A stretch of DNA of 64,000 nt from the NCBI GenBank assembly GCA_902801255.1, contig CADCHO010000008.1:17515-81514 (forward strand), given 5' to 3'. This DNA is from an uncultured Eubacteriales bacterium. Lineage in GTDB: Bacteria; Bacillota; Clostridia; Peptostreptococcales; Anaerovoracaceae. Shown in pieces: positions 1 through 64,000 of this stretch; within the stretch, counting starts at the first letter, position 1, and each line of letters begins with the position of its first letter. Made by a program: the position numbers and the translations under genes. Under the pieces are notes generated by a model that was given only the letters and a program-made list of their open reading frames with translations, did not search any database and was not told where the DNA came from.

Positions 1-2
1 TA

Positions 3-605
3 CTGGATGAAGGGATTCAATATAATGGAATCGCTACGGTTAGATTAAGGGAAATAAACTGGGCTTCAGTTGCTCCCCAAAAGGCAGTTGACTGGATGAC
101 AGGATTTGTCAAGGATGCGTGGTGGTCATCTTCCATAAGTAACTCGAGTCGGTGGCAATACTATAACCCCCGCAGCAAAGTAAAGAATCATTATTCGGCA
201 TGGCAGGATGCTGTCCCTGATATGGTAAATGGGATAGTTATGGCAAGAACAGTGGTAAACGTCACTGGATATGAATATTACCTTCTGAAACCAGCCGAAA
301 GACTCATACACAGACTGGATCCTTTTTTGAAGGAACGGGGAGAATATTTGCGCTTAATGTATGCCCTAAGGGCTTGCTGTGAAAACCCTGTTGAGGCTAG
401 ATTAACGAGATATTCGGATCATTATGTTCTAGGTCTTAGTGCAAGGCTTCCGGTTCAGGAGAAAAATCTGTTAGAAAGCTATTGCTGGCCTTTAAAGCAT
501 GTTACCGATAATTTGAATTGGCTTATGAATGAATACATATGGGATTATCTTAATCCCCTTGTCAATGCATTGGGGATACGGATAATGGAGGAGATCAATG
601 GATAA
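3..605 (+). CDS. Uncharacterised protein, 3' part only (cut by left edge)
   Basis: The frame is open from the first full codon at position 3, so the start lies outside the window; about 200 residues are visible. The segment is rich in Trp and Tyr, and I see no catalytic motif, signal peptide or membrane segment. It overlaps the start of the following large helicase gene by 8 bases, so the two are probably translated together and may act together. I do not recognise the family. By position it could be a partner subunit of a helicase-based defence system, but that rests on context only. Confidence 0.75.
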   Translation: MDEGIQYNGIATVRLREINWASVAPQKAVDWMTGFVKDAWWSSSISNSSRWQYYNPRSKVKNHYSAWQDAVPDMVNGIVMARTVVNVTGYEYYLLKPAERLIHRLDPFLKERGEYLRLMYALRACCENPVEARLTRYSDHYVLGLSARLPVQEKNLLESYCWPLKHVTDNLNWLMNEYIWDYLNPLVNALGIRIMEEING

Positions 606-3600
606 ATACGGTGTAAAAAGTACACACGAAGCAATCAAGACCAAACTGATGGACTATATCAGCACAGTGTATTTAGGAAAAAATGATGCGCTCCGTTCGG
701 CATGTCTAGATGAACTGGAAGAAGCAGGCGTGATTTACAATGAGCCTTATATCGAAGCCAATCATGCATACCTTCCCGAAGAGAATGGCTTTGAAAGGGC
801 AGACCTTCCAGAAGACGTCAAGAAGATACTTTATGGGATGTATAAGAGAGACCTGGGTGTACATAAAAACCCTTATGTACATCAAAGGGAATCAATAGAG
901 AATTATTACAAAGGAAAAGATCTGTTTATCTCGACTGGAACTGGCTCTGGAAAAACAGAATGCTTTATGTGGCCATTGGCGACGAAGCTTGCTATTGAAC
1001 AAATGCATTCTCCTGATACATGGAGAGTTCGTGGGGTCAGGGCAATAATGCTTTATCCTATGAATGCATTAGTTTCCGATCAAATGGGCAGACTTCGCAA
1101 AATGATTGGTAATGGCCAGAATGGGTTTCACGACCTTATGAATGAGCTTGCCAACGGGACAAGAGTTCCTCAATTCGGGATGTACACTGGTCGGACTCCA
1201 TATCCAGGGAAAAGAGATTTTCATGAGAATATCAACTACGCAAACACTATCAGGCAGGATATCTTAAGTCAAAATGAAGATGTAAAAAAAGCTCTTAAGG
1301 ATCTCGGGAAGTACCCGTCAAAGTATAACCTTGAGGCTTTCTGTGATCGTTTGGAAGAGGAATTCGGATCATTGACAGATTCTAGAGATGCGGAATTGAT
1401 CATGCGTCAGGAGATGCAGGAGTTGTGTCCGGACATTCTGATCACGAACTATTCAATGCTTGAGTACATGCTGATGCGTCCTATCGAAAAGCCTATTTGG
1501 GAGGCTACTCAGGAATGGCTTGAGAGTTCCCCGGAAAACAAGTTGTTGTTTGTGATTGATGAAGCACATATGTACAGAGGATCCTCGGGGGGAGAGGTTG
1601 CTCTTTTAATTCGGAGAGTTTTTCATAAACTTGGAATTGGCAGAGAACGTGTGCAGTTCATTCTCACGAGTGCAAGTATTTCTGGGGATGATGATGCAGT
1701 CTATAAATTTGCCTGTGACCTTAGCGCGCAGGATGAAGATAAGAATTCTTTTGTTATCATTCGCGGCGAAGAAGAGCCGATTGATCTAAATGGTCGTGAA
1801 ATTGATCCTTCCTTATTGCTGGATTATGATATTGACAGACTTCAGATGGACTGGGAAAAGAAGAAGAAAGCAATCAGAGATTTTGCTGAAAGACTTCAAT
1901 TTCCAGGTGATTGCGACTTTAATAGCGAGAAATCTATTGAGGCATGGCTATATGATTGTCTTTCCGAGCTGAATCCAATGCGGCGGATCATGAAGGAAAC
2001 AAGAGGTAATGCTACCAGCTTCGAAGAATTAGCGGAGAAGACATTCGTGGGAGCAGACCGGGAAGTTGCTCAGAAAGCTACCAGTGCTTTTCTGGCAATT
2101 GCTCCGCTTGCTAAAAATAAAGATGATAAGGTCTTGTATCCTGCCAGACTACATATGATGTTCCGAGGGTTGCAAGGAATTTTTGCCTGTTCAAATCCAG
2201 CTTGTTCCTGTAGAAACCATGATGGTACGATAGGTCTCGGCAGGGTTTATTTGAAAAAGCCTGGTACCAGGTGCAAGTGCGGAAGCATGATATATGAGCT
2301 CTATAATGAACGATCCTGTGGAGCTTTGTTCTTGAGAGGATTTATAGACACATCTGAAAGTGAGAGCCCTTTCATTTGGAACGAACTTGGTATACAGTTT
2401 ACAGATGATCTGAAAGAGATTTTACTTTATATCATTCCGAATGATGGAAGCTTTAAGCGGAAAAAAGATATAAAAGTTGGCTGGCTGAATACAGTTGCAG
2501 GAAGGATAGATTACTACAATGATCATACTGGCGAGGAAGGTTTTGTCCAAGTAGCATACAGTATCGCAGAGACGACAGGGAAACCAGATCTGTTGACTTT
2601 CAAATCCTGTCCAAAATGCGGTAAGAATCATTTTGTTGCGACAGATTTTGTAACAAAGGGAAATGAGCCTTTCTTCAACCTTGTATCAGAGCAGTTCTAT
2701 GTGCAGCCGCCGGTTCCAGAGTTTAGCGAATTGGTCAATCAGGGGAGAAAGGTACTTCTCTTTTCGGATAGCAGACAGAGAGCTGCGGTTTTGGCGAGAG
2801 ATCTGACAAAAGCAGCTGATGAAGATGCCATGAAGAAGGCTTTGACCGTTGCTGCAAAAGAACTTCAGGAGTGGGCAGCAGCACATGATGAAGAACCAAC
2901 ACTTAGTCTTTTGTATGTCTTTTTCCTTAAGGTTGCATATCAGCATAAGCTGCGTTTTTTCTATGGAAATAATGAGACTGATCTTCTAAATGATCTGAAG
3001 AAAATGGGGGAGCGTTATGAAAAGAAGGGAGATTCTCTGAAATATACGATTCTGGCAAGAAAGAAATTTTCGCACAAGCCTGAACAGTATAATGAGCATC
3101 TTCTTCGCCAATTATGTAGTAATTTCAGATCTTTGACAGATGCAGGACTGTGCTGGATCGAGCCATGTGATGATGAAGCAGATGATACATTCGATGAAAT
3201 AATAGAAGCGTTCGAGAATGCAGATATCGAAATGTCTCTGAATGAATTTAAGATATTCTTTGCCACATGGGCTATGGAGATCATGACTTCAGAATATGCA
3301 GTTGGTCACGATATTCCTGATTCTGTCCGTAGGAATCTTACTGCATACCACCAGAGAATGGGTGTGGAGGATGAGACTGCTCTTCCACCGAGGATCAAGG
3401 ATTTTCTTGTTGAGCATGGTTACAGTAAAGAGCAGATTAGTGTTATTACTGAGCAGCTAGCGCGTTTTCTTGCGAAAGGAACGGATAGTTCAAATTACTA
3501 TTTGAATCCAGAAATGATCTCTTTGCATTATGGAGCAGATCACGAGTGGTACAAGTGCCCTCGTTGTGGCGGTGTTTTTCCATTCACTATATGGGGTAAA

Positions 3601-5826
3601 TGTGCTCACTGTGGGAATGGAACTCCTAAACTGATGGAGGACGATGAATTCAAAGGTATTAATTTCTGGCGTGCACCGGTATTAAAAGCCGTTGAAGGCG
3701 ATCCTCAGGCGCTTATGACCCGAATCAATACAGAGGAGCATACTGCACAGCTTTCACATAAGGATCAGAGGAACAAAACATGGTCCACTACAGAGGATTA
3801 TGAATTCCGTTTCCAGAACGTTCATGTGGATAATGACCGACCGGTAGACATACTTAGCTGCACAACAACAATGGAAGTAGGAATCGATATTGGTTCCTTG
3901 ACGGCGGTGGGATTAAGGAATATTCCACCGATGAGAGAAAACTACCAGCAGAGAGCAGGACGTGCGGGCCGAAAAAGTGCTGCAATATCGACCATTGTTA
4001 CATTTGCTGATAACCGTCCGCATGACAGCTATTATTTTCACAACCCGAAAAAAATAATTTCCGGTGCGCCAAGAACGCCGTGGATAGATGTGAACAATCT
4101 AAAGCTGGTCTCAAGACATTTCAATGTCATACTGACAACTGAATTTTTTGATAGCATTGGTAGCGGAGCGGATCAGGAAGAAATCGAGGACTTTTTCAGA
4201 AGTTTGTATTATCGATTTGTTTCATTTGTCCAGGCTAAACAGGGATATGATTTTGACATGACCGCCTTGATACCTGGCAAGGTTTCATTCGACTTCAAAA
4301 AGTATAAGTTGAAATTCCTGGAGGAAATGGATGAACTGAAACACAAGGTTGAGGATTTCCCAGAAAATTATAAAGAAGATGATAATTCTTCCAAGACGGT
4401 TCTAGACACCTTACTTGAAGCGGGAATATTCCCGACATATTCATTCCCGAAAGATGTCGTAGGTTTTTATGTAGAGAACAAAGCTGGAAACAGGATCGAT
4501 CAAAAGCCTGACCGTTCCCTTGATATGGCCATCAGTGAATATGCACCTGGACGAATTATCGTTATCAACAAGGAAACATATAAATCTGGCGGTATTTACA
4601 GCTTTCATTCAAAGTTTAAGCCCGGTGAGCTGGAACACCCGGCGCGGCCATATTTTGATAGTAAAGATTACTATCGCCCTTTGTACTATTGTGATGAGTC
4701 TTCCTGTAACTGGATGGGATTGTCATATAAACAGATATGCCCATTCTGTGGCAAGGAAAGTATCAGAGAGAAACACCTTCTTAAGCCTTGGGGATTTGCA
4801 CCAATTGCAGGGAGAAAACAGAATCCAGCAGATGATGATGGGGAAATAACATACGCCGAGGAACCGAGCTATTCTATTACACCTGCAGAGGACGAAATGG
4901 TCAATGTGAGTGATTATAGAAATCTCAGATATTCAAAGAGGTCGGACGATCCGTTGATCATATTGAATAAAGGGCCTGTGGGAAAAGGCTTCTGTGTATG
5001 TAAGGATTGTGGCGCAGCAGTACCGGGTGATGATCCGGCTCCACTGGAAAAAATATGGAAACCATTCCGGCATCCGTATAAGGACTATGTCTGTCATCAT
5101 CCTTCATCCCAAATTGTTAATTCATATTTGGGAAACCAATTTAGGACGGATATGGTTGTGTATGAGATTACGCTTGATAATACCGAAATCAACACATGGG
5201 GACTGTGGATACAACGTGCTGGACAGACATTGGCTGAGGCAATGACATTAGCAGGAGGACGACTTCTGGACATTGAATTCAATGAAATAAAAAGTGGCTA
5301 TCGCCTTCGCTATTCCAGGGAAGAGAGAAAGACTTTTGTAGACGTTTTCCTATTTGACAGCCTTTCCAGTGGTGCGGGATATTGTTCTGCACTTGCAGAC
5401 AGAACCGAAGAACTGATGAAAGAAACAAAAATAGTGTTGGAGACCTGCTCTGCCGAGTGCGACAGTGCCTGCCATGAATGTATGATGCATTATTGGAACC
5501 AACGTGTCCATAGTAAGCTGGATCGGTTTGCCGCTTTAGAGCTGCTGAATTGGAGTAAGGACTCATCGCTACCGCCTTCTATTCCGTTTGATAAACAGAA
5601 AGAACTGTTGGCACCTTTGAATTCTCTTGGTTCTGAATATCAAATAGATTCTGATGGTGATAAAAGTTATATTCATTTCCGGGGAAATACAAAAGAGATA
5701 GTCGTTTATCCGTCAATGTGGAGCGAACATAACAGAAGGATTCCTAAAGGGGTAGTGTCTGTGCCTGATAAATTGTTGAAGTATGCGCTTCCAAAAGCAG
5801 ATTCAGTTATTAGAGAGCAAATTTGA
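598..5826 (+). CDS. Large DEAD/DEAH helicase with DUF1998-type C-terminus (DruE-like)
   Basis: A 1742-residue superfamily 2 helicase. Visible motifs are a Q-like HQRESI (about 95-100), Walker A GTGSGKTE (about 114-121), DEAH in VIDEAHMYRG (about 320), TSAS, and in the second RecA domain MEVGIDIG followed by QQRAGRAGR (about 1117-1125). Several Cys pairs look like zinc ribbons (about 535-570, 670, 985-1005, 1370-1390, 1465). The C-terminus has SSGAGYC and a CxxxCxxxCxxC cluster (about 1617-1628), typical of DUF1998 helicases. Size and architecture best match DruE of Druantia; MrfA/YprA is much shorter, and DISARM splits helicase and DUF1998 over DrmA and DrmB. A role in defence is inference. 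Local G+C looks low: line 2401-2460 has 21 G/C of 60, against 36 of 60 at 12361-12420. Confidence 0.85.
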   Translation: MDKYGVKSTHEAIKTKLMDYISTVYLGKNDALRSACLDELEEAGVIYNEPYIEANHAYLPEENGFERADLPEDVKKILYGMYKRDLGVHKNPYVHQRESIENYYKGKDLFISTGTGSGKTECFMWPLATKLAIEQMHSPDTWRVRGVRAIMLYPMNALVSDQMGRLRKMIGNGQNGFHDLMNELANGTRVPQFGMYTGRTPYPGKRDFHENINYANTIRQDILSQNEDVKKALKDLGKYPSKYNLEAFCDRLEEEFGSLTDSRDAELIMRQEMQELCPDILITNYSMLEYMLMRPIEKPIWEATQEWLESSPENKLLFVIDEAHMYRGSSGGEVALLIRRVFHKLGIGRERVQFILTSASISGDDDAVYKFACDLSAQDEDKNSFVIIRGEEEPIDLNGREIDPSLLLDYDIDRLQMDWEKKKKAIRDFAERLQFPGDCDFNSEKSIEAWLYDCLSELNPMRRIMKETRGNATSFEELAEKTFVGADREVAQKATSAFLAIAPLAKNKDDKVLYPARLHMMFRGLQGIFACSNPACSCRNHDGTIGLGRVYLKKPGTRCKCGSMIYELYNERSCGALFLRGFIDTSESESPFIWNELGIQFTDDLKEILLYIIPNDGSFKRKKDIKVGWLNTVAGRIDYYNDHTGEEGFVQVAYSIAETTGKPDLLTFKSCPKCGKNHFVATDFVTKGNEPFFNLVSEQFYVQPPVPEFSELVNQGRKVLLFSDSRQRAAVLARDLTKAADEDAMKKALTVAAKELQEWAAAHDEEPTLSLLYVFFLKVAYQHKLRFFYGNNETDLLNDLKKMGERYEKKGDSLKYTILARKKFSHKPEQYNEHLLRQLCSNFRSLTDAGLCWIEPCDDEADDTFDEIIEAFENADIEMSLNEFKIFFATWAMEIMTSEYAVGHDIPDSVRRNLTAYHQRMGVEDETALPPRIKDFLVEHGYSKEQISVITEQLARFLAKGTDSSNYYLNPEMISLHYGADHEWYKCPRCGGVFPFTIWGKCAHCGNGTPKLMEDDEFKGINFWRAPVLKAVEGDPQALMTRINTEEHTAQLSHKDQRNKTWSTTEDYEFRFQNVHVDNDRPVDILSCTTTMEVGIDIGSLTAVGLRNIPPMRENYQQRAGRAGRKSAAISTIVTFADNRPHDSYYFHNPKKIISGAPRTPWIDVNNLKLVSRHFNVILTTEFFDSIGSGADQEEIEDFFRSLYYRFVSFVQAKQGYDFDMTALIPGKVSFDFKKYKLKFLEEMDELKHKVEDFPENYKEDDNSSKTVLDTLLEAGIFPTYSFPKDVVGFYVENKAGNRIDQKPDRSLDMAISEYAPGRIIVINKETYKSGGIYSFHSKFKPGELEHPARPYFDSKDYYRPLYYCDESSCNWMGLSYKQICPFCGKESIREKHLLKPWGFAPIAGRKQNPADDDGEITYAEEPSYSITPAEDEMVNVSDYRNLRYSKRSDDPLIILNKGPVGKGFCVCKDCGAAVPGDDPAPLEKIWKPFRHPYKDYVCHHPSSQIVNSYLGNQFRTDMVVYEITLDNTEINTWGLWIQRAGQTLAEAMTLAGGRLLDIEFNEIKSGYRLRYSREERKTFVDVFLFDSLSSGAGYCSALADRTEELMKETKIVLETCSAECDSACHECMMHYWNQRVHSKLDRFAALELLNWSKDSSLPPSIPFDKQKELLAPLNSLGSEYQIDSDGDKSYIHFRGNTKEIVVYPSMWSEHNRRIPKGVVSVPDKLLKYALPKADSVIREQI

Positions 5827-6014
5827 TACAGGCGAAGAATGATGACTGGAATACATTTTTTACTATTGTTATGATGACTGGTCACAAACAATTTATGAAG
5901 TTGCATAACTGGATGCGAGCGGCAGGGTGATGATCAGTGAATTCGATGCGGGAAAGGGTTAGCATAAAGAGCAATGTATCTGGCTGCTGATCGATGAGGG
6001 ACAGTAATCTGACA

Positions 6015-6551
6015 ATGAGTGATAAAAATACCAGCAAATTCATAAGCCTCATACTTCGACATCATCCTGAAGCCATTGGAATCACGCTCGATAAGCATGG
6101 CTGGGCTGTTGTCGATGATCTGATCGAAGGTGTTAATAAGACGCATCCTCTGGACATGGAGTCTCTTGAGAGGATCGTTACTCAGGATGAAAAGCAGCGT
6201 TACTCCTTCAATGAGGACAAGACTCTCATCAGAGCCAACCAAGGGCATTCGATCCCGGTCGATGTAGAACTGCCTGAAGTGATACCTCCGGCGGTTCTTT
6301 ATCATGGGACGGGAATAAAGTATAAGAAATCCATAGATGAAGAGGGACTCATTCCGAAGTCCAGGCTGTATGTACATCTCTCAGGAGATGCAGAGACAGC
6401 CTTGAAAGTAGGGCAGAGACACGGCAAGCCGGTGATCTATACTGTTGATACAGCAGCAATGCATGCAAACGGTTACAAATTCTATCGCTCTGTGAACGGA
6501 GTGTGGCTGACTAAGAAAGTCCCTGCAAAGTATTTGTCTGTAATCAAATGA
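6015..6551 (+). CDS. kptA: RNA 2'-phosphotransferase, Tpt1/KptA family
   Basis: Transfers the 2'-phosphate of an RNA splice or repair junction to NAD+, giving ADP-ribose 1'',2''-cyclic phosphate and nicotinamide (family knowledge). The 178-residue protein shows [13 protein letters not shown] with catalytic Arg15-His16, then YHGTG, HLSGD and GVWLTKKVP in the C-terminal ADP-ribosyltransferase fold. I start at the ATG at 6015, where the usual N-terminus begins; an in-frame ATG at 5994 would add seven residues. The 170 bases upstream hold no convincing gene. The natural substrate in bacteria is uncertain. ThpR and macrodomain genes, which would act on its product, lie 24 kb downstream. Confidence 0.92.
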
Positions 6552-6563
6552 GGAGAATGCGTT

Positions 6564-7400
6564 ATGACGATTCCTGAAATAAAGCTTATGAATGGCCTCA
6601 AACTGTCTGGCATAGGATTCGGCACATATAAGGCGGGAGAAAAGAGCTTTGAGGCCGTGTGCGCGGCGCTTGATGCCGGCTACAGGCTCATAGACACCGC
6701 TTCTGTATACGGCAATGAAAGAGAAGTGGGAGAAGCCGCAGCTTCATGCAATGTTCCCCGCGAAGAGCTGATCATCACTACAAAGGCGTGGAGGACCCAG
6801 CTCGGATATGATAATGTGCTCCGGGCGTATGAGCAGTCTCTGAAGAAGCTGAAAATGGACTACGCTGACATCTACCTGCTTCACTGGCCTGCGAGAGATT
6901 ATAAGGTCGACAGAGACAGCTGGCGGGCGATGGAACGCCTGTACGACGAAGGCCTTGTAAAGGCAATCGGTGTCAGCAACTACCTTACGCACCATCTCGA
7001 AAACCTGCTCGCGGTATGCAATGTAGCGCCTATGCTGGACCAGATAGAGTTCCACCCGGGATACACTCAATGGGACACAGTGTCATTTGCGCAATCTCAT
7101 GAGATATGCGTTGAGGCATGGAGCCCGTTTGCCAGGGGCAGGCTCAATGAAGATGCGCTGCTTGTATCGCTGGCAGAAAAGTACAAAGTTTCAGTACAGA
7201 CGATCTGTCTCAGCTTTGCGTGTCAGTGCGGGGTGATACCTCTGCCGAAATCCACTGACCCGGGCAGGATAAAGCAGAATCTTGCGTTGGTCACGCTGGT
7301 TGAGGATGACATCAAGAAGATACTGGCAATGCCTCAGACCGGCTGGTCAGGGCATGATCCGGATGTTGCACCCGAAAAAGACGTGCAGGTACCGGACTGA
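6564..7400 (+). CDS. Aldo/keto reductase
   Basis: NAD(P)H-dependent cytosolic reductase of aldehydes and ketones; the substrate is unknown. The 278 residues form a complete AKR barrel with catalytic tetrad Asp44, Tyr49, Lys74 (TTKAW) and His107 (LLHWPA), and an IPLPKS cofactor-binding loop near the C-terminus. An AGGAG site lies just upstream of the ATG. It follows kptA by 12 bases and precedes the carbonic anhydrase gene, so it probably sits in the same transcript. It is one of three AKRs in the window and resembles the 2,5-diketo-gluconate reductase type. Confidence 0.92.
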   Translation: MTIPEIKLMNGLKLSGIGFGTYKAGEKSFEAVCAALDAGYRLIDTASVYGNEREVGEAAASCNVPREELIITTKAWRTQLGYDNVLRAYEQSLKKLKMDYADIYLLHWPARDYKVDRDSWRAMERLYDEGLVKAIGVSNYLTHHLENLLAVCNVAPMLDQIEFHPGYTQWDTVSFAQSHEICVEAWSPFARGRLNEDALLVSLAEKYKVSVQTICLSFACQCGVIPLPKSTDPGRIKQNLALVTLVEDDIKKILAMPQTGWSGHDPDVAPEKDVQVPD

Positions 7401-7433
7401 TCGGACCGGAAAGAGGCAAGACATATAAGATAG

Positions 7434-8003
7434 GTGAAGCAGATGATAGATGCAAAACAAGCTAAACAGAGGCTTATAGAAGGCAATCAGAAATACATGG
7501 GCGCTCTTACACCGCATGGGGACATCTCGACAGAGATCCGCAAGGATACGGCTCAGAACGGGCAGCATCCTTATGCGATAGTCATTACATGCTCGGATTC
7601 GCGCGTCATACCGGAGAGCATATTCTCCGCAGGCATAGGCGAGCTGTTCGTGGTAAGAGTAGCCGGCAATGTCATAGATGATCACCAGCTCGGAAGCATC
7701 GAGTACGCGGCAGACCATCTTGGCACCAAGCTCATACTGGTGCTCGGCCATACCAGGTGCGGAGCGGTCGACTCAGCAATAAAAGGCCATGCCGGCGGGT
7801 TCATCGACTCGATCATAAAGGATATTGAGCTTGCAATAGGCGACGAGAAGGATCCATACAAGGCGAGCTGCCTCAACGTGAAGCACGGGGTGGAAGTCAT
7901 AAGGCATGAGCTGGAGATCCATCCGGTGCACGATCCTGAGGGCCTGGTGGTCGCCGGAGCTATCTATAACATAGAAGACGGAAGCGTGGAATTCCTCGAC
8001 TGA
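7434..8003 (+). CDS. Beta-class carbonic anhydrase
   Basis: Interconverts CO2 and bicarbonate in the cytoplasm. The 189-residue protein carries the beta-class signatures CSDSR (Cys53, Asp55, Arg57) and GHTRCGA (His106, Cys109), giving a Cys-His-Cys zinc site with the Asp-Arg dyad. Length is usual for the family. The gene ends four bases before the next start codon, which suggests co-transcription with the metallo-hydrolase. The first codons allow a start at 7434 or three codons later; I kept the first. Confidence 0.93.
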   Translation: MKQMIDAKQAKQRLIEGNQKYMGALTPHGDISTEIRKDTAQNGQHPYAIVITCSDSRVIPESIFSAGIGELFVVRVAGNVIDDHQLGSIEYAADHLGTKLILVLGHTRCGAVDSAIKGHAGGFIDSIIKDIELAIGDEKDPYKASCLNVKHGVEVIRHELEIHPVHDPEGLVVAGAIYNIEDGSVEFLD

Positions 8004-8007
8004 TTTT

Positions 8008-8823
8008 ATGAAAGTTACTGTTCTTGTAGATAACAATGACGGGGCAGGCCTCAAGGGTGAATGGGGTCTCTCGTTCTATATAGAATACGCGGATAAGACC
8101 GTGCTGCTCGATGCGGGTCTCTCACCGCTGTTTGCAGTAAACGCGGAGAAGCTGGGGATCGATCTCAACAAGGTCGATCTTGCCGTTCTTTCGCATGCTC
8201 ATGACGACCACGCGAACGGGCTGGACAGGTTCTTTGAGCTGAACGATCACGCGAAACTGTATGTAGCACAGGGCTGCGAAGAGAACTGCTACGACAGACA
8301 CGGCATACGCTTCAAATACGCAGGTGTTCCGCGCGGCATAATGACCCGTCATGCAGACCGGATCGTAAAGGCCGGTCCCGACATGATGATATCGGATGGA
8401 ATAAGACTGCTTGGTCACAGTACTCAGGGACTTGAGAAGCTGGGCAGGATGGAGAAGATGTATCTTAAGCAGGGATTCATGCGGTACATTCCGGATGACT
8501 TCAGGCATGAGCACAGCCTGGTATTTGAGATGGGCGATGGAGTCGTCGTCTTCAACAGCTGCTCACATGCCAGCGCGGATAATATAATAAACGAAGTGAT
8601 AAAGGCATATCCCGGCAAAAGGATCAACGCCATGATCGGGGGCTTCCATCTGTTCAACAAGAGCGATGATTATGTAAGGGCGTTTGCCCGCAGAGTGGGA
8701 GATACAGGCGTCGAGGCTGTGTACACAGGTCACTGCACGGGACAGAAGGCCTGGGACATTATGCACGACGAGCTGGGAGATAAGGTGCATGCACTGCAGA
8801 CCGGTCTGGTATTCGAGCTTTGA
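8008..8823 (+). CDS. MBL-fold metallo-hydrolase
   Basis: A 271-residue metallo-beta-lactamase-fold hydrolase. The HAHDDHANG motif (His63, His65, Asp67, His68) supplies the dinuclear metal ligands. Further ligands are probably in the HEHSLVFE and NSCSHAS segments, with GGFHLF near the C-terminus. This layout matches the branch annotated as 7,8-dihydropterin-6-yl-methyl-4-(beta-D-ribofuranosyl)aminobenzene 5'-phosphate synthase-like, though that name says little about the true substrate. It lies between the carbonic anhydrase and a radical SAM gene on the same strand. Confidence 0.9.
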   Translation: MKVTVLVDNNDGAGLKGEWGLSFYIEYADKTVLLDAGLSPLFAVNAEKLGIDLNKVDLAVLSHAHDDHANGLDRFFELNDHAKLYVAQGCEENCYDRHGIRFKYAGVPRGIMTRHADRIVKAGPDMMISDGIRLLGHSTQGLEKLGRMEKMYLKQGFMRYIPDDFRHEHSLVFEMGDGVVVFNSCSHASADNIINEVIKAYPGKRINAMIGGFHLFNKSDDYVRAFARRVGDTGVEAVYTGHCTGQKAWDIMHDELGDKVHALQTGLVFEL

Positions 8824-8870
8824 CACTGGCTGCGAAGCTTTTGACATAAACAACTGGAGAAAAAGTATAG

Positions 8871-9761
8871 ATGAAATATACAGGAACCACATTCAGGCCT
8901 CCGTTCGAGGCAAATTCACTGCTCCTGCAGGTAACGACAGGCTGCTCACATAACAGGTGCTCATTCTGCACCATGTACAGGGACGTTCCGTTCAGCGTTG
9001 AGTCCATGGAGCAGATAGAGAAGGATCTGGCCGAAGCGAGAGCCTTTGCGTCAGGCGCAAGGAGAGTGTTCCTCGAGAGCGGCGATCCGTTTGCGCTCAG
9101 CGCAGCTAAGCTGGAGGAGATAGCTCTGAAGATACACGAATATCTGCCGGACGTGCAGACTATTGCCATGTATGCGTCGATCAACAACATACGCGGCAAG
9201 ACAGACGAGGAGCTCATACGTTTGAGAGAGCTCGGTATCAACGAGCTGAATACTGGTATCGAGAGCGGACTCGACGAGGCTCTCGAGCTCATGAACAAAG
9301 GGTATGACAGCAAGGAAGCTTTGTATGAGCTGGGCAGACTGAGAGCTGCCGGCATGGACTACGGAGCCAATGTCATATTCGGAGGTGCGGGACCGGGCAG
9401 GCTGAGAGACAACGCAGCGGCTACTGCGGAGATCCTCAACAGGACCACGCCGTATCTCATCTTCACAGGCACTATACATGCGGACCCGGGATGTCCGCTT
9501 TACGATGACATACAGGCGGGCAGGTTCATCGAGCCGACCATCGGTGAGCATATCGACGAGGAGGAACTCTTCCTTCAGATGCTCGAATTGGATAACTGCC
9601 TGTACTTTGGGCTGCATCCGTCAAATGTGGTAAGGATGCAGGGTTGGCTTCCGAGAGATAAGGACGCCATGCTGTATGAGGTGAGACAGACAAGGACACG
9701 CCTTGCAAGGCGCCTCGATGAGAGACCGGTAAGGTATGGAGAAGGCGCAATTTTGCTATAA
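8871..9761 (+). CDS. Radical SAM protein
   Basis: A 296-residue radical S-adenosylmethionine protein. The N-terminal TTGCSHNRCSFC segment gives Cys25, Cys30 and Cys33 (CX4CX2C), close to the cluster motif of the Elp3/coproporphyrinogen-like branch. FGGAGPG and the barrel strands follow. No B12 or TRAM domain is visible, so this is a short, free-standing member whose substrate I cannot name. The end overlaps the upstream region of the next gene, whose ribosome site lies at the stop codon. Confidence 0.85.
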   Translation: MKYTGTTFRPPFEANSLLLQVTTGCSHNRCSFCTMYRDVPFSVESMEQIEKDLAEARAFASGARRVFLESGDPFALSAAKLEEIALKIHEYLPDVQTIAMYASINNIRGKTDEELIRLRELGINELNTGIESGLDEALELMNKGYDSKEALYELGRLRAAGMDYGANVIFGGAGPGRLRDNAAATAEILNRTTPYLIFTGTIHADPGCPLYDDIQAGRFIEPTIGEHIDEEELFLQMLELDNCLYFGLHPSNVVRMQGWLPRDKDAMLYEVRQTRTRLARRLDERPVRYGEGAILL

Positions 9762-9774
9762 AGGAGATAACACT

Positions 9775-10311
9775 ATGAACATACTTGTGCTTAACGGCAG
9801 TCCGAGACCTAAAGGGAACACAGCGCAGATGATAGACGCATTCCGCGAAGGAGCTGTGTCTTCAGGTAACAAAGTAGATGTAATAAATGTATGCAGGAAG
9901 AAGATCGCCGGCTGCCTCGCATGTGAGTACTGTCACACCAAAGGCAACGGGCAGTGCGTACAGAAGGATGACATGCAGGAGGTATATGATCTCCTGAAAG
10001 AGGCAGAGATGCTCGTGCTGGCTTCGCCGATCTATTATCACGGACTGTCCGGCCAGCTGAAGTGCACCATAGACCGCTTCTATGCAGCCGCATACCCTGA
10101 AAAGCCTGCGCACTTAAGCAAAGTAGCCATGTTCCTCAGCTCAGGCGATCCGGACATGTATGAAGGAGCCATGTTCTCATATAACGGTGACTTTCTTGGT
10201 TACCTCAAGCTGGAGGATATGGGAGTATTTACACATAGCGGATATGATCCGGGCATGTCGGAGGAAGAACTCCGGAAGCTGAGAGAGTTCGGAGAATCAT
10301 TAAGCAAATGA
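9775..10311 (+). CDS. NADPH-dependent FMN reductase, flavodoxin fold
   Basis: A 178-residue flavoprotein of the NADPH-dependent FMN reductase/iron-sulfur flavoprotein group. The N-terminal VLNGSPRPKGNT binds FMN phosphate. A Cys-rich stretch (CRKKIAGCLACEYC, then a further Cys) and the SPIYYHGLSGQLKC loop are typical of this family and may hold an Fe-S cluster or redox thiols. I start at ATG 9775 behind AAAGGAG; an upstream in-frame ATG at 9736 lies inside the previous gene and lacks a site. A paralogue lies at 23715. Confidence 0.9.
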   Translation: MNILVLNGSPRPKGNTAQMIDAFREGAVSSGNKVDVINVCRKKIAGCLACEYCHTKGNGQCVQKDDMQEVYDLLKEAEMLVLASPIYYHGLSGQLKCTIDRFYAAAYPEKPAHLSKVAMFLSSGDPDMYEGAMFSYNGDFLGYLKLEDMGVFTHSGYDPGMSEEELRKLREFGESLSK

Positions 10312-10334
10312 AAGTTACAGACAGGTAATCAAAG

Positions 10335-11057
10335 TTGATTTTTAAAGGTTTAGGCACAGTAATAAATGTACTGGCAATCATAGGAGGCGGACTGGTCGGA
10401 CTTGCCGGAGGCCGCTTCATCAAGCAGAACTATCAGGACATGGTGCTGAGAGCGACTGCTATCGCCATCATGTTCATTGGCGCTTCAGGAGCTTTCGCAA
10501 AACTTATCGTTATCAACGACGACGGCACGCTCGGCACGACAGGTGCTATCAACATATGCGTCTCGCTGGCGCTGGGAGCTCTGATAGGAGAGATCATCGA
10601 TATTGACGGCTTCTTCGAGAGAATAGGCGCGTGGTTGAGGCACAAATCCGGAAGCGACGGAGATAACAGGTTTATCGACGGTTTCGTAACAGCCTCGCTG
10701 ACCTGCGGGATCGGTGCGATGGGGATCATGGGGTCGATCCAGGACGGCGTTTACGGCGACTACAGCATACTTGCCGCCAAGGCAACGATAGATTTTGTGC
10801 TGCTCCTTGTGATGACGTCATCGCTGGGTAAAGGATGCATATTCTCGGCGCTGACGGTTGGAGTACTGCAGGGAACCATGACTGCGCTTGCCGCTGTTCT
10901 GGCAAGATTTATGAATGACACCATGCTTAACGCGATTTCGATGACCGGAGGAATACTGATTTTCTGCATCGGGTTCAACCTGATGTGGCCTGGTAAGATA
11001 AAGGTGGCCAACCTGCTGCCGGCACTGGTCATAACGGTACTTATCGCGCTGATATAA
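10335..11057 (+). CDS. DUF554 family membrane protein
   Basis: A 240-residue integral membrane protein, matching DUF554 (YdfK-like; function unknown). It begins with TTG at 10335 (protein MIFKGLGTVINVLAIIGGG); no ATG fits. About seven hydrophobic segments are visible, with the conserved cytoplasmic stretch DGFFERIGAWL and the GAMGIMGSIQDG motif in the second half. Family members are thought to be transporters on the basis of topology only. It sits between an FMN reductase and a lipoprotein aldo/keto reductase on the same strand. Confidence 0.9.
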   Translation: MIFKGLGTVINVLAIIGGGLVGLAGGRFIKQNYQDMVLRATAIAIMFIGASGAFAKLIVINDDGTLGTTGAINICVSLALGALIGEIIDIDGFFERIGAWLRHKSGSDGDNRFIDGFVTASLTCGIGAMGIMGSIQDGVYGDYSILAAKATIDFVLLLVMTSSLGKGCIFSALTVGVLQGTMTALAAVLARFMNDTMLNAISMTGGILIFCIGFNLMWPGKIKVANLLPALVITVLIALI

Positions 11058-11079
11058 GAATAATGGATGCGTTAAAAAA

Positions 11080-12087
11080 ATGAGTAAAAAAAAGTGGCAT
11101 TTCAATAAAACAGTTCTTCTTATACTGCTGATCCAGATACTGGCGGCAGTACTCGTTTTGAGCGGCTGTGGAAGCAATACCCCTGAGGAAGATGCCGTGA
11201 CCATGACGGAGGAAGCAGAAGATACTGCAGAAGATACTTCGGTCAGTACTGAAACAGGAATCTTCGATCTTGAAAAGGGAACAGTAATGTTAAACAGCGG
11301 GTATATGATGCCGATCATAGGACTTGGTACATGGACTCTTTCGAATGAAGAGGCAGAGGAGTCTGTATATGCTGCTTTGAAATGCGGCATGAGACTTATA
11401 GATACAGCACGGTATTATCAATGCGAAATCGGGGTCGGACGCGGTCTTCGACGTGCCATCGATGAAGGAATAGTAAAGCGTGAAGACGTATTTATTACCA
11501 GCAAGATAATGCCAGGCGACTATGACAGGGCTGCACAGGGCATAAATGATTCCCTGAACGATCTTGATGTTGATTATGTTGATCTGATGCTTATTCATCA
11601 GCCGGGATCAAATGATGAGGCCGTGTACAAAGCCATGGAGCAGGCAGTGCATGACGGCAAGGTGAGATCGATCGGGATATCGAATTACTACACTAAGGAG
11701 CAGGTGGATGAAGTCCTGTCATACGCTGAGATCACACCTGCTGTAATACAAAACGAAAACCATCTGTTCTATCAGAATAAGGCCCTTCAGGAGTACGTGA
11801 AGCAATACGGTATAGTACTCGAATCCTGGTATCCGTTTGGAGGCAGAGGCCATACCGAGGACCACTTCGGCAATGAAGTAATAAAGGAACTGGCGGAAAA
11901 GTATGGAAAGACTCCGGCACAGATAATACTCAGATGGCATATTCAGGACGGATATATAACTATCCCGGGATCAAGCAATCCTGAACATATAAAAGAAAAC
12001 TTCGACATTTTCGATTTTGAACTGTCGGATGAAGATATGAAAAGAATACAGGATCTCGACCGTCAGGAGAGATATGAAAACTGGTAA
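11080..12087 (+). CDS. Aldo/keto reductase with lipoprotein signal
   Basis: A 335-residue AKR fused to an N-terminal lipoprotein signal: basic MSKKKWHFNK, a hydrophobic segment 11-26 and lipobox LSGC with Cys30, then an acidic linker to about 65. The catalytic domain looks complete: Asp109, Tyr114, Lys143 (TSKI) and His174 (LIHQP), plus TIPGSSNPEHIKEN for the cofactor. This would place an NAD(P)H enzyme on the outer face of the membrane, which is odd for a family that is normally cytosolic. The gene overlaps dinB by 14 bases. Signal and tetrad are seen directly; location is inferred. Confidence 0.9.
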   Translation: MSKKKWHFNKTVLLILLIQILAAVLVLSGCGSNTPEEDAVTMTEEAEDTAEDTSVSTETGIFDLEKGTVMLNSGYMMPIIGLGTWTLSNEEAEESVYAALKCGMRLIDTARYYQCEIGVGRGLRRAIDEGIVKREDVFITSKIMPGDYDRAAQGINDSLNDLDVDYVDLMLIHQPGSNDEAVYKAMEQAVHDGKVRSIGISNYYTKEQVDEVLSYAEITPAVIQNENHLFYQNKALQEYVKQYGIVLESWYPFGGRGHTEDHFGNEVIKELAEKYGKTPAQIILRWHIQDGYITIPGSSNPEHIKENFDIFDFELSDEDMKRIQDLDRQERYENW

Positions 12088-13300
12088 AAATCAGATAATC
12101 ATTCATGTGGATATGGACGCTTTTTACGCATCGGTCGAGGTGCGTGACGATCCGTCGCTGGCGGGAAAGCCGCTCATCATAGGCGCGCTGCCGACTGAGC
12201 GAGGTGTGGTCGCGACCTGCAGCTATGAGGCGAGGAAATACGGGGTCCATTCCGCCATGAATATAAAGGAGGCATACAGACGATGTCCGCACGGACTCTA
12301 TATGCATCCGAATTTTGAGAAATACAGGACCGTCTCAGCTCAGCTCCGTAAGATCTGGTACGACTACGCGGTGAAGATGGAGCCGATCGCGCTGGATGAG
12401 GCCTATCTGGATGTGACCTACAGTGCCGGCGATTTTGAGCGGGCAGGCGAGATGGCGCGTGAAATAAAAGCGCGGACCCGCAGCGAGCTGGGGCTTACAT
12501 GCTCGGTCGGAGTCGCTTACTCCAAGACGGCAGCCAAAACAGCGAGCGAGGAGAAGAAGCCGGACGGATACTTTGAGATCAGGACGCCGGAAGACTTCGT
12601 AAATCTCATGATAGACCGCGACGTGAAGTCGCTTTACACCGTAGGAGCAAAGACCGCAGAGAAGCTGAACAGGATCGGCATATATACAGTCCGCGACATA
12701 CGGGAGCGTAAGGATGAGATCATTGAGCGATTCGGCAAGCACGGGCAGCTCATAACGGAGCTCGCGTTCGGTATAGATGACCGCAAGGTGGTAGAATATA
12801 AGCCGGAGGACGCCAAGTCACTCAGCCGCGAAATCACATTCCAGGAGGACACGGATAATTACCGGATGCTCGACGATGTGCTGGTGCTGCTGGCTCTGTC
12901 GGTTGAAGAAAGGGCAAAGCGGCATAATCTGCACGGAAAGGGCGTCACGCTCAAGCTTACATACGCGGACATGCAGAGCATCACAAGGTCGAAAGCCATC
13001 ACGACGGAATGTAACGCGGCGACCATATACAGCGAAACATCGAAGCTGCTGGAGCAGGTTGAGAAGCGGCCGATCCGGCTCATAGGCACGGGCATTTACA
13101 ATCTGTCCGCTGACGAAGGCCGCCAGATGACACTTGACGATTACCTGAAAGACCCCGAGAAAGGGGATCAGGAGCTCATAGATAAAAGACTGCAGGAGAT
13201 GCAGGAAAAATACGGGCTCGACTTTGCCGGACATCTGGAAGATATATATCACGGCAGAGTCCTGTACCGGACGATAGAATACATGCGGAAGCATTACTGA
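12074..13300 (+). CDS. dinB: DNA polymerase IV (Y-family)
   Basis: Error-prone translesion polymerase. The 408 residues start HVDMDAFYASVE (metal ligand Asp13) and carry LDEAYLDVT (Asp108, Glu109), the second catalytic carboxylate pair, followed by SVGVAYSKTAAKTASEEKKPDG and the helix-hairpin-helix and little-finger regions. Length is somewhat above the E. coli protein (351 residues) but usual for clostridial forms. There is no clear C-terminal beta-clamp motif. The start lies inside the end of the preceding reductase gene, so translation may be coupled. No LexA-like operator was recognised upstream. Confidence 0.94.
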   Translation: MKTGKNQIIIHVDMDAFYASVEVRDDPSLAGKPLIIGALPTERGVVATCSYEARKYGVHSAMNIKEAYRRCPHGLYMHPNFEKYRTVSAQLRKIWYDYAVKMEPIALDEAYLDVTYSAGDFERAGEMAREIKARTRSELGLTCSVGVAYSKTAAKTASEEKKPDGYFEIRTPEDFVNLMIDRDVKSLYTVGAKTAEKLNRIGIYTVRDIRERKDEIIERFGKHGQLITELAFGIDDRKVVEYKPEDAKSLSREITFQEDTDNYRMLDDVLVLLALSVEERAKRHNLHGKGVTLKLTYADMQSITRSKAITTECNAATIYSETSKLLEQVEKRPIRLIGTGIYNLSADEGRQMTLDDYLKDPEKGDQELIDKRLQEMQEKYGLDFAGHLEDIYHGRVLYRTIEYMRKHY

Positions 13301-13314
13301 CTCAGGAGGTAAAA

Positions 13315-13854
13315 ATGGGTATATTTGATCAGTATTTTGAAAAAGCTAAGGATCTGGCAGAGGATGCGAGAGACGGAGCCAAGGATGTATATGACGAGGT
13401 CATGAGCAGGGCAAAAGAAGTCGCTGAAGAAGGCAGTGATGCCAGAAAGCTCGTGCAGAGCGCCAAGGAGCAGTCAGCTGCCGCCGCAAAAGGAGCTAAA
13501 GAGAAGGTCCAGGGAATGATCCAGGATGCCAAGGCCATCAAGGAGATCAAGCAGGGGATCAGCGAGCTTGAGGCGCTGCCTGAGATCGATGGCTCAATTA
13601 TTTATACGATGGAGATCCAGACGCTTGTCAATAATCTGCGCGCTCTGTATCTGCTTGTCGATGACAAGAGGCTCGATGATGAAACTGTGGCATCTGAGAT
13701 CAAAAAAACCATGGTCAAGGTGGTACCGGATGCTGAACAGACAGGAGACGCAGCTCCGCAGAAAACGGAAGAAGAGAAGGCAATTGATAGTGCTAAAGTT
13801 ATAGCTTACAATGCCTGCGTAAGAGCCCTGGAATCACTGAAACAGGATAAGTAA
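13315..13854 (+). CDS. Uncharacterised helical protein, MGIFD N-terminus
   Basis: A 179-residue, highly charged protein. Residues about 5-85 form long amphipathic helix with Ala, Lys, Glu and Asp repeats (AKDLAEDARDGAKDVYDEV), resembling late-embryogenesis or apolipoprotein-like stress proteins. The second half is also helical and acidic. There is no signal peptide or membrane segment. A good AGGAGGT site precedes the ATG. The first five residues, MGIFD, recur in the coiled-coil/peptidoglycan-binding-like protein at 44275. I do not recognise the family and assign no function. Confidence 0.82.
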   Translation: MGIFDQYFEKAKDLAEDARDGAKDVYDEVMSRAKEVAEEGSDARKLVQSAKEQSAAAAKGAKEKVQGMIQDAKAIKEIKQGISELEALPEIDGSIIYTMEIQTLVNNLRALYLLVDDKRLDDETVASEIKKTMVKVVPDAEQTGDAAPQKTEEEKAIDSAKVIAYNACVRALESLKQDK

Positions 13855-13863
13855 GCCGGGATA

Positions 13864-14469
13864 ATGGATCTGAAACAATTCAAATGGACAAGAGAACCTG
13901 CATCGTTCGAGATGGCAGGAGATAAGATATATATAACGACTGCGCCGCACACTGACCTCTGGCAGCGCACGTATTACCATTTCCACAATGACAACGCGCC
14001 TGTGCTGCAGATGGAGACGGAGGAGAAGTTCCTCAGCTTTTCTGTCAGGACGTCCTTCGAAGAGAGCCATCACCGCTTCGATCAGTGCGGTATCGTCATG
14101 TATCTTGACAGCGATAACTGGCTGAAGGGCTCCATCGAATACGAGAATGAGGAGTACCAGCACCTCGGCAGTGTAGTCACAAACCACGGCTGGTCAGACT
14201 GGGCGACTACGGAGATACCTGCGGATATAAAGGAGATGTGGTACCGTCTGAGCAGGAGGGAGGATGACTACCGGATCGAGTGCTCAGAGGACGGCTCCCA
14301 CTGGAAGCAGATGAGGATCTGCCATATGCATGAGGGCGCAGGCAAAGTGAGATTCGGCATATATGCGTGCTCGCCGGAGGACTCGTCGTTCACGGCGGTT
14401 TTCAGCGATTTTAAGCTGACAGAGTGCGCATGGCAGGCGCATGACGGCCAGCAGCCGGATCAGGAATAA
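13864..14469 (+). CDS. DUF1349 domain protein
   Basis: A 201-residue cytoplasmic protein of the DUF1349 family (concanavalin-like jelly roll, B. subtilis YoaX-like). Aromatic residues are spread through the sheet strands (WQRTYYHFHND, QCGIVMYLDSDNWLKGSIEYE, HGWSDWATTEIP, RFGIYACSP), as expected for a possible glycan-binding groove. Substrate and activity are not known. It lies nine bases after the helical protein gene and before the ferredoxin-nitroreductase fusion. Confidence 0.85.
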   Translation: MDLKQFKWTREPASFEMAGDKIYITTAPHTDLWQRTYYHFHNDNAPVLQMETEEKFLSFSVRTSFEESHHRFDQCGIVMYLDSDNWLKGSIEYENEEYQHLGSVVTNHGWSDWATTEIPADIKEMWYRLSRREDDYRIECSEDGSHWKQMRICHMHEGAGKVRFGIYACSPEDSSFTAVFSDFKLTECAWQAHDGQQPDQE

Positions 14470-14496
14470 AAGGGACTTAGAGAAAAAGGGGAGACA

Positions 14497-15264
14497 ATGA
14501 ATCCGATTGTTGTAAACGAAGAGAAGTGCATAGGTTGTGAGCTGTGCGTTAAGGACTGTCCGAGCAGCTATCTGCACATAGAAAACGGCAAAGCTCATAC
14601 AAATACCGGCGGCTGCCTTGAGTGTGGTCATTGCTATGCAATCTGCCCGCAAGGCGCGATCACAATGACAAACTATGACTTTCCGGAAGAGGCTGCAGTA
14701 CCGATGACAGAGCTGCCTTCAAATACGCTTCTTGCTGCAATGAAGAGCAGAAGGACAGTCAGGCAGTTCACGGACCAGGCTGTAGAAGAGGAGAAGATAC
14801 AGAAAATCCTCGAAGCCGGCAGATACAGCCCGACCGGCGGCAACAGCCAGAATGTCTCATATACCATCCTCGGCAGCAGACAGAATGAAGCAGAAGCTAT
14901 CTGCGTAGAGCTGTTCCGCAAGGGAACGAGCCTGCCGCGTCGATTCAAGGCATTTGCTGACCGCTTCAATATCTCAGATGATTTCTTCTTCAAGGGAGCT
15001 CCGCTGGTCATAGTGGTAAGCAGCGGCAGCGGCGTAAATGCCGGACTTGCGAGCTCGTACATGGAGATCATGGCTGAGAGCCTTGGTCTGGGAGTCCTTT
15101 ACAGCGGATTCTTTGTGATGTGCACAAGGTTCAGCAGAAAACTGCGCAAGCTGATCAGCCTTCCAAAGGGTCAAAAGGTTGTGACATGCATGGTCATCGG
15201 ATATCCGGCTGTGAAATACCACAGGATAGTGCCGAGGAAGCCTCTGCGGTCAAAGACTCTGTAA
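14497..15264 (+). CDS. Nitroreductase fused to N-terminal 2[4Fe-4S] ferredoxin
   Basis: A 255-residue flavoprotein. Residues 1-60 are a bacterial ferredoxin with two clusters (Cys11, 14, 17, 21 and Cys40, 43, 46, 50). Residues about 75-255 are a nitroreductase fold with SRRTVRQFTDQ and RYSPTGGNSQN, which contact FMN. The ferredoxin part probably feeds electrons to the flavin, replacing NAD(P)H as direct donor, as in other anaerobes. An AGGGGAG site precedes the start. The physiological acceptor is unknown. Confidence 0.92.
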   Translation: MNPIVVNEEKCIGCELCVKDCPSSYLHIENGKAHTNTGGCLECGHCYAICPQGAITMTNYDFPEEAAVPMTELPSNTLLAAMKSRRTVRQFTDQAVEEEKIQKILEAGRYSPTGGNSQNVSYTILGSRQNEAEAICVELFRKGTSLPRRFKAFADRFNISDDFFFKGAPLVIVVSSGSGVNAGLASSYMEIMAESLGLGVLYSGFFVMCTRFSRKLRKLISLPKGQKVVTCMVIGYPAVKYHRIVPRKPLRSKTL

Positions 15265-15280
15265 CAGGAGAGAACGATCG

Positions 15281-15889
15281 ATGCGCCGCGAACTTGAGCA
15301 TTTTATGATTGGCAATTCATATGGAGGCAATCAGGACTGGTTCCGGACCTTCATGATGCGCATAGGCGGCTGCGGGGCTGAGACGGCCTGCGACAGCAGC
15401 CTGTATTTTGCGATCCACAAAGGCGTAGAGGGTATTTATCCATTCGACCATAAAAACCTCTCTAAGGGCGAATATGTGGATTTTGCGCACATGATGGAGA
15501 AGTATCTGTGGCCCAGATGGTCCGGGATAGACAAGCTCAGCATATATATAGAAGGGTATTCGAAGTATCTGAGCGACAGAGGAGTGACCTGCATAAGCAT
15601 GGATACTCTGGACGGCAGTGAGCCGTATGAGAAGGCTGTCGCGACTGTAAAGAAGCAGATAGACGGGGGATATCCGATCCCGACCCTGATCCTCAACCAC
15701 AAGGACCGTATGCTGAAAGATTTTGTATGGCATTGGTTCCTGATCAACGGATACGATGAGAAAGACGGCGAAATGATGGTCAAAACCGTTACTTACAGCG
15801 GTTACTGGTGGTTCGACCTCAGGAAAATGTGGGATACAGGGTATAATAACAAGGGCGGACTTGTCCTGTACGGGCTGGAAACGAACTAA
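15281..15889 (+). CDS. Putative papain-like (C39-type) cysteine protease-fold protein
   Basis: A 202-residue protein without a signal peptide. GNQDWF, then GGCGAETACDSSLYFA, followed far downstream by HWFLINGYDE fits a papain-like peptidase C39 order of Gln, Cys and His. The candidate Cys lies in GGCGAETAC; a final Asp or Asn may lie in the NGYDE stretch. Many such proteins have no proven protease activity. The assignment rests on motif order only. It follows the nitroreductase gene by 16 bases. Confidence 0.65.
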   Translation: MRRELEHFMIGNSYGGNQDWFRTFMMRIGGCGAETACDSSLYFAIHKGVEGIYPFDHKNLSKGEYVDFAHMMEKYLWPRWSGIDKLSIYIEGYSKYLSDRGVTCISMDTLDGSEPYEKAVATVKKQIDGGYPIPTLILNHKDRMLKDFVWHWFLINGYDEKDGEMMVKTVTYSGYWWFDLRKMWDTGYNNKGGLVLYGLETN

Positions 15890-15915
15890 AACAATAAACA
15901 ATTATCGGTAAATAA

Positions 15916-16161
15916 ATGGGAAATCCTATAATAACCATAGACCTCCACGGAATGTTCCGTGAAGAGGCAATAAAAGTCATCGATAAAGCGCTGAAAACCG
16001 CAGATTCCGGCACTTATCAGATTAAACTGGTCCACGGCTACAACCGCGGAACCAGCCTCAAAACCATGATAGTCGATGAGTACAGGTATCATCCGAAGGT
16101 GCTGCGCGTCCAGCCGGGCGACAACCTCGGAACGACCATACTTGTGCTGCGTGAATTATAA
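15916..16161 (+). CDS. Stand-alone Smr domain protein
   Basis: An 81-residue protein that is little more than one Smr domain, the C-terminal nuclease-like fold of MutS2. The signature DLHG lies near residue 10 and the loop LVHGYNRGTSLK about 30 residues later, with VLRVQPGDNLGTTILVL closing the sheet. Smr domains bind or nick branched DNA or cleave mRNA in collided ribosomes; this protein lacks the MutS part, so its target is open. Confidence 0.88.
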   Translation: MGNPIITIDLHGMFREEAIKVIDKALKTADSGTYQIKLVHGYNRGTSLKTMIVDEYRYHPKVLRVQPGDNLGTTILVLREL

Positions 16162-16176
16162 AAAAGGAGAGTTGTT

Positions 16177-16647
16177 GTGAAAACTGTTTGCCTTTACTAC
16201 AGCAGGTCCGGCAGAACCGGATCAATAATGGAAAGAATGGCCGATATGCTCGATGCGGACCTGCTTGAATACACTGATGGAAAAGACCGCAGCGGCGTTA
16301 AGGGCTACGTCGGAAGCTGCATCGACTCGTACAGACCACTGCCTCAGGTGGAGATCATCGGCGGCGAACCTGACTGGGAAAAATACGACAGAGTAATAGT
16401 CGCCATGCCTGTATGGGCAGAAGCTCCATGCGTTGTCGGCAAAGCATTCCTGAAGCAGTACAGCAGCAAGCTCAAAGGCGACCTGCATCTTGTAGTGACT
16501 CATATGTCCAAGGCTGATTACGGCAAGGCGATCGCCAAAGCCTACGCATACAGTGCAGTGAAACCGAAATCATACCTTTCACTGCAGACAAAGAACCACG
16601 ACTGCGGAGCCGAGATCAAACATTTCGTACAGACACTTGAGAAATGA
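16177..16647 (+). CDS. Flavodoxin family protein
   Basis: A 156-residue flavodoxin-fold protein starting with GTG behind AAGGAG. The N-terminal LYYSRSGRTGSIMERMA is the FMN phosphate loop; the MPVWAEAPCVVGKAFLKQY segment corresponds to the isoalloxazine-binding loops. No Fe-S motif. It overlaps the DUF3877 gene by four bases (ATGA), so translation is probably coupled. Partner reductase unknown; several flavin and Fe-S enzymes lie nearby. Confidence 0.88.
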   Translation: MKTVCLYYSRSGRTGSIMERMADMLDADLLEYTDGKDRSGVKGYVGSCIDSYRPLPQVEIIGGEPDWEKYDRVIVAMPVWAEAPCVVGKAFLKQYSSKLKGDLHLVVTHMSKADYGKAIAKAYAYSAVKPKSYLSLQTKNHDCGAEIKHFVQTLEK

Positions 16648-17183
16648 TGAAACCAAACTACGAAGAACTTGAAAAGAATATATGCTATGTGATCAAGGAA
16701 CAGCACATCAAGCTCGGTTTCAGCGAGAACAGCAGATGGCTGTATTACCCTTTGAGCGCTCTCAACCACATGATGGGCACTGACTGTGACCTCGATGAGA
16801 TGGAGAAGACGCTTGAGGGTTTCTTTGATTACTCTGAAGATAGATTAGGCCCGGGCAAGGTGACGCACAAGGGCGAGAGATTCTGCCTGCACATGGACCC
16901 GAAAGCATCCGTGTATGTGCGCGACAATGTGCCTGAGGAGCCGTTTCTTGTGGAGCTTATCGATACGCTGGAGAAGCATGGCACGACCATGGAGCAGGTC
17001 GTTGATGTGTTCCGCAAGTATTCAGACAAGGTCCACGCTGAGCCGACAGATAACGATGAGTTCGACATGCTGGTGTATTTTGAGGACGGCAAGCCGGATC
17101 CATTCGTGTACTGCCTGGCAGACGAGATGGGGCACGTGACTTACCACAGGATGATAATGTCGGAGCTAAAAGAGAGACTCTAA
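16644..17183 (+). CDS. DUF3877 family protein
   Basis: A 179-residue cytoplasmic protein that I match to DUF3877, a clostridial family of unknown function: EKNICYVIKEQHIKLGF near the N-terminus, YYPLSALNHMMG, and a C-terminal DNDEFDMLVYFEDG. It is acidic with no membrane segment. The four-base ATGA overlap with the flavodoxin gene suggests that the two are made together. I assign no activity. Confidence 0.8.
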   Translation: MMKPNYEELEKNICYVIKEQHIKLGFSENSRWLYYPLSALNHMMGTDCDLDEMEKTLEGFFDYSEDRLGPGKVTHKGERFCLHMDPKASVYVRDNVPEEPFLVELIDTLEKHGTTMEQVVDVFRKYSDKVHAEPTDNDEFDMLVYFEDGKPDPFVYCLADEMGHVTYHRMIMSELKERL

Positions 17184-17198
17184 AAAAAGGAGTGCGAT

Positions 17199-17264
17199 AT
17201 GCAATTCATTATTACTGCCTATGACGGAGCGAACATGCTGGAGAAGAGGACGGCAAAAAGGTAG
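17199..17264 (+). pseudogene. YciI-like fragment (N-terminal remnant)
   Basis: A 21-codon frame encodes MQFIITAYDGANMLEKR and then ends. The ribosome site AAAAAAGGAG is well placed. The peptide matches the start of YciI/YCII-related proteins (about 90 residues), whose sequence should continue with a conserved Arg-Pro-His segment that is missing. I read it as a gene reduced to its first strand and helix by a deletion, possibly still translated as a short peptide. Confidence 0.55.
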
Positions 17265-17286
17265 GAAAATAAGGAGCTGAACGGAT

Positions 17287-17511
17287 ATGAGCTTCAGGGA
17301 TTTCAACGACGAGGGTCCGGGAACATTCGGATGGGACTACGTGCTTGGTGGCAATACGACCGGGCTCTTTCCGGATGAAACATATATCGAAGTGGACGGA
17401 GATACCGTGACCGAGGTTACGTATGCCCACACAGGCGGCGGAAAATATGAACCCGTACGCGTAAACACTTACGAAACAAATTCGGAAAAGGCCGATGATG
17501 ACAAGGAATAA
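17287..17511 (+). CDS. Small uncharacterised acidic protein
   Basis: A 74-residue protein with Gly-rich and acidic character: FGWDYVLGGNTTGLFPDETYIEVDGDTVTEVTYAHTGGG could be split into short beta strands. No signal, metal or nucleotide motif. It has an AAGGAG site and overlaps the NUDIX gene by 17 bases, which supports it as real. I do not recognise the family. Confidence 0.6.
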   Translation: MSFRDFNDEGPGTFGWDYVLGGNTTGLFPDETYIEVDGDTVTEVTYAHTGGGKYEPVRVNTYETNSEKADDDKE

Positions 17512-18166
17512 CACAAAGTATGCAATACTGATTCCGTGGGTAGAGACAGACTCCGGGAACGCGTTGCTCCTTGAGGTGCGCTCGCAGCTGGTGAAGCAGC
17601 CCGGAGAAGTCTGTTTTCCTGGAGGAAAAGCGGAGCCCGGTGAGTCTGTAATTGAAGCTGCGGTCAGGGAAACCTGCGAGGAGCTCGGGCTGGAGCCGGA
17701 TGCTATAGAGGTGATCTCTGAACTGCAACCGCTCATAATGGGTGATGGCAGAGAGGTTTACCCGGTCTCCGCAAGGCTGCATATCAAAGACATAGAGAGC
17801 CTCGTGCTTTCTGATGATGAGGTAGCGGAAGTGTTTCTGCTCCCCATAAAATGGCTGGAGGAGAACCCTTCTACGCATTATGATCTTGCTGAAACACCGG
17901 ATGAAGATCTTCCTGAAAAGCTCCTCAGCTATCTGTTACATTACGGCGAATACCGCAGGACCGGTCAGACAGACTATTTCGAATACGACGGTCACGGCAT
18001 CTGGGGACTGACAGCAAGGATAATTAAAAAATTTGGGAAAACAGGGTCGGGACTGATAATTACATGGAAAAGGAGCAAAAATGAAAAAACAGTTTTATCT
18101 GTTATTGGCAACGATCCTGATTATGGGACTTGCGGCGTGCGGCGGCTCGCAGAACGCGAGCGTTGA
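17495..18166 (+). CDS. NUDIX hydrolase, CoA pyrophosphatase (NudL) type
   Basis: A 223-residue hydrolase of nucleoside diphosphate-X compounds. The Nudix box spans residues 44-66 (GGKAEPGE, then RETCEELGL). The preceding LLEVRSQLVKQPGEVCFPGG matches the signature of the CoA pyrophosphatase branch. The C-terminal 29 residues are read out of frame from the start of the next, lipoprotein, gene (overlap 86 bases); this Arg-rich tail is not typical and may follow loss of an earlier stop. Function by family; CoA specificity is inferred. Confidence 0.88.
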   Translation: MMTRNNTKYAILIPWVETDSGNALLLEVRSQLVKQPGEVCFPGGKAEPGESVIEAAVRETCEELGLEPDAIEVISELQPLIMGDGREVYPVSARLHIKDIESLVLSDDEVAEVFLLPIKWLEENPSTHYDLAETPDEDLPEKLLSYLLHYGEYRRTGQTDYFEYDGHGIWGLTARIIKKFGKTGSGLIITWKRSKNEKTVLSVIGNDPDYGTCGVRRLAERER

Positions 18167-18473
18167 TACCGGAGACGCTGTGGATGAAGAGTCTTATGAA
18201 GTCATTGCGACTCTCCAAATCAATACAGATGGTATGGGTGCTATAGCTTATGGCATTGCGGGAGAGGACGTTGAATTCGATGAAAACTATCCTAAACAGT
18301 CTGCTGTTGTCAATCTCACTGAGCCTGACACTTATATGATCAAAGCAAAGCCGGATGATGGCTGGAAGTTTGTTAAGTGGACCAAGGATGGGGAGGACTT
18401 CTCTGAGGAGACTGATATTACTGTTGAGGTCACCGCTGATGTGGAATACATAGCGGTATTTGACGCAGAGTGA
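18081..18473 (+). CDS. Lipoprotein with one InlB-like beta repeat
   Basis: A 130-residue exported lipoprotein: MKKQFYLLLATILIMGLAAC is a signal peptide with lipobox LAAC, Cys20. After a polar linker, DDGWKFVKWTKDGEDFSEETDITVEV resembles a single bacterial InlB B-type/Listeria-Bacteroides repeat, a small surface-protein module. An AAAGGAG site precedes it. The start lies inside the NUDIX gene and the end overlaps the LRR gene start. The repeat type also occurs at the end of the neighbouring LRR protein. Confidence 0.85.
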   Translation: MKKQFYLLLATILIMGLAACGGSQNASVDTGDAVDEESYEVIATLQINTDGMGAIAYGIAGEDVEFDENYPKQSAVVNLTEPDTYMIKAKPDDGWKFVKWTKDGEDFSEETDITVEVTADVEYIAVFDAE

Positions 18474-20122
18474 TAAATATGAGTAATAAGAACGTTAAAC
18501 TGATCAATGAGAGGCTGGACGCAGGGCTTGCACTGCTGCGCAAGTACTATGAGGTCGAGGAACAGCCGGTTGATGATGTGCTTGCAAATCCAGTAATTGG
18601 CGGAAGACCGCATCACGCAAGACGTTTTGATATCGATGGGGTCGGAAATCTGCTTGTTATGACGGTCACTGAGGCTGAGGAGAACCAGCTCAGCTCGTTT
18701 GTAATAATGCCGTACTTCAAGAATCTGCCGCTCTTCTCAACTGACTATGTGTATTCCGGAGAGAAGCGGTTCTTCCTGCTTGAGATATACGATCTGTCAG
18801 TCAGACACGATGGTATATTTGAGGCTGGTATAGAAAGCTTCAGGGCATTCGGAGCTGAGATGACAGATATGCAGGATATCCCGACAAGGCCTGCATGGTA
18901 TGACGACATCCGCCCGGTATGTCACGCGAAAGCACCGGATGAGAGCCAGGACGAACTTGCGATCGAGAGCTTTCTGGCGTTTCTGCAGCTCTTTGTCGAC
19001 ATGGAGCAGGCGTCGCCATATCTTGGCTCTGAAGACCTTAAGACCAAATGGGAGAAGAACAGGGAATATGCAGATCGGCTCATAGACGAGGGCGGTGTTT
19101 CTACGGACCTGTTCACGGCAGCCCTCGGAGCTGAGAATACCCGCAGGTTCTTCCACGAGGTGTTCTTCGGCGCAGACTGCTATAAACCGCTGGACCTTGG
19201 GGGTATCAGCATATTCCTCAGCAATGAGGATGCTGACGGTAAAACCAACCGTGAAAAGATCAAAGAAAACCAGCGCATAATCCGCAGGATCGCCACAACA
19301 GATAAATCAAAGAGCTACGAAGATTCCGATCAGGACGCTCAGACCGGAAAATACCCTGCGGGAGTCGTGATGCAGGATGGCAAGCTGATCGGCTTTGGCA
19401 TACATATTTTCAACGAAGACGTTTATCCGCTGCAGAGCTTTGAAATCTATCTGAGAAACTGCGGACTGTGCGGTCCGCTTGACCTCTCGAATCATAAGGA
19501 TCTCATGTTTATCGACATTTACCACAACAGTGTCGATGCCATCGATGTGAGCGGGGACGTTTCGCTGAGGATTCTCGGGATCCAGGATAATGATATAAGA
19601 TCACTTGATGTGAGCGATCTTGCGGCTTGCCAGGGCATAGATGCGGGCATGAACAAAATCAGCAGCCTGGATGTCAGCCATAACAAGGAGCTCGTCGAGC
19701 TGTACATAAACGACAATAAGTTCACCGAGATCGACCTCAGCGCATGCCCGAAGCTCAAATATTTCTACTGCCATAATAACGACATCACCGAGCTCGATAC
19801 TACGGCGAATCCGCTCCTCAGGCATCTGAACGCGACGGGCAATCCGATGCGCAGCATCAGTTCATTGGCGCCTCAGAGAGAGGAGCAGCTTACGCTCAAG
19901 CTGACAGCTGAAGGAGCGGGCTGTGTAGGACTGAAGTTCAACCCGGTGTATAATGCACAGTGGAAGGAGACAGGCGAGTGGCAGCAGTCGTACTATGCGT
20001 ATCCGGCCGAAGGGCATGTGTTTGAAGGATGGTATGACGAGGCCGGTACAAAGGTATGCGGCGAGGCTGAGTGGTTCGATGAATACGGCGCAAGCCGCGT
20101 GCTTACGGCAAAATTTGTGTAA
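18470..20122 (+). CDS. Leucine-rich-repeat protein, no signal peptide
   Basis: A 550-residue protein. The N-terminal 290 residues are a domain I do not recognise. Residues about 325-465 hold leucine-rich repeats of about 20 residues (ILGIQDNDIRSLDVS, LDVSHNKELVELYINDNKFTEIDLS, LKYFYCHNNDITELD). The C-terminal 70 residues resemble an InlB-type beta repeat (HVFEGWYDEAGTKV). There is no signal peptide, although LRR plus B-repeat proteins are usually surface-bound. The GTG at 18470 or the ATG at 18479 may start it; the first overlaps the lipoprotein stop. Confidence 0.85.
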   Translation: MINMSNKNVKLINERLDAGLALLRKYYEVEEQPVDDVLANPVIGGRPHHARRFDIDGVGNLLVMTVTEAEENQLSSFVIMPYFKNLPLFSTDYVYSGEKRFFLLEIYDLSVRHDGIFEAGIESFRAFGAEMTDMQDIPTRPAWYDDIRPVCHAKAPDESQDELAIESFLAFLQLFVDMEQASPYLGSEDLKTKWEKNREYADRLIDEGGVSTDLFTAALGAENTRRFFHEVFFGADCYKPLDLGGISIFLSNEDADGKTNREKIKENQRIIRRIATTDKSKSYEDSDQDAQTGKYPAGVVMQDGKLIGFGIHIFNEDVYPLQSFEIYLRNCGLCGPLDLSNHKDLMFIDIYHNSVDAIDVSGDVSLRILGIQDNDIRSLDVSDLAACQGIDAGMNKISSLDVSHNKELVELYINDNKFTEIDLSACPKLKYFYCHNNDITELDTTANPLLRHLNATGNPMRSISSLAPQREEQLTLKLTAEGAGCVGLKFNPVYNAQWKETGEWQQSYYAYPAEGHVFEGWYDEAGTKVCGEAEWFDEYGASRVLTAKFV

Positions 20123-20130
20123 AAGTAGTT

Positions 20131-20469
20131 ATGAAACAGGAAACGATCGACAGAATCAGAAAGTTCACATCTGACAGGGAATGGGAGCAGTATCACACTC
20201 CGGTGAACCTCGCAAAAAGCATTTCAATCGAGGCAAACGAGCTCCTCGAGTGCTTTCAGTGGAGCGATACGGATTTTGACATAGATCACGTTAAGGAAGA
20301 GCTGGCGGATGTGATGGTATACTGCCGCAATATGCTGGATGAGCTCGGCCTGGATGAGGATGAGATCATCAACAGCAAGATGGACAAGAATGAGGCGAAG
20401 TATCCGGTGGAGCTCGCAAAGGGCAGTGCGGAGAAGTATACGGAGCTGAAGAACAGGAGCAGGGAGTAG
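20131..20469 (+). CDS. MazG-like nucleotide pyrophosphohydrolase
   Basis: A 112-residue all-alpha NTP pyrophosphatase of the MazG-like/dCTP pyrophosphatase (RS21-C6) type: TPVNLAKSISIEANELLECFQW gives the ExxE metal pair, and KEELADVMVYCRNML gives the second ExxD pair. The length fits the single-domain, dimeric forms that remove dCTP or modified nucleotides. Substrate choice is not readable from the sequence. It lies nine bases after the LRR gene. Confidence 0.9.
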   Translation: MKQETIDRIRKFTSDREWEQYHTPVNLAKSISIEANELLECFQWSDTDFDIDHVKEELADVMVYCRNMLDELGLDEDEIINSKMDKNEAKYPVELAKGSAEKYTELKNRSRE

Positions 20470-20471
20470 TT

Positions 20472-20639
20472 ATGGAACTGTTAGCAGATATAGTTGTAAA
20501 TCTGGCTCTTTTACTTGGCATATTTCTGCTGCGCTGGTGCAAGATCCACAAACAGGCGACACTTGCAATATTCATCATTATAATGATGATCATTGATGTG
20601 ATATTTATACTTTGGCGGTTTGGCTTTATGCAACGATAG
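20472..20639 (+). CDS. Small membrane protein, two hydrophobic helices
   Basis: A 55-residue frame begins two bases after the MazG stop. It encodes MELLADIVVNLALLLGIFLL, a short basic loop (RWCKIHKQA), then LAIFIIIMMIIDVIFILW, so two membrane helices with a positive loop. The tight spacing supports expression, but the site upstream is only GGAGTAG. No family recognised. Confidence 0.55.
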   Translation: MELLADIVVNLALLLGIFLLRWCKIHKQATLAIFIIIMMIIDVIFILWRFGFMQR

Positions 20640-20660
20640 ACCAAAACATGGAGGGTAGAG

Positions 20661-21134
20661 ATGGATAAGATACAAACACCTGCAACTGACGCACTTGATG
20701 CGGTGAATGCAGAATATGAGTTTCTGGAAGCGCCGGGAGCAATCAGCGGTGAGGACTACTCAAAAGCAATCGGACCTGAAAAGGCTGCAAGGCTGTTCAA
20801 GACTCTGGTAATGAAGGGCGATACCACAGACAGCGTATATGTATTTCTGATACCTGCGCTTTCAAAGCTGTCACAGAGGCAGACTGCAAGGGCTCTTGGG
20901 GAGCACGCGCTTGAGATGCTCAAGCCAATCGACCTCAAACATCTGACGGGCTATACGCATGGCGGAACCTCACCACTGGGAATGAAGAATAAGTACAAGG
21001 TGATCTTCGACGAATGTGCGGGAGACATGAAGACTGTCATTATCAACGGCGGAGGCGGCGGATATCTTGTAGAGCTCACGCTGGACGAGTTTGCCAAGGC
21101 GCAGCCGTATGAGCTCATGCCGCTCAAGAAGTAG
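20661..21134 (+). CDS. ybaK: YbaK/EbsC aminoacyl-tRNA deacylase
   Basis: A 157-residue editing enzyme of the YbaK branch, which hydrolyses Cys-tRNA(Pro) made by error by prolyl-tRNA synthetase. Visible signatures are FKTLVMKGD (catalytic Lys region), LSQRQTARALG, HLTGYTHGGTSPLGMK and the Gly-rich VIINGGGGGYLVEL. Length is usual. It has a GGAGGGT site and is followed closely by the esterase gene. Confidence 0.93.
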   Translation: MDKIQTPATDALDAVNAEYEFLEAPGAISGEDYSKAIGPEKAARLFKTLVMKGDTTDSVYVFLIPALSKLSQRQTARALGEHALEMLKPIDLKHLTGYTHGGTSPLGMKNKYKVIFDECAGDMKTVIINGGGGGYLVELTLDEFAKAQPYELMPLKK

Positions 21135-21156
21135 GACTATACGGAGGCAGGGGACT

Positions 21157-22101
21157 ATGAAGAGACAGAAATATCCCATAAACCGGGAGTACTTTCCGCT
21201 GAGCCTGTACACGCCGACTATGACCCGCAAGGGCATTGAGCGCGCAAACAGGCTGTACAGAGAGCCTAAATCGATATACAGAGACCCCGAACTCATCATA
21301 AGCAAGGTGAATATACCGGGATACAATGACGGGGAGATAGAGCTGATGCTGATCACTCCGGTAGACATTGAAAGACCTGCGCCTTGTTTCTATCACATCC
21401 ATGGCGGCGGTTTCGTATTCGAGGCGACTTCGGCACACTACAGACGTGCGGTAAGCTTCGCTAAGGAAGCGGAGTGCGTCGTAGCATTTGTAAGATACAG
21501 GCAGGGTCCGGATTACACTTTCCCGTATCCGCAGGAGGACTGCTTTGCTGCACTGGTGTGGCTGCATGAGCACGCCGCTGAGATCGGTATCGACCCTGAC
21601 AGGATAGGTATAGGGGGAGACAGTGCCGGCGGAACACTGGCTGTCACATCGTGCCTCATGGCACGCGACAGGGAAACAGGGATCAAGCCGCTTTTCCAGC
21701 TGCTCATCTATCCGTTCCTGGACAGACGGGGCGGCGAGTCCTACCGCAAATACACGGATACACCGGTCTGGAATTCAACACTATCCAAGCAGGTAGATCA
21801 GTTCATAAATCCTAATCCCGAGGACACGCCGCTCGCATACAGGTCGCCTGTAGAGGCGGACAGCCTGGAGGGACTGCCTCAGGCATATATCGAGGTAGCG
21901 GAGTTTGACGCACTGCGCGATGACGGGATACTGTACAGCAAGCTCCTGCAGGAAGCCGGCATAGATGTGGAGTTCCACGATACGCACGGCACCATGCACG
22001 GCTATGACTATATTCTGAAAGCGCCTACTACACAGTTGATGCAGGTGCTGAGGATAGAATACATGAAGAGGAAATTTGGAAACGAGGGAAGTGCCCGCTG
22101 A
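21157..22101 (+). CDS. Alpha/beta hydrolase, hormone-sensitive-lipase type
   Basis: A 314-residue esterase. The HGGG oxyanion motif lies at 82-85 and the nucleophile in GDSAGG (Ser156); an Asp in EFDALRDDG and a His in HGTMHGYD complete the triad. I start at ATG 21157 behind GGAGG; longer frames upstream run inside the ybaK gene. The substrate is probably a short-chain ester. It lacks a signal peptide, so it acts in the cytoplasm. Confidence 0.92.
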   Translation: MKRQKYPINREYFPLSLYTPTMTRKGIERANRLYREPKSIYRDPELIISKVNIPGYNDGEIELMLITPVDIERPAPCFYHIHGGGFVFEATSAHYRRAVSFAKEAECVVAFVRYRQGPDYTFPYPQEDCFAALVWLHEHAAEIGIDPDRIGIGGDSAGGTLAVTSCLMARDRETGIKPLFQLLIYPFLDRRGGESYRKYTDTPVWNSTLSKQVDQFINPNPEDTPLAYRSPVEADSLEGLPQAYIEVAEFDALRDDGILYSKLLQEAGIDVEFHDTHGTMHGYDYILKAPTTQLMQVLRIEYMKRKFGNEGSAR

Positions 22102-22145
22102 TCGGACTTGTTCGGGTCATTTACCTTAAAAAGGAGGAGAAAACA

Positions 22146-22658
22146 ATGGAATTCAAGGAAGTAGTAAAGAACCGTTACTCATGCAAGAAGTTCAATGGCG
22201 AGAAGGTTTCACCTGAAAAGCTGGAAGCTATTCTGGCTGCAGGACGCCTTGCTCCGACCGCCAAAAATCTCCAGGAACAGCACATCTATGTGGTGCAGTC
22301 CGAGGAGATGCTTGCGAAGATCGACGCTCTTACGCCTTGCCGCTACAACGCGCCAACAGTGCTTGCAGTAGCATTCGACAAAAACAATGTCTTCACTTAT
22401 CCGGGCGGAAAGAGGGATTCCGGAGTAGAGGATGCGACTATAGTTGCGACACACATGATCCTTTCTGCAGAAGACGAAGGCGTGGACAGCTGCTGGGTCA
22501 ACTTCTTCGACCCTGATAAAGCTGCAGAGGCGCTCGGACTGCCGGAGAATGAAGAGGTCCTCATGCTGATGGATCTCGGATATGCAGCTGAAGGCTCCGG
22601 TCCGCTTGCAAACCACGGATCAAGAAAGCCTCTGGCTGAGACAGTTACATATTTCTAG
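22146..22658 (+). CDS. Nitroreductase family flavoprotein
   Basis: A 170-residue FMN enzyme. RYSCKKFNGEKV and AGRLAPTAKNLQEQ are the FMN phosphate and ring contacts; VATHMILSAEDEGVDSCWVNFF is the typical core helix. It is shorter than classical NfsB and has no ferredoxin part, unlike the protein at 14497. An AAGGAGGAG site lies upstream. It may reduce nitro or quinone compounds; the natural role is unknown. Two bases separate it from mnmM. Confidence 0.92.
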   Translation: MEFKEVVKNRYSCKKFNGEKVSPEKLEAILAAGRLAPTAKNLQEQHIYVVQSEEMLAKIDALTPCRYNAPTVLAVAFDKNNVFTYPGGKRDSGVEDATIVATHMILSAEDEGVDSCWVNFFDPDKAAEALGLPENEEVLMLMDLGYAAEGSGPLANHGSRKPLAETVTYF

Positions 22659-22660
22659 AG

Positions 22661-23227
22661 ATGAGCAATCTGATAACCCGTACAACTGAACTTGCGATGT
22701 CAGTGACACTGACTTACATAAAGCCGGGCGACACGGTCGTTGACGCGACTTGTGGGACTGGGCAGGATACCGTTGTGCTTGCGCGTGCGGTAGGGAGCGA
22801 GGGCAGCGTCTATGCTTTTGATATCCAGAAGAACGCGCATCTGCTCACGGAAGCCCGCCTTAAATCGCACGGAATCGCTAATGTGCACCTGGTGATGCAG
22901 TCGTTCGTATCGATGAGCGAGCATATACCGGAGAGGAGTGCTTCCGCTGTAGTATTCAACCTCGGCTATCTGCCGGGAGGCGATCACAGCATCACGACTA
23001 AGGCAGACACGACGCTTGAAGGACTTGAGGTCGCACTCAGGACCATCAGACCGGGCGGCATAGTTACAGTGGTAATGTATGACGGTCATGACGAAGGCGC
23101 AGAGGAGAAAACAGCGGTCCTCGAATGGGCAGAAGCTCTCGATCAAAAGAAGTTCCACGTGGCATACGTAAGTCTGCTCAATCAGAAAAACCATCCGCCT
23201 GAAATTCTTTGGATAACAAGGAAGTAA
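22661..23227 (+). CDS. mnmM: tRNA (mnm5s2U34) methyltransferase, MnmM/YtqB family
   Basis: A 188-residue SAM-dependent methyltransferase. It carries VDATCGTGQDTVVLA (motif I), YAFDIQ (motif II) and VVFNLGYLPGGDHS, a near-exact hallmark of the YtqB family, which methylates nm5U34 of tRNA to mnm5U34 in Gram-positive bacteria. Length is usual. A companion U34 modification gene, mnmA, lies at 44973, so both the 5- and 2-position steps are encoded in this window. Confidence 0.9.
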   Translation: MSNLITRTTELAMSVTLTYIKPGDTVVDATCGTGQDTVVLARAVGSEGSVYAFDIQKNAHLLTEARLKSHGIANVHLVMQSFVSMSEHIPERSASAVVFNLGYLPGGDHSITTKADTTLEGLEVALRTIRPGGIVTVVMYDGHDEGAEEKTAVLEWAEALDQKKFHVAYVSLLNQKNHPPEILWITRK

Positions 23228-23262
23228 AACACATAAAAAAGCAGCAAACAGGAGGTTACATT

Positions 23263-23691
23263 ATGTTTGGATCATTAACCGAAAAGGCGAGTTCCTTGGA
23301 AACAAAACTCGCGCTTTACATTGTAGCAGGTGTCATAGTACTTGTTATCGTCAACTTGCTTCTCGACGGGATAAGAAAGTACATCAGAGGCCTTGATACA
23401 GCGGCTCTCGGAGCTCTTCTTATCTTTCTGGGATATAAAGCTGCAGAGCTCAAGCTGGTCAGCGTGCTGAGCAACCTCCTGTATCTTGTGGGAGGCACAC
23501 TTTTCATAACCGGAATTCTCATTTTCGTTATCAAGACGATAATAAAGCGCAAACGTGCTGTGGTAAGAAGCGGACCGCCGATGCCAAAAGAACCGGCACC
23601 AAAAGCAGATAAGGCAGAAGAGCCGAATCCTGCAGAGCCAAAGCATGAAGAATCAACGAGTTCAGAGCCTAAGCACGCAGCGAAAAAGTAA
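23263..23691 (+). CDS. Uncharacterised membrane protein with charged tail
   Basis: A 142-residue protein with three hydrophobic segments (about 15-35, 45-65 and 72-92), then a cytoplasmic basic stretch and a Pro/Lys/Glu-rich tail of about 40 residues (EPAPKADKAEEPNPAEPKH). I start at the ATG at 23263 behind CAGGAGG; an in-frame ATG at 23209 lies in the end of mnmM. No family recognised. Confidence 0.75.
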   Translation: MFGSLTEKASSLETKLALYIVAGVIVLVIVNLLLDGIRKYIRGLDTAALGALLIFLGYKAAELKLVSVLSNLLYLVGGTLFITGILIFVIKTIIKRKRAVVRSGPPMPKEPAPKADKAEEPNPAEPKHEESTSSEPKHAAKK

Positions 23692-23714
23692 AAAAGCGAA
23701 AAGCAGGGAAAACA

Positions 23715-24251
23715 ATGAAAATACTGGTACTTGAAAGCAGCGGGAACATCAGAGGTTCCTCAAATATGCTCGCGGACGAATTTATCCGCGGAGCTGAAGA
23801 AAACGGACACGAAGTCACCGTTTATAACGTTATCAGAAAGAACATCAGGCCTTGCCTGGGATGCGGCAACTGCGGCATGTCCGGCATGTGCGTTCTTAAG
23901 GATGATTACGAGAACGAGCTCAAACCGCTGATAATCGCCAGCTACATGATCGTATTCGTGATGCCTGTCTATTACTACAATTGGCCGGCGCCTCTTAAGG
24001 CGTGCGTGGACCGCTTCTACAGCTTCACAGTCGAGCTGACTGCGATGCACAAGAAGACTGCGTTCCTCAGCGTCGCATGGGACGACACGGACACAGTCTT
24101 CGACATCCCGAAGGCATATTACAAGCAGATTTGCAATTACATGCAGTTTAAAGACTGCGGAATGGTGCTCGGCAGAGGATGCGGAACAACGTCCATGACA
24201 AGGAGCAGCGATTATCCGAAGCAGGCATACGAACTCGGCAAAAGCGTATAG
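23715..24251 (+). CDS. NADPH-dependent FMN reductase, Cys-rich
   Basis: A 178-residue flavodoxin-fold reductase and paralogue of the protein at 9775. It has VLESSGNIRGSSNMLAD for FMN, and a Cys-rich block CLGCGNCGMSGMC that could bind an iron-sulfur cluster as in archaeal Isf proteins. MPVYYYNWPAPLKACVDRFY is the flavin-ring loop. The first loop has SSGNIRGS instead of the usual NGSPRxxG. Electron partner unknown. Confidence 0.88.
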   Translation: MKILVLESSGNIRGSSNMLADEFIRGAEENGHEVTVYNVIRKNIRPCLGCGNCGMSGMCVLKDDYENELKPLIIASYMIVFVMPVYYYNWPAPLKACVDRFYSFTVELTAMHKKTAFLSVAWDDTDTVFDIPKAYYKQICNYMQFKDCGMVLGRGCGTTSMTRSSDYPKQAYELGKSV

Positions 24252-24292
24252 AATAAACACAGAGACTATCTGTGAATAAAAGGGGGTAGACT

Positions 24293-25354
24293 ATGAAGAT
24301 CAATGTAAACGGAATCGAAATGTACTACGAGAAGTACGGCGAGGGAAGACCGCTCATCCTGGTACACGGCAACAGTCTGGACCACACGGAATTCAAGGAT
24401 TCCATCTGGCTTCTCAGAAGGCATTTTGCAGTGTATGCTGTAGACTCACGCGGCCACGGTCTCAGCACAAAAGTAGATGAACTGCACTACTCGGATATGG
24501 CGGATGACATGGTTGCTTTCCTGGAGCAGCTTGACCTGAAAGACGTAGTCTACTTTGGTCACAGCGACGGTGCGATCATCGGACTGCTTACAGCCATGAG
24601 AACTGACAGGATTGGTCTTCTGCTTTCCGGCAGCGCCAACCTCACTCCGAATGGAGTAGCTCCTTGGCTCAGAACAGGGGTCAAGGTCGCGCACTCGCTC
24701 ACCAAAGATCCGAAGATGCAGATGATGCTGATGGAACCGAACATCGCTCCTGAAGAACTGGCGACGATAAAGACGCCTACCGTGGTTATCGCCGGAAGCA
24801 AGGATCTCGTGGATGAGAAGGAGACCAGACTCATTGCTGAGTCGATACCTGGCGCAAAACTGCGTATCCTTGAGGGCGAAGGCCACATGAGTTACGCCAC
24901 GACCGGCAGCCATCTTGCGGATATCATAATGGAAGAAGCAGGGATCAGAGAACCGGGCGATGCCAGAACGCTTACAGAGCCTCAGAAGAAGATTCTCAAG
25001 GGAGCTCAGCAAGGCGAAGTCGATGCGGCGTACATGTATGAGAAGCTGGCTGAGGCAGTGACTGATACTGCCGACAAAGAGGCATTTGAGCGGCTTGCCG
25101 GGGACGAGACAAGGCATGCGAACGTGTTCTTCCAATACACAGGACAGACGCTCAGGCCAAATCGTGCCAAAGCGATAATCATTCCTGCGATGTACAAGAC
25201 TATTGGCAAGGACAAGCTGTATCCGATCATCGCGAAGGCCGAGTACGATGCAGCTGAGAAGTATAGAAATATAATCACGGATTTCCCTGAAGTGGTTGAA
25301 GTCATGAATGACGAGGTCCACCATGGGGATGCCGTGATGGGATTACTGAAATAG
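24293..25354 (+). CDS. Alpha/beta hydrolase fused to ferritin-like (rubrerythrin-type) domain
   Basis: A 353-residue two-domain protein. Residues 1-218 are an alpha/beta hydrolase with Ser91 in GHSDGA, Asp171 in GSKDLVD and His198 in GEGHMS. Residues about 228-353 are a four-helix ferritin-like domain with carboxylate and His ligands in order: GEVDAAYMYE (Glu242, Glu250), DETRHA (Glu272, His275), AEYDAAEKY (Glu317, Glu322) and NDEVHHGD (Glu341, His344). No stop or frameshift separates the two. A GGGGGT site precedes it. The function is unknown; the pairing suggests a hydrolase tied to peroxide or iron handling, which is inference. Confidence 0.88.
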   Translation: MKINVNGIEMYYEKYGEGRPLILVHGNSLDHTEFKDSIWLLRRHFAVYAVDSRGHGLSTKVDELHYSDMADDMVAFLEQLDLKDVVYFGHSDGAIIGLLTAMRTDRIGLLLSGSANLTPNGVAPWLRTGVKVAHSLTKDPKMQMMLMEPNIAPEELATIKTPTVVIAGSKDLVDEKETRLIAESIPGAKLRILEGEGHMSYATTGSHLADIIMEEAGIREPGDARTLTEPQKKILKGAQQGEVDAAYMYEKLAEAVTDTADKEAFERLAGDETRHANVFFQYTGQTLRPNRAKAIIIPAMYKTIGKDKLYPIIAKAEYDAAEKYRNIITDFPEVVEVMNDEVHHGDAVMGLLK

Positions 25355-25382
25355 GGCGAAATGAAGACATTGGGGGACTGAG

Positions 25383-25668
25383 ATGTATTCCAACGAGGAT
25401 CTGATAAAGGATTGCCTGGAACTGTTCAGACAGACAGAAGGCAATAAAGTGGACATTCCGGGCATCGGCGAAACGGTGATATATGAGTGGCTGCCTGAGG
25501 CAAAGTCAGTCATCTCAATGTTTCTCCCGTTCTCTGAAGCACGGTAAGAACAATCTGAAATGTCATCTGCATGTTCAGAAGATGAAGAAAAAATACTCGC
25601 CGCGTTATGGCTGCGGTAAGTGTCAGGTTGGAGTACCGTGTGAATTCCGCTCACCGGTGAACAAGTAA
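25383..25668 (+). pseudogene. Decayed QueG-like Fe-S protein (internal deletion)
   Basis: A 54-codon frame (25383-25547) encodes MYSNEDLIKDCLELF, then WLPEAKSVISMFLPFSEAR and a stop, like the N-terminus of epoxyqueuosine reductase-like double-cluster proteins. A different frame just downstream ends in YGCGKCQVGVPCEF (stop at 25668), which looks like the C-terminal tail of the same family. The central 150-200 residues with the ferredoxin clusters are missing. I therefore read it as one gene with an internal deletion and frameshift. A start site (GGGGACTGAG) is still present. Confidence 0.6.
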
Positions 25669-25703
25669 TAGCACAAAAGCGCTGAAAACTTATATACATA
25701 TCA

Positions 25704-26324
25704 ATGGACAGGATGCGCATCAGAACAATCATAAATATCATTCTCGTAATCGTGGTGCTCGGTTCGTGGATCGCTCTTTTCGTTTCTTCGTCCGGAACAC
25801 TCATGCATAATGGAATCAACAGCCTGAAATACTTTACTGTGCTGTCGAATCTGCTCGAGGGAGCAGCATCGGCCGCATGGCTGGTCAGCTCACGGAGAAA
25901 CGGCAAAGCGAGCTCCCACGCAGAGCAACTGAAATATGTTGCGGCTGCAGCAGTCGGACTAACATGCGTAGTAGTTCTGACCTTCCTTGGACCGCTTTAT
26001 GGATATCCGGAGATGTTCGCAGGACCAAGCCTGTACATGCATCTTCTGACGCCTGTTATCGCGATTGCCGAGATCATCTTCTTATCGGACTTCACATATA
26101 CGCGTAAAGACAACAGACTGGTGATGCTCTCACCGATAGTGTATGGAGTCTTCTACCTGGGAAACAATCTGATCAACGGCATAGGGGAGTGGCCGGATAC
26201 GAACGACTGGTATCTGTTCCTGACATGGGGCTATCCGGTCGGGATACTAATATTCACTGTCATATGCGCAGTGACGTGGCTGCTGGGTCTGGCAATGCGA
26301 AAACTGCATAGGACACAAGCTTAA
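25704..26324 (+). CDS. Pr6Pr family membrane protein
   Basis: A 206-residue polytopic membrane protein with six hydrophobic segments, resembling the Pr6Pr/AIG1-like family: FTVLSNLLEGAASAAW after the first helix, LYMHLLTPVIAIAEIIFL in the middle, and WGYPVGILIFTVIC at the end. The role is unknown. It follows the decayed Fe-S protein gene by about 35 bases. Confidence 0.8.
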   Translation: MDRMRIRTIINIILVIVVLGSWIALFVSSSGTLMHNGINSLKYFTVLSNLLEGAASAAWLVSSRRNGKASSHAEQLKYVAAAAVGLTCVVVLTFLGPLYGYPEMFAGPSLYMHLLTPVIAIAEIIFLSDFTYTRKDNRLVMLSPIVYGVFYLGNNLINGIGEWPDTNDWYLFLTWGYPVGILIFTVICAVTWLLGLAMRKLHRTQA

Positions 26325-26391
26325 GATTTCGCGGCTGATATGCGGCCGGTATAATAAAAAAAATATATTTCTTACTGGAGAGTATTTATTA

Positions 26392-27291
26392 ATGGAGAAT
26401 TCAAACAGGGAGCTGTTCAGAACTAAAAGTGAGTTTTTGAAAAAGCTGTATTCCAATATCCTTTTCGTCGCAGTCGTAGAGTATTTAATTTACAACAAGG
26501 GCTTGACTTTAAAGTATACCGCCGAAGCGGCTTTCGACCCGTTCGCCTCGATAATCAAAGAGGAATTCGACTTATACTATAATCACTATTTCTGGCTCAT
26601 AGTTCCGATCATACTGACGCTGGTTTTCATGCGCCTGACCTGTCCCGGCGCACTTTATATTTTTAAAGAAGGCAGTTTTGGCAGAAGGCTCAGATCATTA
26701 TTCACCGGACTTTTGATCGGTGTTGGCATTACTTGCATTCTTAACTTTACGGCATGGATCTCCGGAACGACAGTTTTCTCTTATAACAGATTTGACTGGC
26801 TCCTGATCCCGCTTCTGCCTCTTGTATTCATACAGTGTACGGCTGAGGAGATGCTACTGAGAGGTTATGTACCTGCGGTCCTCGGTGAAAAACACAGCTG
26901 GGATGTTGTCTGCTTTGTCAGCGGCACACTATTCATATTCCATCACGTGCTCAATATGGAAATATACGGTTTCGAAGCAAGGTACTGCCTGAATCTCTTT
27001 TTGATGGGTGTATTCTTCTGTCTCATGATGAAATGGGAAGGGAACTTCTGGGTAACTAGCGGCATTCATACCGGATGGAACTATACACAGCTGTTTTTAA
27101 TGGGAACTTCCGCAGGAAATAAGTCTATGGGAATCATCACAGGTAAGGCTGATTACAACCCTACCTTTTACGATGAAAAATATGGATTTATCAGTGCAGT
27201 TATCACAACTGTATTGTTCACTGCACTGATCCTCTTTCTGATATACAACCTCTCGAAAAGAGGTAAGCTTGAAGGGTATAGAGATGAGTAG
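26392..27291 (+). CDS. CPBP family intramembrane metalloprotease
   Basis: A 299-residue membrane protein of the CPBP (CAAX protease/bacteriocin-processing) family with about eight helices. Catalytic motifs are EEMLLRGY (Glu152, Glu153, Arg157), FIFHHVLN (His184, His185, Asn188) and HTGWNY. Members process prenylated or bacteriocin-like peptides or act in self-immunity; the target here is unknown. A close paralogue lies at 35366. The C-terminus overlaps the HAD gene start by eight bases. Confidence 0.9.
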   Translation: MENSNRELFRTKSEFLKKLYSNILFVAVVEYLIYNKGLTLKYTAEAAFDPFASIIKEEFDLYYNHYFWLIVPIILTLVFMRLTCPGALYIFKEGSFGRRLRSLFTGLLIGVGITCILNFTAWISGTTVFSYNRFDWLLIPLLPLVFIQCTAEEMLLRGYVPAVLGEKHSWDVVCFVSGTLFIFHHVLNMEIYGFEARYCLNLFLMGVFFCLMMKWEGNFWVTSGIHTGWNYTQLFLMGTSAGNKSMGIITGKADYNPTFYDEKYGFISAVITTVLFTALILFLIYNLSKRGKLEGYRDE

Positions 27292-28120
27292 AGAAAACAA
27301 TGAGAAAAAACCTGTCGTAGCGATTTGCTACGATTTCGATAAAACGCTCTCGCCTGACAACATGCAGGCGCAGGGCTATCTTCAGGCGATCCAATATGAG
27401 AACCAGGATGAGTTCTGGAAGGAGACGATGGACCTGGCGCGCGCCAACTGCATGGATTCGAACCTCGCGTGGATGTACCTGATGCTGAAGGGCGCGCGCG
27501 GCAAGGAGATCTTCAGGCGCGACATGCTTGCGGGCTATGGTGCAAAGGTCGAGCTCTATGACGGCGTCGCTGAATGGTTTGACCGCATCTGCCGCTATGG
27601 GGAAGAGCATGGAGTCATTGTTGAGCATTATATACTGTCGTCCGGCCTCAAGGAGATGATCGAAGGCACATGCATAGCAGACAAGTTCACCATGATCTAT
27701 GCAAGTTCGTTCTACTACGATGAGGACGGCGTAGCGATATGGCCGGCGCAGGTCGTCAACTACACCAGCAAGACGCAGTATCTGTTCAGGATATCCAAGG
27801 GAGTGCTGGATGTGAACGACCCGGCCGTGAACGATTACTTCCCGCCGGATGAGATCCGCGTACCGTTCAAAAACATGGTATACATCGGAGACAGCGAAAC
27901 CGACATCCCTTGCATGAAGCTGGTCAATTCGTATGGCGGCTACTCAATAGGCGTATACGATCCGGTGACCCGCGATACCAGAAGGGTGCTCAAGCTGATG
28001 GACGAGAACAGGATAGGGTACTACGCTCCTGCGGATTACACTGAGGGCTCCGAGATGGATGAGCTTATCAAGGGTATTATTGAAAAAACTGCGAACCAAG
28101 ACAAGGGCGGTCAGCGATAA
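27284..28120 (+). CDS. HAD-superfamily phosphatase
   Basis: A 278-residue HAD hydrolase. Motif I is YDFDKTLSP (Asp17, Asp19, Thr21); motif II is in YILSSGLKEMIEG; motif IV is YIGDSETDIPCMK, with a Lys between. A cap of about 80 residues follows motif I, as in phosphoserine phosphatase-like members. I start at ATG 27284 with AAGGG eight bases upstream, rather than the TTG at 27269. The substrate is not predicted. Confidence 0.9.
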   Translation: MSRENNEKKPVVAICYDFDKTLSPDNMQAQGYLQAIQYENQDEFWKETMDLARANCMDSNLAWMYLMLKGARGKEIFRRDMLAGYGAKVELYDGVAEWFDRICRYGEEHGVIVEHYILSSGLKEMIEGTCIADKFTMIYASSFYYDEDGVAIWPAQVVNYTSKTQYLFRISKGVLDVNDPAVNDYFPPDEIRVPFKNMVYIGDSETDIPCMKLVNSYGGYSIGVYDPVTRDTRRVLKLMDENRIGYYAPADYTEGSEMDELIKGIIEKTANQDKGGQR

Positions 28121-28142
28121 ACAAACAAGGCGGAATAAGAAA

Positions 28143-28709
28143 ATGAAAAAGAGACGCATAACATTCAATTCACCGGTAGTTTTAACATTTGTGATCATAA
28201 GCCTCGGCGCCATGGTTGCAAACTACCTGACTGCCGGACTCAGCAATAAACTGCTGTTTATGACATATCACTCATCGCTGGCTTCACCGATGACTTACGT
28301 CAGATTCTTTACGCACGTGCTCGGGCACGCGAACTGGAGCCATTATATCAGCAACATGATGTACATGCTACTTCTGGGACCGATGCTCGAGGAGAAGTAC
28401 GGTTCGAGGACTATGGTCGAAGTGATCCTCATTACAGGTCTGATGGCAGGACTCGTGAACTGGTTCCTTTTCCCGGCAACAGCTCTTTGCGGAGCAAGCT
28501 CGGTGGTGTTCGCATTCATACTGATGACGTCCTTTACGAGTTTCAAAGAGGGCGAGATCCCGCTGACAGTCATACTGGTCGCAGTCATTTTCATAGGCCA
28601 GCAGGTCTATGAAGGACTGTTTGTAGCAGACAATATCTCCAACATGGCGCATATAGTAGGCGGTATCGTAGGCGCTGTCGCGGGCTACACATTGAATAAA
28701 AAGGAATAA
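28143..28709 (+). CDS. Rhomboid family intramembrane serine protease
   Basis: A 188-residue rhomboid with about six membrane helices. It has WSHYISNMMYM (oxyanion Asn71), GASS with the predicted nucleophile Ser119, and NMAHIVGG with His170. The usual GxSG is GASS here, a small change that need not abolish activity. I start at ATG 28143; longer frames run inside the HAD gene. It is followed two bases later by the HsmA-like gene. The substrate is unknown. Confidence 0.88.
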   Translation: MKKRRITFNSPVVLTFVIISLGAMVANYLTAGLSNKLLFMTYHSSLASPMTYVRFFTHVLGHANWSHYISNMMYMLLLGPMLEEKYGSRTMVEVILITGLMAGLVNWFLFPATALCGASSVVFAFILMTSFTSFKEGEIPLTVILVAVIFIGQQVYEGLFVADNISNMAHIVGGIVGAVAGYTLNKKE

Positions 28710-28711
28710 TC

Positions 28712-29092
28712 ATGTCACCGTTATTAATGAAGGCTGTTATAGCCATTACACTTGCACTGATTTTCTATACGATAGGCGTCTGGTCGGAGCACCGCGCTAA
28801 GCTGCTCAAACCGGTACACCTTGTATTCTTCTGGCTCGGCCTCTGCGCAGACACGACAGGCACCTTGATGATGTCAAAACTTGCAGACGGATCAGGCGGC
28901 GGTCTCATGGGAGCGCACGGTATCACCGGCATGATCGCTATCATTCTGATGATGATCCACGCAGTCTGGGCAACAGTCGTACTGGTGCGCAAGGACGAGA
29001 AGGCGATGCACACCTTCCACAGATTCAGCATTGTTGTGTGGGTCATCTGGCTCATCCCGTTCGCACTCGGAATGATGATGGGGATGCATTAA
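28712..29092 (+). CDS. HsmA/TIGR03987 family membrane protein
   Basis: A 126-residue membrane protein with four helices, matching the TIGR03987/HsmA family: IGVWSEHRAKLLKPVHLVFF, LCADTTGTLMMSKLA, GITGMIAIILMMIHAVWA and FHRFSIVVWVIWLIPF. The His and Asp in the helices are conserved in this family, whose function is not established; heme or cation binding has been suggested by composition. It follows the rhomboid gene directly. Confidence 0.82.
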   Translation: MSPLLMKAVIAITLALIFYTIGVWSEHRAKLLKPVHLVFFWLGLCADTTGTLMMSKLADGSGGGLMGAHGITGMIAIILMMIHAVWATVVLVRKDEKAMHTFHRFSIVVWVIWLIPFALGMMMGMH

Positions 29093-29114
29093 CGATGATA
29101 ATAGGAGCACATTG

Positions 29115-29387
29115 ATGGAAAACAGATTCAAACCGGGAGATATAGTACAGCACTTCAAACGCGAGATGCTGAATGAAGAGGAACTGGCAGCCAACAAGTA
29201 TCTATACGAGATCGTTGGGGTCGCAACACATAGCGAGACGCGCGAACCTATGATGGTCTACAGGCCTCTTTACGATGACGGAGGCATGTACGTGCGTCCG
29301 CTTGAGATGTTCCTCAGTGAGGTCGACCACGAGAAATACCCGGATGTGAGGCAGAAATACAGATTTGAGAAAACGGCTGAGTTATAG
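29115..29387 (+). CDS. DUF1653 protein
   Basis: A 90-residue protein of the DUF1653 family: GDIVQHFKRE, NKYLYEIVGVATHSET, MMVYRPLYDDGGMYVRPLEMF. The fold resembles small SH3-like barrels, and the role is unknown. The AGGAG site is seven bases before ATG 29115; the TTG one codon earlier is less likely. It ends just before a 450-base gene-free stretch. Confidence 0.88.
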   Translation: MENRFKPGDIVQHFKREMLNEEELAANKYLYEIVGVATHSETREPMMVYRPLYDDGGMYVRPLEMFLSEVDHEKYPDVRQKYRFEKTAEL

Positions 29388-29394
29388 ACATTGT

Positions 29395-29534
29395 TGCTCA
29401 GCACGGGATTAATAGATCCCACCAGTCAGCGTTGGGGCTCCCAGAGCAGAGCCGCAGTATTTACATAAAGGCAATTCTCACTCATTTCCGTACTTGGCGG
29501 CGGTACTTATAAGCGGGACGCGATAAAAGGTAGG
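29395..29534 (+). other. Gene-free stretch with possible structured RNA
   Basis: Between the DUF1653 stop and element A there is no supported gene. The stretch is richer in G+C than element A and holds several short inverted repeats: GGGAT/ATCCC near 29405-29420, GGCTC/GAGCC near 29435-29455, and GTAC/GTAC flanking a GGCGGCG core near 29492-29506. It may be a small structured RNA or the leader of element A. I do not recognise the class. Confidence 0.2.
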
Positions 29535-29535
29535 T

Positions 29536-29788
29536 AAATCTTGCACAGGTACCGAAATAAAATCTTTTTTTCAAGATTTGATTCATTTACTGCAGCAAAT
29601 ACAATCGAAAAATAAACAAATCTTGAACACTACCAGTGCTTATGGCAGGTTGTTCAAGATGCTACTCGAAAAATCTTGTACAGAGCAAGGGAATCCGCTT
29701 TTATTTTCAAGATTGTCCCCGGAACATAAGCCTACCACGATACAAATCTTGAAAACTCAGGGTTAATATGGGCTGCTATACAAGATTT
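29536..29788. repeat. Element A: eight alternating octamers (AAATCTTG/CAAGATTT)
   Basis: Eight copies of AAATCTTG (F) or its reverse complement CAAGATTT (R) alternate strictly as F R F R F R F R, starting at 29536, 29572, 29618, 29655, 29671, 29708, 29744 and 29781. R2 (CAAGATGC) and R3 (CAAGATTG) are imperfect. Spacings are 36, 46, 37, 16, 37, 36 and 37. Spacer sequence is mostly unique. F2 and R2 extend to a 9-base complement (ATCTTGAAC/GTTCAAGAT); R2 and F3 can form a tight hairpin (CAAGAT/ATCTTG). The last copy lies upstream of thpR. Geometry matches element B at 50407. Identity unknown. Confidence 0.85.
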
Positions 29789-29836
29789 GCGACAAACGCG
29801 ATAAAAAGCGCGATCGACGCGGTAAACACAACTACT

Positions 29837-30352
29837 ATGAGACTTTTCATTGCAATTAATCTGAATGAGGAAATGAAGGATGCGCTGATAGACATCCAGG
29901 ACACCATGAGAACTTACGGTGTCCGCGGAAAGGACACACCACCGGAGAACATGCATCTGACGCTTGCGTTCATTGGCGAGTACGATGACCCGGAGCGCGT
30001 GAAGGAAGTCGTGGAGAGCATTGAGATCAGGCCATTTGAGATGACGCTCAGCGGTATTGGCGCCTTTCGCGACCTCTGGTGGGTCGGTACGGAAAACAGC
30101 GCGCCTCTAATGGCGATAAGCAGAAGGCTCAGACGAGCGCTCGCAGAAGCGGACATACCTTTTGATAAAAAGAAGTTCTCGCCGCATATCACGATAATTC
30201 GAAGGGCAAACGGAACGCTTTCAAAAGAAGCAGCAGACGAGATCGCAGCGAATGAGATCACAGGGAATGGCAGAGTTTCAATGACTGTAGATCATATTTC
30301 ACTTATGCGCTCAGACCGCGGCAAGTACGGAATGATATATACGGAGCTGTGA
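29837..30352 (+). CDS. thpR: RNA 2',3'-cyclic phosphodiesterase (2H family, ThpR)
   Basis: A 171-residue 2H phosphoesterase. The two motifs are HLTLAF (about 39-44) and HITII (about 117-121), which form the catalytic His-x-Thr pairs. ThpR opens RNA 2',3'-cyclic phosphates and was first seen as a 2'-5' RNA ligase; relatives (CPDase) hydrolyse ADP-ribose 1'',2''-cyclic phosphate, the product of KptA. I start at ATG 29837 (MRLFIAINLNEE), the usual family start, though no clear ribosome site is present. The next gene is a macrodomain protein. Confidence 0.92.
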   Translation: MRLFIAINLNEEMKDALIDIQDTMRTYGVRGKDTPPENMHLTLAFIGEYDDPERVKEVVESIEIRPFEMTLSGIGAFRDLWWVGTENSAPLMAISRRLRRALAEADIPFDKKKFSPHITIIRRANGTLSKEAADEIAANEITGNGRVSMTVDHISLMRSDRGKYGMIYTEL

Positions 30353-30367
30353 AAGAAGGGGATTCAT

Positions 30368-30895
30368 ATGAGTAATATTGACATCAGACTTATTGGCATA
30401 ACTGATCTGGATACAGATTGCATCGTGAATGCTGCAAACAGCGGGCTTGCGATGGGAAGCGGCGTGTGCGGAGCGATTTTCCGTGCGGCTGGACCTCGTG
30501 AGATGCAGGCAGCTTGCAACGAGATCGGCGGCTGCCCAACAGGCGGAGCTGTAATCACGCCGGGCTTTGCGCTGAAGGCGAAGCACGTCATACACGCAGT
30601 CGGACCGATCTGGAAAGGCGGCAAAAACAACGAGGCTAAGAACCTTTACAACTGCTACATCGAATCGCTCAACAGAGCAAAGGAGGAAGGCTGTCATTCG
30701 ATAGGGTTCCCCCTGATATCCGCAGGCATTTTCGGTTATCCAAAGACGGAGGCGTGGCAGGTCGCCATCAGAGCATGCCGTGACTGGATCAGTGACAATC
30801 CGGATTACGACATGGATGTTGTGTTCGCGGTTCTGGATAAGAAGATCCTTGAAATGGGTAAGGAAGCAGCAGCTCTGGGAGGGACAGGCTGGTAG
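30368..30895 (+). CDS. Macrodomain protein (ADP-ribose derivative hydrolase)
   Basis: A 175-residue stand-alone macrodomain close to YmdB/O-acetyl-ADP-ribose deacetylase. DCIVNAANSGLAMGSGVCGAI is the ADP-ribose-binding start with catalytic Asn region; PTGGAVITPGF, HVIHAVGP and FPLISAGIFGYP follow. The protein binds ADP-ribose, its 1''-phosphate or O-acetyl ester. Position directly after thpR, and kptA in the same window, suggests ADP-ribose 1''-phosphate as one substrate, by inference. Confidence 0.92.
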   Translation: MSNIDIRLIGITDLDTDCIVNAANSGLAMGSGVCGAIFRAAGPREMQAACNEIGGCPTGGAVITPGFALKAKHVIHAVGPIWKGGKNNEAKNLYNCYIESLNRAKEEGCHSIGFPLISAGIFGYPKTEAWQVAIRACRDWISDNPDYDMDVVFAVLDKKILEMGKEAAALGGTGW

Positions 30896-30932
30896 ACATA
30901 GAAGAGACATTGGCAGTGCTGAATTGGTATAA

Positions 30933-31637
30933 ATGAAAGAAGAACTTTTGAGCAAGCAAATAGGCGGTAAAAACTGTTACATATATGACCGCGGAGCATC
31001 CGACGTGCTGCTGATACAGCCCGTGGATGACCACGATATAGAGGTGCTCGACAGCGAGGTCGCGGAGATCTCAAGACTTGTTGGCATTGGATTTACATTG
31101 GCCGCGTTCAAGGTAGATGACTGGAACGCAGATCTGTCGCCGTGGGAAGCGCCGCCGGTATTCGGGAGTGAAGGTTTTGCCGGAGGAGCTGAGGAAACGC
31201 TGAAGTATGTCACAGAGCAGCTGATACCTGAGCTGACCGGCGGCAAGGACGGGCTTACTGTTTCGAAGTCAGTCCCCCGGATTTTTATCGGCGGATATTC
31301 GCTGGCCGGATTCTTTGCTCTGTGGGCAGCGTATCAGACAGACCTGTTCAAAGGTGTGGCAGCAGCTTCACCGTCAGTCTGGTTCCCGGGCTGGATCGAG
31401 TATGCCGAAAGCAATGTCATAAAGACAGACAAGGTCTATCTCAGCCTTGGCGATAAAGAGGAGAAAGCGCGTAATCCTGTCATGAGAACGGTCGGAGACA
31501 ACATCCGCAAACTATATGAGCTGCTGATAGCAGATCCGGCTTGTGGCAAATGCATCCTTGAGACGAACCGGGGCAATCACTTTAAAGAGCCGGATATACG
31601 TACAGCTAAAGGCTTTGCCTGGCTGCTGAATGATTAG
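30933..31637 (+). CDS. Alpha/beta hydrolase (esterase-like)
   Basis: A 234-residue hydrolase of the esterase-D/IroE-like type. The nucleophile lies in FIGGYSLAGFFALWA; AAASPSVWFPGW follows, as in enterochelin-esterase-like folds; a His in NRGNHFKEP near the C-terminus is the probable base. No signal peptide, so cytoplasmic. The substrate is unknown. Confidence 0.85.
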   Translation: MKEELLSKQIGGKNCYIYDRGASDVLLIQPVDDHDIEVLDSEVAEISRLVGIGFTLAAFKVDDWNADLSPWEAPPVFGSEGFAGGAEETLKYVTEQLIPELTGGKDGLTVSKSVPRIFIGGYSLAGFFALWAAYQTDLFKGVAAASPSVWFPGWIEYAESNVIKTDKVYLSLGDKEEKARNPVMRTVGDNIRKLYELLIADPACGKCILETNRGNHFKEPDIRTAKGFAWLLND

Positions 31638-31652
31638 AACAAGGGAGAAAAA

Positions 31653-31832
31653 ATGAACGGTATTCCAAAAGATCCATTTATGCTATACAGCTTTGTAAAT
31701 ACAATGCTGAGAGATAAATTCAGCTCACTCGAAGAGCTGTGTTCAGCTTATGACGCCGATCCGGACGAGATAATCGAAAAATTGAGATCCGCCGGTTTTG
31801 AATACGACGCTGATCTGAATCAGTTCGGTTAA
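31653..31832 (+). CDS. DUF4250 small protein
   Basis: A 59-residue protein matching DUF4250: MNGIPKDPFMLYSFVNTMLRD, SLEELCSAYDADPDEIIEKL and FEYDADLNQF. The family is widespread in Clostridia and unknown in function; the middle looks like a helix-turn-helix. An AAGGGAG site lies seven bases upstream. Confidence 0.88.
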   Translation: MNGIPKDPFMLYSFVNTMLRDKFSSLEELCSAYDADPDEIIEKLRSAGFEYDADLNQFG

Positions 31833-31847
31833 AGAGGGAGCGAAGAT

Positions 31848-32237
31848 ATGAGCCAGACTGCAGCAATTACAATTGAACCGCTTGAGCCGGAACTCTCAGT
31901 TTGTAAAGTGGAGGACTATTCGCAGATAGATATCTGCCATCCGTTCAGCTTCACAGGAAGCACAGATGAGGAGTTCTCGCTTGTATGTCCGACTGAGATG
32001 GTGCCGGCCAACACGACTGAACGTGACGATGGATGGCGCGCTTTCAGGATAGTAGGTGTGCTTGACTTTTCGCTTATAGGTATTCTTGCCGGTATTTCAT
32101 CGGTGCTTGCAGAGAATAAGATCGGCTTGTTTGCTGTTTCTACATTCAACACGGACTACATTCTGACTAAAGAAGAGCATTTCGAAAGAGCGCTGGATGT
32201 GCTCAGAAATGCAGGATATATAATCAAAGGGATATAG
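31848..32237 (+). CDS. ACT domain-containing protein
   Basis: A 129-residue protein. Residues about 65-129 form an ACT-like regulatory domain: RAFRIVGVLDFSLIGILAGISSVLAENKIGLFAVSTFNTDYIL. The N-terminal half resembles the first ACT-like repeat of CASTOR-type amino-acid sensors. It probably binds a small amino-acid ligand. It precedes the B3/B4 gene by five bases. Confidence 0.85.
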   Translation: MSQTAAITIEPLEPELSVCKVEDYSQIDICHPFSFTGSTDEEFSLVCPTEMVPANTTERDDGWRAFRIVGVLDFSLIGILAGISSVLAENKIGLFAVSTFNTDYILTKEEHFERALDVLRNAGYIIKGI

Positions 32238-32242
32238 AGGAC

Positions 32243-32896
32243 ATGAGGATCATCAGGGACGATGCAATGAATGAAAGCAGCCATCTGGCTGTACTTGAAG
32301 TTAGGTATCCTGACAAATCGGAATGGGATATTGCCGCATTCGAGCAGCTGCGCGACAGTGAGCTCGACTCAATACGGAAAGAAGGGGAGAACTACGACCG
32401 TGAGACCTGGTTCAGGCAGGATCCGTTTTTCAGATACTTCCGTAAGTTCAAGAAAACATATCCGGTAATGATGCAGGTCGAGTCGTTTCTGCTGAAGGGG
32501 CGTCCGTTCCCGGAAGGCAGATATATCAATGCTGTTGCTTTCCTGACCGAACTGAAGACCAGAATCCTTATGGGAACCCATGACGCAGAACGTGTTGAAG
32601 GCGATATCGTCATTTACACCGAGACTGAAAAAGTGCCTTTTCCGAGCATTCACGGATCGGAAGGTCACAGCTATCCGGGAGATACTACCGGGCGCGATGA
32701 TGCAGGAGTGATCATAAGTATGATAGCAGGCGCCGACAGCAGGACATGCCTTCAGGAAGACAGCAAACACGTGCTGTATCTGGCATTCGGGACACCGAGC
32801 ACGTCTCCGGAAGTACTGGACGAATGTCTGGATCAGGCGGAGAAATATGTGAGGACGCTTGCTCCGAATGCAGTAACAGAGAGGCATTTCGTATAA
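32243..32896 (+). CDS. B3/B4 domain protein (PheRS beta-like)
   Basis: A 217-residue protein with the B3/B4 domain of phenylalanyl-tRNA synthetase beta chain: YFRKFKKTYPVMMQVESFLLKGRPFP and INAVAFLTELKTRILMGTHDAERV. Free-standing B3/B4 proteins may edit mischarged tRNA, but this is unproven. The ACT protein just upstream may be its partner. The initiator could be ATG 32243 or the ATG at 32267. Confidence 0.85.
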   Translation: MRIIRDDAMNESSHLAVLEVRYPDKSEWDIAAFEQLRDSELDSIRKEGENYDRETWFRQDPFFRYFRKFKKTYPVMMQVESFLLKGRPFPEGRYINAVAFLTELKTRILMGTHDAERVEGDIVIYTETEKVPFPSIHGSEGHSYPGDTTGRDDAGVIISMIAGADSRTCLQEDSKHVLYLAFGTPSTSPEVLDECLDQAEKYVRTLAPNAVTERHFV

Positions 32897-32934
32897 TGGC
32901 GCCGGTCCTGTGAGACCGTGGAGGGACTGAGACC

Positions 32935-33322
32935 ATGACTATAAGACTGGCAACAACTGAAGATATAGAGGGTATCAGGGCTCTTATGAAGAAGTATCAT
33001 CGCGATACCATATCCGATGAGGATCGTCCTGATGGCTTCGTCACGACTGCCATCACGGATGAGCAGCTGACGGCGCTGATCAATAAGGAAAAGGGCGTTA
33101 CTATATGAGGATCTGTTCTATGCCAGCCTGGTACAGTTCCGCGACAGATTTCCGCTGATGCTCACATTCGTGAACCAGATCAACGGGAGATCTGAGAATG
33201 CACACAACAACAAGGCACGCATGGAGACTATAGGCACCTTTGATTTCGGAGATAATCACTACTTTCTGATGGGTATCCGTACGGATGCGGCCGATTCATA
33301 CATAAGAAAGTGTATTCTTTAG
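32935..33322 (+). pseudogene. Decayed GNAT acetyltransferase (internal deletion)
   Basis: The first frame (32935-33108) encodes MTIRLATTEDIEGIRALMKK, then stops after EKGVTI. A second frame (33104-33322), shifted by one, encodes YEDLFYASLVQFRDRFPLML and FVNQINGRSENAHNNKARME. Both halves match the two ends of one GNAT acetyltransferase; the middle, including the acetyl-CoA loop, is missing. I infer an internal deletion of about 70 codons with a frameshift. The start site GGAGGGACTGAG remains. Confidence 0.65.
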
Positions 33323-33326
33323 GGTT

Positions 33327-33914
33327 ATGAAGTATGCTGTCGCATATATAATTATTGTTAATATACTGACGCTTTGCCTGTATGGCATAGATAAATCGGC
33401 CGCTATTATGCAAAAACAGCGCATTCCGAACCGCGTACTGCTTCTTATGGCGGTTATTGGCGGTTCTTTGGGGGCTTTGGCAGGGATGTATACCTTCAGA
33501 CATAAAACGAAAAAGTGGTATTATACTATTACGGTACCTTTGCTGCTCGTGATCCAGATCGCGGTTGCAGTGCTGCTGCTTAGCTCCTGCGGAGCCTCAT
33601 ATACGCAGATCTCACAGGATGAGGCTATGCAGATGATGCAGGAGCAGACGGACTACCTTATTGTTGACGTTCGCAGGCCTGACGAGTTTGACGAAGGGCA
33701 CATTGCGGGCGCCATTAACGTGCCGAATGAAGAGATAGCTGATGAGATGCCGGAGCTTCTGCCTGATAAGGATCAGCTTCTGCTGATATATTGCCGGAGT
33801 GGCAACCGCAGCAAGGAGGCATCGCAGAAACTAGCCGATATAGGCTACACTAATGTATATGAATTCGGCGGCATCAATACCTGGGAAGGTGAAATAGTTA
33901 CCGGTGAGGAGTAA
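33327..33914 (+). CDS. DUF1294 membrane domain fused to rhodanese
   Basis: A 195-residue fusion. Residues 1-87 are DUF1294: NILTLCLYGIDKSAA, GGSLGALAGMYTFRHKT and a helix ending LLLSSCGAS. Residues about 95-195 are a rhodanese with active-site loop YCRSGNRS (Cys near 155). The helix end looks like a lipobox (LLSSC), as if a secreted rhodanese lipoprotein had lost its own start and joined DUF1294. As read, the rhodanese faces the outside. The fusion is seen directly; topology is inferred. Confidence 0.82.
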   Translation: MKYAVAYIIIVNILTLCLYGIDKSAAIMQKQRIPNRVLLLMAVIGGSLGALAGMYTFRHKTKKWYYTITVPLLLVIQIAVAVLLLSSCGASYTQISQDEAMQMMQEQTDYLIVDVRRPDEFDEGHIAGAINVPNEEIADEMPELLPDKDQLLLIYCRSGNRSKEASQKLADIGYTNVYEFGGINTWEGEIVTGEE

Positions 33915-33916
33915 GA

Positions 33917-34426
33917 ATGACAGGTAAGTTTTGCAGAGAGTGCGGTACTAAACTAGTGCCGAAAGAGTTGGAAAATGAAGGGATAGTGCCTTATTGTCCG
34001 TCGTGCGGGCAGTACAGGTTCCCTCAGTATAACGTGGCGGTAAGCATGATAGTCGTCAACGAGGAGAAGGACGAGATCCTGCTGATACAGCAATATGGAA
34101 GGCCCTCATACATTCTGGTTGCAGGATATGTGGGCAGGGGCGAAGCTCTCGAGGATGCTGTCGTGAGGGAAGTGCGTGAAGAGACCGGAATGACAGCCTC
34201 GCACATGAAATTCAACCGTACGCAGTTCTTCGAGAAATCTGACACACTGATGTGCAATTTCACGGCGTTCGTAAAGGATTCGTCAGAGCTGCACACTAAC
34301 TATGAAGTTGATAAATATGCGTGGTTCACGCGCGATGAGGCGAGGGCAAACATCCGCCCTAACAGTCTGGCGGAGAAGTTCCTCGTGGCGTATTTAGACG
34401 AAGCTGAAAAAGGAGGCAGACTATGA
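33917..34426 (+). CDS. NUDIX hydrolase with zinc ribbon
   Basis: A 169-residue NUDIX enzyme. The N-terminal CRECG and CPSCG pairs form a zinc ribbon as in NudC NADH pyrophosphatase. The Nudix box runs from GYVGRGEALEDAVVREVREETGM. No long N-terminal NudC domain, so substrate may be NAD(H), ADP-ribose or a capped RNA. It overlaps the following flavin-protein gene by four bases. Confidence 0.88.
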   Translation: MTGKFCRECGTKLVPKELENEGIVPYCPSCGQYRFPQYNVAVSMIVVNEEKDEILLIQQYGRPSYILVAGYVGRGEALEDAVVREVREETGMTASHMKFNRTQFFEKSDTLMCNFTAFVKDSSELHTNYEVDKYAWFTRDEARANIRPNSLAEKFLVAYLDEAEKGGRL

Positions 34427-34821
34427 GTAAGGTTAATGATTTTCTGACAGAAGCTGGAGTATTTTATCTTGCAACAGTGGACGGCGATCAGCCAAAGGTA
34501 AGACCGCTCGGCGCTCATCTTGAGATGGACGGCAAGGTGCTCTTCGGCGTCGGAGATTTCAAGGATGTTTATAAGCAGCTCGTTGCAAATCCAAAGGTCG
34601 AGATCGCATGCGCAAAGCCTGATGGCCACTGGCTCCGCTACACCGGAAAGGCAGTATTCGAGACAGATCCTAAGTATGCTGAGGCAAATCTTGAAGCGAT
34701 GCCGATGCTCAGAAAGATTTACAACGATGAGACAGGCAACAAGCTGATGATGTTCCATCTCGAGGATGCGACTGCAGTTGACATCCCAATGATGGGACCG
34801 GGAGAGGACCTGCTGAAATAA
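34423..34821 (+). CDS. Pyridoxamine 5'-phosphate oxidase-fold flavoprotein
   Basis: A 132-residue split-barrel flavin protein: FYLATVDGDQPKVRPLGAHLE, NPKVEIACAKPDGHWLRYTG. It is a short clostridial form that probably binds FMN or F420-like flavin. ATGA overlap with the NUDIX gene suggests joint translation. Reaction unknown. Confidence 0.88.
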   Translation: MSKVNDFLTEAGVFYLATVDGDQPKVRPLGAHLEMDGKVLFGVGDFKDVYKQLVANPKVEIACAKPDGHWLRYTGKAVFETDPKYAEANLEAMPMLRKIYNDETGNKLMMFHLEDATAVDIPMMGPGEDLLK

Positions 34822-34839
34822 CGCGGAGGATTTTCTGAA

Positions 34840-35361
34840 ATGAGAAAGATTCTTGTAGTAGTAGACATGCAGAACGACTTCATAGACGGAGCGCTCGGCA
34901 CACCGGAGGCTGTGGCAATCGTCGAGAACGTGAAGGCAAGGATACGCGAGTACGATCCTGCCGATGTTTTCGTGACGATGGATACTCATGCGCCTAATTA
35001 TCTTGAAACGCAGGAGGGAAGGAATCTCCCTGTGGAGCATTGCATCAAGGGCACAAAGGGCTGGCAGATAAGAAGCGATATTGCCTCGCTGTTGCCTGAC
35101 TGGCACATATATGAGAAACCGACTTTCGGCAGTGTTGCACTGGCGAAAGACATTGCGGAGATCGCTGCGAATGAAGACATAGAGATCGAAGTGCTGGGGC
35201 TTTGCACGGATATCTGCGTGGTATCCAACGCGCTCATGCTGAAGGCTTACATGCCTGAGGTTAAGATCTCAGTCGATTCATCATGCTGCGCAGGAGTAAC
35301 ACCTGGGTCGCACGAGGCGGCGCTTAAAACTATGCAGATGTGTCAGATCGGAGTTTTGTAA
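34840..35361 (+). CDS. Cysteine hydrolase, isochorismatase family
   Basis: A 173-residue amidohydrolase of the nicotinamidase/isochorismatase type. The triad is Asp in VVDMQNDFIDG (Asp9), Lys in YEKPTFGS, and the Cys in LCTDICVVSNAL; metal ligands may be Asp and His in MDTHAPNY. It may convert nicotinamide to nicotinate in NAD salvage, but the family has several substrates. Confidence 0.88.
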   Translation: MRKILVVVDMQNDFIDGALGTPEAVAIVENVKARIREYDPADVFVTMDTHAPNYLETQEGRNLPVEHCIKGTKGWQIRSDIASLLPDWHIYEKPTFGSVALAKDIAEIAANEDIEIEVLGLCTDICVVSNALMLKAYMPEVKISVDSSCCAGVTPGSHEAALKTMQMCQIGVL

Positions 35362-35365
35362 GTAA

Positions 35366-36253
35366 ATGGACAACTTTTTTAGAACTAAGAATGAAACCTG
35401 GAAAAAGATCCAGTCCAACCTGCTTTTTATTGGTGCAGTGGAGCTTCTGATCTACAATGGCGGACTGCTGATCAAATACATGGTTGCCGGACAGATCGAT
35501 TTTTTCAAACCTATTGTGGGACCAGAATATGCACTGTACTATAATCAGAATTTCTGGATAATCATCCCGATATTAATGACACTGGCGTTTATGTGGATGA
35601 CCTGTCCGGGTGCATTGAAAGTACTGACCGAAGGCAGCCTTAAAAGAAAGCTGAAATCGCTGCTCATCGGTCTGGTACTGGGCATCCTGCTCATGGGACT
35701 GCTGACCTTCCTGGCGGTTGTGTCGGGAACTATGACATTCAGGTATGACGGCTTTGAGTGGCAGCTGATCCCGGTCATCATTCCATTGTTTATACAGTGC
35801 TCTGCTGAGGAGATACTGCTGAGAGCTTATGTACCGGCAGTAGTCGGGCGGAAGCACAGCTGGGACGTGGTGTGCTTCGTCAGCGGAACGCTGTTTATCT
35901 TCCATCACATTTTCAACATGATGGGTTGGGGCTTCAGTGGCATGTTCTGCCTGAACGTTTTCCTGCTTGGAGTACTTTTCTGTCTTCTGGTCTGGACAGA
36001 GGGAAATTTCTGGATCGCTGCCGGTATCCACACAGGCTGGAATTACATACAGTCGTATATCTTCAGCATTGAAGCAAGCGGTAGTCCTGCAACGATAGGA
36101 GCTTTCCGCGGCACGATGAATCACGCTAATGGATTCTTCCATGAGAGCTATGGCTATGAAGGCTCGGTCACCGCAACGATACTGGTGACGACGCTCATCC
36201 TGTGGCTTGTCTACAGGCTGAATAAGAAGGGTAAACTGGATACAAAACAATAA
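35366..36253 (+). CDS. CPBP family intramembrane metalloprotease (paralogue)
   Basis: A 295-residue paralogue of the CPBP protein at 26392, with the same order of motifs: QCSAEEILLRAYVP, HHIFN and HTGWNY. Conserved blocks such as KHSWDVVCFVSGTLFIFHH are almost identical. The usual catalytic Arg is kept (EExxxR). The target is unknown. It lies between the cysteine hydrolase and a flavodoxin gene. Confidence 0.9.
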   Translation: MDNFFRTKNETWKKIQSNLLFIGAVELLIYNGGLLIKYMVAGQIDFFKPIVGPEYALYYNQNFWIIIPILMTLAFMWMTCPGALKVLTEGSLKRKLKSLLIGLVLGILLMGLLTFLAVVSGTMTFRYDGFEWQLIPVIIPLFIQCSAEEILLRAYVPAVVGRKHSWDVVCFVSGTLFIFHHIFNMMGWGFSGMFCLNVFLLGVLFCLLVWTEGNFWIAAGIHTGWNYIQSYIFSIEASGSPATIGAFRGTMNHANGFFHESYGYEGSVTATILVTTLILWLVYRLNKKGKLDTKQ

Positions 36254-36264
36254 AGGAGAAGGAT

Positions 36265-36732
36265 ATGAAGACTTTAGTAGCTTATTTTTCGGCGAGCGGC
36301 AATACTGCATCTCTTGCAAAGAGGGTAGCTGAGGCTGCCAAGGCTGATCTGTTTGAAATAAAGCCGGTCGAGCCTTATACCGATGCGGATCTCAGATGGA
36401 CTAATCCGCTTGCGAGATGCAATAAGGAGAAGATCGGCAAAAAGGATGTGCCGATTGCGGACACAGTTGAAAACTTTGCTGAATACGAGATGGTGCTCAT
36501 AGGATTCCCGGTATGGTACTATGCAGCTCCGAATATCATCGAGACATTTGTTAAGAGCTACGACTTCAGCGGCAAGAAGGTAGCGTTGTTCGCAACGTCC
36601 GGAGGAAGCGATATAAAGAAAGCTCCGGCTAAGCTTCAGCCGCTCATGAAGGGCGAGATCATCGACTCAAAGCTGTTCGCACCGGATGCAAGCTATGCTG
36701 ACGTCAATGTCTGGACAAGCAATCTGAAGTAA
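36265..36732 (+). CDS. Flavodoxin
   Basis: A 155-residue flavodoxin with the FMN phosphate loop YFSASGNTASLA and ring loops around FPVWYYAAPNIIETFV. It matches the clostridial flavodoxin-like group (NAD(P)H-dependent oxidoreductase-like). It may carry electrons for the neighbouring redox enzymes; partners are not visible. Confidence 0.9.
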   Translation: MKTLVAYFSASGNTASLAKRVAEAAKADLFEIKPVEPYTDADLRWTNPLARCNKEKIGKKDVPIADTVENFAEYEMVLIGFPVWYYAAPNIIETFVKSYDFSGKKVALFATSGGSDIKKAPAKLQPLMKGEIIDSKLFAPDASYADVNVWTSNLK

Positions 36733-36754
36733 AGGACGCAGCTGAGGGAAAAGA

Positions 36755-37360
36755 ATGGTATATATCATCAGGCACGGAAAGACTGAAATGAATGCAAAGA
36801 TGCTCATGCAGGGCAGGAGCAACCATCCGCTCAATGAGACGGGTTTCGCGCAGGCTGAGGAAGCCGCGGAACGCTTTGCGGAGATGGGCGTGAAGATCGA
36901 CAAGGTCTATACAAGTCCGCTCATAAGAGCAGTTCAGACTGCAGAGAAAATAGCTCCGGATGCGGAGGTCATTGTCGACGACAGGCTGATCGAGATGGAC
37001 TACGGTCCTTATGAGGGTATGGACCTCAATAACCCGGCACCTGAAGTCATAAGTTTTTTCATGGACTTCGTTAACGTTCCTGCGCCTGAAGGCATGGAAC
37101 CGCTCCCGGCTATCGTAAAGAGGCTGGGCGAATTCCTAAGGGGAATCGTCAAAGAAGCGGAGAGTAAAAACATTCTTATTTCGACTCATGCCATAGCAAT
37201 GAAGGGTGCGCTCGAATACCTGACACCGGAGTCAAAAGGGAGCTATTGGGCTAAGAATATAGGCAATTGCGATATCTATGCGTCTGAGGTGAAGGACGGG
37301 AAGTTCTCTGTCCCGGTATGCATAGAAGACGGTAAAAACCGCTGGGAAGGTGCAGAATAA
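36755..37360 (+). CDS. Histidine phosphatase family protein
   Basis: A 201-residue phosphoglycerate-mutase-like phosphatase. IIRHGKTEMN holds the catalytic His; YTSPLIRAVQTAEKI and LIEMDYGPYEG hold Arg and Glu; ISTHAIAMKG has the second His. Substrate unknown, possibly alpha-ribazole phosphate or a sugar phosphate. The following AKR gene begins four bases after the stop. Confidence 0.88.
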   Translation: MVYIIRHGKTEMNAKMLMQGRSNHPLNETGFAQAEEAAERFAEMGVKIDKVYTSPLIRAVQTAEKIAPDAEVIVDDRLIEMDYGPYEGMDLNNPAPEVISFFMDFVNVPAPEGMEPLPAIVKRLGEFLRGIVKEAESKNILISTHAIAMKGALEYLTPESKGSYWAKNIGNCDIYASEVKDGKFSVPVCIEDGKNRWEGAE

Positions 37361-37364
37361 TCAT

Positions 37365-38546
37365 ATGGAATACAGAAAACTCGGAAAAACGGGACTTGAG
37401 GTAAGTGTTATAGCTCTTGGCTGCGAGGCATTCGTAGAGGACAACAGCAACGCTAAGTCGTTCCTCGACATGGCTGAGAAGGCGGGGGTCAATTACTTTG
37501 ATCTGTTTTCACCGGATCCGGCTGCGAGGTCGGCGCTTGGCGAAGCGCTCAAGGGCAGAAGGGAAAAGTTCATTATACAGTCGCATATCTCTTCCGTATG
37601 GAAGAACGGGCAGTATGAGAGGAGCCGCAACCTTGATGACGTCAGGGCTGCATTCGAGGATTCTCTTGTGAGGCTCGGTACTGACTACATCGACGTGGGC
37701 ATGATCCACTACTGTGATGCTGACAGCGACTGGCAGACTATAAAGGATAACGGCATCGTTGAATACGCAAAGCAGCTGAAGGCTGAGGGCAAGATACATC
37801 ACATCGGCCTTTCATCGCACAACCCTAAGGTCGCAATCAAGGCGATAGAGGAGGGAGATATCGAGGTGCTGATGTTCAGCATAAATCCGGTTTACGACAT
37901 GCTCCCGGGAACGGAAGTGGTCGACGATCTCTGGGCTGATGAGGTCTATGAGGGAGGATTCACCAACATGGATCCTGAACGTCAGAGACTGTACGAGCTC
38001 TGTGAGAGCAAGGGCGTAGGCATTACTGTAATGAAGGCGTTCGCCGGCGGAGATCTGCTAAGTGCGGAAATGTCTCCTGCCGGAGCGGCTCTTACACCGG
38101 TACAGTGCATAAGTTACTGCCTGTCGAGACCTGCTGTTGCAACTGTCTGCTCAGGAGCCAGAAACGATGAACAGCTGGCCGAAAGCATTGCTTACTGCGA
38201 CGCGTCTGAAGAAGAACGGGACTATGCTGAAGCATTTGCCGCTTTCCCGAAGGTGAGCTGGAGCGGGCACTGCATGTACTGCACTCACTGCCATCCGTGT
38301 CCGGCCGAGATAGATATAGCCTTCGTGACGAAACTGCTCAATCTGGTAATAGCCCACAATGAGTCGAACGGCATCAAAGAGGGTACTGAAGCGTTCCGCG
38401 TTCCGGATACCGAGAGGATGCACTATGAAGTGCTTGAGAAGCATGCAGGCGACTGCCTGCAGTGCGGAATGTGCGAGACAAGATGCCCGTTTGATGTTAA
38501 AATACGCGAAAACATGAAACACGCTGAAAGGGTATTCGGATTATGA
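37365..38546 (+). CDS. Aldo/keto reductase with C-terminal 4Fe-4S domain
   Basis: A 393-residue protein: AKR barrel followed by a ferredoxin-like end. The N-terminus is MEYRKLGKTGLEVS; Fe-S ligands lie in CMYCTHCHPCP and in CLQCGMCETRCPF. The AKR tetrad is degenerate (LFSPD in place of the usual Asp-Tyr stretch, HYCD at the His). I start at ATG 37365; a GTG at 37350 lacks a site. PhzF follows with a four-base overlap. This family is common in anaerobes and unassigned. Confidence 0.88.
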   Translation: MEYRKLGKTGLEVSVIALGCEAFVEDNSNAKSFLDMAEKAGVNYFDLFSPDPAARSALGEALKGRREKFIIQSHISSVWKNGQYERSRNLDDVRAAFEDSLVRLGTDYIDVGMIHYCDADSDWQTIKDNGIVEYAKQLKAEGKIHHIGLSSHNPKVAIKAIEEGDIEVLMFSINPVYDMLPGTEVVDDLWADEVYEGGFTNMDPERQRLYELCESKGVGITVMKAFAGGDLLSAEMSPAGAALTPVQCISYCLSRPAVATVCSGARNDEQLAESIAYCDASEEERDYAEAFAAFPKVSWSGHCMYCTHCHPCPAEIDIAFVTKLLNLVIAHNESNGIKEGTEAFRVPDTERMHYEVLEKHAGDCLQCGMCETRCPFDVKIRENMKHAERVFGL

Positions 38547-39325
38547 AGCAATATATAGTTGATGCGTTCACGGATAAGCCGTTCGCCGGAAATCCGGCAG
38601 CGGTATGTGTTATGGAAAAGTGGCCGTCAGAAGCCTCCATGATGAAACTAGCCATGGAGAACAATCTGTCGGAAACAGCCTTCATAGTGAAAGAGGATGA
38701 AGGATATCATCTGCGCTGGTTTACACCGGGCAGCGAGATAGAGCTTTGCGGACATGCTACTCTTGCTTCGGCTTTTGTAATACTGAATTTCGTTGAGCCC
38801 GAGAGTTCATCAGTAAGTTTCAACACGCTCAGCGGAGTGCTGACGGTTGATCGTAAGGGGGACCTTTATGAGATGGATTTCCCGACGTATGAGTTGAAGG
38901 AGATCCCTGTCACTGATGACATGGAAAAGGCTTTTGGCGTACGTCCGGTAAAGGCGGTGCTGGGGCTCGATCTGGTATGCGTGTTTGAGAAAGAAAATCA
39001 GGTCAGAGACATGGAACCTGATCAGAGCATGCTGATGAAGATTGAAGGGCGTCTGCAGAATGCCACAGCAGCCGGAAGCGAAGTAGACTGCGTGTCGCGT
39101 AGCTTTGCGCCAAAGGTTGCGATCGCGGAAGATCCTGTTTGCGGGTCGGCGCATTGCCAGATTGCGGATTACTGGTCACAGGTGCTGGGAAAGAAGGAGA
39201 TACTGGCTTATCAGGCGTCAAAGCGCGGCGGTTATCTGTACTGCGAACTGAAAGGAAACGGAAGGATCTCCATAAGCGGTAAAGCAGCGCTCGTAGCAAT
39301 ATCTGAGATAATGGCTGAACTGTAG
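38543..39325 (+). CDS. PhzF family isomerase
   Basis: A 260-residue PhzF-fold enzyme, the family of diaminopimelate-epimerase-like isomerases. VDAFTDKPFAGNPAAVC, the NNLSETAF motif with catalytic Glu, and EIELCGHATLAS, then GSAHCQIADYW near the end. No phenazine genes lie nearby, so the substrate is unknown. Confidence 0.9.
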   Translation: MKQYIVDAFTDKPFAGNPAAVCVMEKWPSEASMMKLAMENNLSETAFIVKEDEGYHLRWFTPGSEIELCGHATLASAFVILNFVEPESSSVSFNTLSGVLTVDRKGDLYEMDFPTYELKEIPVTDDMEKAFGVRPVKAVLGLDLVCVFEKENQVRDMEPDQSMLMKIEGRLQNATAAGSEVDCVSRSFAPKVAIAEDPVCGSAHCQIADYWSQVLGKKEILAYQASKRGGYLYCELKGNGRISISGKAALVAISEIMAEL

Positions 39326-39342
39326 ATTCCCGGAGGATAAAG

Positions 39343-40263
39343 ATGAAAGATCTCGAAAAGAAGACATGCCGCATAGGGCTGGTGCAGGCCGAGCCTGTGC
39401 TGTTCAACAAAAAGGCGAGTCTTGAAAAAGCGATGGGATATATCGATGAGGCGGCGAAGAACGGAGCGGAAATCATAGTATTTCCGGAGCTTTTCATACC
39501 CGGATATCCGGTCGGTATGAATTTCGGATTCAGTGTCGGCAAAAGAACTGAGCCGGGAAGGGAAGACTGGAAACGCTACTATGATGCTTCTGTAGTTGCT
39601 GGTGCTGAAGAGTTCATGCAGATAGCTGAAGCAGCCAGAAGGACCGGCACATTTATAAGTATCGGCTTTTCTGAGAGGGACGCGGTAGGCGGCACGCTGT
39701 ACAACAGCAATGCGATCTTTGAACCTGACGGGTCATACAAGTTGCATCGCAAGCTCAAGCCTACGGGCTCGGAGAGGCTTGTCTGGGGAGACGCCGACAA
39801 GCATTACTTTCCGGTCACAGATACACCCTGGGGACCAGTCGGCAGCCTGATATGCTGGGAGAGTTACATGCCTCTGGCAAGGGTGGCGCTGTATCAGAAG
39901 GGGATAACTATTTATATTTCGCCTAATACAAACGATAATCCTGAGTGGCAGGCAACGATACAGCACATAGCGATCGAAGGCAAATGCTACTTCGTCAATG
40001 CAGACATGATAATCCGCAAGGATTCGTACCCGGCTGACCTGAGGGCGGATGAGATAAAGGATCTGCCTTATTGGGTCTGCCATGGAGGAAGCTGCATAAT
40101 TGATCCGTTCGGACATTACGTGACTGATCCGGTATGGGACGAGGAAACAGTCATTTACGCAGATCTGGATATGGAACTGCCGGCATCATGTAAAATGGAG
40201 CACGACGCAGTCGGGCATTATGCAAGGCCGGACGTGCTGAAGCTGGTGGTTGAAGATAAATAA
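39343..40263 (+). CDS. Nitrilase
   Basis: A 306-residue carbon-nitrogen hydrolase of the true nitrilase branch. The Glu-Lys-Cys triad is Glu49 (FPELFIPGYP), Lys137 (LHRKLKPT) and Cys171 (ICWESYMPLAR). It converts a nitrile to the acid and ammonia. Length fits. A GGAGG site precedes the ATG. Substrate unknown. Confidence 0.9.
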   Translation: MKDLEKKTCRIGLVQAEPVLFNKKASLEKAMGYIDEAAKNGAEIIVFPELFIPGYPVGMNFGFSVGKRTEPGREDWKRYYDASVVAGAEEFMQIAEAARRTGTFISIGFSERDAVGGTLYNSNAIFEPDGSYKLHRKLKPTGSERLVWGDADKHYFPVTDTPWGPVGSLICWESYMPLARVALYQKGITIYISPNTNDNPEWQATIQHIAIEGKCYFVNADMIIRKDSYPADLRADEIKDLPYWVCHGGSCIIDPFGHYVTDPVWDEETVIYADLDMELPASCKMEHDAVGHYARPDVLKLVVEDK

Positions 40264-40281
40264 AACAGTGAGGAAAAAATA

Positions 40282-40575
40282 ATGATCACAGGAAAACAGA
40301 GAAGTGAACTGAAGAAACTGGCTCAGGATCTGAAGCCGACGGTAATGATCGGCAAGGAGGATATCACCCCAAATGTCATTTCTGCAATCGATGATTACCT
40401 GAACGCCCATGAGCTTGTCAAAGTGCAGATCCAGGAAGGCTCGCTGATGGAGCCTAAAGATGCTGCAAACGCTTTAGCTGAGGAGCTTGGCGCTGAATTC
40501 GTGCAGGCGATCGGCAGAAGGTTCGTTCTGTACAGACAGGCATCGGATCCTGACAAGAGAAAAATATATATATAA
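40282..40575 (+). CDS. yhbY: YhbY family RNA-binding protein
   Basis: A 97-residue CRM-domain protein: MITGKQRSELKKLAQDLKP, VMIGKEDITPNV, and GRRFVLYR. YhbY binds pre-50S ribosomal RNA. The gene is usual in size and complete. Confidence 0.93.
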   Translation: MITGKQRSELKKLAQDLKPTVMIGKEDITPNVISAIDDYLNAHELVKVQIQEGSLMEPKDAANALAEELGAEFVQAIGRRFVLYRQASDPDKRKIYI

Positions 40576-40591
40576 TATAGGGGACTTTGCT

Positions 40592-40963
40592 ATGAAATTC
40601 AGAATGATTCACGAGAATTTCAATGTGAGTGACCTTGATGTGTCGCTCGCTTTCTATGAAAAGGCACTCGGGCTTAAGGAAATCAGAAGAAAGACAGCAA
40701 AGGACGGTTCTTTCATTATCGTCTATGTTGGCAATGAGGAAACGGATTTTGAGCTCGAACTGACATGGCTCGAGGAGCATCCGCAGAAGTACGATCTGGG
40801 CGAGGAGGAATTCCATCTTGCCTTCAGGACTGATGATTTTGACGCTGCTCACGAGCTCCACGAGAGCATGGGCTGCATAGCCTTCGAAAATCACGATATG
40901 GGCATATACTTCATTACAGATCCAGATGGTTACTGGCTCGAGATACTGCCGCCAAGAGATTAA
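40592..40963 (+). CDS. VOC family protein, glyoxalase I-like
   Basis: A 123-residue vicinal-oxygen-chelate protein. It starts at ATG 40592 (MKFRMIHENFNVSDLDVSLAFY) and has ELELTWLEEH and GIYFITDPDGYWLEIL, with metal ligands His, Glu and Glu. Closest to lactoylglutathione lyase-like proteins, though glutathione is rare in Clostridia. Confidence 0.88.
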   Translation: MKFRMIHENFNVSDLDVSLAFYEKALGLKEIRRKTAKDGSFIIVYVGNEETDFELELTWLEEHPQKYDLGEEEFHLAFRTDDFDAAHELHESMGCIAFENHDMGIYFITDPDGYWLEILPPRD

Positions 40964-40980
40964 GGTACAAGGAGTTTCAG

Positions 40981-41487
40981 ATGAAGTGGAGCGGTAAAGG
41001 TATAGGATGGCTGATAGCCGGTGCTTTGATATGCGCAACTGCGTTCCCAGGCAACGGGATCGCAGATGTCATAAGCACTATAGCAATAGGGCTTGTGTTT
41101 ATTGTGATTTTTCTGATGAAGCAGAGGTTTCAGCCACGCGGACTGGGCTGGTTTATTGCGGGAGGCATTCTGCTCGCTTTCGCTGTGGATTGTTTCTTCA
41201 ATCAGCTCGGAGCATTCTTTTCAAAGGACGGCGGGGCTGATTCCGGCCTCCTGTCTGACATGATCATTGCGCTTATCATAGCCTGCGGCTTCATGTATAT
41301 GTTCTATCGCAGAAACAGGGGTGCGATGGAGGATGTTGTCAATGGTGCAGAATACGTTGAAGAAAGCGAGTTTCCGTATCAGGAAGAGGTCTTCAAAGAG
41401 GAAACTGTTACCGTGGAAACAGAACAGAAAGTAATTACACCGGAAGAAGAAACGAAAGTGGAAATTGAAGTCTCAGACGGTAAGTAA
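40981..41487 (+). CDS. Uncharacterised membrane protein
   Basis: A 168-residue protein with four hydrophobic segments in the first 105 residues and an acidic, Glu- and Val-rich cytoplasmic tail (about 115-168). AAGGAG lies upstream. Stop and next start overlap (TAATG), so it is coupled to the YkvI-like gene. No family recognised. Confidence 0.75.
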   Translation: MKWSGKGIGWLIAGALICATAFPGNGIADVISTIAIGLVFIVIFLMKQRFQPRGLGWFIAGGILLAFAVDCFFNQLGAFFSKDGGADSGLLSDMIIALIIACGFMYMFYRRNRGAMEDVVNGAEYVEESEFPYQEEVFKEETVTVETEQKVITPEEETKVEIEVSDGK

Positions 41488-42551
41488 TGAAGAAGCTTAA
41501 CTGGATAGAGATAACAAGTTTATATATAGGCATAATAATGGGCGCGGGTTTCGCGTCGGGCAGGGAATGCTGGCAGTTCTTCGGGGTATTCGGAACCAAA
41601 GGATACGCGGGTGCTGCGGCGAGCACGGTCTGCTTTGTGCTGCTGGCGTGCATGCTGACATATATTGCACGCAGCAAGGGCACAGCAGACCTGGGCCGGC
41701 TCATCTGCCCGGTGGAGAGCCGGCCGGCCTATGAACTCATAGGCTGGGTGCTCGCCGCCATATACTATTCCATGATAATCGCCATGACAGCTGCGGGCGG
41801 ATCGCTTCTTAACCAGCAGTTCGGTATCAATAAGGCGGTTGGCGGCATAATAATCGCTCTGCTTTGCATCTTCACCGTACTTGGCGATTTCGAGAGGGTG
41901 TCAAAAATCTTCAGGCTGATGATACCTGTTCTGTTTGTAATAGGTATTGCGACCATTCTGCTTACAATAAATGCTGACTTCAGTCAGAGCGGTCCGACTG
42001 AAGGCTTCACTCCGGGCCGCATGTCGCCTAACTGGCCTGTTTCCGCTCTTGTATTCATGGCATACAACACGACCGGCATGATAGCGATGTCGGGCAATTC
42101 CGCCATCAATGCCAAAGACGCAAGGAACGCTTACACGGGAGCTGTCGCAGGCACTCTCTGCCTCGGAGCTCTCACGATCCTGCTCCTGCGGGCTCTTCTG
42201 ACAGACATGGCGTTCAGCGCTGAACTCGACCTGCCGATGCTGGGTTTTGCGGGAAGACTTTCACCGGTTCTCAGCATAATATACGCGGTGATCCTGTATG
42301 GTGCTGTGTATTCGACAGGTGCGAGCACATACTACGGCTTTAGTACTAAACTGAAGAACGGCAAATACAAAAAGTGGATAATCATAGGAGGAGCGCTGGC
42401 AGGATTTCTGCTGGGGCTCACTGGATTCAAGAAACTGGTCGAATTCCTTTACCCTGCACAGGGTTATATCGGGATCGTATTCATAGTTTTGATAATAATA
42501 AACTTCTGCAGAGAAATCGTAAAACATTCTGCAAGGAAAACGGAGCTATAA
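41487..42551 (+). CDS. YkvI family membrane transporter
   Basis: A 354-residue polytopic protein with about ten helices, matching the YkvI family within the APC superfamily: IGIIMGAGFASGRECWQFF near the N-terminus and FMAYNTTGMIAMSGNS in the middle. Substrate unknown. It shares one base with the preceding gene and ends just before larB. Confidence 0.88.
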   Translation: MKKLNWIEITSLYIGIIMGAGFASGRECWQFFGVFGTKGYAGAAASTVCFVLLACMLTYIARSKGTADLGRLICPVESRPAYELIGWVLAAIYYSMIIAMTAAGGSLLNQQFGINKAVGGIIIALLCIFTVLGDFERVSKIFRLMIPVLFVIGIATILLTINADFSQSGPTEGFTPGRMSPNWPVSALVFMAYNTTGMIAMSGNSAINAKDARNAYTGAVAGTLCLGALTILLLRALLTDMAFSAELDLPMLGFAGRLSPVLSIIYAVILYGAVYSTGASTYYGFSTKLKNGKYKKWIIIGGALAGFLLGLTGFKKLVEFLYPAQGYIGIVFIVLIIINFCREIVKHSARKTEL

Positions 42552-42552
42552 C

Positions 42553-43323
42553 ATGAATGACACAAGAAAGACACTCGAAGCTCTTGCAAGAGGAGAAATA
42601 AGCGTTGATGATGCACTGACCAGCATCAAGACCGAGCCTTTCGAAGATATCGGATATTCAATGGTAGACCTGCACAGAAAAGTGATGCAGGGTGCGCCTG
42701 AGGTCATATATGGTGAAAGCAAGACTGCTGAACAGATCACCGGCATCGTTGATGTGATGGTTGAGAGAGGGCAGATGCCCATACTTGTGACAAGGATAGA
42801 TGCAGAAAAAGCTGAGGACCTTGCCTCTCATCATGATATTTTTTACAGCAAGGCTGCACGCATTGCTGTTATAGGCGAAAAACCCGAACCTGACGGAATC
42901 GGAAAGATAGTCATAGCAACGGGTGGTACGAGCGACATCCCTGTAGCAGAGGAGGCTGCAATCACAGCCGAAACGCTCGGTAACGAAGTCATCCGGCTCT
43001 ATGATGTTGGAGTGGCCGGCATCCACAGACTGCTTGCTCACAAGGAGTACATAACTCAGGCTTCCGTGATAATAGCAATAGCGGGCATGGAGGGAGCACT
43101 TGCGAGCGTTGTCGGAGGACTTGCTGACTGCCCGGTGATCGCTGTTCCTACGAGCGTAGGCTATGGTGCGGCTTTTGGAGGCCTTTCGGCGCTGCTTTCC
43201 ATGCTGAATTCATGCGCGAGCGGAGTCGCCTGTGTCAACATTGACAACGGATTCGGTGCAGGCTATATTGCCAGCCAGATCAATCACATGGCAGTAAAGA
43301 AAAAGGACGTATCTGAGGAATAA
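42553..43323 (+). CDS. larB: LarB, nickel-pincer cofactor synthesis carboxylase
   Basis: A 256-residue LarB. It carboxylates and hydrolyses nicotinic acid adenine dinucleotide to pyridinium dicarboxylate mononucleotide, the first step in making the nickel-pincer cofactor of lactate racemase. Seen: IVIATGGTSDIPVAEEAA, YDVGVAGIHR, AIAGMEGALASVVGGL and VPTSVGYGA, with Cys residues in NSCASGVACVN. larC follows; larE and larA are not in the window. Confidence 0.93.
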   Translation: MNDTRKTLEALARGEISVDDALTSIKTEPFEDIGYSMVDLHRKVMQGAPEVIYGESKTAEQITGIVDVMVERGQMPILVTRIDAEKAEDLASHHDIFYSKAARIAVIGEKPEPDGIGKIVIATGGTSDIPVAEEAAITAETLGNEVIRLYDVGVAGIHRLLAHKEYITQASVIIAIAGMEGALASVVGGLADCPVIAVPTSVGYGAAFGGLSALLSMLNSCASGVACVNIDNGFGAGYIASQINHMAVKKKDVSEE

Positions 43324-43336
43324 CAGGGACTGAAAG

Positions 43337-44134
43337 ATGAAATTACTATACATAGACTGCGGCATGGGCGCCGCGGGAGATATGCTGACAGCGGCGCTTC
43401 TCGAGCTTCTGGACGAAGGCGCGCGTACCGGCTTTATCGAGGAGTTCAACGGACTCGGCCTTCCGGGAATAGTTATGGAAGCCGTGCCTTCAGTCAAATG
43501 CGGTGTTGAGGGCACGCGCGTACATATAAAGGTGCACGGTGTAGAAGAAGACGAGCACATGCATGATCACCATCATGCGCACCATTCGCATACTCATAAT
43601 GGGACTGTACATACGCATTCTCATAACGGAGTCGCGGAAATCAGGCATATTGTCAGGGATCACATTGATCTCCCTGAAACCGTTAAAGAGGACATTCTCA
43701 AAGTCTACGATACAATCGCTGACGCTGAGAGCAAGGCACATGGTGTTCCTATCACTGAAGTACATTTTCACGAGGTCGGAACCATGGATGCAATAGCAGA
43801 TGTGACAGCCGTCTGCATGCTAATCGACCGCATAAAACCGCAGAAAATCCTTGCTTCACAAGTCAATGTCGGCGGCGGTACCGTAAAATGTGCGCACGGT
43901 ATTTTACCGGTTCCGGCTCCTGCAACTGCAAATATCCTGGAAGGGATACCTTCATACTCCGGCGACATAAAGAGTGAACTCTGCACACCGACCGGCGCAG
44001 CACTTCTCAAGCATTTTGTGGATGAGTTCGGAGATATGCCTGAGATGCGTGTGGAACGATGCGGATATGGTATGGGAGCTAAAGACTTTGAGCGTGCAAA
44101 CTGTGTGAAGGTTACTTTCGGCGTTACTGATTGA
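43337..44134 (+). CDS. larC: LarC nickel insertion protein, LarC1 part only
   Basis: A 265-residue protein equal to the N-terminal LarC1 part. MKLLYIDCGMGAAGDM starts it; a His-rich stretch (74-96: HMHDHHHAHHSH) is the nickel store; TEVHFHEVG follows. The usual protein is about 400 residues, and in Lactobacillus the LarC2 part is joined by a ribosomal frameshift. Here a stop at 44134 is followed by a promoter region, with no LarC2 frame. Either LarC2 is lost or lies elsewhere. Confidence 0.88.
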   Translation: MKLLYIDCGMGAAGDMLTAALLELLDEGARTGFIEEFNGLGLPGIVMEAVPSVKCGVEGTRVHIKVHGVEEDEHMHDHHHAHHSHTHNGTVHTHSHNGVAEIRHIVRDHIDLPETVKEDILKVYDTIADAESKAHGVPITEVHFHEVGTMDAIADVTAVCMLIDRIKPQKILASQVNVGGGTVKCAHGILPVPAPATANILEGIPSYSGDIKSELCTPTGAALLKHFVDEFGDMPEMRVERCGYGMGAKDFERANCVKVTFGVTD

Positions 44135-44184
44135 CCGGCGTTCAGCACATAAATCTTTTGAAGTTGACGATTTATCGATTGGCA

Positions 44185-44214
44185 TTGACCGCAAAGTGAG
44201 CGGAGGAATATAAT
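44185..44214 (+). promoter_or_regulatory. Promoter for the coiled-coil/PG-binding gene
   Basis: TTGACC at 44185, 18-base spacer, TATAAT at 44209. It lies 61 bases before ATG 44275 and follows larC, so it marks a new transcript. Confidence 0.65.
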
Positions 44215-44274
44215 TAATACGTTAATGTAATACCCACATGCCATAAGGGCGCTTGAAAAGAAAAGAGGTGTACA

Positions 44275-44802
44275 ATGGGAATTTTTGATAAGATCACCGG
44301 TAAAGAAGCAAAAGCTAAAGCAGAAGCTGCAGCAGAAGAAGCAAAGGCTAAAGCAGCAGAAGCAGAAGCAAAAGCTAAGGCAGAAGTTGCAAAAGCAAGG
44401 GAAGAGGCATTCAATAAGAAAAATGAAGCCGTAAAGGCAGTACAGCAGGAAAAAGTAGCTCTGGAAAAAGCAGCAGAAGAAGCAAAGGAAGCAGCTGAAG
44501 TGAAACTTGCAGAGGCTAAGAAGGCTGCAAACGAAAAGTTCAAACTCGCAGTTGACGGCGACTTCGGACCTAAGTCAATCAAGACAGTTCAGCACCTCCT
44601 CGGATGCAAAGAGGATGGTATCTGCGGAACAGAAACTATCAAGGCTATCCAGAAGCTGGTCGGTGCAGATGCTGACGGTGTGTGGGGAACACAGACTTCG
44701 AAAGCACTCCAGAAATTCCTCGGCGTAACAGAGGATGGCGTTGCTGGCCCGGAGACATTCAAGGCATTCCAGAAGTGGGCTAACAAGGAGCTCGGCTTCT
44801 AA
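44275..44802 (+). CDS. Coiled-coil protein with C-terminal peptidoglycan-binding-like repeats
   Basis: A 175-residue protein. Residues 10-90 are Ala/Lys/Glu heptads (EAKAKAEAAAEEAKAKAAEA), a long helix. Residues 92-175 hold two to three PG_binding_1-like repeats (VDGDFGPKSIKTVQHLLG, ADGVWGTQTSKALQKFLG, EDGVAGPETFKAFQKW). There is no signal peptide, although the repeats usually bind cell wall. Own promoter and terminator surround it, so it is a single-gene unit. The MGIFD start recurs at 13315. Confidence 0.85.
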   Translation: MGIFDKITGKEAKAKAEAAAEEAKAKAAEAEAKAKAEVAKAREEAFNKKNEAVKAVQQEKVALEKAAEEAKEAAEVKLAEAKKAANEKFKLAVDGDFGPKSIKTVQHLLGCKEDGICGTETIKAIQKLVGADADGVWGTQTSKALQKFLGVTEDGVAGPETFKAFQKWANKELGF

Positions 44803-44835
44803 ACCAATTCCTCAAATCAAAAAACGCGATTTATC

Positions 44836-44867
44836 GATCCCCGCTTTACCGCGGGGATCTTCATTTT
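44836..44867 (+). terminator. Rho-independent terminator
   Basis: GATCCCCGC / GCGGGGATC stem with a six-base loop, followed by TTCATTTT; ends the coiled-coil gene unit. Confidence 0.85.
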
Positions 44868-44972
44868 GCGTTATTTTACCGGACTTCACGGCCTGCATTT
44901 CATAAGTACTCTCACATGTGGTAAAATACTGTGGATATTGTTGAAGATCAATTGGACATATCAGAAGCAGAG

Positions 44973-46049
44973 GTGAGCGTTATTTCAAGAGTAGTAGTGG
45001 GACTCTCGGGTGGAGTCGACAGCGCAGTAGCTGCATATTTGCTGAAGAAACAGGGCTATCAGGTGATAGGCGTGACCCTGAGGACGTGGGAGGCCGGAAG
45101 CGGTGCTTACAGCCGTTGCTGCGATATCAGTGATGCGCGCGCTGTTGCGATGCAGCTTGAGATACCGTTTTACAACATAAACTGCCTGCCGGAGTTCAGG
45201 GAGCATGTCACTGAGCCTTTTGCGGACGCTTATATGAACGGGCTCACGCCGAACCCATGTGTTGCCTGCAACAGGTACATCAAATGGGAGAGAATGCTGA
45301 GATTTGCCGATGAGATCAATGCTGAATTCATCGCGACCGGTCACTATGCGCGTATAGTGAAGGCTGAAAACGGCAGATATACCGTAAAGCAGGCAGCCTT
45401 TGCAGCAAAGGATCAGACATATATGCTGTATCAGCTGACACAGGAGCAGCTGGCACGCACTCTGATGCCGCTGGCAGAGCTGACAAAGGACGAAGTCAGA
45501 CATATAGCTGAAGAAGCAGGTCTTGCAGTTGCCGGAAAGCAGGACTCACAGGAGATATGCTTTGTTCTTGAAGGTGGATACGCCGAGTATATAGAAGCGC
45601 ATGTTGACAAAGCACTGCCGCCGCCGGGAAACTTCGTTGATGAGAGTGGTAAAGTCCTTGGAAAGCACAAAGGCATAGTGAATTATACAGTCGGTCAGCG
45701 AAAAGGACTTGGATTGGCTCTCGGATACCCGGCCTATGTGAAGCGGATCGACGCCAAAACAAATACTATAGTGATCGGTGACCTTGATTCTGTGTTTGAA
45801 AGCTGTATCAAGTGCAAAGATGTCAGGTTCATGGCCATAGACGATATAAAAGAAGGCGAAAAACTGAGAGCTTTCGTGAAAATAAGGTATCACCACGCTG
45901 CTGCGCCGGCGGTTCTGGAGCGTGTTGACGATAATACAATATCTGCTATTTTTGATGAGCCGGTCAAAGCGCCGGCGCCGGGCCAGTCCGCGGTATTCTA
46001 TGACAGTGAAAACCGCGTCATCGGCGGGGGAATAATACAGCAATACTAG
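44973..46049 (+). CDS. mnmA: tRNA-specific 2-thiouridylase
   Basis: A 358-residue enzyme that adds sulfur to U34 of Lys, Glu and Gln tRNAs using ATP and a sulfur relay. VVVGLSGGVDSAVAA is the PP-loop; TPNPCVACNR and QEICFV hold the two catalytic Cys; DQTYMLYQL is conserved. The start is unclear: GTG 44931 lies next to a possible -10 (TAAAAT, 44922), so I use GTG 44973, while an ATT at 44982 behind AGAGGTGA gives a typical N-terminus. Confidence 0.9.
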   Translation: MSVISRVVVGLSGGVDSAVAAYLLKKQGYQVIGVTLRTWEAGSGAYSRCCDISDARAVAMQLEIPFYNINCLPEFREHVTEPFADAYMNGLTPNPCVACNRYIKWERMLRFADEINAEFIATGHYARIVKAENGRYTVKQAAFAAKDQTYMLYQLTQEQLARTLMPLAELTKDEVRHIAEEAGLAVAGKQDSQEICFVLEGGYAEYIEAHVDKALPPPGNFVDESGKVLGKHKGIVNYTVGQRKGLGLALGYPAYVKRIDAKTNTIVIGDLDSVFESCIKCKDVRFMAIDDIKEGEKLRAFVKIRYHHAAAPAVLERVDDNTISAIFDEPVKAPAPGQSAVFYDSENRVIGGGIIQQY

Positions 46050-46065
46050 TAAAATGGAGGTTACT

Positions 46066-46290
46066 ATGGATATATACGAAGAGATCGATTTGAGTGGATG
46101 CCCATTCTGCGGTGGAGCAGGCTTCCTTGATGACGGAAACGGCTGGTGCTGGACTGTCACATGTATGGACTGCGGCTCACAGACAGGCGAATTCGCATAC
46201 AACAGCCCTGAAGAAAGAGAAGTGGCTGCGCGCAGGGCAGCTTATGTGTGGAATATAGGAAAGGTGATAAGAAGCGATCTTGGCGAATAG
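46066..46290 (+). CDS. Lar-like zinc-ribbon protein
   Basis: A 74-residue protein with CPFCGG and CMDCGS pairs, forming a zinc ribbon as in Lar restriction-alleviation-like proteins. ATG 46066 is preceded by GGAGG. No other phage-like gene lies nearby. Function unknown. Confidence 0.75.
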   Translation: MDIYEEIDLSGCPFCGGAGFLDDGNGWCWTVTCMDCGSQTGEFAYNSPEEREVAARRAAYVWNIGKVIRSDLGE

Positions 46291-46322
46291 AAAATTCTTT
46301 TTTCTTTATTTAGCTCTTATCG

Positions 46323-46351
46323 TTGTTAACTGAGCACTTTAATGATAAAAT
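46323..46351 (+). promoter_or_regulatory. gapA promoter
   Basis: TTGTTA at 46323, 17-base spacer, TAAAAT at 46346. It gives a leader of about 110 bases before gapA. Confidence 0.65.
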
Positions 46352-46418
46352 TAAACCGCAAATGTGCCTAATACGGGGCACAAGATCAGCAACCTAAAAA
46401 TTTGTTGGAGATTAATTA

Positions 46419-46452
46419 GCGATCATGTGATCGCAGGGGATCGAAATGATCC
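46419..46452 (+). promoter_or_regulatory. Two GATC hairpins in the gapA leader
   Basis: A 16-base palindrome GCGATCATGTGATCGC (46419-46434) is followed by GGATC-GAAAT-GATCC (46438-46452), just before the AGAGGAGG ribosome site. With a copy at 46384, five GATC occur in about 70 bases. It could be an operator or RNA hairpins that affect translation. Confidence 0.5.
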
Positions 46453-46468
46453 AGAGGAGGAATTACTA

Positions 46469-47554
46469 ATGAAAGTTGCTATTAACGGATTTGGACGTAT
46501 CGGAAGACTGGCATTCAGAAAGATCTATGCTGACAAGGACATTGATATCGTTGCAATCAACGACCTCACAAGCCCTAAGATGCTTGCACACCTGCTCAAG
46601 TATGACAGCGTTCAGAAGAAATTTGACGCTGCAGTAGAAGCTGCTGAAGACGGCATCGTAGTAGACGGCAAGTTCATCAAGATCTACGCAGAAGCTGATG
46701 CAAAGAAGCTCCCATGGGGCGATCTCGATGTTGATATCGTTCTCGAGTGCACAGGATTCTACACATCAAAGGCTAAGAGCCAGGCTCACCTTGATGCCGG
46801 CGCTAAGAAGGTTCTCATTTCGGCTCCTGCAGGCAACGATCTGCCAACCATCGTATTCGGAACTAACGATGATATCCTGACAAAGGAAGACACAATCGTA
46901 TCCGGAGCTTCCTGCACAACAAACTGCCTCGCTCCTATGACAAAGGCACTCAACGATTACAAGCCGATCCAGACTGGATTCATGACAACCATCCACGCTT
47001 ACACAGGTGACCAGATGATCCTCGACGGACCACAGAGAAAGGGCGACCTCAGAAGAGCAAGAGCTGGTGCTGTAAACATCGTTCCTAACAGCACAGGTGC
47101 TGCTAAGGCTATCGGCCTGGTAATCCCGGAACTCGCCGGCAAGCTGACAGGAAACGCTATGAGAGTTCCTGTTCCATCAGGCTCCATCACAATCCTTGAT
47201 GCTATCGTAAAGGACGACACAGATTCCGTAACAGTAGAAGCAATCAACGCTGCAATGAAGGCTGCAGTTACAGATTCCTTCGGTTACACAGAGGATGAGA
47301 TCGTTTCGAGCGACATCATCGGAATGAGCTATGGTTCACTCTTCGATGCTACTCAGACTGTAGTAATGCAGTGCGCTGAGCACCTCTTCGAGGTAAGAGT
47401 AACATCATGGTATGACAACGAGATGAGCTATGTAAGCCAGCTCGTAAGAACTCTGAAGCACATGGACATAAAAGTAAACTCCGGTTCAATACCGGAGTTT
47501 TCTTATGCCGAAAATGTGGTATTATTAGCGGTGAAAGACACAGCTGAAAAATGA
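46469..47554 (+). CDS. gapA: Glyceraldehyde-3-phosphate dehydrogenase, extended C-terminus
   Basis: Glycolytic NAD-dependent dehydrogenase in the cytoplasm. The 361 residues include [13 protein letters not shown] (NAD), SCTTNC with catalytic Cys149, and His176 in [10 protein letters not shown]. The usual C-terminus LVRTLKH ends at residue 331; a 30-residue tail follows. Bases 47476-47504 in this tail are a perfect terminator hairpin, and TAA codons at 47469 and 47475 are in the +1 frame, so I infer stop loss by a one-base indel. AGGAGG site and own promoter. Confidence 0.93.
47476..47504 (+). terminator. Terminator inside the gapA frame
   Basis: AAACTCCGGT-TCAAT-ACCGGAGTTT followed by TCTT. 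A 10-bp stem that lies within the coding frame of the extended gapA. Confidence 0.8.
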
Positions 47555-47564
47555 GGTGAGGACT

Positions 47565-48632
47565 ATGTATTACAGCGAAACCGAAGCAAGAAGGCTCGTC
47601 ATAGAGGCAGGACTAAGACTTCTCGAAAACAAGCTTATCGCACGCACCTGGGGCAATATAAGCGCCAGAATCAGCAAGGATGAGTTCATAATCACTCCAA
47701 GCGGCAGGGCTTACGACAGGCTGACACCGGCCGATCTCGTGAAGGTCAGGGTGAGTGACGGATCATATTCGGGCAGTGTAAAACCAAGCAGTGAGAAGGG
47801 CGTTCATTGCGCGGCATATTCACTGAGAAATCATGTAGGATTCATCATCCATACACATCAGTTCTACGCATCGGCAGTAGCGGCGGAATGCAGAAGCATC
47901 AGGACCGCACCATGCGCAGCTTATGCTCTTCCGGGAACAACAAAGCTCAAAAAGTATGTTGCAGATTGTATCAGAAGCAATCCGTACGAGGACATGTTCC
48001 TTATGGCAAGACACGGCACCCTCATTCTCGGAAACGATATGGATGAGGCTTTCGCTAAAGCGGAAGCTCTCGAGGAAAAGTGCAGGGGTCTCGTAGAGGC
48101 GAGGGTCAGCCTGAATGCTGCTGAGGCAGACAAAAAATTCGATGCATCGAAGATCAATATAAAGGCACTGCCTTTCGTGAAGATCGTAAGCGATCCGTAT
48201 ATAATGAAATGCTGCGAAAAGGGCAAGACAGTAGGTCCATACATTGATGATTTTGCAATGATAGTTGGCCCGGATATGCAGGTGGTGGAGTGTGACGAAT
48301 GGGCTGCTGAGAGAGCGCTCCTCGGATACTCAACAAACCAGACTGCAAGAAGTCTTATCGGAAAGGTGCCTATGACCGGAGCGCTCGACCGCATGGGCGG
48401 CCAGCAGCCTGCTCTGAATTCCGCTATCGGACGCAATGCAGTGCTCGTGAAGGGCGTCGGAGCAGTATGTGCAGGCAAGACAAAATCTGACGCTGAAGCG
48501 ATCGCCATGATAGCCAGCAAGAACTGTGCCGCAGCATGCTACACAAAATATGCTAAACCGCTGGGCAACATAGATTCGAGACTCCAAAGGTACATTTACC
48601 TGACAAAATACTCGAGACAAATGGAAGCTTAG
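47565..48632 (+). CDS. Tandem class II aldolase/adducin-type protein
   Basis: A 355-residue protein built from two related halves. Residues about 1-185 are a class II aldolase domain with the zinc motif HTHQFYASA and a third His in MARHGTLILG. Residues about 195-345 repeat the fold (AVLVKGVGAVCAGKTKSDAEAIA matches the HGTLILG...AFAKAEALE part) but lack the His pair. Typical members (fuculose-phosphate aldolase) have one domain. I start at ATG 47565 behind GAGGTGAGG. Substrate unknown. Confidence 0.85.
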   Translation: MYYSETEARRLVIEAGLRLLENKLIARTWGNISARISKDEFIITPSGRAYDRLTPADLVKVRVSDGSYSGSVKPSSEKGVHCAAYSLRNHVGFIIHTHQFYASAVAAECRSIRTAPCAAYALPGTTKLKKYVADCIRSNPYEDMFLMARHGTLILGNDMDEAFAKAEALEEKCRGLVEARVSLNAAEADKKFDASKINIKALPFVKIVSDPYIMKCCEKGKTVGPYIDDFAMIVGPDMQVVECDEWAAERALLGYSTNQTARSLIGKVPMTGALDRMGGQQPALNSAIGRNAVLVKGVGAVCAGKTKSDAEAIAMIASKNCAAACYTKYAKPLGNIDSRLQRYIYLTKYSRQMEA

Positions 48633-48675
48633 GCACCATCGAAAATCTGAAAACAGCAAAGGAAGCCATCTGAAA

Positions 48676-49113
48676 ATGAAAAAAAAGGAAGTAATCAGAG
48701 CGATCAAATTCGCTCTGATTTCCGCTTCAGCGGGAATAATCGAGATAGGACTGTTCACGGTCCTGAATGAATTCACAGGCCTGAGATACTGGCCTTGCTA
48801 TCTTATAGCACTGATCGCATCGGTTCTTTGGAATTTTACGATCAACAGACGTTATACCTTCAAGTCGACCAAGAACGTTCCGCGCGCCATGGCGATGGTT
48901 TTCGCGTTCTATCTGGTGTTCACACCTGCGACTACCATACTCGGCGACTACCTTGCAGAGACTGCAGGCTGGAATGAATACCTCGTGACCGGCTTAAACA
49001 TGGCTCTCAATCTGACGCTTGAGTACCTCTATGATACATTCATAGTTTATAGGGGCGACATGGACAACAACGACATCGCAAAGAAGGATGCGGAGAAAGA
49101 AAAAAGCAAATAG
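48676..49113 (+). CDS. GtrA family membrane protein
   Basis: A 145-residue protein with four helices of the GtrA family, which helps to flip or move lipid-linked sugars: IKFALISASAGIIEIGLFTVL, ALIASVLWNFTINRRYTF and the C-terminal FIVYRG. The basic/acidic tail is cytoplasmic. No glycosyltransferase lies nearby. Confidence 0.88.
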   Translation: MKKKEVIRAIKFALISASAGIIEIGLFTVLNEFTGLRYWPCYLIALIASVLWNFTINRRYTFKSTKNVPRAMAMVFAFYLVFTPATTILGDYLAETAGWNEYLVTGLNMALNLTLEYLYDTFIVYRGDMDNNDIAKKDAEKEKSK

Positions 49114-49129
49114 TGAAGGATGACGACTG

Positions 49130-50365
49130 ATGAGTATGCTCAAATATGTAGACAGAAAGAATACCGACTGTGCAAAGTGGGACGGTCTGGAGAAATCGTT
49201 CAGCAGGGGAGACCTGCTTGCAATGTGGGTGGCTGACATGGATTTTAAGGTGCCGGAATGCGTCAGCCGCAGACTCTCGGAATACATAGAGCTCGGCACT
49301 TTCGGATACTATAATCCTCCTGACGGATACTATGATGCGTTCATCGAATGGGAGAGAAAGTATCATGGTTATGACGTTAAGAGGGAGTGGATGCGTTTTG
49401 CTCCGGGCGTCGTTCCTGCATTCAACTGGCTCGTTCAGCTGATGGCCGGAGAAGGTGAGGCTGTCGCAGTGATGCAGCCTGTCTATTATCCGTTCATGAA
49501 GGCAGTGGAAAACAACGGCAGACGCCTTGTTAACTGTCCGCTGCTGCGTACGGAACGCGGATACGAAATGGACTATGAGGCTTTCGAGGAAACGATCATT
49601 CGCGAAGACGTTAAGGCATTCATTTTCTGCTCACCGCACAATCCTGTCGGACGCGTGTGGAAGAAAGACGAGATCCGCCGCGTGCTCGACATATGTAAAA
49701 AACATAATGTCTATGTCATTTCTGACGAGATACATCAGGACATCATCATGAGCGGACACAAGCACATTCCGTCAGCTACAGCCGGCGAAGAGGCAGGAGC
49801 TTACGACGATATTCTGGTCACTCTGACTGCCGCGACTAAGACATTCAACCTTGCCGCCGTCCAGAATTCCATCGTTATCATCCCGGACAAAGCCTTTCGC
49901 GAAAGATGGGACAAGTTTGCAGAAGGCATACGGATAACAGGTGGAAACGCCTTCGGCTATATAGCCGTCCGGGCTGCTTATGAGGAAGGGAGACCGTGGT
50001 TCGAGGAGCTTCTTGGTGCGATCGAGGGAAACTATAAGTATCTCCGAAGCAGGCTCGAAGCGGAACTGCCGGATGTGAGAGTTGCTGACCTTGAAGGCAC
50101 TTATCTGATGTGGATCGATCTCAGCGCATATATGGACAGAATCATCGCAATGGCTGCAGGCAAATATACGATGGATCCATCCGCGTATGACTCGGCTGTG
50201 ACTGCGATTCAGCATTTTATGGAAGACGAATGCGGAATCGCAGCTGACTATGGCACATGGTTCGGAGGCGCTGAATACGCAGGTTGTATCAGGATCAACC
50301 TCGCGACCTGCCGCGAAAACATCGAAATCGCCGCCGACAGAATAATAAGCGCATTGAAAAGCTAA
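49130..50365 (+). CDS. PatB/MalY-type PLP lyase (cystathionine beta-lyase-like)
   Basis: A 411-residue class I/II aminotransferase-fold enzyme. WVADMDFKVPE and GTFGYYNPPDGY at the start, FCSPHNPVGRVW, SDEIHQDI, and Lys in TAATKTFNLA that binds PLP. MalY/PatB enzymes release sulfide or homocysteine from Cys or cystathionine. It is followed by element B. Confidence 0.92.
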   Translation: MSMLKYVDRKNTDCAKWDGLEKSFSRGDLLAMWVADMDFKVPECVSRRLSEYIELGTFGYYNPPDGYYDAFIEWERKYHGYDVKREWMRFAPGVVPAFNWLVQLMAGEGEAVAVMQPVYYPFMKAVENNGRRLVNCPLLRTERGYEMDYEAFEETIIREDVKAFIFCSPHNPVGRVWKKDEIRRVLDICKKHNVYVISDEIHQDIIMSGHKHIPSATAGEEAGAYDDILVTLTAATKTFNLAAVQNSIVIIPDKAFRERWDKFAEGIRITGGNAFGYIAVRAAYEEGRPWFEELLGAIEGNYKYLRSRLEAELPDVRVADLEGTYLMWIDLSAYMDRIIAMAAGKYTMDPSAYDSAVTAIQHFMEDECGIAADYGTWFGGAEYAGCIRINLATCRENIEIAADRIISALKS

Positions 50366-50406
50366 TTAAGAGGTAATTGAAGACGTAACGTAATGAAGAA
50401 TGTTGC

Positions 50407-50647
50407 TAAACTTGTCAAATGAATTGAATAAAGAAGATTTGGCAAGTTTACTGCAGAAACATCTTTGAAAAACGATCGAAAACTTGAACAATTCTTGACT
50501 TATACAGAAAAATGACAAGTCTTTTCATAAACAGACTTGTCATTTTTTTATGATATTAAATTTTTTACAAGTTTTCGCCGCGTACTGTTATCAGACCTGC
50601 CGTAAAACTTGTGCTTTTTACTGGAAAAACCCAATCTGCCAAGTTTT
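50407..50647. repeat. Element B: eight alternating octamers (AAAACTTG/CAAGTTTT)
   Basis: The same geometry as element A with a different octamer. Starts are F1 50407 (TAAACTTG), R1 50443 (CAAGTTTA), F2 50479, R2 50516 (CAAGTCTT), F3 50532 (CAGACTTG), R3 50568, F4 50604 and R4 50640. Spacings are 36, 36, 37, 16, 36, 36 and 36. Extended complements point to pairs: F1:R1 (TAAACTTG/CAAGTTTA), F2:R3 (CGAAAACTTG/CAAGTTTTCG), R2:F3 (11 bp), F4:R4 (GTAAAACTTG/CAAGTTTTAC). TTTACTGCAG after R1 is shared with A. It lies between two convergent genes. Confidence 0.88.
50511..50549. terminator. Central hairpin of element B, terminator-like
   Basis: AATGACAAGTC / GACTTGTCATT with a 12-base loop and seven T; AAAAA on the other side. 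Likely bidirectional terminator between the convergent patB-like and cysteine desulfurase genes, and also R2:F3 of element B. Confidence 0.8.
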
Positions 50648-50688
50648 ACAGAGCATTTACTTAATTCTTTAAAGAATTTAGCAGGACT

Positions 50689-51846
50689 TTAGCCGCAGAT
50701 CTCGGTCAGAGCTTTGATGGCGGCGTCGACATCGGCCTCTGTATTGAAGTTGCCGAAGCTGAAGCGGATGGTTCCGGTCGGATATGTGCCGAGAGTCTTG
50801 TGTGCATTAGGTGCACAGTGCAGTCCGACTCTGGTTTCAATGCCGTATTCAAAGTCGAGTCTGAAAGCTGCATCAGCACAGTCGACGCCGAGAGTCTGGA
50901 TCGATACAACTCCGGTACGTCCCTCTACACCTTTGAGTCCTATTATCTTCAGCTTGCCGGCCTCCTCAAGAGGCAGCAGTCCGTCGAGGAATCTCTTAGT
51001 AAGACCAAGCTCATGTGCTGCAATAGCATCGAGCCCTTTTTCCTTTATCCACTTGAGTCCGGCGTTCAGTCCGACTATTCCCGGAATATTCATGGTACCC
51101 GGTTCAAATCTGTCCGGCATGAAATCAGGTATCTCCTCAGTGTGGCTTATGGAGCCTGTCCCGCCGGAGAGGAGAGGGTCGATTAGACCAATCATGGCTT
51201 CGTCGAGGATGAATCCGCCTATGCCCTGAGGACCGAGCAGCGATTTGTGCCCTGTGAAGCAGAGCGCGTCAATGTGCATCTCTTTCATGTCGATAGGGAT
51301 GATGCCTGCGCTCTGCGCTGAATCGACGATGAATTTCAGCCCGTGCTTATGACATATCTCGCCGACTTCCTTCAGAGGATTGACTGTTCCGACCAGATTG
51401 CTGGCGTGGGTCATTACTATTGCGACAGTGTTTTCTTTTATCATGCCTTCAACAGCGTCAAGCACGAGTTCTCCGCACTCAGTGCCGGGGATCCTGTCGA
51501 ACTCTATGCCTTTTTTCTGAAGCTGCACGAGAGGTCTCATCACAGCATTGTGTTCCATCGAAGAGCAGAGGATATGATCACCAGGCTTGAGCAGCCCTTT
51601 AAGAACCACGTTCAGCGATTCTGTAACGTTCTTTGTGAACACTACATTCTTGCAGTCGGAGCCTCCGAACATTTCCATGAGCATCTCGCGTGTCTCAAAT
51701 ACGGTGCCTTCGAGGTCGTATGCAACCTGATAGCCGCCGCGGTTGATGTTGGCTCCAATGCTCGTCATATATTCATAAACAGCGTCCGCAACTTCCTTTG
51801 GCTTAGGGTAGGAAGTTGCGCCGTTATCCAGATAGATCTTTTCCAT
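50689..51846 (-). CDS. Cysteine desulfurase family protein
   Basis: A 385-residue class V PLP enzyme: YLDNGATSYPKP, SSMEHNAVMRPL, DSAQSAGIIPIDM, Lys in TGHKSLLGPQG, and GLHCAPNAHKTLGT with the probable catalytic Cys. It may supply sulfur for MnmA or Fe-S clusters. GTGAGG ribosome site upstream. One of two genes on this strand. Confidence 0.9.
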   Translation of the reverse strand: MEKIYLDNGATSYPKPKEVADAVYEYMTSIGANINRGGYQVAYDLEGTVFETREMLMEMFGGSDCKNVVFTKNVTESLNVVLKGLLKPGDHILCSSMEHNAVMRPLVQLQKKGIEFDRIPGTECGELVLDAVEGMIKENTVAIVMTHASNLVGTVNPLKEVGEICHKHGLKFIVDSAQSAGIIPIDMKEMHIDALCFTGHKSLLGPQGIGGFILDEAMIGLIDPLLSGGTGSISHTEEIPDFMPDRFEPGTMNIPGIVGLNAGLKWIKEKGLDAIAAHELGLTKRFLDGLLPLEEAGKLKIIGLKGVEGRTGVVSIQTLGVDCADAAFRLDFEYGIETRVGLHCAPNAHKTLGTYPTGTIRFSFGNFNTEADVDAAIKALTEICG

Positions 51847-52041
51847 TCAGAAAACCTCACTTATAACGTTTAGCTTAGAACAATTTTATCCAATTACATT
51901 ATAATACATGTCATCGTTTTTATGTGTATTAATGCCGTCCATAGATAATCTCAATAATGCGCAACAGAGTGCTGCTTTGCACTTTATTTAGAGTAATAGA
52001 TAACTAATAGATTTGTTGAAACTCAGCCATTCATCTTCTAT

Positions 52042-52145
52042 AATGATATCAGTGATACTACGGCTTTGCCGCAATGTAGATATCATTGATCTCCGGAGGC
52101 TGAGCTCCTCCGATAGAATGATATCAGTGATACTACGGCTTTGCC
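52042..52145 (+). repeat. Two 29-base direct repeats with hairpin potential
   Basis: A 29-base repeat (starts AATGATATCAGTGATAC, ends CGGCTTTGCC) at 52042-52070 recurs exactly at 52117-52145. Between lies GATATCATT (52079), the inverse of its start, and a CGGAGG/CCTCCG hairpin (52094-52112). The first copy can fold with AATGATAT/ATATCATT and CGGC/GCCG, the second with AGTGAT/ATCACT. It lies in the 344-base gap before murC, in which I see no gene. Confidence 0.8.
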
Positions 52146-52190
52146 TCATCACTTGTAAGATAAATCGCGAAATCAGGAGACGATCGATTT

Positions 52191-53573
52191 ATGGATTTCA
52201 GCAAATATAAACGCGTACATTGCCTGGGAATAGGCGGTATTGGATTGTCTGCAGTTGCCGAGATACTCCGTGACAGAGGGTATATCGTCAGCGGTACTGA
52301 CATACATCCGTCTAAAGTCACCAGGCATCTTGAATATCTGGGGATAAAGGTATTCACGGAACACAAGCCGGAGAACGTCGAAAATGTCGACGCCATCGTT
52401 TATTCGGCTGCAGTTTCCGATGAGAATCCCGAGGTCATAAGAGCAAAGGAGCTCGGCATACCTCTGTTCTCGAGAGCGGAAGTCCTCGGCATGATCATGG
52501 ACGATTATGAGAATTCGGTAGCCATCTGCGGAACGCACGGCAAGACTACCGTTACATCCATGACTTCGCTCATTCTGAGAAATGCGGAGTACAAGCCAAC
52601 GATTCTGGTAGGAGGAAATCTTCCGCAGATCAACGGAAACGTTGAGATCGGCGGTACAAAGTACTTTGTAACTGAAGCCTGTGAGTACATGGACAGCTTC
52701 CTGCAGCTGAAGCCGAGCATCGGAGTAATACTCAACATAGATTCCGATCATCTTGACTACTTCAAGACAATGGATCACATCGTACAGTCTTTCAGCACTT
52801 TTGTTGAGCAGATCCCGCCGCATGGCATCATCATTGCATTCGGCGACAACCCGTTCGTAAGATCGATCCTTAAGGATCATACCAACAAGATCACTTACGG
52901 ATACAGCGAGAGCAACGACTTCTATGCTGAGAATATCAAGTTCAACGAGAACGGTTTTCCGGGCTTCGACATCTGCCATAAAGGCAGCAAAGTAGCCTCT
53001 CTGGAACTCAATGTACCGGGTGAGCATAACGTTCTGAATGCCATGGCAGCATTTGTGACAACCTCATATCTTGGCGTAGATATTCCGGTTATCCAGCAGA
53101 CGCTGAAAGAGTACAGCGGAACAAACCGCAGATTCGATTATATAGGTACCACAGAAAAAGGTGTGAAGGTGATCGATGACTACGCTCACCATCCGACCGA
53201 GATAAAGGCGACACTCGCGGCGGCAAAGAACGTGAAGCACAATAAGCTCTGGCTCATTTTCCAGCCGCACACCTATACCAGAACCAAAGCGCTGTTCAAT
53301 GAGTTCGTTGATGCATTCCTGGATGCTGATGTAGTTATACTCACCGATATATATGCAGCGCGCGAAAAAGACGTATATAACATCTCGTCATATAAGCTTG
53401 TGACTGCGATGAAGGCGAAACATCCTGACAAACCTGTCTATTATGTAAAGGATTTCGAGGATATCGCAAAGTATATCGAGAAGTTTGCAGGCAAAGACGA
53501 TATCGTTATGACTATGGGTGCAGGAGATGTCTACAAAGTCGGAGACATGCTGCTGCATAAGGAAGAAAACTAA
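52191..53573 (+). CDS. murC: UDP-N-acetylmuramate--L-alanine ligase
   Basis: A 460-residue cytoplasmic ligase that adds L-Ala to UDP-MurNAc in peptidoglycan synthesis. HCLGIGGIGLSAVAE binds the UDP part; GTHGKTTVTSM (about 115) is the ATP loop; EACEYMDSF, NIDSDHLDYF, GTNRRFDY and DDYAHHPTEI are typical. Complete. prs follows by five bases. Confidence 0.95.
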   Translation: MDFSKYKRVHCLGIGGIGLSAVAEILRDRGYIVSGTDIHPSKVTRHLEYLGIKVFTEHKPENVENVDAIVYSAAVSDENPEVIRAKELGIPLFSRAEVLGMIMDDYENSVAICGTHGKTTVTSMTSLILRNAEYKPTILVGGNLPQINGNVEIGGTKYFVTEACEYMDSFLQLKPSIGVILNIDSDHLDYFKTMDHIVQSFSTFVEQIPPHGIIIAFGDNPFVRSILKDHTNKITYGYSESNDFYAENIKFNENGFPGFDICHKGSKVASLELNVPGEHNVLNAMAAFVTTSYLGVDIPVIQQTLKEYSGTNRRFDYIGTTEKGVKVIDDYAHHPTEIKATLAAAKNVKHNKLWLIFQPHTYTRTKALFNEFVDAFLDADVVILTDIYAAREKDVYNISSYKLVTAMKAKHPDKPVYYVKDFEDIAKYIEKFAGKDDIVMTMGAGDVYKVGDMLLHKEEN

Positions 53574-53578
53574 TTACT

Positions 53579-54574
53579 ATGGACGCAAAGAAGGAGAGGT
53601 TAAGCGCCATGATACGCAATATGACTAGTGAAGCTTTTTCTAATCTCAGGCTTTTCACCTGCAATTCCCACCCGGAACTTGCTCAGGAGATAGCCGAACA
53701 CATGGGTATTGAACTGGGAAAATCAACAGTAACAAGATTCAGCGACGGAGAAACCAGTGTAAGCATATGGGAATCGGTCAGAGGTAAGGATTGCTTCATC
53801 GTACAGTCGACATGCGAGCCTGTAAATGATAATCTCATGGAGCTTCTGATCATGACAGACGCACTCAAGAGAGCTTCCTGCAACAGCGTAACTGCTGTAA
53901 TGCCGTATTACGGATATGCAAGGCAGGACCGTAAGGCAAAGGCCAGAGATCCGATCACAGCGAAGCTGGTCGCAAACATGATGACGGCTGCAGGAATCGA
54001 CAGAGTTATCACGATGGATCTTCACGCGTCGCAGGAGCAGGGATTCTTTGATATCCCTGTAGACCACATGCTCGGACAGCCGATGCTGACAGACTACTTT
54101 AAGCTCAAAGATCTTGACGACCTGGTTATCGTATCTCCTGACCATGGATCGGTAACAAGAGCCCGCAACATGGCTAAGCCTTTTGGCTGCCCGATCGCTA
54201 TTATCGACAAGAGACGTCCTGAGCCTAACAAGAGCGAGATCATGAACATCATCGGTGATGTAAAGGGCAAAAACTGCATCATACTGGATGACCTGATCGA
54301 TACTGCCGGCACTATCTGCAACGCCGCAAAGGCTCTTGATGACCTCGGAGCTAAGTGCGTATATGCATGCGCAACGCACGCAGTACTCTCCGGTCCGGCT
54401 ATAGAGCGTATAGAAGCAGCTCCTATCAAGGAGATGGTACTGCTCAACACTATTCCGATTCCGGAGGAGAAGAAGCTGAAGAAGATCACGGTACTCTCGG
54501 TAGGACACATTTTTGCGGAGACGATCTCAAGAGTTTACTCCAACAAGCCGATTTCCGTAATGTTCGGAAACTAA
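53579..54574 (+). CDS. prs: Ribose-phosphate pyrophosphokinase
   Basis: A 331-residue PRPP synthase, feeding nucleotide, His, Trp and NAD synthesis. RFSDGETSVSIWESVRG, YARQDRKAKARDPITAKL, MDLHASQEQGFFDIPVDH and the PRPP loop DDLIDTAGTI are all present. Between murC and pth. Confidence 0.94.
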   Translation: MDAKKERLSAMIRNMTSEAFSNLRLFTCNSHPELAQEIAEHMGIELGKSTVTRFSDGETSVSIWESVRGKDCFIVQSTCEPVNDNLMELLIMTDALKRASCNSVTAVMPYYGYARQDRKAKARDPITAKLVANMMTAAGIDRVITMDLHASQEQGFFDIPVDHMLGQPMLTDYFKLKDLDDLVIVSPDHGSVTRARNMAKPFGCPIAIIDKRRPEPNKSEIMNIIGDVKGKNCIILDDLIDTAGTICNAAKALDDLGAKCVYACATHAVLSGPAIERIEAAPIKEMVLLNTIPIPEEKKLKKITVLSVGHIFAETISRVYSNKPISVMFGN

Positions 54575-54583
54575 GAATAATTG

Positions 54584-55219
54584 ATGGGACTTTTTAAAAG
54601 AAGTAAAGATGAGCCGGGGTTTGCTAAGGATACGTATGTGATAGCGGGTCTTGGGAATCCCGGCAAAGAATACGAAGAAACGAGGCACAATATGGGGTAT
54701 AAAGCCATAGATGTGCTTTCTTCGACTGAGAATATTGAGGTGAGGCGCAGTAAATTCCACTCGCTTTTCGGACGCGGCACAATAGCCGGCAAGAAAGTGA
54801 TACTTGTTAAGCCTGAAACCTACATGAACAGAAGCGGCATCGCTGTAAGAGAAGCAGCGATGTATTTTGATGTTGCGCCGGAGAACCTCATAGTAATATA
54901 CGATGACATCGATCTGCCTGCAGGCTCCATCCGCATAAGAAAATCGGGCGGAGCCGGCACACATAATGGAATGAAGAGTGTTGTCCAGGAGCTTGGTACA
55001 AAAAACTTCATTAGGATCAGGATAGGCGTAGGAGCCGCCGAATCAGGCGAAGATCTGGTCGACAGGGTGATCGGCAAGGTCCCTGCAGCCGAGAAGGAGC
55101 TCCTGCAGAAGGCTGCAGCCGAGGCTGCGGAAGCGGTCAGAGATATAATTGCAATAGGCGTGGATAACGCTATGAACAGACATAATCACGTCGCCACTAA
55201 GGAAACGAATGATAACTAA
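54584..55219 (+). CDS. pth: Peptidyl-tRNA hydrolase
   Basis: A 211-residue enzyme that frees tRNA from stalled peptidyl-tRNA. GLGNPGKEYEETRHNMG has Asn25 and catalytic His35; ETYMNRSG and YDDIDLPAGSIR follow. An N-terminal extension of 16 residues (MGLFKRSKDEPGFAKD) precedes the usual start. TTG 54581 is an alternative. It overlaps mfd by 11 bases. Confidence 0.94.
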   Translation: MGLFKRSKDEPGFAKDTYVIAGLGNPGKEYEETRHNMGYKAIDVLSSTENIEVRRSKFHSLFGRGTIAGKKVILVKPETYMNRSGIAVREAAMYFDVAPENLIVIYDDIDLPAGSIRIRKSGGAGTHNGMKSVVQELGTKNFIRIRIGVGAAESGEDLVDRVIGKVPAAEKELLQKAAAEAAEAVRDIIAIGVDNAMNRHNHVATKETNDN

Positions 55220-58200
55220 CCACAGCGGCATAAGCGGCAGCAGAACAGCATATATGCTGACCGCAGGCATAAAGGAGAAGCATAAGCTTCTGGCGGTGGT
55301 CCCGTCCGGACAGGCAGCAGCCCGTCTGGCCGACGACCTCGTTTTTTATATGCCTTCGCTCAATGTGATAGTTCTTCCTGAGGAGGAAGACGTACACGTG
55401 CTTTATGAGGCGCGCGACAGAAGGTCTCTCGTAAAGAGGATACAGGCGCTCACTGCCCTGACGGGCAGTTCTCCGGATGCCGATCCGGAGACGGGCGCCG
55501 GCATGACTGCTGTAATAGCGCCCGTGAGCGCCGCCTTAAAACTTACTGAAAGCCCGGAGCGATTCAATCATTCAGTCATCAGAATTGCAGTGGGCAAGAG
55601 AGTGGATCCTCACGATCTGAGGAGACATCTTTCAGAGGCCGGTTATCAGGCATCGGCAGTCACTGAGTCGCCGGGTGAATACACTTCACGAGGAGGCATA
55701 CTTGATGTTTATTCTCCGGCAATGGACTCTGCCGTGAGAATAGAATTCTTTGATGATGAGATAGACTCCATCAGGACTTTTGACGTAGAGACGCAGAGGT
55801 CAATAGATTCTCTGAATGAAGTGGTGATAGTTCCGGCCGCAGAGTTCATTCCAAACAACGAAGAAAAAGAAAAGGCGCTGTCAGCTGTCATGAAAGAGTA
55901 TGATCGCATGATCCGCCGTTTCAGGAAGGAGCACGCTCATCCCGATGTGGCCGATGGACGCATCGACGCTGTGGAATCCAACAGGGGAAGGATCAAAGAC
56001 ATTTTCGAGACCAGCATAGGCTCACAGCTTTATGCCGATCTTCTTGGATACTTTGATGTAGAGAAGTGCAGGCTGTGGGACTACGCGTCAGGAGCCGCCA
56101 TAGCTGTATGCGATCCTGCGGCTATCATGAGCTCTTTGCCGGAGTCTGCAAAAGACGAGGATTTCTTCGATATCTACAGCAATGCCTACGGCATCGCATC
56201 GAAGCGTGATGTTGACATATATACACCGTTCCCGGAGACCGTTCCGGGAGTTGATAAATATGACCGCATCGACAATGTGAGGAGCCGGCAGATCGTTCCG
56301 TTCAACGGACACATAGAGCTCTTCGCGTCCGAAGTCGGAAGGATGACAGCAGATGGCTTCAAGGTCATCATCGCTGCAGGTTCTGATGAGAGAAATGAGC
56401 GCGTGCGCGAATACCTCGAGATAGCTGAGGTGAGCGGAGATATTTCATACAGAAGCGGAAATCTTTCGGGCGGTTTCATAATGGACGACGATAAGATCTG
56501 CTTCATTTCCGGACAGGACATTTTCACCGGAGCTATCAGACCTCCGCGCAGAAAGGCAAAGCGCAAGAGCTCCAAGGACAGCATCCGCTTCTCTGATCTC
56601 CACAAGGGAGACTACGTTGTTCATGAGATGCACGGCATAGGAAGGTTCGAAGGGATCAAGCCTGTCACAGCAGACGGCACAACGAGAGATTACCTGCTGA
56701 TCCGCTACGCCGGCACAGACATGCTGTACATACCGACTGAGCAGCTCGATGTGATCCAGAAATATATCGGCAATTCGGGCAATCCTCCTGCGCTGTCAAG
56801 ACTTTCTGGTACAAGCTGGAAACGCACGAGGGAGCGCGCCAGAAAAGCCGCAATGGAGATCGCAGAAGATCTCATTAAGCTCTATGCAAAGAGGCAGGCA
56901 GAGGGCGGTTATGCATTCGGACCTGATACGGTCTGGCAGACCGAATTCGAAGAGGCGTTCCCGTACGTTGAAACAGATGATCAGCTGAGAGCGACTGCAG
57001 AGATCAAGGAAGACATGGAGAAGCCGCTGCCTATGGACAGGCTTCTGTGCGGAGACGTAGGCTACGGAAAGACGGAGGTCGCCGCAAGGGCTGTCTTCAA
57101 GTGCATTTCGGAAGGCAAGCAGGCTGCCATACTTGCACCTACGACTCTGCTGGTGAATCAGCATTATCACAATCTGAGGGAGCGCTTCGACAAGTTCCCG
57201 TTTGAGATAGAGGAACTTTCCAGGTTCAGATCAAAGACCGCACTGACGAGAGCAATAAAAGGTCTGAAAAGCGGCAGAGTAGATCTCATCATCGGCACGC
57301 ACAGGCTGCTGTCGGACGATGTTAAGTTCAAGGACCTCGGACTCCTCGTAGTCGATGAAGAGCAGAGATTCGGAGTGCGCCATAAGGAGAAAATCAAAGA
57401 GCTCAAGAGCAGCATCGATGTACTTACACTGTCAGCAACACCGATCCCGCGCACACTCAACATGTCGCTCACCGGTATTAAAGACATCAGCCTTATAGAA
57501 GAACCGCCGGGAGACAGGTTCCCGGTGCATACGTACGTGACTCCATACGACGAAGAGATACTCCGCAATGCCATTACGCGTGAGCTCGCCAGAGGCGGAC
57601 AGGTATTCGTGGTCAATAACAGGATCACCGGTATAAATCAGGTAGCGGAGACCGTCAGCAGGTTGGTACCTCAGGCTGTCGTCGGCATCGGACATGGCAG
57701 GATGCACGAGGAAGATCTAGAGAATACGATGCTCGACTTCATAGAAGGCCGCATCAATGTGCTGGTAGCAACTACTATAATAGAGAACGGCATCGATATA
57801 CCGAATGCCAATACAATGATAATCCTGAATGCTGACAGATTCGGACTGGCTCAGCTTTATCAGCTCAGAGGCAGGGTAGGACGCTCCAGCAGGCTGGCTT
57901 ATGCCTATCTGATGTATCAGCCGGGCAAGGTGCTGACAGAGATCGCACGCAAGAGGCTGGCGGCCATCAGGGAATTCACAGAATTCGGTGCGGGCTTCAA
58001 GCTGGCGATGCGCGACCTCGAGCTCAGAGGTGCAGGAAACATTCTGGGCGAGGCTCAGAGCGGACACATAGAGAGCATCGGATACGAACTTTACTGCAAA
58101 GAGATAGACCGGGCAGTCAGGCAGCTGAAGGGTGAAGACGTAGGAGAGGCCAGATCGGACATAACGATAGATCTGCCCGTGCGTGCATCCATACCAGCTG

Positions 58201-58619
58201 ACTACATTCCTGATGAATCGCTCAGGCTCGAGGCATACCGCCGCATAGCCGGCATCCTCGACAGTGATGATGCGATGGACGTAATAGATGAACTCACTGA
58301 CAGATACGGAGATGTACCGGAAGAGGCACTCGAGCTGATCAATGTCGCCGAGATAAGGGCTCATGCCGAATACCTCGGAGTCTCTGACATAAACAGAACT
58401 GACAGGTGGGTGAATATAAAGTTCGCATCAGGAGTCAAGGTCCATCCGTTCGTATTCGTTATGGCTAAATCGGAATTCGGAGACAAGATTCTGCTGATAG
58501 ACGGAAGGACTACGATGCTCAGGTACAATATGGGCAAGGAGCTCAATACAGCCGCTATACTGGGGCTCATGAGATTCCTGCGCACTGCCAAAGAAGAATC
58601 AAAGCAATTTGAGAATTGA
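55209..58619 (+). CDS. mfd: Transcription-repair coupling factor
   Basis: A 1136-residue ATPase that removes stalled RNA polymerase and recruits UvrA. UvrB-like N-terminus to about 350, CarD-like RNA polymerase domain about 458-530 (GDYVVHEMHGIGRFEG), Walker A GDVGYGKTE (about 615), DEEQRFG (about 715), QLRGRVGRS (about 890), TRCF C-terminus. Overlaps pth. Confidence 0.95.
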   Translation: MITNHSGISGSRTAYMLTAGIKEKHKLLAVVPSGQAAARLADDLVFYMPSLNVIVLPEEEDVHVLYEARDRRSLVKRIQALTALTGSSPDADPETGAGMTAVIAPVSAALKLTESPERFNHSVIRIAVGKRVDPHDLRRHLSEAGYQASAVTESPGEYTSRGGILDVYSPAMDSAVRIEFFDDEIDSIRTFDVETQRSIDSLNEVVIVPAAEFIPNNEEKEKALSAVMKEYDRMIRRFRKEHAHPDVADGRIDAVESNRGRIKDIFETSIGSQLYADLLGYFDVEKCRLWDYASGAAIAVCDPAAIMSSLPESAKDEDFFDIYSNAYGIASKRDVDIYTPFPETVPGVDKYDRIDNVRSRQIVPFNGHIELFASEVGRMTADGFKVIIAAGSDERNERVREYLEIAEVSGDISYRSGNLSGGFIMDDDKICFISGQDIFTGAIRPPRRKAKRKSSKDSIRFSDLHKGDYVVHEMHGIGRFEGIKPVTADGTTRDYLLIRYAGTDMLYIPTEQLDVIQKYIGNSGNPPALSRLSGTSWKRTRERARKAAMEIAEDLIKLYAKRQAEGGYAFGPDTVWQTEFEEAFPYVETDDQLRATAEIKEDMEKPLPMDRLLCGDVGYGKTEVAARAVFKCISEGKQAAILAPTTLLVNQHYHNLRERFDKFPFEIEELSRFRSKTALTRAIKGLKSGRVDLIIGTHRLLSDDVKFKDLGLLVVDEEQRFGVRHKEKIKELKSSIDVLTLSATPIPRTLNMSLTGIKDISLIEEPPGDRFPVHTYVTPYDEEILRNAITRELARGGQVFVVNNRITGINQVAETVSRLVPQAVVGIGHGRMHEEDLENTMLDFIEGRINVLVATTIIENGIDIPNANTMIILNADRFGLAQLYQLRGRVGRSSRLAYAYLMYQPGKVLTEIARKRLAAIREFTEFGAGFKLAMRDLELRGAGNILGEAQSGHIESIGYELYCKEIDRAVRQLKGEDVGEARSDITIDLPVRASIPADYIPDESLRLEAYRRIAGILDSDDAMDVIDELTDRYGDVPEEALELINVAEIRAHAEYLGVSDINRTDRWVNIKFASGVKVHPFVFVMAKSEFGDKILLIDGRTTMLRYNMGKELNTAAILGLMRFLRTAKEESKQFEN

Positions 58620-58695
58620 ATCTCTGTTTAACAATCTTCACAAAAATAGTGCTTTACTGTACAATAAACTGATTTCAGATGATAAGGAGAATATC

Positions 58696-59985
58696 ATGCT
58701 CTTCAAGAATATTGGTCTTATAGACGAGAATTTCGAATACCGCGAGAATATGTATGTTGGCACAAACTGCCACCGCATCGTTTACATAGACAGCAAGCCG
58801 CCGAAAAACGAGGAGGCTTTCTTCGAGACTTATGACGGCAAGGGCAAGGTTCTCATGCCTGCATTCTACAATGCGCATGGTCATTCACCGATGAGCCTGA
58901 TGCGAGGGTATGGTGAAAATCTGCAGCTCGACAGATGGCTCAACGAAAGGATATTCCCTTTCGAAGATAAGCTTTACAGCGAAGGCGTATACTGGGCTAC
59001 TCTGATGACGATGGCAGAATCCATAAGGTTCGGCATAGTATCTACAACAGATATGTATTACTTCACCGATGATATGGTAAGGGCTGTGGTACATTCCGGC
59101 CTCAAGACCAACATCTCGCGTGCCATTACTAACTTCGGTACTCCTGTATCAGAGAGCAAGTCGCTTAAGGAAGCGGCTCAGGCCATCGAGATGTATTACG
59201 GCTTCGAAGACGGACGCATTCTTGTTGACGCGAGTGCTCATGCGGAGTACACTAACGACTTCGAAATGATAAAGGCAATCGCTGACATGGCGAAGCATTA
59301 CGATGTAAGGACTCATATACATCTGTCGGAGACGAAGTCAGAGCATGAGAACTGCATCGAAAAATACGGCAAGACTCCTGCAGAGGTCTTCCTTGATGCA
59401 GGAATGTTCGACGTGCCTTGCACAGCAGCTCACTGTGTCTGGATAGAGGATAAAGACCTCGACATATTACAGGAAAAGGGCGTTACTGTAGTAAGCAATC
59501 CTTGCAGCAACATGAAGCTGGCGAGTGGCATGTGCAACGTTCCGCCAATGTATGAGAGGGGCATTAATGTGGCAATCGGTACGGACAGCGTCGCAAGCAA
59601 CAACAGCCTTAACTTTTTTGAAGAGATCAAGTTCTTCGCCCTCACCGGAAAGATCACTTCGATGGATCCGGCGACCATGACACCACAGCAGGTGCTCAGA
59701 AGTGCAACCAGAGCAGGAGCGCTCTCACAGGGACGTGAAGACTGCGGACTTGTGAAGGAAGGCTACAAGGCTGACCTTATTGTCGTCGATATAACAGGTC
59801 CTAACTGGGCTGCATGTGACGATATTGCAAACGGACTGATCTATTCAGCGGACGGCAAGGATGTATGCCTCACGATGTGCGACGGGATGACTCTCTACAG
59901 AGACGGCGAATACACATTCATTGATATAGAAAAGACAATTGCTGAGGCGGAAAACGCCAAGCAGGAGATACTTAAGAGACTTTAA
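58696..59985 (+). CDS. Amidohydrolase, MtaD-type deaminase
   Basis: A 429-residue metal-dependent deaminase of the 5-methylthioadenosine/S-adenosylhomocysteine deaminase group: NAHGHSPMSLMRGYGENLQLDRWL, HIHLSETKSEHENC, HCVWIEDKDLD and IGTDSVASNNSL give metal and catalytic residues. I start at ATG 58696 behind AAGGAG. It stops exactly one codon before the flippase gene. Confidence 0.9.
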   Translation: MLFKNIGLIDENFEYRENMYVGTNCHRIVYIDSKPPKNEEAFFETYDGKGKVLMPAFYNAHGHSPMSLMRGYGENLQLDRWLNERIFPFEDKLYSEGVYWATLMTMAESIRFGIVSTTDMYYFTDDMVRAVVHSGLKTNISRAITNFGTPVSESKSLKEAAQAIEMYYGFEDGRILVDASAHAEYTNDFEMIKAIADMAKHYDVRTHIHLSETKSEHENCIEKYGKTPAEVFLDAGMFDVPCTAAHCVWIEDKDLDILQEKGVTVVSNPCSNMKLASGMCNVPPMYERGINVAIGTDSVASNNSLNFFEEIKFFALTGKITSMDPATMTPQQVLRSATRAGALSQGREDCGLVKEGYKADLIVVDITGPNWAACDDIANGLIYSADGKDVCLTMCDGMTLYRDGEYTFIDIEKTIAEAENAKQEILKRL

Positions 59986-61641
59986 ATGACTGAAGACGAA
60001 TACAGAGACAACGAGAATATCGAAAAGGAAGGGCAGCAGACCTCGGCACTGATGATGAAGGGTGCTACTATCCTGGTGATCGCCGGCATAGTGAGCAAGA
60101 TTTTCGGCGCCATTTTCAGGATCCCGCTCACCAACATGATAGGTGCGGAAGGCCAGGCATATTACAGCGCGGCATATGCTTTATATATGCTACTGTTCAC
60201 TATAGCAACAGCAGGCTTTCCGGTGGCTATTTCCAGAATGGTATCTTCCAGGATCGCTGAGGGTGATTTCATAAACGCACATAAGTCCTATAAACTAGCG
60301 ATGAAGGTGTCGTGGGCTCTTGGGATAACATCTTTCCTTATTATGTACTTCGGTGCCGGAGTGATCGCCGGACTGTACAAGAATCCGGGATCCGCGGCCT
60401 CTATGAAGGCCATATCCGTGGCGCTTCTGTTTACTCCGCTGGTCGCTTCCATGAGAGGCTACTATCAGGGCAGGCAGAACATGAAACCTACGGGCGTTAC
60501 TGAAGTTATCGAACAGATGGTAAGAGTTGCCGCCGGGCTTACTCTTGCATACATGTTCTATAAGACCAGCCTCGTAAAGGCAGCAGCCGGAGCAACATTC
60601 GGAGCATCAGCCGGAATCATCGCAGCTTTCATAGCGATGGCAGTCATATATGCGCGTGATAAGGAAACACGGTCAAAGCTGTTCGAGGATTCGGTCAAAA
60701 GGCCTGAGACGGATAAGACCAGGCTCAGGGAGCTTCTGGCGTTTCTCATCCCAATAACGATTGGCTCTGCGGTAATGCCGATAATGTTCAATATTGACGC
60801 GGCAATTATCCCAAGAAGGCTGCTGGATGCAGGTTTTGACCGCGTAATGACTGACAAGCTGTACGGCCTCATGGGCGGATTCTGTGATCCTATAATCAAT
60901 CTGCCTAACATATTTATTGATGCTATCTGCATCAGCCTGATGCCTGCAGTAACTACAGCATTTACGCTCAAAATAAAGAAGGATCTGGACGAACACATAA
61001 AGACCGGTCTGAAGACCATGATGATAATTACTTATCCTTGTGCTATCGGACTGATCGTACTCGCAAAGCCGATCCTGACGATGCTTTTCTACAGAAAGCA
61101 TGACGAAGCGGTAATGGCAGTACCTGCACTTCAGATACTGGCAGTCTCGATCATTACGCTCGCAATAATGCGCACTTTCTCGACGAGCCTGCAGGGGATA
61201 GGCAAAATGATGCTCCCTGTATGGAACCTTCTGATAGGCGCGGTCGTAAAGGCCATAGTTTCGTATATACTGCTGGGCATACCGGCGATCAACATAAACG
61301 GCGCTGCTTTCGGTTCGGTAATGGCTTACGTAACGGCCGGCATACTCAACTACAGAGCGCTTAAAAAGTACACAGACGTTTCACTCGATATGAAGAGCAT
61401 TTTCATCAAGCCGCTTGGTGCCGCGCTGATAATGGGTGCTGCAGCTCTCATATCTTACAAGGTTTTCTTCGTGATCACGTCCAGTAATTCCATCTCGACG
61501 CTGGTCTCGATAATGCTCGCTGCAGCAGTATATTTTGTAGCAGCATTCAGAACCGGGGCGGTGACTAAAGAGGAAATAGAACTGATACCAAAAGGTGATC
61601 TCCTATACCGCCTGGCAGTGAAACTCAGGGTGGCAAAATAG
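59986..61641 (+). CDS. MurJ/SpoVB-type lipid flippase
   Basis: A 551-residue MVF/MATE-like membrane protein with about 14 helices: ILVIAGIVSKIFGAIFRIPLTN, FPVAISRMVSSRIAEGD and MRGYYQGRQNMKPTGVTEVIEQ. It most resembles B. subtilis SpoVB, YabM and YtgP (MurJ), which move lipid II or other lipid-linked sugars. Position before hup/rqcP matches yabM. Starts directly at the stop of the deaminase gene. Confidence 0.9.
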   Translation: MTEDEYRDNENIEKEGQQTSALMMKGATILVIAGIVSKIFGAIFRIPLTNMIGAEGQAYYSAAYALYMLLFTIATAGFPVAISRMVSSRIAEGDFINAHKSYKLAMKVSWALGITSFLIMYFGAGVIAGLYKNPGSAASMKAISVALLFTPLVASMRGYYQGRQNMKPTGVTEVIEQMVRVAAGLTLAYMFYKTSLVKAAAGATFGASAGIIAAFIAMAVIYARDKETRSKLFEDSVKRPETDKTRLRELLAFLIPITIGSAVMPIMFNIDAAIIPRRLLDAGFDRVMTDKLYGLMGGFCDPIINLPNIFIDAICISLMPAVTTAFTLKIKKDLDEHIKTGLKTMMIITYPCAIGLIVLAKPILTMLFYRKHDEAVMAVPALQILAVSIITLAIMRTFSTSLQGIGKMMLPVWNLLIGAVVKAIVSYILLGIPAININGAAFGSVMAYVTAGILNYRALKKYTDVSLDMKSIFIKPLGAALIMGAAALISYKVFFVITSSNSISTLVSIMLAAAVYFVAAFRTGAVTKEEIELIPKGDLLYRLAVKLRVAK

Positions 61642-61659
61642 GAACGGTTAATTTGTTAA

Positions 61660-61688
61660 AACCTTAATATTTCAACGATTTTAAGGTT
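61660..61688 (+). promoter_or_regulatory. Dyad overlapping the hup -35
   Basis: AACCTTAA (61660) and TTAAGGTT (61681), with a 13-base centre, touch the -35 of the hup promoter. Could be an operator or a weak terminator of the flippase gene. Confidence 0.45.
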
Positions 61689-61715
61689 GACATCTCGGAA
61701 ACTGGCCCCTATAAT
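61687..61715 (+). promoter_or_regulatory. Consensus promoter for hup
   Basis: TTGACA at 61687, 17-base spacer, TATAAT at 61710, a full sigma-70-type consensus 40 bases before the hup start. Confidence 0.9.
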
Positions 61716-61754
61716 AGGCATAGTATATGACACAACTTTGAAGGAGGATTAATC

Positions 61755-62033
61755 ATGAATAAAGCAGATTTGGTTGCAAAGGTTGCAGATAAGACAGGTT
61801 TCAAGAAGAAAGATGCTGAGATGGCTCTTGACGCAGTTCTCGAGACAATCGAAGAAGCTCTCGTAGCAGGTGACAGTGTAAGACTGATTGGATTCGGAAC
61901 ATTCGAGACAAGAAGCAGAAAAGCCAGAACAGGCAGAAACCCACAGAAGCCTGATACAGTTATCTCAATCCCGGCTTCCAAGGCTCCTGTATTCAAGGCA
62001 GGCAAGTCCCTTAAGGATGCTGTCAATAAGTAA
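61755..62033 (+). CDS. hup: HU-type nucleoid protein
   Basis: A 92-residue DNA-bending protein: [54 protein letters not shown] with the DNA-gripping arm Arg and Pro, and [11 protein letters not shown]. Length usual. GGAGG site, own strong promoter and terminator. Confidence 0.96.
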
Positions 62034-62051
62034 TCTTAAAAACAAGGAGAT

Positions 62052-62080
62052 GCGGATAGCTCAGGCTATCCGCTCTTTTT
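62052..62080 (+). terminator. Terminator after hup
   Basis: GCGGATAGC-TCAG-GCTATCCGC followed by TCTTTTT. Confidence 0.92.
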
Positions 62081-62148
62081 GATGTATGGCTTTTAAAGCT
62101 AATTAACTGATAATCAACCGGACATTACGTTTAACAGGATAATAATAA

Positions 62149-62391
62149 ATGAGATTAGATAAATATCTGAAAAATTCAAGAATAATAAAAAGACGTACTG
62201 TGGCCAAGGAGGCCTGCGAACAGGGAAGAGTCGAGGTCAACGGTAAAGTTGCAAAGCCGGGACTCGAGCTCAGGATAGATGACGTGATACAGGTCACTTT
62301 CGGATCAAATGTACTGAAGGTGAGGGTGCTTGCGATGCCGGAGGCTGTACGCAAGGACGACGCAGACTCACTCTATGAAGTTATAAACTAA
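62149..62391 (+). CDS. rqcP: RqcP (S4-domain ribosome quality control factor)
   Basis: An 80-residue S4 RNA-binding protein: MRLDKYLKNSRIIKRRTVAKEAC and GRVEVNGKVAKPG. RqcP (YabO) holds peptidyl-tRNA on the 50S subunit during C-terminal Ala tailing with RqcH. Place after hup matches the B. subtilis yabM-yabO region. Confidence 0.92.
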   Translation: MRLDKYLKNSRIIKRRTVAKEACEQGRVEVNGKVAKPGLELRIDDVIQVTFGSNVLKVRVLAMPEAVRKDDADSLYEVIN

Positions 62392-62430
62392 AAAAGGGAC
62401 GCATTCCGAATCCGGTAATGTGTCCCTTTT
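62391..62430. terminator. Terminator between rqcP and folT
   Basis: GGGACGCATT / AATGTGTCCC stem with A-run before and TTTT after; can serve both convergent genes. Confidence 0.8.
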
Positions 62431-62452
62431 GATTTTGATTCATACTATTGAA

Positions 62453-62965
62453 CTAGTTGCTGTTCTGTATGCGTTTCAGAACTGACTTGTCGATAGCGAC
62501 TATTAGAAGTGCCATTATAGGGATCGCTACGATCTCTTTGACAGCTCTTGATGCCAGCAGAACCGTGAAGCCTTTTCCTATTATAAATGTGAGCCACCAG
62601 GTGTTGAGAAGAAGATTCACTATCAGACATACGAGAGCCGATGCAAGCAGCGCTCTGGCGAATGTGACTTCCTTCTCATATAGTACCCAGCCGAATATGA
62701 GACCGGTAAGTACAGCGGAAACGGTGAATCCCGGAAAGAAGGTGCCGGTAGGGAACAGCCAGGCTCCCAGAAGATCTGCTATGCCGTATCCTATAGCTGC
62801 CACATATGGTCCGTAGAGTATCGCCAGAACAGCGATAGGAAGAAAACCGAAGCCGATCCTGAGGAACGAGATATTGATCGAGACCAGCTTCGAAAGCACA
62901 ACTGCTAGTGCGATCATGAAGCCCGTAACAACGAGCATTTCTGTCGTGAATTTTGTTTTTTTCAT
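62453..62965 (-). CDS. folT: Folate ECF transporter substrate-binding component
   Basis: A 170-residue membrane S component with about six helices: MIALAVVLSKLVSI, LRIGFGFLPIAVLAILYGPYVAAIGYGIADLLGAWLFP. The ATG at 62965 has GGAGG eight bases upstream. The FolT assignment is strengthened by the tetrahydrofolate riboswitch in its leader. It would work with the general EcfA/A'/T module, not seen here. Confidence 0.92.
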   Translation of the reverse strand: MKKTKFTTEMLVVTGFMIALAVVLSKLVSINISFLRIGFGFLPIAVLAILYGPYVAAIGYGIADLLGAWLFPTGTFFPGFTVSAVLTGLIFGWVLYEKEVTFARALLASALVCLIVNLLLNTWWLTFIIGKGFTVLLASRAVKEIVAIPIMALLIVAIDKSVLKRIQNSN

Positions 62966-63069
62966 TTTAAAAACCTCCGGAACACAGTAATTGCAATACA
63001 ATAACGAATTACGCTCGACTGCAGCAATCACGTCCCAAGAGGTCATCTCTTGCTTATTATTGATCTGCA

Positions 63070-63162
63070 GTAGCGGATGCAATATCAAACCGCAACTCTG
63101 AAAGTTTTCGTTCCCGGGCAACATCCCATCCCAGGACACTTGACGCTTGATATTTACTCTAC
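63070..63162 (-). promoter_or_regulatory. Tetrahydrofolate riboswitch
   Basis: On the - strand the leader of folT shows GTAG/CTAC (P1) and ATATCAA/TTGATAT (P2) pairing, the conserved blocks AGCGTCAAGTGTC, GGGATGGGATGTTGCCC, GAACGAA and TTGCATCCGCTAC, in the order of the THF aptamer. About 105 bases separate it from the ATG; no clear U-run, so control may be at translation start. Confidence 0.93.
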
Positions 63163-63169
63163 GGCTAGA

Positions 63170-63199
63170 AGTGTACCATAGTTTACAATTTGTTTTCAA
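63170..63199 (-). promoter_or_regulatory. folT promoter
   Basis: On the - strand TTGAAA, 18-base spacer, TACACT, ending just before the riboswitch. Confidence 0.6.
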
Positions 63200-63341
63200 T
63201 ATAAATTATGAGCGCCTGGGTGCGCTTTTTTGCGCAATAGAGACAGTCACGTACGCATCATGCTGTGTCATATTTTGTGTTACCGGTGCCTTGTTCGCAA
63301 GGACACGGATGGAGAGGGAATAAAACACACAGGAGGCAGAC
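63200..63341. other. Divergent intergenic part before the LytTR gene
   Basis: It holds AGCGC/GCGCT plus T-run near 63211-63232 and CCTTG-TTCG-CAAGG at 63289-63302. No clear promoter was identified; no gene seen. Confidence 0.4.
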
Positions 63342-63836
63342 ATGCAGAAGTATGATTATCAGAAGAAACGCCGAACGGCTCTTCCGGAATACATCTCGGT
63401 TATCAGCGCAAATAAATGTGCAAAGATAAAGATAGATGATATAGAGGTAATTGAGCAGGAGGGGCGTAAGGTGCACGTGATCACAGCCGCAAAAGATTAC
63501 TCGTTCTACGGAGGACTGAATACGATAGCAGGTTCACTGGCTGAGAGAGCATTCTACAGACCAATCAAACGTCTAATAATCAACATGGATCATATAAGCG
63601 ATATCAGCAACTACTCGGTCAATTTCACATCAGGCCAGTCTGTTGCTCTGGGAAAGAACGCTCTTCTGAGCACAAAGAGAGCATACAAGCGATATCTGAT
63701 GAGATATCCTCCTTATACTATATGGGAACCTATGGAGATGTCAGCAGCATCGGTTTCAGAACCATATATAGAAGAAGAAAGGCTGCCGGCGGATGGCGAT
63801 TTGGACTCAAAAAATAATGACAAATTACCGAGCTAA
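63342..63836 (+). CDS. LytTR-like DNA-binding protein
   Basis: A 164-residue protein. Residues about 15-118 look like a LytTR domain: KIKIDDIEVIEQEGRKVHVIT, FYRPIKRLIINMDHISDIS and VALGKNALLSTKRAYKRYL. There is no receiver or membrane domain, so it is a single-domain regulator. AGGAGG site. It lies just before the rRNA-type promoter. Confidence 0.75.
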   Translation: MQKYDYQKKRRTALPEYISVISANKCAKIKIDDIEVIEQEGRKVHVITAAKDYSFYGGLNTIAGSLAERAFYRPIKRLIINMDHISDISNYSVNFTSGQSVALGKNALLSTKRAYKRYLMRYPPYTIWEPMEMSAASVSEPYIEEERLPADGDLDSKNNDKLPS

Positions 63837-63886
63837 TAAGGTAACAATTTGTTTCGAAATCAAAGCAAAAAAAATCAAATTTTGTG

Positions 63887-63915
63887 TTGACAGCACGTGT
63901 AGTCGTATATATAAT
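63887..63915 (+). promoter_or_regulatory. Consensus promoter, probably of an rRNA operon
   Basis: TTGACA at 63887, 17-base spacer, TATAAT at 63910, with A/T-rich bases 63861-63886 upstream as in UP elements. Confidence 0.85.
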
Positions 63916-63921
63916 AATGAA

Positions 63922-64000
63922 GCTGTCGCTGAAAAGCGCAGCGGAACCTTGAAAACTTCATAGTGCAGAACAGGTCTTGAATTAAAGGGCTAAAAGCCCT
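63922..64000 (+). other. Probable pre-16S rRNA leader (cut by right edge)
   Basis: CCTTGAAAACTTCATAG (63947-63963) resembles the boxA-like motif before Firmicutes 16S genes. AGGGCT/AGCCCT (63986-64000) forms a hairpin. The 16S gene would lie beyond the window. Identity is inferred. Confidence 0.55.

Follow-up and report, generated by a model that had tools for sequence, protein, structure and literature searches.

Dispersed eight-site arrays with helically quantised spacing in the intergenic DNA of a gut bacterial genus, probable docking sites for a multimeric protein on double-stranded DNA

BIME/REP arrays are extragenic repeats linked to RAYT transposases, and the BIMEs of E. coli consist of two kinds of unit, Y and Z2, for which binding of gyrase and IHF has been reported (PMC2817692). 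The DNA uptake sequences of the Neisseriaceae show dialects among related species (PMC3630211). RemA and AsnC/LrpC rings are multimers for which DNA wrapping has been proposed; the targets of RemA are repetitive DNA regions, and its reported footprints consist of periodic 7-bp direct repeats with 3-bp gaps (PMC8481266). In the literature searched, which was surveyed mostly at summary level, no description was found of arrays such as those reported here.

The locus under study, element B, lies in the window, a stretch of 64,000 nucleotides (contig CADCHO010000008.1, positions 17,515 to 81,514) from a gut bacterium. Our results indicate that B is probably one of a dispersed group of intergenic arrays that act as double-stranded DNA and bind a putative sequence-specific multimeric protein. 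When the site starts were recomputed, eight alternating sites with spacings 36, 36, 37, 16, 36, 36 and 36 were obtained, exactly as claimed in an initial annotation of this DNA. Exact AAAACTTG/CAAGTTTT accounts for 4 of the 8 octamers, and the shared variants that had been pointed out were confirmed, F1 and R1 both reading TAAACTTG and R2 and F3 reading AAGACTTG and CAGACTTG, respectively. The word reported to follow R1 in both B and a second array, element A, is indeed common to them: TTTACTGCAG is present at 29586 and at 50447, two occurrences in a window where 0.16 would be expected. A and B had also been said to have the same geometry, which was incorrect (Table 1), and the 46 among the spacings of A is informative. 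Their octamers differ as stated, but by one base merely (AAATCTTG vs AAAACTTG). In a blind geometry scan admitting any octamer, B had the best score of the window, 5, and A followed with 12, shifted readings aside; the next place scored 18, and five mono-shuffled windows gave best scores of 17-20. No alternating chain of at least five sites was found in four dinucleotide-shuffled windows, and 1.08 Mb of shuffled sequence gave one chain of at least four.

Table 1. Positions of element B, its sites and other features of the window
Feature	Position	Strand	Description
Element B, 240 bases	50407..50647	.	dyad-symmetric eight-site array between two convergent genes; orthologous arrays in G163, G174
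Site F1	50407..50414	+	TAAACTTG, class X position
Site R1	50443..50450	-	TAAACTTG on - strand, class Y position
Site F2	50479..50486	+	AAAACTTG, class X position
Site R2	50516..50523	-	AAGACTTG on - strand, class Y position
Site F3	50532..50539	+	CAGACTTG, class Y position
Site R3	50568..50575	-	AAAACTTG on - strand, class X position
Site F4	50604..50611	+	AAAACTTG, class Y position
Site R4	50640..50647	-	AAAACTTG on - strand, class X position
Central dyad of B	50508..50547	.	R2-F3 inverted repeat, 18-nt arms; hairpin predicted on both strands
Element A	29536..29788	.	like array, spelling AAATCTTG, spacings 36,46,37,16,37,36,37
Left flanking gene of B	49130..50365	+	aminotransferase-like, named by inspection
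Right flanking gene of B	50689..51846	-	class-V aminotransferase / cysteine-desulfurase-like, named by inspection
THF riboswitch	63069..63163	-	Rfam match, 81.2 bits

That B might represent a new element family was borne out, as dispersed intergenic arrays were found at many places in G000, the genome holding the window, and in nine other genomes of its genus (other G numbers denote genomes compared, and L numbers fetched loci). The two-site pattern R then F matched 10 places in G000 and its reversed control none, and the loci fetched with it carry up to eight octamers, though the query demanded just two. Matches to a sequence-only model built from an alignment of 27 half-arrays, counted to E 0.1, were located at no fewer than 18 places in G000 and at least 12 in G163, 9 in G156 and 6 in G174, with fewer in G182, G184, G176, G191 and G177 among the matches listed; 33 of 47 genus genomes had at least one match at E<=0.1, many of them weak. 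Fits at 50 of 56 loci, in 10 genomes, beat the best of 112 shuffled stretches, the six not above it being L135, L138, L144, L161, L163 and L164. The partial array L088/L138 was left out of the spacing table of 18 elements.

The search was extended to the family of the host. At E<=1e-5 with strict filters, the model matched 5 of 296 genomes drawn from a larger group and covering 92 genera, all of them in its own genus, and no match was obtained in the 91 other genera. A three-site pattern found nine stretches in a named genome collection, of which two, one full array and one imperfect, were in Mogibacterium sp. RGIG5272; in each of the remaining seven the best geometry score lay within 15-20 (the full array scored 4) and no eight-site array was present. 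Since G163 and the MAG Mogibacterium sp. RGIG5272 carry the same array, the genus is Mogibacterium or close to it. The two-site pattern also matched G003 and G009, from other genera, and G185 once each, with no array there (scores 19-21), and its reversed control gave four matches in three other genomes. Allowing any fourth base added one match in G172 and one further G000 place, L089, both without an array. One three-site pattern had no match in viral contigs, and a 101-kb sample of G155 contained no chain of four. Two octamer-blind chains, L066:16946 and L074:1127, were dropped as repetitive coding sequence.

Other repeats were noticed along the way. A second array family was seen in G000 at L165, L166 and L167 (contigs 2, 3 and 11), where copies of the word ATTGCGCA are grouped by fours in palindromic clusters (F-33-R-18-F-33-R), and another cluster, whole or partial, lies close to each of these; the centre pattern of this family matched three times in G000, not at all in the other 46 genus genomes, and not in the control. 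Window positions 52042-52124, immediately upstream of a gene judged murC-like by inspection, hold a repeated unit with inverted sites AATGATAT / ATATCATT 37-38 apart, of which more copies are present in G163 (L032 2850) and G159 (L034 1147). In G161, which is another species, a different hairpin array (GTAACTAT / ATAGTTAC, intervals near 30, L050 ~2729-3060) adjoins the orthologous desulfurase-like gene.

The spacings of the arrays are quantised by the helical turn (16, 36-37 and 46), consistent with sites on one face of B-DNA. Across 55 loci, counted without L161, which is identical to L131, the F-R gaps were 36-37 in 100 of 108 and the centre was 16 in 31 of 43. The linkers R1-F2 and R3-F4, allowed to range over 28-52, were 35-36 in 37 of 73, 45-47 in 35 and 50 in one, and none fell at 37-44; these counts carry a search bias, as each locus found with a pattern had one of its R-F linkers set beforehand to 34-39, and the model search favours the spacing of the arrays that built the model. 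Loci not found by the model contributed 34 linkers, and the 19 of these that were free of pattern preselection were 36 in 7, 45-46 in 11 and 50 in 1. The pre-model set of 18 elements had gaps of 35-37 in 69 of 81, 45-46 in 11 and 50 in 1, and the same gap analysis of shuffled stretches gave 7 scattered pairs in 54. The step of 10 from 36 to 46 equals one turn of B-DNA, and the step of about 20 from 36 to 16 equals two. Phase coherence at whole turns was highest, 0.915, for 10.3 bp per turn when the middle A of AAA was taken as the site position, and 2 of 400 random spacing sets reached this coherence; a site reference point five bases further gave nearly equal coherence. The variants also obeyed the rule: both linkers are 47 in L154/L155, and L160 (G177, 3006-3300) is a tandem of an 83-bp unit with spacings 37, 46, 37, 46, 37, 46 and 37 and no 16-bp centre. 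The helix-periodic site spacing by which a protein array on double-stranded DNA was to be recognised was found. The helical turn is visible here in genome sequence, with sites recurring at ~16, 36 or 46 bases and hardly between, so that DNA by itself reveals how a putative, unseen nucleoprotein complex is laid out.

Orthologues of the right flanking gene were used as a handle for finding both occupied and array-free B loci, and in G163 and G174 an orthologue of B was located between the counterparts of its two flanking genes. The three comparisons at this locus gave identical octamer positions in 61/64, 58/64 and 56/63 and identical spacer positions in 107/145, 93/145 and 81/145; with the fourth base left out, the Fisher values for octamer vs spacer were 1.2e-4 to 4.2e-4. 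Pooling 15 orthologous pairs, which are not independent, gave 447 of 651 identical positions for octamers without the fourth base and 1118 of 2400 for spacers. Strong octamer conservation at single loci was seen in the B trio, L005/L086, L011/L146 and L127/L137; octamers were not significantly above spacers, or alignment failed, in L005/L149, L014/L139, L125/L145, L129/L153, L130/L136 and L134/L141 among others. At the best-aligned orthologous loci, octamers evolve more slowly than the intervening DNA. Related flanks across genomes were shared by 11 locus groups, counting L131/L161. The latter two, from G163 and G166, are identical DNA, with 1140 flank bases at 100%, possibly through contamination in one assembly.

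Array copies have spread within G000 at least once: L013 and L014 are 79% identical over 356 bp, in inverted orientation and with unrelated flanks. Between A and L013 the identity is 66% across 257 bp. The locus of L014 holds a dissimilar array, L139, in G174, which suggests that arrays may be replaced or converted. Beside two arrays a further dispersed repeat was noted (L013 ~1828-1942 and L004 ~4370-4485; 82% identity over 116 bp).

Each array typically comprises eight copies of AAANCTTG in alternating orientation with dyad symmetry, and the sites are of two kinds in the mirror layout X Y X Y / Y X Y X. In Y sites AAANCTTG is followed mostly by (T/A)CAAA or AAAA, whereas X sites mostly continue with (T/A)A and lack the C. 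The distinction is clear for class Y; class X is clear at the inner F2 and R3 and weak at the outermost F1 and R4. The spelling of the octamer is common to the sites of one element and largely to the elements of one genome. At good sites the dominant fourth base was T in G000 (81/108), C in G156 (33/35), A in G174 (29/36) and C in G184 (16/18), and G163 was mixed (T 12, A 21, C 24, G 2). Of 16 G000 elements tested, 13 had the T type and the other three (B, C and L006) the A type, with little mixing inside any one element. This within-element homogeneity, tested on fits of score >=225 with at least four good sites, was reached by 0 of 5000 shuffles in G000 and was weaker in G163 (23 of 5000) and G174 (61 of 5000). 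The commonest Y flank was AAAA in G000, ACAA in G156 and TCAA in G174. Genome-wide dialects point to a trans-acting reader of the sites, which would explain such spelling; copying between arrays may contribute, because L014 resembles L013 and has a dissimilar array at its own locus in G174. The dialects make the protein findable, as a DNA-binding protein whose recognition surface should change with the spelling.

The initial annotation had proposed that F and R octamers change together, keeping complementarity, and that flank extensions suggest the pairs F1:R1, F2:R3 around R2:F3, and F4:R4. We compared four bases before and eight after each octamer, in F orientation, within 18 elements. Mutual inner-flank identity was 0.53-0.66 for class Y (R1, R2, F3, F4) and 0.40-0.54 for class X (F1, F2, R3, R4), F1 being weakest, and 0.32-0.50 across classes, with 14 of 16 cross-class pairs at or below 0.40 and R2:R4 (0.50) and F3:R4 (0.44) as exceptions. 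Same-direction sites, which are unable to pair, were alike (R1/R2 0.56, F3/F4 0.53, F1/F2 0.47, R3/R4 0.49), and the proposed partners F1:R1 (0.38) and F4:R4 (0.39) were less alike than these. R2:F3 alone was alike on the outer side too, with 0.55 against 0.14-0.34 for other pairs, and may form a real hairpin.

Covariation was tested in 29 of the 56 fitted loci (all sites >=4/7, score >=250; L155, L136 and L137 left out), with partners from other elements as the null. The inner flanks of R2:F3 (z 5.8) and F2:R3 (z 2.1) covaried, but those of F1:R1 (z 1.2) and F4:R4 (z -0.2) did so no better than with partners from other elements. Of the proposed pairs, R2:F3 and F2:R3 match and the other two do not. 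The lack of supported covariation that had been named as grounds for rejecting the fold was thus seen in F1:R1 and F4:R4 but not in R2:F3. Covariation also linked sites that the proposed fold does not pair (F4:R1 z 5.7, F3:R1 z 4.5, F4:R2 z 4.0), and the fourth base covaried in all 16 F:R combinations (z 2.2-5.0). Inside class X, covariation was weak (F1:R3 z 1.2, F1:R4 z 0.3, F2:R4 z 1.3). Because F2:R3 and R2:F3 are same-class pairs, class explains their match as well, and covariation across non-pairing sites means that changes follow element and class rather than the base pair. F and R octamers thus do change together within an element, but non-pairing sites change together too. Inverted-repeat arrays can mimic RNA covariation, for which same-orientation sites and linker length serve as controls.

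The genomic context was then assigned with a crude ORF caller. Taking orthologous loci separately, 21 of 55 loci were convergent, 20 tandem and 6 divergent, with 8 not assigned; with orthologous loci counted once, by hand, 16 were convergent vs 5 divergent (two-sided 0.027). Some arrays overlap gene ends. One 284-aa ORF (L082 7786-8637, G000, element L011) starts inside the array between R3 and F4, preceded by a ribosome-binding-like GGAGG, and it matched no Pfam family at E<=0.001. Neighbouring genes were varied and mostly metabolic, PHP-domain proteins leading the tally with four members among the matches listed. The domain scan covered 81 of 196 neighbouring ORFs, of which two matched HTH_3 and two PC4; the PC4 pair are orthologues at L130/L136, and one of the HTH_3 proteins, 130 aa long and encoded at L151 2570-2959 in G156, adjoins the array of that locus on its left. 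No binder candidate was identified among these 81 proteins. A supposed HTH gene beside L125/L145 was set aside as binder, neither protein matching an HTH family.

Several explanations of the arrays were weighed. That B functions as a structured RNA or single-stranded DNA element, with F1:R1, F2:R3 around R2:F3, and F4:R4 as its stems, is very improbable. As RNA, B has a better predicted fold than its shuffled versions whichever strand is taken (z -6.0 and -6.9), which is as expected of an inverted-repeat array, and the two strands fold about equally well. The covarying flanks of R2:F3 and F2:R3 and the variants common to F1/R1 and to R2/F3 in B are in its favour, but F4:R1, F3:R1 and F4:R2 covary while F1:R1 and F4:R4 do not, and same-direction sites match equally well. 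Linkers measure 35-36 or 45-47 in 72 of 73 cases, and unpaired RNA linkers would have no evident reason for a fixed length. No Rfam family was found at gathering score on B or on seven array-bearing loci, and the 14 matches in B at E<=1 were all below half or little over half of the gathering scores. With covariation not confined to helix partners, the claim of folding was not upheld. We also consider it highly unlikely that B is a two-way intrinsic terminator with the surrounding inverted repeats incidental, since this leaves the six outer sites, their phasing and their spellings unexplained. A strict terminator scan lists none in B, and a separate terminator-like hairpin adjoins the array in L013/L014 (by inspection), although the central R2-F3 inverted repeat with A/T runs and the excess of convergent over divergent loci would suit such a role. 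So would the array-free B-locus orthologues L033, L035, L036, L039 and L040, which hold a short stretch with a terminator-like hairpin there (by inspection).

A non-autonomous mobile element, selfish and with no host role, whose sites are kept for the assembly of a transposase or recombinase, is a possible but doubtful explanation. The L013/L014 pair, the likeness of A to L013, the dissimilar array at the L014 locus in G174, the tandem growth of the 83-bp unit in L160 and the multi-copy, genus-bound distribution all agree with mobility. Against it, the 11 locus groups share flanks between genomes (L131/L161 as identical DNA), octamers are conserved in place where the alignment is good, L013/L014 show no common terminal repeat or target duplication (by inspection), and the neighbour families listed, 25 of 101, include no transposase. 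The RAYT domain Y1_Tnp (PF01797) had no match at E<=1e-5 in G000, G163 or G174, an absence less sure in G000 (78.5% complete) and G174 (78%) than in G163 (95%). PF01797 was matched in 23 of 47 genus genomes, including the array-bearing G156, G157, G176, G182, G184 and G191; a RAYT link was dropped for the two richest genomes, which have no Y1 transposase match. We favour the double-stranded DNA array, in which a putative trans-acting multimeric protein would occupy all sites together and would bend, wrap or bridge the 240 bp into one nucleoprotein complex. Such a complex would most likely have an architectural role at gene ends, and weak termination in both directions may be a further function of the central Y-Y dyad. 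Telling against this reading, no binding protein was found, many orthologous comparisons lack a significant octamer excess over spacers, the fourth bases of G163 are mixed and homogeneity is weaker in G163 and G174, covariation in class X is weak, and common descent, instead of selection, could account for part of the strictness of the spacing. More tentatively, the arrays might reflect a genus-specific chromosome architecture, in which a multimeric protein on one-face arrays has drifted in specificity and the species dialect has been kept in step genome-wide.

Compared with known systems, the arrays resemble BIME/REP sequences in being extragenic and dispersed, in their regularly spaced alternating units of two kinds and in tandem growth (PMC2817692). 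They differ from REP, whose unit is an imperfect palindrome, because AAANCTTG with its flanks is not palindromic (by base frequencies), and from BIMEs because the two halves of an array mirror each other across a centre of 16 bp and the linkers are helix-quantised. Copy number is a further point of difference, with at least 18 places in G000 against usually more than 100 REP copies per genome (PMC2817692). Like MITEs, they are a few hundred bp long and multi-copy, with one clear duplicated pair at two loci; no conserved terminal repeat or target duplication was seen in that pair (L013/L014, by inspection), and no autonomous partner was found among the listed neighbour families of these fragmented assemblies. 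Uptake sequences are single short words and not eight-site phased arrays. The arrays share with the uptake dialects of the Neisseriaceae that related species spell a short DNA word in their own way (PMC3630211). RemA and AsnC would serve as analogies only for the array binder. In contrast to the RemA footprints, the arrays described here are inverted and two-class, with spacings of 36, 46 and 16 (PMC8481266).
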